Shown piece after piece: positions 1 to 29,018 of a DNA stretch of 29,018 nt. The notes beneath the pieces are model-generated. The model did not search any database and had not been told where the DNA came from. It worked only from the letters and a program-made list of their open reading frames with translations. Numbering within the stretch: position 1 is the first letter of the stretch; each line of letters begins with the position of its first letter. Source of the DNA: a virus; the IMG/VR virus record IMGVR_UViG_3300042691_024823, positions 1 through 29,018 of that record. The stretch is one strand, 5' to 3'. The translations under genes were made by a program, and so were the position numbers.

Positions 1-2
1 AT

Positions 3-1217
3 TTAGGATATCTTCCTATCCGTGTTAAGTCATTACCTGAAGGTATTGAAACAAATGCTAATGTCCCTCACATGACTTTCATAAATACTGTTCCTGGGTT
101 TGCCTGGTTAACCTTGTATTTGGAAACAATCATTTCTTCCCTTGCCTGGAAACCTACTACTTCGGCAACTATTGCTTTACAATATCGCAGAAACCTTGTA
201 GAATGGGTAATGAAAACTGACCCTGCTAATGCTTGGTTAATTGATTATCTTGCACATGACTTCTCTGCCCGTGGTCTTTCTCCTTGGGATATGTTATCAT
301 CTGGATTAGGTCACGCATTTTCATTCCGTGGATCTGACTCAATCGTTGTTATTCCCGGCGCTCGTTATTTCTACGATGAGCCTGAAGATGAGGTGTGTAT
401 CAATTCTGTAAATGCTTCTGAACACTCTGTATCTACTACAAAAATCTTTACAGTTGGTGAAGAGCAAATGATGGTAGATTGGTTAAAAGATTTTCCTGAA
501 GGAATCTTTTCAATGGTTTCAGACACATTCGACTTGACAATGGTTGCAAAACCTGGGCCAGGCGGTTTCTGTTATAACCAAAAAGAATTAATCATAAACC
601 GTAACGGCAAATTGGTTATTCGTCCTGACTCTGGTAATCCTGCAGATATTATCTGTGGTCACGGTCGTACTGAATTAACTGATGCAGAAAAACGTGCTGG
701 CTATCCAGAGTTTTATACCAAAGGACTTATTGAGTGCTTATGGGAAATCTTTGGTGGGTCTGTAAATGAACAAGGATTTAAAGTTCTTGACCCACATATC
801 GGAGCAATCTATGGAGATTCAATTACTTTGGAAAGACAAGTTGAGATTTATGAAAGACTTGCTGCTAAAGGATTTGCTGCAACAAATATTGTTCTTGGGG
901 TAGGATCATTTACATATCAATGTAATACTCGTGATACTGTTGGTTTTGCTGCTAAAGGCGCATGGTTTGAAGCAAACGGTATTGGGTATGATATCTACAA
1001 AGATCCTGTTACCGACGACGGTACCAAAAAATCATTAAAAGGTAGAATTGCTGTTCTTGAAGAAAATGGTGAATATGTTGTGAAAACACAATGTACCGCT
1101 GAAGAAGAGAATACCGGAGTTCTACAAACCATATATGAAAACGGTCAATTTTTTAATCAAACCACATTGACTGAAATTCGTTCTAAAATTGCACAATTAG
1201 CAAATGAAAATAATTAA
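3..1217 (+). CDS. nadV: Nicotinamide phosphoribosyltransferase (NadV/NAMPT family), 5' end outside window
   Basis: The enzyme joins nicotinamide and PRPP to make NMN, the first step of NAD+ salvage in the cytoplasm. The frame is open from the left edge of the window with no stop, and the residues before the first ATG (72) already fit the family, so the true start lies upstream; about 404 residues are visible and probably 80-100 are missing. Family signatures seen are WLTLYLETIISS followed by PTTSATIA, the PRPP-binding stretch RPDSGNPADIICG, the GDS stretch that lines up with the catalytic aspartate region of NAMPT, and DIYKDPVTDDGTKKS near the C-terminus. The next gene overlaps by 14 nt. Phage NadV enzymes are known to restore NAD+ drained by NAD-consuming defences; that role here is inference. 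Family assignment is very secure. Confidence 0.93.
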   Translation, partial: LGYLPIRVKSLPEGIETNANVPHMTFINTVPGFAWLTLYLETIISSLAWKPTTSATIALQYRRNLVEWVMKTDPANAWLIDYLAHDFSARGLSPWDMLSSGLGHAFSFRGSDSIVVIPGARYFYDEPEDEVCINSVNASEHSVSTTKIFTVGEEQMMVDWLKDFPEGIFSMVSDTFDLTMVAKPGPGGFCYNQKELIINRNGKLVIRPDSGNPADIICGHGRTELTDAEKRAGYPEFYTKGLIECLWEIFGGSVNEQGFKVLDPHIGAIYGDSITLERQVEIYERLAAKGFAATNIVLGVGSFTYQCNTRDTVGFAAKGAWFEANGIGYDIYKDPVTDDGTKKSLKGRIAVLEENGEYVVKTQCTAEEENTGVLQTIYENGQFFNQTTLTEIRSKIAQLANENN

Positions 1218-1695
1218 ACCTACTTCAGAAAATCAAGAACCTCAAGGGATCCGAGTATTTCTTGCTGGTTCAATCGAGATGGGTAAAGCAAAGGATTGGC
1301 AGGACTCTACTGCCAATCTTTTTTCCGATATAGAAAATGTAACTTTCTATAATCCACTTCGTGAAAACTGGGACTCAACATGGTCTCAAGATCAAAAAAA
1401 TCCACAATTTAACTACCAAGTAAATTGGGAACTTAATAGCATTGATAATAGTCATATTGTTTTCTTTAACATTTTACCTGATACCAAAAGTCCAATTACT
1501 CTTATGGAATTAGGTTACTGCGCATCATCAAAACCTTATGTTATTGTATGTTGCCCAGAAGGGTTTTGGAAAAAAGGAAACGTAGACATTATATCTACAA
1601 GGTCAAACATTCAAGTATATGAAGACTACGATAAAGCAGTAGGTGCATTAAGAACCCTTATTCATAAAGAACTAATTGGTTCTTCAATGATATAA
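1204..1695 (+). CDS. Nucleoside 2-deoxyribosyltransferase-like protein
   Basis: A 163-residue soluble protein of the nucleoside 2-deoxyribosyltransferase-like group (a Rossmann-like fold related to Rcl/MilB hydrolases and distantly to TIR domains). The visible pattern is FLAGSIEMGKAKDWQ at residues 19-33 (the glycine-rich nucleotide loop), NPLRENW at 50-56, QVNWE with a following hydrophobic strand, and SPITLMELGYCASS at 96-109, where E102 is the likely catalytic glutamate. These enzymes cleave or exchange N-glycosidic bonds of nucleosides or nucleotides; the actual substrate cannot be read from sequence. The gene starts inside the 3' end of nadV (14-nt overlap), suggesting translational coupling and a linked role in NAD or nucleotide metabolism, which is inference. 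Confidence 0.75.
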   Translation: MKIIKPTSENQEPQGIRVFLAGSIEMGKAKDWQDSTANLFSDIENVTFYNPLRENWDSTWSQDQKNPQFNYQVNWELNSIDNSHIVFFNILPDTKSPITLMELGYCASSKPYVIVCCPEGFWKKGNVDIISTRSNIQVYEDYDKAVGALRTLIHKELIGSSMI

Positions 1696-1712
1696 TCAAT
1701 AAACATATACAT

Positions 1713-2819
1713 ATGAATTTAATATTTGACGGAAACTACTTATTCTATAAAACTCTTTTTATCTTTGGAGGTTACTCAAACGGTAAAAGATTACTTGAAG
1801 ACCAAAAAGATCAAGATATGTTCATGAGAAAAATCGCAACTGATATGTCTCATGCTATTCGTGCTTTTGGTAATCCTGACAAAATTGTTTTTACGATTGA
1901 CTCAAGATCTTGGAGAAAAGATGTTATTATTGAAGATGGTGACTACAAAGGCCATCGTACTAAAGATGAGTCAACAATTGATTGGGATACTTTTTATAAA
2001 TGTATGAATGAGTTTGGTCAAATCCTTAAACGTAAAGGTATTATTGTATCTAAAGAAGAACGCGCTGAAGGTGATGACTTAATGTACTTATGGGCAGACC
2101 GTTTCTTTAAAAACGGGGAAGATTCAGTTATTATAACAGGTGATAAAGATCTTACTCAATGTATTCGTTTTGACGGTAAAAACTTTGTTGTTGTGTATAA
2201 CCCAAATTCTAAAACCCGTAAGATTGTAGCACCTGTTGGTTTTTCTCATTGGTTAAAGAAAGATGATTATGATCTTTTTGATGCAAGTACATTTATGAAT
2301 AACAGTAAAGACTTAATTGCTGAGGCTCTTAACGCTGTTGAGATTCAAGAGATCGACCCGGAATACATTATCTTTGAGAAAGTAATTATTGGAGATGCTG
2401 GGGATGCTGTACCACCAATCTGGACATGGGAAAACAAAGGTAAAACATTTAGAGTTACTCCTGCAAAAGCAGAAAGAATTTATGAATTGCTTAACAAAGT
2501 AAAATTCGTTGATGATGTCTATGCTTTACCAGAAAGAGCTACGGAAATTGCAAACGGGATTCTATCCACCTGCAAACAAGTTGCAGACATAGAAAAGATT
2601 CGTGAAAGACTTGTAAGAAATCTTACACTTGTATATCTTGATGACCGAGTAATTCCTACTGATATTATTGAGAAATTTGAAGAGTCTTTCGCTAAAGATT
2701 CAAACCGTACACTTCCTGCTGTTAAATATGATATGTCATTCTTACTTGAAGGCACAAAATTTATCACTGGTCCAAACAAAACTTTTGAAGCTGATATCTT
2801 TAAACATTTTGGAGTTTAA
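1713..2819 (+). CDS. rnh: 5'-3' exonuclease / RNase H-like flap nuclease (T4 rnh type)
   Basis: A 368-residue FEN-family nuclease that would remove RNA primers and 5' flaps from lagging-strand fragments during phage replication. Metal-binding acidic residues are in the expected order: D6 (IFDGNYLF), D63 (TIDSRSW), E119, D121 and D122 (AEGDDLM), D144 and D146 (TGDKDLTQ), and a helix-three-turn-helix segment with GDAGDAVPP near residues 228-236. The stretch DYKGHRTKDES at 77-87 corresponds to the basic arch region. It is somewhat longer than T4 RNase H (305 aa). It starts 17 nt after the previous gene in an A/T-rich gap without a promoter box, so it is probably in the same transcript. A general 5'-3' exonuclease name is equally acceptable. 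Confidence 0.85.
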   Translation: MNLIFDGNYLFYKTLFIFGGYSNGKRLLEDQKDQDMFMRKIATDMSHAIRAFGNPDKIVFTIDSRSWRKDVIIEDGDYKGHRTKDESTIDWDTFYKCMNEFGQILKRKGIIVSKEERAEGDDLMYLWADRFFKNGEDSVIITGDKDLTQCIRFDGKNFVVVYNPNSKTRKIVAPVGFSHWLKKDDYDLFDASTFMNNSKDLIAEALNAVEIQEIDPEYIIFEKVIIGDAGDAVPPIWTWENKGKTFRVTPAKAERIYELLNKVKFVDDVYALPERATEIANGILSTCKQVADIEKIRERLVRNLTLVYLDDRVIPTDIIEKFEESFAKDSNRTLPAVKYDMSFLLEGTKFITGPNKTFEADIFKHFGV

Positions 2820-2850
2820 TCAATTCTTAAAACTTTTGGTTAATAGGCAA

Positions 2851-2859
2851 ATATAATCA
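2851..2859 (+). promoter_or_regulatory. Weak TATATA-type promoter candidate
   Basis: In the 69-nt gap before the gene at 2889 lies ATATAATCA, which resembles the TATATAATC boxes upstream of later genes but lacks the first T. It ends 29 nt before the start codon, further than most boxes in the window. Listed as a weak candidate only. Confidence 0.25.
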
Positions 2860-2888
2860 ATAAAAAGAAATCCTTCTAAAGTCATCCA

Positions 2889-3296
2889 ATGGAATTATTT
2901 GAATTCATAAACACTATCTTTAAGCCTACGGAATTTAAAAAGGTGAAAATGCACGAACGAGCAAAACACTTTTTTATGATTAATCGTTTTGCAAGTATTA
3001 AGTCACCTGTTCCTGCTTCATATTTTAATCATATCAAGATTAATCCTGGGCAAGCTGTTTCTTTTTGGGGTGAAACTTGGGGTCGTTCATATAGCAAGAC
3101 TCCATCTTGGATGTATGTTAAGACTCGTAAAGCAAAAGAAGACAAAAAAGCAAAGCAAGTTTTTACTGATGAAACGATTAAAGCTTATTGTCAAAAATTT
3201 GAAATGACTCGCAGAGATTTTGATACATCATTAGAATATTTAGGTGAATCATTTGTATCTCAAGTTAAAGAATACGAAAAGTTCATATTACATTAA
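2889..3296 (+). CDS. Small protein, possible clamp-loader small subunit (gp62-like)
   Basis: A 135-residue basic, mostly helical protein with no signal peptide or membrane segment. I do not recognise it by a firm motif. Its layout is reminiscent of T4-type gp62: an N-terminal FFMINRFASI segment (compare PFLTNRSLSYF in cyanophage gp62), a central basic stretch with PSWMYVKTRKAKED, and a C-terminal helix with RRDFDTSLEYLGESFVSQVKE. gp62 works with gp44 to load the sliding clamp, which T4 also needs for late transcription. Its place directly after the RNase H-like gene fits a replication role. The similarity is by eye and short, so this is a hypothesis; a conserved phage protein of unknown function is the safe call. 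Confidence 0.4.
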   Translation: MELFEFINTIFKPTEFKKVKMHERAKHFFMINRFASIKSPVPASYFNHIKINPGQAVSFWGETWGRSYSKTPSWMYVKTRKAKEDKKAKQVFTDETIKAYCQKFEMTRRDFDTSLEYLGESFVSQVKEYEKFILH

Positions 3297-3306
3297 TCAC
3301 AGTCAG

Positions 3307-3342
3307 ATCCGGTGAATATATAGAATAAAATAGACACCGGAT
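3307..3342 (+). promoter_or_regulatory. Inverted repeat enclosing a TATATA box and reaching into a start codon
   Basis: ATCCGGTG at 3307-3314 is the exact reverse complement of CACCGGAT at 3335-3342. The 20-nt loop holds TATATAGAA (3317-3325), a match to the late-promoter-like boxes elsewhere. The right arm runs into the ATG at 3341. An RNA coming from upstream would contain both arms and could bury the start codon; an RNA begun at the box would lack the left arm. T4 genes e, soc and 49 are regulated in this way, so the layout suggests a translational lock on early read-through RNA. The repeat is certain; its function is inferred. Confidence 0.6.
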
Positions 3343-5341
3343 GCTGGCAATCCTTTCAAATCCTGGCGACTTTGTTAAGATAACACAAGATAAGCCATTT
3401 CATTATGTTACCAAGTTAACTGGTTGGTGTGATGATATTCTTGGCACAGGTATTCTTAAAAAAGAATTTCGTTGGGGTACTTCTAATCGAGTTCGTGCTT
3501 CTTGGGTAGAACTTACTACTCAAAATTTACAGGATGTTATCTTAAATCCTGCTAATGACTTATTTGTTGATTTTCGTATAACTCTTATCAGCGGCGGTCC
3601 TTCTACTATTGAAAGTATAGAAGTTAATTGTGAACAGTCTGATGATGCTAAAGATCCTTACTTAGGCTTTGTCCCAGTGTATCTTGTATCAGAAAGAGGA
3701 AATATAAGTAACATAACAAAACTCAGTAACTTTACATTTCAGCCTTACGCTGTAAACCCTGCAATCGCACTGTATCGTAATTTAAGTTATACGATTAATC
3801 AGTTATTTGGTCATGATGTAATGTATGCAAGAGCAGTACCTATGGCGGTAGGTAAAGATGTTACGCTACATGAATGGACACTTTATGATGTTGACGATCC
3901 TAAATGTATTAAAGTAGTTGTTCCTAACAACGAATTCCCAGATAATAAGATCTTATTTAATTCAATGGGTCTTGATTTTGAAATGCCTTTTGAAGTTCAT
4001 ATCGTTAAAGAATATTACGAAGAATTGTTTGGGATTGGTACAGGACCGCAAAAGCGTGATATTGTTTACTTCCCATTAACTAATAGGATTTATGAAATTG
4101 AAAGTTCATACCTATTTAAAGATTTTATGCAAAAAGAAATCTACTGGAAAGTAGGGTTAAAGAAATATGCACCTAAAGCAAATCGTTATGAACCTCAAGA
4201 TTTACGCGAACAACTTGATAGTATAAGTTGGGATGCAGAAGAAAGATTTGGCGAAGAAGTTAGACTTGAAGCAATTAAAACAACAGACCCACAACAATAT
4301 GATCCTAAAATTGGATCTCGTGATTATGACCCAACAAGATTAAACATAAATGATAATCTTGTTATTACTGAACAGAAAGTAGCAAATTATACAAACATTC
4401 TTTCTGAAACACAATATGATTTAAGAACAGTGTATGATCCTAAACTTTCATCACAAGAAACTGCTGTAGAATATCGTGCTGATGTAATCTTTAAAGCTAC
4501 AGAAGAAAGATCTTTATGTATGTGGTTTAAAGAGATTAAACCAACTGTTGCTCCACCTAAAGATAAAGTTAAAGGATATCTTTCGTTAGGAGTTGCAGGA
4601 CCTACTACTACACCTCTTACATATACTATTACAGCTAAAAGAAATTATGAAAATGGATCTTTAATCAAGATCACGAGATTTAATGGTCTTACACTTTACG
4701 GTGAAATTACAAACATGGTTTCTTCACCAAGTGGATACGCATATACAATTAGTATAAGTAATGACATTATAACTTATCTAAATACTTACTTTGCAAATTG
4801 GGCATCTTCATTTACAAATAATGGATATTATGCTGAACCTGCAAATGAAACAATACTTTTTGATGGGTATGAAAACGGAGAAGGGTGGAAAGTTTCAATT
4901 TTTGCAAGTCGTTATATAATCTTCAAAGATTCAGAAAAAGAATATCTTAACATATTACAAACGGATCTTGTTGAAGACTATTGGTACGCAATGTTTATGA
5001 ACATTTCTAACTTTTATAAACAATTAACTCTTGATCTTTGGGTTAGAAAATGGAATGAACAAAATACACAGCCTGTCCAAACAACAGATCTTGAGAATAT
5101 ATACTCAAATACTATAAGCAATCTAAGCACTATTGATCGTAGTAATACCGGAGTTAAGTATAAACTTAAAGGAGGAAATTTACAGATTACAAACTTAAGA
5201 TTATACGATAAAATAGAAACCGAGCAAGCAAAACAATCAATCATATTAAATGAAACGATTGTACAAGATGCACAATTTGGAATTATCATTGACAATGCTA
5301 TCCAGAGATTAAGACTTCCTTGGATTGCGAAAACTAAATAA
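3341..5341 (+). CDS. Neck/head-completion protein with gp14-like region and jelly-roll-like extension
   Basis: A 666-residue protein in the position of the T4 neck genes, directly before the terminase pair. Residues about 215-280 contain FGIGTGPQKRDIVYFPLTNR followed by YEIESSYLF and ending in YWKVGLKKY, which matches the pattern of T4 gp14 (a GDLIYFPMDNSLFEI block, then a hydrophobic strand). gp14 is a 256-residue neck protein joining head to tail. After a charged linker, residues about 370-655 look like a concanavalin/LamG-type sandwich: LCMWFKE, then WKVSIFASRYIIF, WYAMFMNISNFYKQL and LQITNLRLYD. This suggests a neck protein carrying a surface, possibly sugar-binding, domain. The start codon lies in an inverted repeat. 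The gp14 link is by short pattern only and the second domain by strand pattern, so both are moderate. Confidence 0.5.
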   Translation: MLAILSNPGDFVKITQDKPFHYVTKLTGWCDDILGTGILKKEFRWGTSNRVRASWVELTTQNLQDVILNPANDLFVDFRITLISGGPSTIESIEVNCEQSDDAKDPYLGFVPVYLVSERGNISNITKLSNFTFQPYAVNPAIALYRNLSYTINQLFGHDVMYARAVPMAVGKDVTLHEWTLYDVDDPKCIKVVVPNNEFPDNKILFNSMGLDFEMPFEVHIVKEYYEELFGIGTGPQKRDIVYFPLTNRIYEIESSYLFKDFMQKEIYWKVGLKKYAPKANRYEPQDLREQLDSISWDAEERFGEEVRLEAIKTTDPQQYDPKIGSRDYDPTRLNINDNLVITEQKVANYTNILSETQYDLRTVYDPKLSSQETAVEYRADVIFKATEERSLCMWFKEIKPTVAPPKDKVKGYLSLGVAGPTTTPLTYTITAKRNYENGSLIKITRFNGLTLYGEITNMVSSPSGYAYTISISNDIITYLNTYFANWASSFTNNGYYAEPANETILFDGYENGEGWKVSIFASRYIIFKDSEKEYLNILQTDLVEDYWYAMFMNISNFYKQLTLDLWVRKWNEQNTQPVQTTDLENIYSNTISNLSTIDRSNTGVKYKLKGGNLQITNLRLYDKIETEQAKQSIILNETIVQDAQFGIIIDNAIQRLRLPWIAKTK

Positions 5342-5344
5342 TTT

Positions 5345-6022
5345 ATGCCAAGAAAAATACCAGAAGACAAGAAAAGCGAGATGCATCTAAGAGATGAACT
5401 CGAAAAGATGTTACAAGATGGCATTGAGGATTTGCAAATCACAATGCAAGATGCTCGTGAAATTTTACCTGCTCACAAAGCAAATTTCATGGATTATGAA
5501 ACGGTAAAAAAGTATGCGGATACAAAAGCTGATAATATTGTTGATTCTATTTCAGAATTTTATCTTAACACAGTTATCATACAGGAAATTCCTTATGTAA
5601 AACAAAAAAGTGTTGTTGATAAAATTACCGTTTCAAACTTATTGTTCCAAATGAAAACTGCGGAACATGCTATTATTAAGTTACTTGAAGAAATTGACGG
5701 TGGTAATTTACACCCAAGAACGTTTGAAGTTCTCGCATCCCTGCAAAGATCCAAAATGGAAATTGTAAAACATCTTGCTCAATTTATGGTTATCATGGAA
5801 AATAACTATAAGAGCTTAAAAGAAGACTATCGTTTAAAGCAAAGCGATGATCCAATTATGATTGACCAAAATGCGGATGAAGAAATTCCTGCAAGTAAAA
5901 ACGGATTCCAAATGAGAGGAACAAAACAAGTAATTGAAATGTTAAGAAATGCTGTTCCTGAAAAACGTGCTACTGCGAATCCGAATGAAGCTGAAAATGA
6001 CATTGAGGAAATAAATGAGTAG
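5345..6022 (+). CDS. Terminase small subunit (gp16-like)
   Basis: A 225-residue, highly helical, charged protein with an acidic tail. It sits immediately before the large terminase and overlaps it by 8 nt, the T4 gene 16-17 arrangement. In T4, gp16 forms rings that recognise DNA and regulate the packaging motor. The central part (residues about 60-160), with helices such as KITVSNLLFQMKTAEHAIIK and LASLQRSKMEIVKHLAQFM, has the heptad pattern of the gp16 coiled-coil core; the C-terminal 45 residues are acidic and probably flexible. It begins 3 nt after the neck gene stop, so translation is likely coupled. It is longer than T4 gp16 (164 aa). The call rests on position, overlap and helical make-up, since gp16 proteins diverge strongly. 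Confidence 0.7.
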   Translation: MPRKIPEDKKSEMHLRDELEKMLQDGIEDLQITMQDAREILPAHKANFMDYETVKKYADTKADNIVDSISEFYLNTVIIQEIPYVKQKSVVDKITVSNLLFQMKTAEHAIIKLLEEIDGGNLHPRTFEVLASLQRSKMEIVKHLAQFMVIMENNYKSLKEDYRLKQSDDPIMIDQNADEEIPASKNGFQMRGTKQVIEMLRNAVPEKRATANPNEAENDIEEINE

Positions 6023-7844
6023 TAGAGGTAAGGTATGGAATACTAAAAAGATCAATGAAGAAATTGATCGCATAGAACGTGGTGTTCCTGCAGACTATTC
6101 ACCTTTTTCAGAAGGTAAGATAGATATGAAAGCTGCGGATATTGTTTTTGAATATACGCAAGAAGAACTTGAAGAATTAGCAAGATGTGCTAATGACGTA
6201 GTTTACTTTGGTAACAAATACTGTTATTCTATGACTGACGAAGGTATTTGTCAAATTACTCTTCGTCCATATCAGGAAAAAATGTTAAGATCATTTCAGG
6301 ATAACCGTTTTGTTGTAATGCTTGCATCAAGACAGATTGGTAAAACTGTAACGTCATCAATATTTATTGCTTGGTATTTATGTTTTCACTCAGACAGAAA
6401 CGTGATGGTTGTAGCAAATAAATTAGCAACAACTTCTGAGATCGTTGACAAAATTAAAACTGTTCTTAAGAATCTGCCATTCTTTATGAAACCTGGAGTA
6501 ACCGCAGGTGGTGTAACAGGTATGAGATTTGATAATGGATGTAGACTGTTTTCACAAGCAACTACTAAAACTGCGGCAATCGGGTTTACTATTCACTTAC
6601 TATTTGCCGATGAGTTTGCTCACATCCATTCAAACTTCCTTGTTCCTTTTTATCGTTCAATTTATCCTACGTTATCATCTTCCAAAATTTCAAGGATTAT
6701 TATATGTTCTACACCAAACGGTATGAACTTATTTTATGAAATTTATCAAGGTGCTATTGAAAAGAAAAATAATTATGTACCTATTCGAGTTGATTGGTGG
6801 GAAGTGCCAGGTAGAGATGAAATTTGGAAACAGCAAGAAATTGGTAACTTAGGTTCAGAAGAATTATTTAATCAAGAATACGGTAATCAATTCTTAGCAT
6901 CATCAAGACTTCTTTTTGATAGTCATACGTTAATGTTAATGAAGAGAGTATCAAAAGAATTTGTTTGTAAAGAAACAGATGCTTTCTTAGATTACCCTGA
7001 CTTAAATAATAATTTAAAGTGGTTGCCAAGTTTTGACCCTGGAGATGAAGAAAATCATGATAAGATATTTACACTTGTTGTTGATATTGGAGATGGCGTA
7101 GGGCGTGACTATTCAGTAATTAACATATTTGAATTAACTCCACAATCAATTGTAAATGTTCGTAAAACTCGAGACTGGTCAGATGAAACGAGTTTCTTCA
7201 GATTAAACCAAGTTGGTATGTTTAGATCAAACGTTCATTCAGTTGAAGAACTTGCAAAGGTTTTAGAATTACTTGTGTTTAATCTTTTTAATTTTGACCG
7301 TGTTAAGGTAGTTTTAGAAATTAACTTTAAAGGTAACATCATACATGAAAGATTATCAAGACATCGAGAATTTTATCCAGAGATTTTCTTATACACAAAA
7401 CATTCAGTAGCAAATGATCAACTTAAACTTGGGGTTAAAATTCATAAAGATAATCGTGAAACCTTTTGTCGTGAATTAAGAAACCTTGTAAAGAATAAGA
7501 AAATTGTAGTTAATGAAAGAAGAACCTTTGATGAATTAAGTTCATTCGGTATAAATTCCGTTGGTAGATACGAATCACAATTGGCACATGATGATGTTGC
7601 TATGACTTGTGTGAATCTTGTAACTTTATTTGATTCTTCTGATTTTTATGAAATGGTAGAGGAAATATATGATAAGTCCCCGGAAATATATAAATCAGCC
7701 GTAGAAACTAGAATGTCCGAAGGTGATAAAGTTGAAGATGATTTCTTATTATCATTTAAAATGATTCGTGAATTTGACAATTCACCAGCATCAGGATCAC
7801 AAAAATCTTACTCCTTTAGTGCATCTGGTAATCGTAAACGATAA
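6015..7844 (+). CDS. Terminase large subunit (gp17-like packaging ATPase/nuclease)
   Basis: A 609-residue DNA-packaging motor, close to T4 gp17 (610 aa). It pumps DNA into the prohead using ATP and cuts concatemers into headfuls. The N-terminal ATPase has LRPYQEKML at 83-91 (adenine-binding side), Walker A ASRQIGKT at 104-111, Walker B HLLFADE at 194-200 with the catalytic glutamate E200, and the coupling motif CSTPNG at 231-236. The C-terminal RNase H-fold nuclease shows its acidic triad as VVDIGDG (D357), VLEINFKG (E435) and HDDVAM (D526/D527). All expected catalytic residues are present, so the protein should be active. It overlaps the small subunit by 8 nt. A hairpin and a TATATA box follow the stop, so the sheath gene probably has its own promoter. 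Confidence 0.96.
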   Translation: MSSRGKVWNTKKINEEIDRIERGVPADYSPFSEGKIDMKAADIVFEYTQEELEELARCANDVVYFGNKYCYSMTDEGICQITLRPYQEKMLRSFQDNRFVVMLASRQIGKTVTSSIFIAWYLCFHSDRNVMVVANKLATTSEIVDKIKTVLKNLPFFMKPGVTAGGVTGMRFDNGCRLFSQATTKTAAIGFTIHLLFADEFAHIHSNFLVPFYRSIYPTLSSSKISRIIICSTPNGMNLFYEIYQGAIEKKNNYVPIRVDWWEVPGRDEIWKQQEIGNLGSEELFNQEYGNQFLASSRLLFDSHTLMLMKRVSKEFVCKETDAFLDYPDLNNNLKWLPSFDPGDEENHDKIFTLVVDIGDGVGRDYSVINIFELTPQSIVNVRKTRDWSDETSFFRLNQVGMFRSNVHSVEELAKVLELLVFNLFNFDRVKVVLEINFKGNIIHERLSRHREFYPEIFLYTKHSVANDQLKLGVKIHKDNRETFCRELRNLVKNKKIVVNERRTFDELSSFGINSVGRYESQLAHDDVAMTCVNLVTLFDSSDFYEMVEEIYDKSPEIYKSAVETRMSEGDKVEDDFLLSFKMIREFDNSPASGSQKSYSFSASGNRKR

Positions 7845-7846
7845 GA

Positions 7847-7881
7847 ATATCTTAATAAAACCTAAGGTTTGAAAAAGATAT
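7847..7881 (+). repeat. Imperfect hairpin between terminase and sheath genes
   Basis: Starting 3 nt after the terminase stop, ATATCTT (7847-7853) pairs with AAGATAT (7875-7881), and inside it AAACC (7858-7862) pairs with GGTTT (7866-7870) around a 3-nt loop, with 4-nt internal loops on each side. No T run follows, so it is not a classical intrinsic terminator. The right arm overlaps the TATATACTA box. It may be an RNA-processing, attenuation or 3'-end stabilising element. Confidence 0.4.
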
Positions 7882-7887
7882 ATACTA
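7877..7887 (+). promoter_or_regulatory. Late-promoter-like box (sheath gene)
   Basis: GATATATACTA fits the GATATATA-type box found before other late genes. It ends 45 nt before the sheath start codon, giving a longer leader than the 15-19 nt seen elsewhere; that leader holds a 16-nt element shared with the tail-tube gene. A second weaker candidate, GATATAATG, begins at 7895. Confidence 0.45.
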
Positions 7888-7905
7888 CAGATTGGATATA
7901 ATGAC

Positions 7906-7921
7906 AATTAAAGAAAAATAA
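7906..7921 (+). promoter_or_regulatory. A-rich leader element shared with tail-tube gene (copy 1)
   Basis: AATTAAAGAAAAATAA lies 11 nt before the sheath start codon. An identical 16-mer lies 12 nt before the tail-tube start codon. There is no Shine-Dalgarno motif at either gene. In Bacteroidota, A-rich leaders favour translation, so this is probably a strong ribosome-binding leader for two very abundant virion proteins. Confidence 0.5.
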
Positions 7922-7932
7922 CTAAAAGCAGA

Positions 7933-10900
7933 ATGGCTAAAATTACACTTGATCTTAATCAGTTTAAGGCATCTGGTGTTTACACAATCGAGTTCGACGC
8001 TTCAGAAAGAATCGTTGTGACAACACAGACTATCCGTCTTGTTGTAGGTTTCTCTCGTAAAGGACCTTTTAACGCACCTGTATTTTTACGTGATGTAGGA
8101 ACATCTCGTAGAGTATTTGGTGGAGTTGATGCGTTCCTTGAGAAAAGAGGATCCTTTTTCCACAGATCAATTGAAACTTGTTTACAGACAGCCCCAGTAT
8201 TCGGTTTAAATTTACTACCGCTAAATAACATACCTGTTAATGAAGGAGGAGATGCTGTAGATTATCGTTCTTTTGCACTTGCTGCAAATGAACAAAACGG
8301 TGATTTAACAAGAGCTCTAATATCTTCTTTTTATAACAAAGAACGTTTTTGGTTCCCGGATACATCATACTTACAAGCTACTGTTGATAGCAAACCTGCT
8401 AATCGCGGTAGATTATTTAACTTCGTTAACTTAGGTCAAGAAGTACAAAGTATTATCATTCGCAAATCGGATAACGCAAATCAATATAATGTAACTGCTG
8501 AATCTTACTACGGTAGAGGAAATGTTCCTGCATTTATTAACCCTAAAGATTTTCTTTCAGATTACTTTGTTGATATCTATGTGGTTAAAGGTGATTGGAC
8601 TAACTTAGCAGCACTTTCACAAGATCCTGTGTATTCAAAATATTTTGATTTAAGAGGTGTTATTGTTGAGAATTTCTTTACTTTCTTAAGTCTTGACGCT
8701 GTTACTTTAACAGGTTCATTCACAGGTACTATCATTCCTGACTTTGTTGATAACAACGGATCAAATCAATCTATTGATACAATCGTTAATTCAGCTGTTG
8801 CAATTACAGGTATTTTCTGTAACTTAAACAAAGAAGAATTTGATGATTATGAAAATTCAACTTATAAAGTTGACCCAGTAGGTAATACATTAATTAACAC
8901 AACTGATGATATTATTGATTTCTTATCATATAACACACCTATTAAGTCAATCTTAACATATGCCTCTGATAAACCAGTTTCAGGTGGTAACCCAGGTGAT
9001 GGTTTTGAACCAACTGTACAAGAAACAGACCCTCTTGTTTCTCCAATTGTTTATGTAAAATCATATCCTTTTGGTGGAGTTCGTGGTAATTTCAATAACG
9101 TACTTGTTATTCCTAAGCCTTACCCATCTGATACAACTTTTACAGTTGCACAATATGATGCTTTAACAGCAAACTTAAATAACAACTCGCTTGTTAAAAC
9201 TTTTGGTACAGATAATATTAATGACAGTTCACAACCAAATAACTTTGTTAAAATCCATAACATTGTTGATACTGGTTCAGAATTACAAATTCAATTAAGT
9301 TCTCCGTTACATACAGATGATACTTATGAAAACACTTCTGGTGATTATGCAGAATCTAATTACATATTAGAATCTGATGCATTTGCGGTGCCTTCTGTTG
9401 CTGACACAATTGTAATTAATAATCCAACAGGTGCTGGTGATTCAGTATTAACTGTAACTTCTGCTACTACTGCTGGACAACCTCTTGCAACAGTTTCAGC
9501 TTGGACTGGTGGTACCGGTGCTATTGCTGCAGTGGCTACATATACCGCTTTACCTGTTCTTGCAACTGGTGGAGGTACAGGTGCAGTTGCTTCTGTAACA
9601 ACTGACGTTACAGGTGCTATCACAGGTATTGTAATTACAACTCCAGGTTCAGGTTATAAACCAGCAAGTACAATTACAATCGCTTCTGGCTGGGATGGTG
9701 CTACTGCTACAGCAATCACAATCACAACAAGAACTTATGTAGCACTTACATCATCTGCTTATAACGTTACAGGTGGTTCAGGTAACGGTGCTATTCTTAC
9801 AATCGCTTGTAACTCTGCTGGTACAGTAACAACAACCGTTACTGCTGGGGGTTCAGGTTATACTGTAGGTAATACATTAACTGCTGTTACATCACAAGGT
9901 AACTATACTTATACTATTGCTACTATTTCAGCAGGACCTTCAATTACTCCAGGTGATATCTTATTAATCCAAGCTCCTGGTTATAACAAGTATTTTGAAA
10001 TTGATACTGTAACAGTTGGTGCTACTACCACTACTATTACTGTTCTTAATACAGGTCTTACTACAGGTGGTCCTTGGTATTTAAACAAATACTGTGTTGA
10101 AGGATTCCCATCTGATGAATTTGCATCATACTTACAGCCTACCGATATTAAAGTTAAAATATTTGATATCTCTGAAGCCGATGCGGTTAATCTTGTTCCT
10201 GATATTACTTTAGGTACTGGTGATGGATTTGGATATATCGCTAATGTAGATGTTATTTATTCAAAAATTGAAGGTTTAGGTCAGGTAGAAACTCCTGCTT
10301 CTGTTAATGAAGTTGCACTTTATAATGTAACTACTGATGCTGCTATTGCAGGTACTTGGTATATCTTAGGTGATGCAACTAATTTACCTTATGATATTAA
10401 CGGTTCGGTTGGTAATATTGGAGATGTTCGTATTGTAGGTGCAGGTTCTACATATACACAAAATGCTTTTGATAATGAAACTGTAGGTGATGTGATTAAA
10501 GTTACTCTTCCTAGTGGAGATGTATTCTACGGTGAAGTTACCAGCGCATCTGCAACAACTGCTTTAGGATCATTTAACTTAGGTGCTTCTGGTACTTTAA
10601 GATCAATCGCATCCTTTGCATTATATGAAGCATACCCTGCTTCTAATCTTTCTAAGAATATTGCAGGTAACCTTGTAGTAGACGGTGATAGAATTAAGTA
10701 CTCATCATCATCTTCAACATTTAATTACTTAAACATAACTAACTTATGGAATCGTGATAAAGATGCATATACAAAAATTGCTTATGGATTATTTGGTTCT
10801 AAAGTTGCACAATATACAACTGATGCTTTATTAAACAGAGCGGATTCAACATTTGCTGATGTTAACTATACTTATAACGGAACAACAATTTATACAGATG

Positions 10901-12303
10901 GTTCAGGTGTTACAAATGATGTAGCAATCTATTCATCACTTGCTAAAGATATCAGTGAATTAATTGAAATTGAAGCTCCAGGATTATATGGTGGTGGTAA
11001 GAAATTTAAACTTACTACAACAAATGCTGCTAAACTTGAAATTGGAGATTATGTAGTAAACAATGACATTGCTAATCCAATCTTAATCAGAGTAACAGGT
11101 AAAGTTAAGAAACTTGATAACTCTACAGGATTACCGTATTTTGAATACACAGTTCTTGATACTCCAGGTATTACTGTTGTTTCAGGTATTAACAAAATTA
11201 CTAAGTTTGCGCCAATTCAAAAATTCTGTGATCGTTATCAGTTTACAAAATTAGGTGGATTTACTTTAACAGATTATCATTTACCAGGCACTCCTGCTCA
11301 ACTTGAGAAAATCTATGGAGTTCTTGAAAATACTAATCTTGCAAAAACTCTTGCTGACAAAGATGTAATCTCTTTCCGTTATATCGTTGATACGTTTAAC
11401 GGTGGACTTGAGCCTCACATGGGTCCAAAACAAGTATTAAGTAGATTAGCTAAAAACCGTCAAAAATGTATGGCGCTTCTTAACGCTCCATCTATTGCTG
11501 AATTCCAAGCAAGTACGGATCCAAGATTTACCGAATTACCTGACCCAGCTGCAGGAAACCCTAAACCAGTGTTAAACACTACATACATTGCTGAAGGTGG
11601 TAATCTTTCATTAGGCCCATCTTATATTTGGGGTCTACCTGATGAAGATCAAGGTGCTAAATTCATTGGTGTATTCTCGCCAAATATCATTATTCGTGAG
11701 AACAACAAAGATGTAAGTATCCCACCAGCTGCTGATGTATCAAATAACTTTATCCGTAAGTTTATTAATGGTGAACCATTTGGTATCGTTGCTGGTCCTC
11801 GTCGTGGTGTAATCTCAAATCCAAAATTTGTAAAAATGGAATATGATTACTTACTTGACGATAGAGAAAATCTTGAACCTGTTGGTATTAACCCAATCGT
11901 TGTAGTTAAAAATGTTGGGCCAATGATTTATGCTAACCAATCAGCTTATCAAAGAACTTTATCAGCATTTAATAACTTACATGTTAGAGATCTACTTATC
12001 ACGATTGAAGAAGCAGTTGAAGAAATCTTACAAAACTATTTATTCCAATTTAATGATGCTTCAACTAGATTAGAAATTCGTTCTATCGTAGAAACATATC
12101 TTGATACTGTTAGAAACGCAGGCGGTGTTTACGCATACGAAGTTATTATGGATGACACAAATAACACACCAGCAATTATCGACCAAAACTTCGGTATAAT
12201 CGATATCGGTATTGAACCTGCTCGTGGTATTCAGAAATTCATTAACCGTATTACAGTTCTTAAAACTGGTGCTATCAATTCAGGCGGATTTGCTGCAGTA
12301 TAA
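7933..12303 (+). CDS. Tail sheath protein (gp18-like), greatly enlarged
   Basis: The contractile sheath subunit that surrounds the tail tube. The C-terminal 230 residues carry the conserved sheath end: FIRKFINGEPFGIVAGPRRG, NPIVVVKNVGPMIYANQSAY, LHVRDLLITIEEAVEEIL, and an IEPARGIQKFINRITV ending. The N-terminal 100 residues (RIVVTTQTIRLVVGFSRKGP and following) resemble the gp18 start. At 1456 residues it is more than twice T4 gp18 (659 aa). The extra length is inserted between these conserved ends and includes Gly/Thr/Ser/Ala-rich beta sequence at residues about 500-715, with two related units, one from residue 544 (GGGTGA ... PGSGYKPAS) and one from 612 (GGSGNGA ... GGSGYTVG). In T4 such insertions face outward, so these are probably exposed decorations. 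The tail-tube gene follows directly. Identity is firm; the role of the inserts is inference. Confidence 0.9.
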   Translation: MAKITLDLNQFKASGVYTIEFDASERIVVTTQTIRLVVGFSRKGPFNAPVFLRDVGTSRRVFGGVDAFLEKRGSFFHRSIETCLQTAPVFGLNLLPLNNIPVNEGGDAVDYRSFALAANEQNGDLTRALISSFYNKERFWFPDTSYLQATVDSKPANRGRLFNFVNLGQEVQSIIIRKSDNANQYNVTAESYYGRGNVPAFINPKDFLSDYFVDIYVVKGDWTNLAALSQDPVYSKYFDLRGVIVENFFTFLSLDAVTLTGSFTGTIIPDFVDNNGSNQSIDTIVNSAVAITGIFCNLNKEEFDDYENSTYKVDPVGNTLINTTDDIIDFLSYNTPIKSILTYASDKPVSGGNPGDGFEPTVQETDPLVSPIVYVKSYPFGGVRGNFNNVLVIPKPYPSDTTFTVAQYDALTANLNNNSLVKTFGTDNINDSSQPNNFVKIHNIVDTGSELQIQLSSPLHTDDTYENTSGDYAESNYILESDAFAVPSVADTIVINNPTGAGDSVLTVTSATTAGQPLATVSAWTGGTGAIAAVATYTALPVLATGGGTGAVASVTTDVTGAITGIVITTPGSGYKPASTITIASGWDGATATAITITTRTYVALTSSAYNVTGGSGNGAILTIACNSAGTVTTTVTAGGSGYTVGNTLTAVTSQGNYTYTIATISAGPSITPGDILLIQAPGYNKYFEIDTVTVGATTTTITVLNTGLTTGGPWYLNKYCVEGFPSDEFASYLQPTDIKVKIFDISEADAVNLVPDITLGTGDGFGYIANVDVIYSKIEGLGQVETPASVNEVALYNVTTDAAIAGTWYILGDATNLPYDINGSVGNIGDVRIVGAGSTYTQNAFDNETVGDVIKVTLPSGDVFYGEVTSASATTALGSFNLGASGTLRSIASFALYEAYPASNLSKNIAGNLVVDGDRIKYSSSSSTFNYLNITNLWNRDKDAYTKIAYGLFGSKVAQYTTDALLNRADSTFADVNYTYNGTTIYTDGSGVTNDVAIYSSLAKDISELIEIEAPGLYGGGKKFKLTTTNAAKLEIGDYVVNNDIANPILIRVTGKVKKLDNSTGLPYFEYTVLDTPGITVVSGINKITKFAPIQKFCDRYQFTKLGGFTLTDYHLPGTPAQLEKIYGVLENTNLAKTLADKDVISFRYIVDTFNGGLEPHMGPKQVLSRLAKNRQKCMALLNAPSIAEFQASTDPRFTELPDPAAGNPKPVLNTTYIAEGGNLSLGPSYIWGLPDEDQGAKFIGVFSPNIIIRENNKDVSIPPAADVSNNFIRKFINGEPFGIVAGPRRGVISNPKFVKMEYDYLLDDRENLEPVGINPIVVVKNVGPMIYANQSAYQRTLSAFNNLHVRDLLITIEEAVEEILQNYLFQFNDASTRLEIRSIVETYLDTVRNAGGVYAYEVIMDDTNNTPAIIDQNFGIIDIGIEPARGIQKFINRITVLKTGAINSGGFAAV

Positions 12304-12307
12304 GAAG

Positions 12308-12315
12308 TATAAATA
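12308..12315 (+). promoter_or_regulatory. T4-like late promoter box TATAAATA (tube gene)
   Basis: The 8-mer TATAAATA, identical to the T4 late promoter consensus, begins 5 nt after the sheath stop and ends 27 nt before the tail-tube start codon. It overlaps the start of the shared A-rich leader element by 1 nt. In an AT-rich genome a chance match is possible, so confidence rests on position. Confidence 0.45.
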
Positions 12316-12330
12316 ATTAAAGAAAAATAA
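12315..12330 (+). promoter_or_regulatory. A-rich leader element shared with sheath gene (copy 2)
   Basis: A second exact copy of AATTAAAGAAAAATAA, 12 nt before the tail-tube start codon and in nearly the same place relative to the ATG as in the sheath leader. It is probably a translation-enhancing leader for a highly made protein. Confidence 0.5.
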
Positions 12331-12342
12331 ATAAGATAACTA

Positions 12343-12900
12343 ATGGCAGGACTTCCACATTATAGAAACTCCCAGGCGGCAATGCAAAAGTTCGAACCTG
12401 TGTACAATGCACAGTTTGAAGTTCTTCTTACACCGCCAGCTGCCGTTACCGGTTGGACATTGGTAATGGAAAATGTTATTAAAGTTGGTGGCGTTGAAGT
12501 TAACAAAATGCCAGCTGTAGTTGAACAAAAATATAAGTCAGCTAAAAGATCTTTCGCTGGTGGTATTGTAGATGACACTGGTATTGATATTACACTTGAT
12601 TTTGAAGTCAACCTTGATGACAGTAATTCAGCATATGTTTACAAAGCATTGCGTAAGTGGTGTGATTTAATATATGATCCTCTTACGGGTCGTATGGGTC
12701 TGAAGCGTGATTACACAGGTGGACCATTTATCATCAATTACTTTAATAAAAACGGGGATATCTTCCGTCAAATTAAAGCTCCAGTAGTATTCCCAACTAC
12801 TCCAATCACACCTGTTGAAACGGACTTTACAAGTAATGAGATCTATCGTATCACTGGATTTACTTTAAGAGCAGACTACTGGGAAGAAACCATACTATAA
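12343..12900 (+). CDS. Tail tube protein (gp19-like)
   Basis: A 185-residue subunit of the inner tail tube, slightly longer than T4 gp19 (163 aa). Typical features are the N-terminal FEPVYNAQFEVLLTPP strand, the mid part EVNKMPAVVEQKYKSAKRSF, the ITLDFEVNLDDSNSAYVYKA block leading into LRKWCDLIYDPLTGRMG, and the C-terminal IYRITGFTLRADYWEE. The fold is a small beta barrel that forms stacked hexamers through which DNA passes. It follows the sheath gene as in T4 (18-19), and an intrinsic terminator lies 23 nt past its stop, closing this transcription unit. It probably has its own late promoter and shares the sheath gene's leader element. Confidence 0.93.
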   Translation: MAGLPHYRNSQAAMQKFEPVYNAQFEVLLTPPAAVTGWTLVMENVIKVGGVEVNKMPAVVEQKYKSAKRSFAGGIVDDTGIDITLDFEVNLDDSNSAYVYKALRKWCDLIYDPLTGRMGLKRDYTGGPFIINYFNKNGDIFRQIKAPVVFPTTPITPVETDFTSNEIYRITGFTLRADYWEETIL

Positions 12901-12923
12901 TCTCAGTATACATAAATTTAAGG

Positions 12924-12947
12924 AAGAGGGCACATGCCCTCTTTTTT
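12924..12947 (+). terminator. Intrinsic terminator after tail tube gene
   Basis: GAGGGC (12926-12931) pairs with GCCCTC (12936-12941) around ACAT, extended by two flanking A-T pairs, and is followed by six T. The stem is unusually GC-rich for this region. It ends the terminase-sheath-tube unit just before a new promoter box at 12982. Confidence 0.9.
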
Positions 12948-12980
12948 ATGTTAAAATTTAAGAACCAAAGCTGGTGGGTG

Positions 12981-12991
12981 ATATATAATCT
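12981..12991 (+). promoter_or_regulatory. Late-promoter-like box TATATAATC
   Basis: GATATATAATCTA spans 12980-12992. The core TATATAATC (12982-12990) ends 18 nt before the start codon at 13009 and lies downstream of a strong terminator, so a promoter is expected here. The same core occurs at 17542 and 19027. Confidence 0.6.
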
Positions 12992-13008
12992 AACAAAAGA
13001 AATTTTTT

Positions 13009-13986
13009 ATGGAAGACAATTTAAAAGACGCATTAGAAAAAGAAGCACAGGCAATTATACAAAGCCAAGAAGGTATTCAATCTATACCTGAAGAACAAAA
13101 TCCTGTTAAGCCAGCAACGGTAGCTTCTTTAGGTAAAGCGCAAAAATTTAATGAGCCTGAAGAAGACGACGTACTTGCTGCGGAAATTGGATGGAAGAAT
13201 ATTCCAATGTCATCATTACCATCTTTAGGTATGTTTTATCCTGATGGAACTCAATTAGCTATTCGTGCAGCTTCAGTATCAGAAATTCGTCATTGGTCAA
13301 CAATCGATGAAAATGATTTATTAGGTATTGATGACATGCTTAACTTTATCATGGAAAAATGTTGTAGAATTAAAATACCTGGAAAACCTGGTGTGTTTAA
13401 AGATCTTAAAGAAATTGATCGTTTCTACTTAATATTTGCAATCAGAGACTATACTTTTAAAAATGGTGAAAACCGTTTATATGTAAGCGTATCTGATGAT
13501 GACGGTAAAGAACATAAAATTGAAGTAACTAAAGATTCCTTGGACTATTTTAATCCTGATGAAAGAATCATGAAGTACTATAGTCAAATTGATCAATCAT
13601 TTAATATTGAAATGAAAAATGGTGAAAGATTTAAAATATACTTACCATCTTTAGGAATCATGAGTTTTATCAAAAACTACATTAAACAAAAACAACAGGC
13701 TGGTCAAAACTTTGACAAAACATTTATTAAATATGCGCCTTTCTTATTTAATGATTGGAAGTCTTTAAACCAAAATGTATATGACAAAGCTGTTCAAGAT
13801 TCATTTGGTTGGAGCTTGCAAAAAATATCCGTAATGGATAAACTTGTTGAAATTCTATCTGACTCAGTAAACCCAGGCATAAGATATCAGTTGTCGAGTG
13901 GAGGCGAGGGGAAAGCACCCCTTAACTTTCAAGGAGGATTCAAATCTATTTTCCTTATTTCAGATATCTTTGACGAATTGGTTTGA
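13009..13986 (+). CDS. Baseplate hub / tail assembly protein (T4 gp26-like)
   Basis: A 325-residue protein. After a disordered acidic 55-residue start comes IPMSSLPSLGMFYPDGTQLA followed by IRAASVSEIRHW, the pattern of the T4 baseplate protein family (gp26 and relatives: LPSKGLFYP, then a basic strand and an acidic segment), then helical and beta segments up to residue 290. In T4, gp26 helps build the baseplate hub. Its place after the tail tube and before the tape measure is also where tail assembly chaperones sit in many phages, and its last 89 nt overlap another frame that continues into 14248. It has its own promoter box and follows a terminator. The family call is moderate; a chaperone role is inferred from position. 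Confidence 0.55.
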   Translation: MEDNLKDALEKEAQAIIQSQEGIQSIPEEQNPVKPATVASLGKAQKFNEPEEDDVLAAEIGWKNIPMSSLPSLGMFYPDGTQLAIRAASVSEIRHWSTIDENDLLGIDDMLNFIMEKCCRIKIPGKPGVFKDLKEIDRFYLIFAIRDYTFKNGENRLYVSVSDDDGKEHKIEVTKDSLDYFNPDERIMKYYSQIDQSFNIEMKNGERFKIYLPSLGIMSFIKNYIKQKQQAGQNFDKTFIKYAPFLFNDWKSLNQNVYDKAVQDSFGWSLQKISVMDKLVEILSDSVNPGIRYQLSSGGEGKAPLNFQGGFKSIFLISDIFDELV

Positions 13987-14248
13987 GGTTGAGTTCATTC
14001 TGTTAAAAGTTCTTAAATTACAACCTTCAGAACTTGATAGAATGGAATTTTATCGAGCTGAAATCTTAATGGAAAACTTAAAACAGTTTAATGAAGAAGA
14101 AGAAGGCAAACGTAAAAAGGAAGAAAGCGAATATAATCGCCCAAACATGAATGTTGATACAAATCGTATGATGAGAGATGCTCAACGAAATCTTCCATCT
14201 ATGTCTTCAATTCCCACACCTAAGTTACCATCCAACTTTAAGTTATGA
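13898..14248 (+). CDS. Overlapping reading frame before tape measure, possible frameshift extension of tail chaperone
   Basis: A 116-codon frame that begins inside the previous gene, in the +1 frame relative to it. Downstream of that gene's stop it looks clearly coding: WFEVEFILLKVLKL, then SELDRMEFYRAEILMENLKQ and a charged, Asn/Pro-rich tail. The only upstream start is a GTG at 13898; the first ATG (14042) would cut the conserved-looking helix. It may be translated separately, or joined to the preceding gene by a +1 (or -2) frameshift in the 89-nt overlap, for example at the GTT-TGA end of that gene. The G/GT chaperones of lambda and the corresponding Mu gene occupy this same site next to the tape measure. 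I cannot tell which mechanism applies. Confidence 0.6.
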   Translation: MEARGKHPLTFKEDSNLFSLFQISLTNWFEVEFILLKVLKLQPSELDRMEFYRAEILMENLKQFNEEEEGKRKKEESEYNRPNMNVDTNRMMRDAQRNLPSMSSIPTPKLPSNFKL

Positions 14249-14255
14249 TAAGTTG

Positions 14256-14265
14256 ATATATACAA
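14256..14265 (+). promoter_or_regulatory. Late-promoter-like box TATATACAA
   Basis: GATATATACAA (14255-14265) in the 33-nt gap before the tape-measure gene; the core ends 16 nt before its start codon, within the 15-19 nt range seen for other boxes. Confidence 0.5.
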
Positions 14266-14281
14266 AAAGATTCTAAACTAA

Positions 14282-17200
14282 ATGTCATTAGCCAATCAGG
14301 CCAACGAAACTCTTAAAGCAATACTTGGTGTTGCTTTAAGAATTGAAAAACAAATAGGCAATGATTCACCGAAAGGTGAAAAAGGCAAAGCACGCACTGA
14401 AGGTGGTGGAGGCGCGAACATTATTCGTGAAGCTGCCGCTATTGGTGGTTTAGCTACATCAATGACAAAATTAATAACTGCTGCTGATAAAATGAAAACA
14501 GGCAGTGGTAAAAAAGTAAAAGACTTTTTAATCGACTTCAGTACAGGTATTAAAGAAGCAGCAGAAAATTTAAAAGAAGTAGACGGGCAAGAATTAATTA
14601 AAAGTTTATCAGCCCTTGGTAGTTCAATTGGTAAATTTGCTTTAGGAATGGTTGCTGTTGCTTTATTATCACCATTGGTGGCTCTTGGTACATTAGTGTT
14701 TGCTTTATCCCTTAAAGTAATACTCATGTCTCTTAATACGGCAAATGCCAATGCTAAAGGAGGCGCAGAAGCAGTAGCAGCATTAATGAGTATTGGAAAA
14801 TCAATTGCCTTGTTTGCCTTAACAATGGTAGGAATTGCACTGGTTGCTCCACTATTTGCATTAGGAACCCTGGTTTTTGCATTATCGGTTAAGGCAATTA
14901 TTTGGTCTTTAAATTCCGCTAAAGATACTGCTAAAGGAGGCGCTGACGCAGTTGCCGCTCTTATGAATATTGGAAAAGGAGTTCTTTTATTCTCACTTAC
15001 TATGGTAGGTATTGGTTTAGTTGCTCCAACATTTGCTTTAGGTGCTTTAACATTTGGTCTTGCATTAGGTTTTATATTATTGGAACTTGGAATTGCAGGT
15101 AAGAAAACCAAAGAAGTAACTGAAGGCGTTAACATACTGAAATCTTTAATTAAACCTATAGCATTATTTAGTATTGTATTAGGAGTGGTAGGGTTTCTTG
15201 CTCCGGTAGTTGCTTTAGGAGCTTTAACAGTTAGTTTATCAATGTTAGCTGTAGGCGGTGCAGCATTTTTACTTGGTAAACTTGATAATAAAGGTGATGT
15301 TAAACGAGGTGCTCTTGTAATAGACATGCTTGCATTACCTATGCTTGCATTTGCAGGTGCTCTTGCTATTATAGGTTCACTTGTTAAGGATGACCCAAAA
15401 ACTTTAGCCTTAAAGATGCTTGTTATTGGTGGAGCAATTGTTGGACTTGGGTTAGCAGCTTATGTATTAGGACAACCTGAAATAGCAATATTCGCTGAAA
15501 TAGGTGCCGGAGTACTAATATCTTTAGCAGCTGCACTTTTAATATTTGCAGGTTCTTTATTCTTATTATCTAAAGCTGAATTTACCAAAGACAAAGCTGA
15601 TAATCTTGCATACGCAATCGCTACGATCGGTTTCTCATTAGCCAAATTTGGACTTGTTGCTATCCCTGCTGCTATCGGTACCGCTATTCTTATACCAGCA
15701 AGTATTGCTTTATTACCACTTTCAGCAGCACTTGCTCGCTTTAAAACAATTGACTGGCAAGAATCTGATGGTGAAGCATTAAAGAATGCTCTTACAAGTA
15801 CTGTTCAAGGATTTGCGCATGCACTTGATGGTTTAGGAATAGGTGGCATGGTTAAATTACTTGCTGCTATTCCGGTTATTGCTTTAATAGGTGATGCTTT
15901 AGTTTCTTTAGCTGCTGGTGTAAAAGCAATGGCTACTTTATCATTTACAGAAATGGAATATGATAAAGCTTCTGGTAAGTTAATACCTAAAAGAACAGTT
16001 CGTTTAACAAATGAAGAAATCCAAGCTGTAGGCCCTAACACCGCAATGATTCTTAATGCTCTTGCTGGACCTTTAACTAACTTTGGTAAATGGGCAACAG
16101 AAGGCACATATACATTTGGTCCGTTTTCTTTAGGGTCAGGGTATATGCTAAAAGGTATTCGTGCTGCAGCAGAAGTTGGAAACGCAATATCTGGAATTGC
16201 TAAAGGAGTTGCCGATATGGCAAATCTTAACATTATTGAATATGCTGTAAAAGGTGGTAAAATAGTACCCGTTAGCACAAGAAAGCTAAACCAAACTGAT
16301 TTTGAACTTGCTTCAACTAATACAGCTTTAATTTTAGACACTCTTACAAAGCCTCTTTCAAAATTTGGAAAAGAATCTGCCAAAGGTGAAGGACTAATTT
16401 GGGGTGATGGTTATGTTCTTAAAGGAATTGAAGCAGCTGCTAAAGTAGGTAATGCTATTGCAAGTATTGCTAAAGGTGTTGCTGACATGGCAAATCTTAA
16501 TGTAGTTGAATACGTAGTTAAAGGTGGTAAATTGGTACCTGTAAGTACAAGAAAATTAATCGATGATGATTTTACTCTTGCAGCAACAAATGTAGATAAA
16601 ATACTTACTGCTTTAACCAAACCTCTTTCGGATTTTGGTATGAAGTTTAAAGAAGGAAGTACTTGGTTTACTGATAGCGGAATTGAGGCTGGTATTGATG
16701 CAATAGGAAAAATCTCGGATCCAATATCTAAACTTGCTGATATGACATTAAAATTAGCAAATGGGCAAGCTAATCAATACACTGTAAGAAATGGTAAAAT
16801 GGTTCTTACTGGAGTTGTCCCATTTGATAAAGCAATACCAACAGCATTAAATAATGCTAAAAAGTTGCTTAATACATATCCACAGTTATTAGCAAACGTA
16901 GGGATTTATATTGACAAATATGAAGATGAAATTGATACAGCAATAGATTACATTCCAAAAATGGCAAGTAGTATTGGTAAACTTGCAGACTCTATGAAAA
17001 AGGTAGGTGGATCTTTTGATAAGTTGGATTCAAATAAACTAGGTCTTTATAAAACATTTGTAAGTATTACAACAGGTCTTACAAAAATGAATACACCATT
17101 TGAGAAGTTTACTAAACTTTTTGGTTCTTTTACAAAAGACATGGGTTCATTTGTAAAAACATGGGAAAAGTTCGGAAAAGATGATGCTGAGTATTTAAAA

Positions 17201-17524
17201 TCATATGCTGATTCACTTAAGACTATTGCATCTGTTGATGTAGGTAAATTAAAAGAAATTACAAATAGCATTAAAGAACAGGCAGCAGCTCAGGCTGCAT
17301 TAGATAATAAAGCAAAAGAACAAACATCTAATCAACCATCGATGTTGGAAAAAGTTGCTAATACTGTAAAAGGTGCTATGACACCAACACCTGCTGCTTC
17401 TACTCCACAGCCAACAAAAGCAAAGCCTGATAGACCACAACCTCAACCTGCACCAGGCCAGCAATTAGTTACTGAACTTTATGTTACTAATTTATACATA
17501 AATAATAAATTAGTGAAAAATTAA
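14282..17524 (+). CDS. Tail tape-measure protein
   Basis: A 1080-residue protein with the features of a tape measure: great length, hydrophobic and Gly/Ala-rich helical segments, internal repeats and a position after the tube and chaperone genes. Residues about 110-330 hold four hydrophobic repeats of roughly 60 residues (VALGTLVFALS-type cores), with two further hydrophobic stretches to about 490. Residues about 526-860 hold four repeats of about 90 residues, the middle two nearly identical (GIAKGVADMANLN then VPVSTRKL). The C-terminal region is helical, then a Pro-rich linker, and ends in a conserved-looking TELYVTNLYINNKLVKN. The protein would sit inside the tail tube and set its length; at about 1.5 angstrom per residue it suggests a tail near 160 nm, longer than T4's. 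The hydrophobic parts may insert in the host membrane on DNA entry. Large minus-strand open frames here are shadows. Confidence 0.8.
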   Translation: MSLANQANETLKAILGVALRIEKQIGNDSPKGEKGKARTEGGGGANIIREAAAIGGLATSMTKLITAADKMKTGSGKKVKDFLIDFSTGIKEAAENLKEVDGQELIKSLSALGSSIGKFALGMVAVALLSPLVALGTLVFALSLKVILMSLNTANANAKGGAEAVAALMSIGKSIALFALTMVGIALVAPLFALGTLVFALSVKAIIWSLNSAKDTAKGGADAVAALMNIGKGVLLFSLTMVGIGLVAPTFALGALTFGLALGFILLELGIAGKKTKEVTEGVNILKSLIKPIALFSIVLGVVGFLAPVVALGALTVSLSMLAVGGAAFLLGKLDNKGDVKRGALVIDMLALPMLAFAGALAIIGSLVKDDPKTLALKMLVIGGAIVGLGLAAYVLGQPEIAIFAEIGAGVLISLAAALLIFAGSLFLLSKAEFTKDKADNLAYAIATIGFSLAKFGLVAIPAAIGTAILIPASIALLPLSAALARFKTIDWQESDGEALKNALTSTVQGFAHALDGLGIGGMVKLLAAIPVIALIGDALVSLAAGVKAMATLSFTEMEYDKASGKLIPKRTVRLTNEEIQAVGPNTAMILNALAGPLTNFGKWATEGTYTFGPFSLGSGYMLKGIRAAAEVGNAISGIAKGVADMANLNIIEYAVKGGKIVPVSTRKLNQTDFELASTNTALILDTLTKPLSKFGKESAKGEGLIWGDGYVLKGIEAAAKVGNAIASIAKGVADMANLNVVEYVVKGGKLVPVSTRKLIDDDFTLAATNVDKILTALTKPLSDFGMKFKEGSTWFTDSGIEAGIDAIGKISDPISKLADMTLKLANGQANQYTVRNGKMVLTGVVPFDKAIPTALNNAKKLLNTYPQLLANVGIYIDKYEDEIDTAIDYIPKMASSIGKLADSMKKVGGSFDKLDSNKLGLYKTFVSITTGLTKMNTPFEKFTKLFGSFTKDMGSFVKTWEKFGKDDAEYLKSYADSLKTIASVDVGKLKEITNSIKEQAAAQAALDNKAKEQTSNQPSMLEKVANTVKGAMTPTPAASTPQPTKAKPDRPQPQPAPGQQLVTELYVTNLYINNKLVKN
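14609..15271 (+). repeat. Four ~60-residue hydrophobic repeats in tape measure
   Basis: Units begin near residues 113, 171, 230 and 290 of the tape measure. Each has an IGK-type start, a hydrophobic helix, a Pro, and ALG(T/A)LxFxLS, with GGA(E/D)AVAALM linkers between the first three. The spacing is about 58-60 residues. They look like duplicated membrane-compatible helical hairpins. Confidence 0.7.
15857..16872 (+). repeat. Four ~90-residue repeats in tape measure
   Basis: Units start near residues 526, 622, 712 and 803. Each has a helical part (GNAISGIAKGVADMANL in the clearest copy), then a beta turn of the form KGGKIVPVSTRKL, then a helical part ending in LTKPLSxFG. The middle two units are almost identical, the outer ones diverged. 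Boundaries are approximate. Confidence 0.7.
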
Positions 17525-17540
17525 TAAAGCAATCTTGTGG

Positions 17541-17550
17541 ATATATAATC
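17541..17550 (+). promoter_or_regulatory. TATATAATC box abutting a start codon
   Basis: GGATATATAATCTATGG: the same core as at 12982 and 19027, but it ends one base before the ATG at 17552. If it is a promoter, the RNA would start at or past this ATG, so the start codon, the box function, or both need re-examination. Confidence 0.35.
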
Positions 17551-17551
17551 T

Positions 17552-17893
17552 ATGGAAAAATTCATTAAATTTTCGGATTGGGAAACCAAAAGATTCTCAA
17601 GTAAAGTAGAAGAAGATTCTACAAAACAGCAACCTACGGAAAATGCTACAAAAGAACATGCAAGTGGTAATGCTGAACTCATAGCACAACTTGCACAAGT
17701 AACAAATGATCGTAAAGAAGCTGTTCGTAATAAAGAAGATTTTCAAGCACAAATTTTGGATATTGAGATTAAGCTTTTAAAACTTGAAATTGAAAGAAAC
17801 GATTTAGTTAAAAAGAAAACAGATCTTGAAGCTGCAAAGCAATTATCCTTAACAACAAATAAAGAAGCAAAAACCAATGTCAAAGAATTATAG
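17552..17893 (+). CDS. Coiled-coil protein of unknown function
   Basis: A 113-residue protein I do not recognise. The N-terminal 50 residues are polar and probably disordered (MEKFIKFSDWETKRF, then Ser/Thr/Glu-rich). Residues about 52-100 form a strong coiled coil (AQILDIEIKLLKLEIERNDL has regular heptads). There is no membrane segment. It lies after the tape measure and overlaps the following small gene by 17 nt. Start choice is uncertain because a TATATAATC box directly precedes the ATG. A tail- or head-associated role is possible from its surroundings only. Confidence 0.65.
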   Translation: MEKFIKFSDWETKRFSSKVEEDSTKQQPTENATKEHASGNAELIAQLAQVTNDRKEAVRNKEDFQAQILDIEIKLLKLEIERNDLVKKKTDLEAAKQLSLTTNKEAKTNVKEL

Positions 17894-18113
17894 AATACTT
17901 CCAACATTTGCAATGTTTGAGGCTGAAAGCAAAAAAGGTGATACAGATTCTTACGATCCACCTAAATACTTAGTACAACCTGCACCTGGTGATACTGGCT
18001 TTTATATGTTTAAGAAAGCTTTTGATAATCAAAAGAAATACTTTGAACCGCGAATTGCAAGCAGTAATCATGAAATAGAAGAAAACGACGGACAGACACC
18101 AGAAGATAATTAA
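17877..18113 (+). CDS. Small hypothetical protein
   Basis: A 78-residue hydrophilic protein with no recognised family. It begins within the 3' end of the coiled-coil gene (17-nt overlap, other frame), so the two are probably translated together. The N-terminus reads MSKNYRILPTFAMFEAES, faintly like a T4 capsid-targeting sequence ending in F-E; the C-terminus is acidic and disordered. It closes its transcription unit: a strong terminator starts 22 nt past its stop. Confidence 0.55.
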   Translation: MSKNYRILPTFAMFEAESKKGDTDSYDPPKYLVQPAPGDTGFYMFKKAFDNQKKYFEPRIASSNHEIEENDGQTPEDN

Positions 18114-18135
18114 GACATTTAATGATATGAATTCT

Positions 18136-18166
18136 AATGTATGATAGCAATATCATACATTTTTTT
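18136..18166 (+). terminator. Intrinsic terminator with GCAA tetraloop
   Basis: ATGTATGATA (18137-18146) is the perfect reverse complement of TATCATACAT (18151-18160), with the loop GCAA (a GNRA-type tetraloop), then a run of six T to 18166. It ends the tape-measure transcription unit. The remaining 60 nt to the next box hold no other clear signal. Confidence 0.9.
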
Positions 18167-18227
18167 ATCCTACATACTATGTAAAGTCTATGTTAATAAT
18201 GTGTCAAGAACTACTTATTCTGAATAG

Positions 18228-18236
18228 TATATAAAT
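18228..18236 (+). promoter_or_regulatory. Late-promoter-like box TATATAAAT
   Basis: TATATAAAT, followed by TAAAC, lies downstream of the terminator at 18136 and ends 18 nt before the start codon at 18255, the same spacing as at 12982 and 24285. Confidence 0.55.
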
Positions 18237-18254
18237 TAAACTAAAGAATTTAAT

Positions 18255-18482
18255 ATGAATGCAGATTTTTTAAAGAAGGCTACAGATAAGATCGCCTCAG
18301 AAAAGACCGAAACACCACACAAAATATCTACACTATCCACAATCTTACTTTTCACAGCAAGATTCCTTGCATTTTATGGAGCCCAGTGGCTCTTACTTAC
18401 AAAGTTTAATGTTATTCCGTTTAACATGCTTGAAACGTTAATCATTCATTTAGGTTTATCATCAATTAAAAAATATAAATGA
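18255..18482 (+). CDS. Small membrane protein
   Basis: A 75-residue protein not matched to a family. A charged N-terminal part (residues 1-24) is followed by a hydrophobic segment at about 27-49 (STILLFTARFLAFYGAQWLL) and a weaker one at 52-70, ending in a short basic tail. This fits one or two membrane spans in the inner membrane. Its stop overlaps the start of the guanylate kinase gene (ATGA). A holin-like function cannot be excluded by size and topology, but the endolysin is 10 kb away and nothing specific supports it. Confidence 0.6.
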   Translation: MNADFLKKATDKIASEKTETPHKISTLSTILLFTARFLAFYGAQWLLLTKFNVIPFNMLETLIIHLGLSSIKKYK

Positions 18483-19006
18483 AAAAAATTGTTTTAGTTG
18501 GTAAGTCTTGTTCAGGCAAGACCGAGTTTTCAACTGCATTAAAAAGAAAAGGTTTTCGAGTTGCGGTATCTCATACATCGAGACCTATTAGAAAATCTGA
18601 AGAACAAGGCAATTCTTATCATTTTATTACGGTTGAAGAATTTAAGAATTTGCTTGACGATGGTTCTTTTATTGAATATGATGAATTTAATAATTGGTTG
18701 TATGGTTTACATTTTGATGAATATGAAAAATCACATGTACTTATTCAAACTCCTCGTGGGTTAGATAGATTAATTGAAAAAGTAGGTAGAGATAACCTAA
18801 TAGTTATTTACATGAATACTACTGAAGAAGTTAGAAAACAGAGATCTATTGAACGTGGTGATGATTCTTCTGAAGTAAAACGTAGACTAGCTGCTGACGA
18901 TAAAGACTTTGCTGAGTTTGTTAAAAATGAAGATTGGGATATTGCTATTGACTATAAATTAGAAGATAAGTATGATTTTTTTATTGATCTTTTTTGTAGA
19001 CAATAA
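18479..19006 (+). CDS. gmk: Guanylate kinase-like nucleoside monophosphate kinase
   Basis: A 175-residue P-loop kinase. The Walker A motif is GKSCSGKT at residues 8-15, and the GMP-binding signature is SHTSRPIRKSEEQGNSYHFI at 31-50 followed by FIEYDEFNNWLYGL, which matches the guanylate kinase pattern (STTTRPPRxGExxGxDYxFV ... FLEWxxxxGxxYGT). C-terminal residues EVRKQRSIERGDD and RRLAADDKDF correspond to the lid and LID-adjacent helices. It would convert GMP/dGMP to the diphosphate with ATP, supplying nucleotides for phage DNA. It is shorter than cellular Gmk (about 205 aa). It overlaps the preceding membrane-protein gene by 4 nt. Confidence 0.85.
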   Translation: MKKIVLVGKSCSGKTEFSTALKRKGFRVAVSHTSRPIRKSEEQGNSYHFITVEEFKNLLDDGSFIEYDEFNNWLYGLHFDEYEKSHVLIQTPRGLDRLIEKVGRDNLIVIYMNTTEEVRKQRSIERGDDSSEVKRRLAADDKDFAEFVKNEDWDIAIDYKLEDKYDFFIDLFCRQ

Positions 19007-19026
19007 GAACTATTAAGACTTAATGT

Positions 19027-19035
19027 TATATAATC
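19027..19035 (+). promoter_or_regulatory. Late-promoter-like box TATATAATC
   Basis: TATATAATCTA in the 48-nt gap after the guanylate kinase gene; the core ends 19 nt before the start at 19055. A 13-nt palindrome (ATTAAGACTTAAT) sits just upstream at 19012-19024. Confidence 0.55.
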
Positions 19036-19054
19036 TAAAAATAAAAACATATAT

Positions 19055-19390
19055 ATGCAAAATTACATTGTAACACCTGAGTTTAAACAAAGAGTAACTG
19101 ACATTTTAAACACAAAGAAATTTACAACAGTTTTTCCTTGGATGAATTTAATTAACCGTGAAGGGTTTGTTTATTCAGAAGCAGAGTTAAACCAACTTGT
19201 TCAATTTTTAGGAGATTTCCCTTATATTGAAGTTTCTGAATTTTTTAACTTATTACCTACACTTGTAAATTCACAAGAAACCTCACAAGCGGATCAAACT
19301 GATGCTCCGCAAACAGATGAAACACAATGTTGTGAATCACCAGAAGATTGTAAAGAATGCGAAACTGCAACATCATCTTCTGAAAATTAA
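19055..19390 (+). CDS. Hypothetical protein with acidic, Cys-rich tail
   Basis: A 111-residue protein of unknown function. Residues 1-70 look folded and helical (FKQRVTDILNTKKF, then YSEAELNQLVQFLGDFPYIE and VSEFFNLLPTLV). Residues 71-111 are low-complexity and acidic, rich in Thr, Gln, Asp and Glu, with four Cys in the pattern CC-x6-C-x2-C. That spacing could bind metal or form disulfides, but no known zinc family fits. It starts 19 nt after a promoter box and is followed after 6 nt by the dCMP deaminase gene, probably in the same operon. Confidence 0.6.
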   Translation: MQNYIVTPEFKQRVTDILNTKKFTTVFPWMNLINREGFVYSEAELNQLVQFLGDFPYIEVSEFFNLLPTLVNSQETSQADQTDAPQTDETQCCESPEDCKECETATSSSEN

Positions 19391-19396
19391 TCTTGC

Positions 19397-19885
19397 ATGA
19401 CTACACGTTTAGAACAAAAGATATCAACTTTTGTAAATATCCTTGAAGATATCGCAAACCTATCAACATCATCAACGTTGAAAGTAGGTTCCATGTCTCT
19501 TCATTGGAAATTTCAAAAAATAGCTTCTTTTGGTTATAACGGTAGTTATCCTGGGGCCGCTGTATGTAACGAAACTGGTACAGAAGAGGAAAGTCTTGAG
19601 CCTGGGCAAAGTGGATTTGTTCATGCTGAGGTAAACATGGTAGCAAAATTCAGAGAACATAATCCTGAAGATTATATCATATTACTTACGCATTCTCCAT
19701 GTAGTGTATGTGCTAAGGTTTTACTTAACGCTGGTTTTCGTTACATATTTTGGGTTAACGAGTATCGTCAAACTAACCATTTAAAAATGTTTGATGATTT
19801 AGGAATTCTATACGGCGATATACCTAAACTAATTAATACTTATCCTTTTATCATTAGGGAAAAGAATAACATAGGTAGGCATTAA
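19397..19885 (+). CDS. dCMP deaminase-like zinc enzyme
   Basis: A 162-residue cytidine/deoxycytidylate deaminase-fold protein. The zinc and catalytic motifs are both present: H76-A-E78 (FVHAEVNMVAK) and P101-C102-S-V-C105 (SPCSVCAKVLL). The substrate-side segment FGYNGSYPGAA with a conserved Asn is also family-like. It would deaminate dCMP to dUMP, feeding dTTP synthesis, as T4 cd does, and fits the nearby guanylate kinase. It is a little shorter than T4 dCMP deaminase (193 aa). Position 6 nt after the previous stop suggests cotranscription. Other deaminase substrates (cytidine, free base) cannot be ruled out. Confidence 0.8.
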   Translation: MTTRLEQKISTFVNILEDIANLSTSSTLKVGSMSLHWKFQKIASFGYNGSYPGAAVCNETGTEEESLEPGQSGFVHAEVNMVAKFREHNPEDYIILLTHSPCSVCAKVLLNAGFRYIFWVNEYRQTNHLKMFDDLGILYGDIPKLINTYPFIIREKNNIGRH

Positions 19886-19911
19886 AAAGTTGTTAAAAAC
19901 TTTTCATATTA

Positions 19912-19945
19912 TTGTTTTCCATATCGCAAAAAATTATTATATTTG
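19912..19945 (+). promoter_or_regulatory. Host-type (Bacteroidota) promoter upstream of sigma gene
   Basis: TATATTTG at 19938-19945 is a perfect match to the Bacteroidota -7 element TAnnTTTG, and TTG at 19912-19914 lies 23 nt upstream, within the 17-23 nt reported for Flavobacterium. Transcription would begin near 19952 and give a leader of about 25 nt before the ATG at 19977. Unlike most gaps here, there is no TATATA box, suggesting control by the host housekeeping sigma factor. Confidence 0.65.
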
Positions 19946-19976
19946 TAAAAAATTAATCATCAATCAATCTAATCGT

Positions 19977-20624
19977 ATGCCGCTAATTAAAAACTCCAGT
20001 ATGCAAGGACAAACAAAACAACCCTCATTACAAGAAATAGGGTTAAAGTTTTTTGAAACAAAATCAGAACGTGACTTTACAACAATGTATCATCGGTTAA
20101 AACCGAGCATCTCTTATTACTTAAGAGAATTGGTTCCTAATCAAGATGATCGCAATGAAGTAATTGCTACTACATTTGCTAAAGTATGGTCAAAAATCCA
20201 CCAATACGATCCGTATTGGAACTTCAGTACTTGGGTTTATCGAATCGCTCGTAATGAAGCTCTTTTATTTTTTAGAAGTAAAAGAAAAACATACTCATAT
20301 GAAGGTATGCAAGAAATGGGTATTAACATGGAAGCAAAAGGTGAAATCACAGAATCTTTGGCATTTGAAACTTCAGAAGATCATCCAATCGATGTATTGC
20401 ATGATTTAGCCGTAGCAGAGATTCAGAATTTACCTGAAGTTTATCGTCAAGTATTAACGCTTCGCGAAATCAGTAAAATGAAATATGAAGATATTGCTGA
20501 TGAACTTGGATGGAAGCAAAATACCGTTAGAACAAGAATAAGAAAAGGCCGTGAATTGCTTCGTGAAAATTTAATCAAATCACAGCCTTCCTTAGTAAAA
20601 TTATATAGTGAAGAACTTATATGA
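19977..20624 (+). CDS. ECF-type RNA polymerase sigma factor
   Basis: A 215-residue protein with the two-domain build of ECF sigma factors. Region 2 (about residues 36-104) includes DDRNEVIATTFAKVWSKI and NFSTWVYRIARNEALLFFR, typical of the -10 binding and core-binding helices. Region 4 (about 145-198) has LPEVYRQVLTLREI, YEDIADELGW and QNTVRTRIRKGRELL, the helix-turn-helix that reads the -35 site. It would redirect host RNA polymerase; a role like T4 gp55 (late sigma) is proposed. The ATG at 19977 is preferred over a frame-open ATG at 19890 because the extra 29 residues look non-coding and the promoter lies between them; an ATG at 20001 is also possible. The next gene overlaps it by 4 nt. Confidence 0.88.
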   Translation: MPLIKNSSMQGQTKQPSLQEIGLKFFETKSERDFTTMYHRLKPSISYYLRELVPNQDDRNEVIATTFAKVWSKIHQYDPYWNFSTWVYRIARNEALLFFRSKRKTYSYEGMQEMGINMEAKGEITESLAFETSEDHPIDVLHDLAVAEIQNLPEVYRQVLTLREISKMKYEDIADELGWKQNTVRTRIRKGRELLRENLIKSQPSLVKLYSEELI

Positions 20625-21091
20625 TTGGGTTACAAAAATTTAAAGATTTCTTACGTGATATTAATCACTACAGAAAATTAAGAAGAGCAATCAGAAAGAA
20701 TCGTGGTACAGCTGATTGGGAAAGATTTAAACTTCGTACTGATTGGGTAGGAAGAATCTATACTGTATTTAATCCTTTACCTGCTGATAAAGGAGATGAT
20801 GACTTTGTATTACAAACAAAGTTAGGAGAACGTATGATACCTTGCCATAAATACATTAGTGATATTGGCTTAAGTGAAATCGTGGGTGTATCCGGAGAAA
20901 AAATTCCTGATTCAGATTCATATCTTGTTGTTTACTATCCTATCTTTAAGTATATTACAACTTGGAGAATGGTTAGAAATACAATCATACTAGCATTATT
21001 TATCTACTTCATTCCAGAAATTATTCATTTTTTTACATGGATTGGGAACCTTTTGGAACCAGTGATATATAAACTATACAAACTATTTTAA
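20621..21091 (+). CDS. Membrane-anchored protein, translationally coupled to sigma factor
   Basis: A 156-residue protein without a recognised family. Residues 1-45 are strongly basic and helical (RRAIRKNRGTADWERFKLRT), residues 46-110 form a compact, probably beta-rich part, and residues about 118-142 are a transmembrane segment followed by a short tail. The start ATG overlaps the sigma-factor stop (ATGA). Bacterial ECF sigma genes are often followed by a coupled membrane anti-sigma gene, so an anti-sigma role is conceivable, but no anti-sigma motif (such as a zinc-binding HxxxCxxC) is visible. A structural or superinfection-exclusion membrane protein is equally possible. Confidence 0.65.
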   Translation: MIGLQKFKDFLRDINHYRKLRRAIRKNRGTADWERFKLRTDWVGRIYTVFNPLPADKGDDDFVLQTKLGERMIPCHKYISDIGLSEIVGVSGEKIPDSDSYLVVYYPIFKYITTWRMVRNTIILALFIYFIPEIIHFFTWIGNLLEPVIYKLYKLF

Positions 21092-21094
21092 ATT

Positions 21095-21652
21095 ATGTCA
21101 GAAAAAACAGCAACATTAAAAATTGAAAAAGGGCCGGTTGATGTAGACGGTAAACTAGAACAACGTCAACAATTAGCAAAAGCTCTTGAAGAAAAATTAA
21201 ATAAGTTTCGTCAAGAACTTGAGACAAAAACATATCTTGTTGAAGGTGGATTATTAACAGCAAAAGCTCTTAATGATTTTATCACAGGCGCTGCAAAATG
21301 GAATTTTTCAGAGTCTATGGGTGTGATTGAAGTATCTCGTCAACTTGAAACTTGTATTAAGGATCTTGAAACCGGTAAACGTAAAGAACTTATGTTATCG
21401 CACTTATCACTTGAAGCAATCTATTACTTTCTTTCTAAAGAAACAGGTACAGGATTACAACAAGCATTAACTTATTTTAATCAAATCTTGAAACCGATTC
21501 TTGATGCTTTATCTCGCGCAAAACAAGATAAAGACAAAAAAGATCAAATGGAAAAAGATCTTGCAACAGTTTTACACGCGATTGACCAAGGAGCTGTATC
21601 CGAAATGGAAGAAAGTCTTCTTGCTGAAATTGAAGCTGAAACTGCTGAATAA
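21095..21652 (+). CDS. Hypothetical helical protein
   Basis: A 185-residue soluble, predominantly helical, charged protein starting 3 nt after the previous stop. The N-terminal third is coiled-coil-like (QRQQLAKALEEKLNKFRQEL), the middle contains amphipathic helices (LMLSHLSLEAIYYFLSKETG, then LQQALTYFNQILKPILDAL), and the C-terminus is acidic (SEMEESLLAEIEAE). There is no catalytic motif or signal peptide. It lies in a tight operon with the sigma factor and membrane proteins. Function unknown. Confidence 0.65.
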   Translation: MSEKTATLKIEKGPVDVDGKLEQRQQLAKALEEKLNKFRQELETKTYLVEGGLLTAKALNDFITGAAKWNFSESMGVIEVSRQLETCIKDLETGKRKELMLSHLSLEAIYYFLSKETGTGLQQALTYFNQILKPILDALSRAKQDKDKKDQMEKDLATVLHAIDQGAVSEMEESLLAEIEAETAE

Positions 21653-21664
21653 AATACTTCTATT

Positions 21665-21955
21665 ATGAAAAAAGTTAATGAATTCTTAGCAAAAAACTTC
21701 CAGGGGATTGTAATCTTTCTCTTGGCAGTTTTATTCTTTCGTTCCTGCGATAGCGGAACAAAAGGAATAAACAAAAGACTGGATAAATTGACTCGCGAAA
21801 TTGATAGTCTTAAGTCTGTAACAGTGACTAAGACTGACCTGACCATAGAGGGTCTCAAGGTAGAAAAGCGAATGATCCAGTCAACAGATCGTAAGATTCT
21901 TGATGTTAATCGCCAAAGTGCTATTGACGCAGAAATAAACCGTCTTGAAAAGTGA
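21665..21955 (+). CDS. Small membrane-anchored coiled-coil protein
   Basis: A 96-residue protein. A hydrophobic segment at residues 13-26 (GIVIFLLAVLFF) precedes RSC at 26-28, so C28 could be a lipobox cysteine or simply follow a signal anchor. Residues 35-96 are a charged coiled coil (INKRLDKLTREIDSLKSV). An N-terminal anchor plus coiled coil is the topology of an inner-membrane spanin, but no outer-membrane partner is visible nearby and the endolysin is far away, so that is speculative. Its last codons overlap the GTG start of the next gene. Confidence 0.6.
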   Translation: MKKVNEFLAKNFQGIVIFLLAVLFFRSCDSGTKGINKRLDKLTREIDSLKSVTVTKTDLTIEGLKVEKRMIQSTDRKILDVNRQSAIDAEINRLEK

Positions 21956-22695
21956 AAAAAGAAAGCTTAATACACGGGTTTATTATTACAACCTTTGTAA
22001 GTCTTTATTTAATCGTGAGTGTAATTTCGACAATTCACGTAATCGATTTTTTTAGTTTATCAAACCCAAAATGGTTAGCAATTTCATTAGCTGTTGCTTT
22101 TGAGATTGGTGCTGCTGCATCTCTTGCATCATTAATAGTTTTAGATAAAATGAATAAGTCTCTTGTATGGGGCTTATTTATTGTCTTAACTGCTATGCAA
22201 ATGATGGGTAATACTTACTATGCATTCACAAACGTAACGGACTACCAATCTTGGGTAGAACTCTTTGGGTTAGTTGATGAAGATCCTCTTTATCAAAAAA
22301 GAATCTTGTCAATTATCAGTGGGGCAATTTTACCACTTGTTGCTTTAGGGTTTATCAAATCGCTTGTTGACTATATTCGTCCAGCTATTGAAGATGATGT
22401 TAATATAGTTCATCAAGAAATAACCGCCTCAACAGAAACACCTGAAATTAAATTGCCTGTAGAATCCATTATAGTTAATGGTCCTGAGACAGTAACAACA
22501 AAATCTCCAGTTCAACCTATTGAAGATGTATTCGATATTAAGGATGTTTCAGGTATGGAACAACATGAAGCAGATTTACAAATAGGTCAAGAATTCGCAC
22601 CACTTATGACCGAGCGAGATGTAGAACAAGAGGTTCATAAAAATGAGGAAACTGAAAAGATAGATAATATAGATACTCAGGAAAAAAAAAGTTAG
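21952..22695 (+). CDS. Four-span membrane protein with acidic cytoplasmic tail
   Basis: A 247-residue integral membrane protein starting with GTG in a GTGA overlap with the previous gene. Four hydrophobic spans lie at about residues 9-32, 41-64, 71-93 and 118-140, followed by a 100-residue acidic, disordered tail. The family is not recognised. The zero-frame product ends just after a run of nine A (22682-22690). In the -1 frame, coding-like sequence without any start codon continues for 32 codons to a stop at 22785-22787, so a longer product of about 278 residues is likely made by slippage, or the run hides an indel. It sits in the cluster of membrane genes after the sigma factor. Confidence 0.65.
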   Translation: MKKESLIHGFIITTFVSLYLIVSVISTIHVIDFFSLSNPKWLAISLAVAFEIGAAASLASLIVLDKMNKSLVWGLFIVLTAMQMMGNTYYAFTNVTDYQSWVELFGLVDEDPLYQKRILSIISGAILPLVALGFIKSLVDYIRPAIEDDVNIVHQEITASTETPEIKLPVESIIVNGPETVTTKSPVQPIEDVFDIKDVSGMEQHEADLQIGQEFAPLMTERDVEQEVHKNEETEKIDNIDTQEKKS

Positions 22696-22787
22696 ATATT
22701 GATTCTTTCTTAAATCCTGAAACTATTCCTATCGGTAAAACAAAGAAAAGGATTAATCCTCAAGTTAGACCAGGAGTAAACTTCTAA
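22682..22787 (+). other. A9 slippery run and -1 frame C-terminal extension
   Basis: The run gives A-AAA-AAA-G in the zero frame of the upstream gene, a classical -1 slippery site (22683-22690). After a -1 slip, translation continues from 22689 as KLDIDSFLNPETIPIGKTKK and then RINPQVRPGVNF, ending at TAA 22785-22787. The -1 frame opens only at 22668 and holds no ATG, GTG or TTG start, so it is not an independent gene. Either programmed frameshifting, slippage of the polymerase on the run, or a sequence/assembly error in the homopolymer explains it. Confidence 0.6.
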
Positions 22788-22803
22788 AAAGAACTATCAT
22801 ATA

Positions 22804-23943
22804 ATGTCTATTAAACCACCATTAAGTTGCCCTCCTAATTACTCAATTCTTGCATTTAGAATTGCGGAATGCAAAAAGGCTGCTGTTGTAAAAGGAATTA
22901 CAACATTAGCTTCATTGGACCTTAATTCACTGTTTATCCCAATAGCAGAACACACTGAAGGCACATTAACACTTAAAGGTAATTCAGAAAAGATTTTAAA
23001 CATTGAAGATATTGCTGAATATGGTCCTCTATATGAATCTTATTCATTTGATGCAGATATTGTAAATAACCCAAACATCTTTGATGATGGGACAACCCAC
23101 GTGTATGCTTTATATAATGAAGACAACGAATTTATAGAATCTTTTTCATTTACAATTGATGTGAATGACCCTGATTATGAAGACTTCCCAACTGCATTAA
23201 AAACAGAATATGATAATTCTGTCACAATCAAAACTTTAATTAGTTTTGATTCTTCAACCACTATTTCAACAGGAATATTAAATGTTACAGCTGGTGCAAA
23301 ATCAACAAAGTATAGACATGTGTTTACATTTGATACTGCTGGAGTTGATTTAGATCACCCTGGTACTCTTATTACTCCGTACACAAAATATCCTAAAGGA
23401 CGAGTTAAGTATATCTTAGTTTTTCCTGATTATGAAAAAGTAGATGTATCTACTTGTGGTTGTGCCGATTCTTCTGGAGATGTTAAGTCAAATAAAAAAT
23501 ATTTTCAGTATGTAAACCGTGGAGAATATGATTCTTTAAATGATCCTAACACTGATATTGAATTGGTAATAACAGAAGTAACGCCAACTGTTAATGTAAA
23601 GTGGGATTATACACAGTATCCTACGATTGATGGCCATATAGGATATCATTTTAATGTTAATGATTTAGTTTACTTTAATGAAAGCGGGCCTTTCCGAGCA
23701 AACATCCTTAACATAAATGGGGAAAATGTTGAACTTGATACACTTTGTGACCCTAATCAATCAGGTAGTTTATTTACTCATGCATATTCACCAGCAACTC
23801 CAAGATGGCAAAATGTTGGTGACTTTTTATTCTTATCTGGAGCTACTGATATACAGGACAGTGACAGATGCTTTATTGAAACAATCGTATTAAAAAATCC
23901 ACATTCCTTTGATATACCTTTAAGATATATGATAGGACGCTAA
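22804..23943 (+). CDS. Probable virion structural protein, unknown type
   Basis: A 379-residue protein rich in beta-forming, Asp/Asn/Thr/Tyr sequence, with no signal peptide or membrane span. No known motif is recognised. A short VSTCGCADSSGDVKSNKK segment near residues 217-234 has two close Cys. The C-terminal half (LVYFNESGPFRANILNINGE, then WQNVGDFLFLSGATDIQD) looks like small beta-barrel units. It opens a group of genes leading to the tail fibre, with an 11-nt gap to the next gene, so a tail, fibre-connector or head-decoration role is suggested only by position and composition. Confidence 0.55.
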   Translation: MSIKPPLSCPPNYSILAFRIAECKKAAVVKGITTLASLDLNSLFIPIAEHTEGTLTLKGNSEKILNIEDIAEYGPLYESYSFDADIVNNPNIFDDGTTHVYALYNEDNEFIESFSFTIDVNDPDYEDFPTALKTEYDNSVTIKTLISFDSSTTISTGILNVTAGAKSTKYRHVFTFDTAGVDLDHPGTLITPYTKYPKGRVKYILVFPDYEKVDVSTCGCADSSGDVKSNKKYFQYVNRGEYDSLNDPNTDIELVITEVTPTVNVKWDYTQYPTIDGHIGYHFNVNDLVYFNESGPFRANILNINGENVELDTLCDPNQSGSLFTHAYSPATPRWQNVGDFLFLSGATDIQDSDRCFIETIVLKNPHSFDIPLRYMIGR

Positions 23944-23954
23944 ATAATTAATTT

Positions 23955-24257
23955 ATGTCAAACATTGCGCATCACTACATACCGATTACAGATATTTACT
24001 TTCATGAAAAGCGTGAAGTAAATTTAAAACCTGGTGAATCAATTGTACATATAAGTAACCCTAAGATTATTGGAATACATGTGTTTAATTGGAGCCCAAA
24101 TTCATGGATTACTATTCAGACTACAGCAGGCCAAACCATTAAGTTTCCACCAACGTCTCTTGTTGAAGGCGCTGTTTATTATATGAATTTTTCGAAATTA
24201 ATAGAAGCTGGACCTTCACCTGAAGAAACTCAAGTAATGGCAATCGCTGGTATTTAG
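23955..24257 (+). CDS. Small beta-rich protein, probably virion-associated
   Basis: A 100-residue soluble protein with alternating beta-type sequence (REVNLKPGESIVHISN, then IIGIHVFNWSPNSWITIQTT). It looks like a compact beta sandwich, a fold common in phage decoration and fibre-adaptor proteins, but no family is recognised. It begins 11 nt after the preceding probable structural gene and is likely in the same transcript; a promoter box follows at 24285. Confidence 0.5.
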   Translation: MSNIAHHYIPITDIYFHEKREVNLKPGESIVHISNPKIIGIHVFNWSPNSWITIQTTAGQTIKFPPTSLVEGAVYYMNFSKLIEAGPSPEETQVMAIAGI

Positions 24258-24284
24258 TTTGTATCTTTTAAGTGCCCTGTATGA

Positions 24285-24293
24285 TATATAGAA
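24285..24293 (+). promoter_or_regulatory. Late-promoter-like box TATATAGAA
   Basis: GATATATAGAA (24283-24293) in a 54-nt gap; the core ends 18 nt before the start codon at 24312. The same core, TATATAGAA, lies in the hairpin loop at 3317. Confidence 0.55.
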
Positions 24294-24311
24294 AAAATAT
24301 CTTTTGATGTT

Positions 24312-24725
24312 ATGAACCTTTATGTACATGCATTCGAAAAAGTTATTCAAAGTGTTAACTGGAGAAAAATAAAATCTTATCATAAGAAACTTGAAATTTA
24401 TTGGGAAGTTGAAATTGATAAGGAAATCATCAAAAGAATACCCACGGTTATTGAATTAAGACAAGAATTAAGAAGCATATTTGAACATATGCTTGAAGAA
24501 AATCTTAGTTACATATCATACGGGAATTGGATTATTTTTTGGGATCGCGAAGAAGGTGATGTAGGCAATATTCGTGCTATCTTTAGATTAGCTGATTTTG
24601 TATTTGAAGAAGATAAGAAATCTCGCAAATCTTTAGAAAAAGCACTTGCTCTTGCAATTGAAAATGAAGAGTATGAATACGCCGCTGAACTTCGAGATGC
24701 CTTAAATAAAAAAGATACAAACTAA
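24312..24725 (+). CDS. Protein with C-terminal UVR motif
   Basis: A 137-residue protein. Residues about 103-134 (KSLEKALALAIENEEYEYAA followed by ELRDAL) match the UVR motif, a short helical hairpin through which UvrB and UvrC, and also McsA and Clp-related factors, contact partners. The N-terminal 100 residues, with a mixed alpha/beta pattern (LEIYWEVEIDKEIIKRIP, YISYGNWIIFWDRE), are not recognised. The UVR motif suggests a protein-binding adaptor, perhaps acting on host repair or proteolysis, but the partner is unknown. It is followed after 3 nt by the fibre gene, probably cotranscribed from the box at 24285. Confidence 0.6.
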   Translation: MNLYVHAFEKVIQSVNWRKIKSYHKKLEIYWEVEIDKEIIKRIPTVIELRQELRSIFEHMLEENLSYISYGNWIIFWDREEGDVGNIRAIFRLADFVFEEDKKSRKSLEKALALAIENEEYEYAAELRDALNKKDTN

Positions 24726-24728
24726 AAA

Positions 24729-27830
<3,102 letters not shown>

Positions 27831-27839
27831 TTTCTTAAA

Positions 27840-27848
27840 GATAAATAA
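27840..27848 (+). promoter_or_regulatory. Weak late-promoter-like box GATAAATAA
   Basis: GATAAATAA, 14 nt before the start at 27863, shares the TAAATA part of the T4 late box but lacks the leading TA. It lies just after the fibre stop, where a separate promoter for the last genes could be useful. Weak. Confidence 0.25.
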
Positions 27849-27862
27849 ACAAAACAAAAACT

Positions 27863-28150
27863 ATGAATTGGGTAAAAACATATGAATCATTTATCTTTGA
27901 AAAGTCTGAAGTAACCAAAGAAGTTGATAATTTTGAAGATCTAATTAATCTTACTAAAAATAGTGGAGTAATTACAGATGTTCAATACGATGAAAGTAAA
28001 AAGATATTAACCGTAGATCTTTTACCCAAACTTAATCATTTTGACATTGCAGGAGTTATGAATGCAATCAATAAAAATAAAGCTGAAATTAAAAAGGAAT
28101 TTCGTGGTGTTAATCAAATACACGTAGATTCTATAATAATTAGCATATAA
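27863..28150 (+). CDS. Small protein with capsid-targeting-like N-terminus
   Basis: A 95-residue protein with no recognised family. Its start, VKTYESFIFEK at residues 4-14, closely resembles MKTYQEFIAE, the targeting sequence that sends T4 internal proteins IPI-III into the prohead and is then removed after a Glu by the prohead protease. If equivalent, cleavage would fall after E13 and the mature, mildly charged alpha/beta part (LINLTKNSGVITDVQYDE and onward) would be packaged in the head and injected with DNA. That role is inference from one motif. It lies between the fibre and endolysin genes, 16 nt before the latter. Confidence 0.6.
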   Translation: MNWVKTYESFIFEKSEVTKEVDNFEDLINLTKNSGVITDVQYDESKKILTVDLLPKLNHFDIAGVMNAINKNKAEIKKEFRGVNQIHVDSIIISI

Positions 28151-28166
28151 AAATAAAACACACACA

Positions 28167-28982
28167 ATGGCAGTATTAAAAGTTGGTTCTACTGGAGATT
28201 TAGTAAAAAAGTTACAAGCAAAACTTGGAGTTGGTGCTGATGGCAATTTTGGGCCAGGCACAGAAAAAGCTCTTAAAGCGTGGCAACAAGCAAACGGGTT
28301 AACAGCAGACGGTATTGCAGGTCCAGCTACTTTAGCAAAATTAGGTATTGAAGAAACAGCAACACCAATACCTGCAAGTTCTTTTAAACTTGCAGCACTT
28401 AAAGGACATGTTCCTGACGCAGTTATTGCGCAAATCCCTGATACAGCAGCGAAATTTGGAATTACAACTCCACTAAGACTTGCACATTTCCTTGCACAGT
28501 GTGGGCATGAATCCGGTGGATTTAAAGCTGTAAACGAAAACTTAAACTACGGAGCAGCTGGTTTAGTAGGCACATTTAAAAAATATTTCCCTACTATTGA
28601 AGCAGCTAAACCTTATGAAAGAAAACCTGAGAAAATTGCTAACAGAGTTTATGCAAGTAGAATGGGTAACGGTAATGAAGCATCTGGAGAAGGATGGAAG
28701 TTTCGCGGGAGAGGATATATTCAATTAACAGGTAAAGATAACTACCGTTCTTTTGATGCAACTGTTGAAGATAACATTTTAGAAAATCCTGATCTTGTGG
28801 CAACTAAATACCCACTTGCATCTGCAGGTTTTTTCTTTAAGAGTAATAACATTTGGGCAGTTTGTGATAAAGGAGCAGATGACGCTACAGTAACAGCTGT
28901 AACGAAAAGAGTAAATGGCGGTACTATTGGTTTAGAAGACAGAAAGAAACACTTTAAAGAATATTACAATCTTTTAAAATAG
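28167..28982 (+). CDS. Endolysin: peptidoglycan-binding domain plus GH19 lysozyme/chitinase-like domain
   Basis: A 271-residue cell-wall hydrolase. Residues about 3-60 are a PG_binding_1 domain (VGSTGDLVKKLQAKLGVGAD, FGPGTEKALKAWQQANGL, DGIAGPATLAKLG). After a short linker, residues about 78-270 are a glycoside hydrolase family 19 domain with AHFLAQCGHESGGFK (E115 likely catalytic acid) and GEGWKFRGRGYIQLTGKDNY (E175 the probable second acid). It would cut the sugar backbone of peptidoglycan at the end of infection. There is no signal peptide, so it needs a holin, which is not clearly identified in this window. The 2-domain layout and length are normal for such phage endolysins. Confidence 0.92.
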   Translation: MAVLKVGSTGDLVKKLQAKLGVGADGNFGPGTEKALKAWQQANGLTADGIAGPATLAKLGIEETATPIPASSFKLAALKGHVPDAVIAQIPDTAAKFGITTPLRLAHFLAQCGHESGGFKAVNENLNYGAAGLVGTFKKYFPTIEAAKPYERKPEKIANRVYASRMGNGNEASGEGWKFRGRGYIQLTGKDNYRSFDATVEDNILENPDLVATKYPLASAGFFFKSNNIWAVCDKGADDATVTAVTKRVNGGTIGLEDRKKHFKEYYNLLK

Positions 28983-28983
28983 T

Positions 28984-29018
28984 ATGAAGTACACACAACA
29001 TGCCAAACTTTTTGAAGA
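28984..29018 (+). CDS. Start of another gene, cut by window edge
   Basis: An ATG one base after the endolysin stop opens a frame MKYTQHAKLFE that runs off the window. The spacing suggests cotranscription with the endolysin gene. The first residues are loosely like a T4 capsid-targeting sequence (MKTYQEFIAE), which is too little to name it. Confidence 0.45.
   Translation, partial: MKYTQHAKLFE

Follow-up and report, generated by a model that had tools for sequence, protein, structure and literature searches.

Which promoters does an ECF-type sigma factor carried by a T4-like phage read, and what turns on the sigma gene itself? The question is raised by a 29,018-base viral fragment from IMG/VR, analysed over its whole length and called here the window. 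This DNA is AT-rich, its genes all lie on the plus strand, and they include those for nicotinamide phosphoribosyltransferase (NAMPT), terminase, tail sheath, tail fibre and endolysin. It is best explained as a piece of a large T4-like phage infecting Bacteroidota-type hosts. According to the original prediction, a host-type promoter drives the sigma gene, and the sigma factor then reads a recurrent TATATAVAH box before other genes in the manner of T4 gp55, with no -35 contact. By comparing the window with relatives retrieved through their homologous sigmas (contigs of 238 kb or less), we arrive at a different arrangement, to which we give a probability of about 0.82. It is a three-step relay in which the host sigma would switch on the ECF sigma, the ECF sigma would read a class of bipartite promoters (class M), and a separate gp55-type sigma would read a class of single-element promoters (class L).

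The sigma gene is intact and of ECF type, as had been claimed. Its 215-aa product matches both Pfam sigma regions (Sigma70_r2, 2.6e-12; Sigma70_r4_2, 1e-13) and has no Pfam match to region 1 or region 3 domains. Regions 2 and 4 without 1 and 3, in about 200 aa, are the marks of ECF (group IV sigma70) factors, and the nearest solved structures are SigW (2e-22) and E. coli sigmaE (1e-17). The predicted model shows two helical domains and a floppy linker, and ECF sigmas head its PDB matches. With the linker left unplaced, TM-scores over the whole chain stay low, at 0.25-0.38; region 2 of the model, taken alone, superposes on sigmaE region 2 at 1.7 A. T4 gp55 has no region 4. Membership of the gp55 family was rejected for the window sigma, which has region 4 and whose best family is phrog_1740, not phrog_234. 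The next gene encodes a conserved protein of 156 aa; its place behind the sigma gene is the same in the four close relatives that were compared (G001, G005, G008, G012), and in G009 the two genes are unlinked. This protein has no Pfam or PHROG match and no homology to anti-sigmas; it is a possible candidate for a sigma partner or anti-sigma.

The primary-sigma consensus of Bacteroidota has TAnnTTTG at -7 and TTTG near -33 (PMC7366714). The perfect TAnnTTTG element reported 31 nt before the sigma ATG is indeed present, as TATATTTG, and among the many TAnnTTTG matches of the window it is the sole one that precedes a start; the -33 reads TTTT. When 13 relatives are aligned to the window, TA..TTT.T, the upstream TT and a distal TTGTTAA.AACTT prove invariant. 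Promoters of the same kind stand before other early-type genes of the relatives, and in the more distant G011 an early promoter of the sigma gene is not obvious. The claim of a host-type promoter for the sigma gene is upheld: the window and most relatives have a sigma-ABfr-type promoter there. In the first step of the relay, host RNA polymerase with its primary sigma would thus transcribe the ECF gene from this TTTn-N19-TAnnTTTG promoter with its conserved distal element. The latter, TTGTTAATAACTT in relatives, may bind a factor or act as an upstream activating site. It also occurs upstream of other early promoters in G001, G005, G008, G012 and G009. A run of dense small genes at 4-32 kb of the oriented G005 sequence (contig L013) lies behind near-identical early promoters, which show tandem TTGTATATTTGTATAT repeats and a AAAAGTTGCCC upstream element.

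What, then, are the boxes before the other genes? The cores listed for them (3317, 12982, 14257, 18228, 19027 and 24285) do lie 15-19 nt before starts. Yet TATATAVAH as written occurs at chance level, 6 times vs 6.97 in shuffles. We replaced this 9-mer by data-driven 8-mers and dyads, and found that the list had merged two promoter classes. Class L is the box GATATATA, found 6 times in the whole window vs 1.79 by shuffle, and in 6 of the 27 upstream regions vs 0.13 in dinucleotide shuffles. Class M is the dyad AAC-N16/17-ATATAA, also present in 6 of the 27 upstream regions (0.14 in dinucleotide shuffles). The comparison with shuffles that had been proposed as a check thus fails for the box as written and succeeds for the two motifs that underlie it. 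The cores at 18228 and 19027, together with one at 21066 that had not been listed, are -10 elements with AAC exactly 20 nt upstream of ATATAA; this -35 had been overlooked at 18228 and 19027. A seventh dyad match, at 22779, was set aside for its overlap with a start codon, which leaves six credible class M sites (Table 1).

The relatives separate the two classes as well. Upstream of starts, GATATATA is the word found in nearly every close genome (in G005, for example, 18 times vs 0.4 expected), and several relatives have GAATATAA. Of 45 GAATATAA sites, 38 have an AAC that precedes the box by 17-18 nt, and the weight-matrix consensus of class M reads RAAC(T/C)-spacer-GAATATAA. Before GATATATA, AAC keeps no fixed distance (8 of 128 sites at 17 nt), and the idea of a -35 for all boxes was rejected for this class. 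Class L is an AT-rich -10 near starts with no -35, as in T4-type late promoters. Two sites of the window are less regular: the orthologues of the gene at 3341 have GATATATA in G005, G008 and G012, and those of the gene at 12343, which in the window follows the T4 late consensus, carry L boxes in G009, G010 and G011.

Table 1. Promoter elements and genes of the window discussed in the text.
Feature	Position	Strand	Remarks
Nicotinamide phosphoribosyltransferase gene	72-1217	+	NAD salvage, phage-borne; phrog_448
Class M dyad AAC-N17-ATATAA	1670..1695	+	before 1713, exonuclease, phrog_107
Class M dyad	2831..2856	+	before 2889 (phrog_35599); M in G001 and G005 too
Probable class L variant AATATATA	3315..3322	+	before head-closure gene 3341
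Class L box GATATATA	7877..7884	+	before tail sheath gene 7933; kept in seven relatives
TATAAATA, perfect T4 late consensus	12308..12315	+	before 12343
Class M dyad	12963..12988	+	-10 common with GATATATA box; before 13009 (phrog_36717); dual in G001 too
Class L box GATATATA	12980..12987	+	dual with M
Class L box	14255..14262	+	before 14282 (1080 aa)
Class L box	17540..17547	+	before 17552
Class M dyad	18209..18234	+	before 18255, then guanylate kinase 18479
Class M dyad	19008..19033	+	before 19055, then dCMP deaminase 19397
Distal element TTGTTAAAAACTT (TTGTTAATAACTT in relatives)	19890..19902	+	invariant core upstream of sigma promoter
-33-like TTTT	19915..19918	+	19 nt before -7 element; aligned TTT (nearly) invariant in relatives
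-7 element TATATTTG	19938..19945	+	TAnnTTTG, host primary sigma type; 31 nt before ATG
ECF-type sigma factor gene	19977 (ATG) to 20624 (stop)	+	215 aa; regions 2 and 4 only (Pfam)
Gene of conserved 156-aa protein	20621..21091	+	C-terminal hydrophobic stretch; 4-nt overlap with sigma stop codon
Class M dyad	21047..21072	+	-10 common with GATATATA box; before 21095
Class L box	21064..21071	+	dual with M
Seventh dyad match, doubtful	22779..22804	+	-10 overlaps start codon of 22804
Class L box	24283..24290	+	before 24312

If the ECF sigma reads class M, the dyad should follow the sigma gene from phage to phage. The AAC-ATATAA dyad was found in 10 of the 10 ECF-carrying phages or fragments tested, namely the window, G001, G005, G008, G012, G009, G010, G011, the 642-kb megaphage LR756502 and Lak-A1 (the last two represented by 400 kb each with rough gene calls; Lak may recode stops). 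Each has 4-22 sites with AAC 19/20 nt before ATATAA, where 0.1-2.6 are expected per spacing. The four controls, PTm1, MaF61, PAU and T4, which are phylogenetically structured and carry a gp55-type but no ECF sigma, have none; Pfam sigma region 4 has no match in PTm1, MaF61 or T4 and stays below cut-off in PAU. Genome-wide counts of near-start dyads agree, with 3 in PTm1 (about 1.1 expected) and 1 in PAU. PTm1 and PAU, whose terminases are 34% and 32% identical to that of the window, are by this measure no more remote than Lak (31%), and the pattern is hence not a matter of distance alone. In T4, taken as a positive control, the method recovers TATAAATA before starts in 22 of 32 cases.

A fresh sigma-alignment scan provided 56 loci unused before, 37 after dereplication. 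In this independent set the AAC-to-ATATAA distance is 19 nt in 28 matches and 20 nt in 27, while each of the other distances between 3 and 36 nt has 1-7 matches; the dyad is present in 27 of the 37 loci, vs 4-8 at control spacings. Of all combinations of trimer and spacing, AAC at 19 comes out on top, followed by AAC at 20. The chance-level frequency of the box as first written might suggest that dyad and boxes alike are compositional artefacts of AT-rich gaps, but a peak that stands alone at 19/20 among neighbouring spacings, and the excess over shuffled upstream regions, make this explanation negligible. Orthologous genes also keep their class M status far above chance, with 9 pairs having it in both genomes and 2 in one only between G008 and G012, and 10 and 3, respectively, between G010 and G011. 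It is still shared across a sigma identity of ~35% (G012-G010, p=0.009; G012-G011, p=0.012), and the sharing is not significant for several other distant pairs.

The AAC-core -35 and the spacing of ~16-17 nt to the -10 are those of ECF promoters, the tie between motif and protein being one of co-occurrence. This co-occurrence makes it very probable that the ECF sigma switches a set of phage promoters, as had been proposed. Since Bacteroidota hosts have many ECF sigmas of their own (PMC9723704, PMC7366714), one might argue that one of these reads class M while the phage sigma does something else. We regard this as very unlikely: the dyads track the phage sigma, even in distant megaphages, they are lacking in the Bacteroidota-infecting phages without it (PTm1, MaF61), and the ECF motif of F. 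psychrophilum has a CGT -10, not ATATAA.

The reader of class L would be another protein. When searched with sigma region 2, most relatives yield another, short sigma, which matches phrog_234, the family of the T4 gp55 late sigma. The family is present in 14 of the 14 genomes tested, T4 included, with weak matches in PTm1 and MaF61. In G001 the ECF gene comes about 28 kb after the gp55-type gene, a distance at which the present window cannot show the latter. T4-type late promoters need gp55, gp33 and the clamp, and the relatives have both a gp55-type gene and a clamp-fold gene. We infer that the gp55-type sigma is the natural reader of GATATATA. A class M dyad stands 49 nt (G009) and 46 nt (G011) before the gp55-type gene, so that in these two phages the relay would be direct; the other five genomes have no dyad directly upstream of that gene. 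Among the genomes scanned, whose contigs may be incomplete, MotA and AsiA domains are above cut-off in T4 alone.

These observations bear on the view that the ECF sigma reads all TATATA boxes as single-element, gp55-like late promoters with no -35. The strong enrichment of GATATATA before starts in all close relatives speaks for it, as do the two window boxes that also have AAC at the right spacing. But every relative has a gp55-type late sigma, GATATATA has no positioned -35 although the ECF sigma has a region 4, and the motif that co-occurs with this sigma is the bipartite one. With the boxes split into GATATATA and bipartite sites, both the general reading of TATATA boxes and its T4-like manner lose their ground, and we hold this view to be most improbable.

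The two classes also differ in the genes that they precede. In the window, class M leads the exonuclease gene and the operons of guanylate kinase and dCMP deaminase, and class L leads the sheath gene. In G012, class M stands before genes for a 3'-5' exonuclease, SSB, a UvsW-type helicase, dUTPase, the DnaB helicase, the clamp loader and both topoisomerase II subunits, a few of these sites being matches to the looser weight matrix rather than the strict dyad. Another class M gene of G012, with this status in five genomes, encodes a 249-aa protein. Its clamp identity is not demonstrable by sequence; a modest structural model (pLDDT 57) has nothing but PCNA, DnaN and 9-1-1 clamps among the best 50 matches listed, and by this fold the protein is predicted to be the sliding clamp. 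Class L stands before baseplate wedge, head closure and tail sheath genes. G012 also encodes, at 9710-10327 of the oriented contig L027 and behind a class M promoter, a further sigma-like protein, its third (205 aa; E=6.6e-7 for region 2).

Does this division reflect timing? Class M might instead boost selected genes throughout infection, with the ECF sigma as its reader and timing left to operon read-through. Some M genes, 13009 and 21095 among them, are indeed not replication genes, and at some sites M and L signals are combined. Yet the M genes with a PHROG function are mostly for replication and nucleotide metabolism, whereas the annotated L genes are structural, and we find this alternative improbable, if less so than the others.

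The favoured relay would continue after the host-driven step as follows. The ECF sigma would take over the host core polymerase and contact class M promoters at their RAAC(T/C) -35 and (GA)ATATAA -10, whose AAC and ATATAA are 16-17 nt apart. These promoters precede genes of replication and nucleotide metabolism, among them that of the predicted sliding clamp, and in some relatives the gp55-type gene. The ECF sigma would in this way do the job of MotA/AsiA in T4. The gp55-type sigma would then read GATATATA, with no -35, before structural genes. The early, middle and late order is here deduced from motifs and gene functions. The few boxes that carry both signals may each offer one -10 to two sigmas in turn. 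More tentatively, at somewhat below even odds, a T4-like Bacteroidota branch reaching up to Lak and 640-kb megaphages may have swapped MotA/AsiA for an ECF sigma in control of replication genes, of the sliding clamp and, directly in part of the branch, of gp55, with some -10s read first by the ECF sigma via AAC and later by gp55 as GATATATA.

Comparison with known systems shows which parts of the relay are familiar. Late transcription in T4 uses gp55 and a late box without -35 (PMC2988020). T4 middle (MotA/AsiA with host sigma70) and late (gp55/gp33/gp45) transcription resembles the programme proposed here in its three steps, its middle replication and late structural genes, and its gp55-type sigma. 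It differs in that MotA/AsiA were not detected here, where the middle slot would fall to an ECF sigma that has a bipartite promoter of its own, and in that the late box is GATATATA here and TATAAATA in T4. In the SPO1 cascade, gp28 is followed by gp33/gp34; there too successive phage sigmas define middle and late genes, but phage lineage and sigma families are other than the ECF and then gp55-type sigmas considered here. The podoviruses phiEco32 and 7-11 have sigmas distantly related to sigmaA: gp36 for middle and late genes, with the consensus TAATGTATA (PMC4331800), and gp47 for late genes, with GTAAtg-16-aCTA (PMC8948821). The host sigma makes the phage sigma for middle and/or late genes, as we propose here, yet each has one phage sigma, for late or for middle and late genes, whereas our phages have an ECF promoter with an AAC -35 for replication genes and a second, gp55-type sigma.

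Among bacterial ECFs, the sigmaE -35 has AAC, and E. coli sigmaE and B. subtilis SigW share with the window sigma the restriction to regions 2 and 4, the AAC-core -35 and the spacer of about 16-17 nt. The present sigma is phage-encoded, however, its putative -10 is ATATAA rather than TCTGA or CGT, and, unlike bacterial ECFs, its locus shows by homology no anti-sigma for membrane signals. The 'sigma-W' of crAss-like phages (cr10_1 and others) is a homologous ECF sigma of about 25-28% identity. These phages were rejected as carriers of the AAC-ATATAA dyad, which they lack, having a CGTT -10 instead. In cr10_1, cr115_1, cr53_1 and cr113_1 (L248-L267), the top unbiased dyad is AAC-N16-CGTT (11 vs 1.3 expected), often as GAAAC...ACGTTA before starts; it probably represents an ECF promoter that differs in its -10.

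In one group of jumbo phages, a survey (PMC7824862) reports gp33 together with sigma factors of a minimal and a fuller kind, with promoters unassigned in the passages concerned, and the Lak paper (PMC6784885) mentions sigma factors only in passing. The literature found, which takes in few subscription papers, describes neither an ECF and a gp55-type sigma splitting middle and late genes, nor an AAC-ATATAA promoter, nor how replication genes are switched in T4-like phages without MotA and AsiA. Phage sigma cascades being already known, the division of labour between ECF and gp55-type sigmas is in our best reading a new variant of such cascades. It would offer a defined sigma, promoter and target list for a wide group of phages that includes the gut Lak megaphages. 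The promoter grammar may serve to annotate temporal classes in uncultured megaphages, and the sigma and its promoter may provide an orthogonal pair for Bacteroidota genetics.
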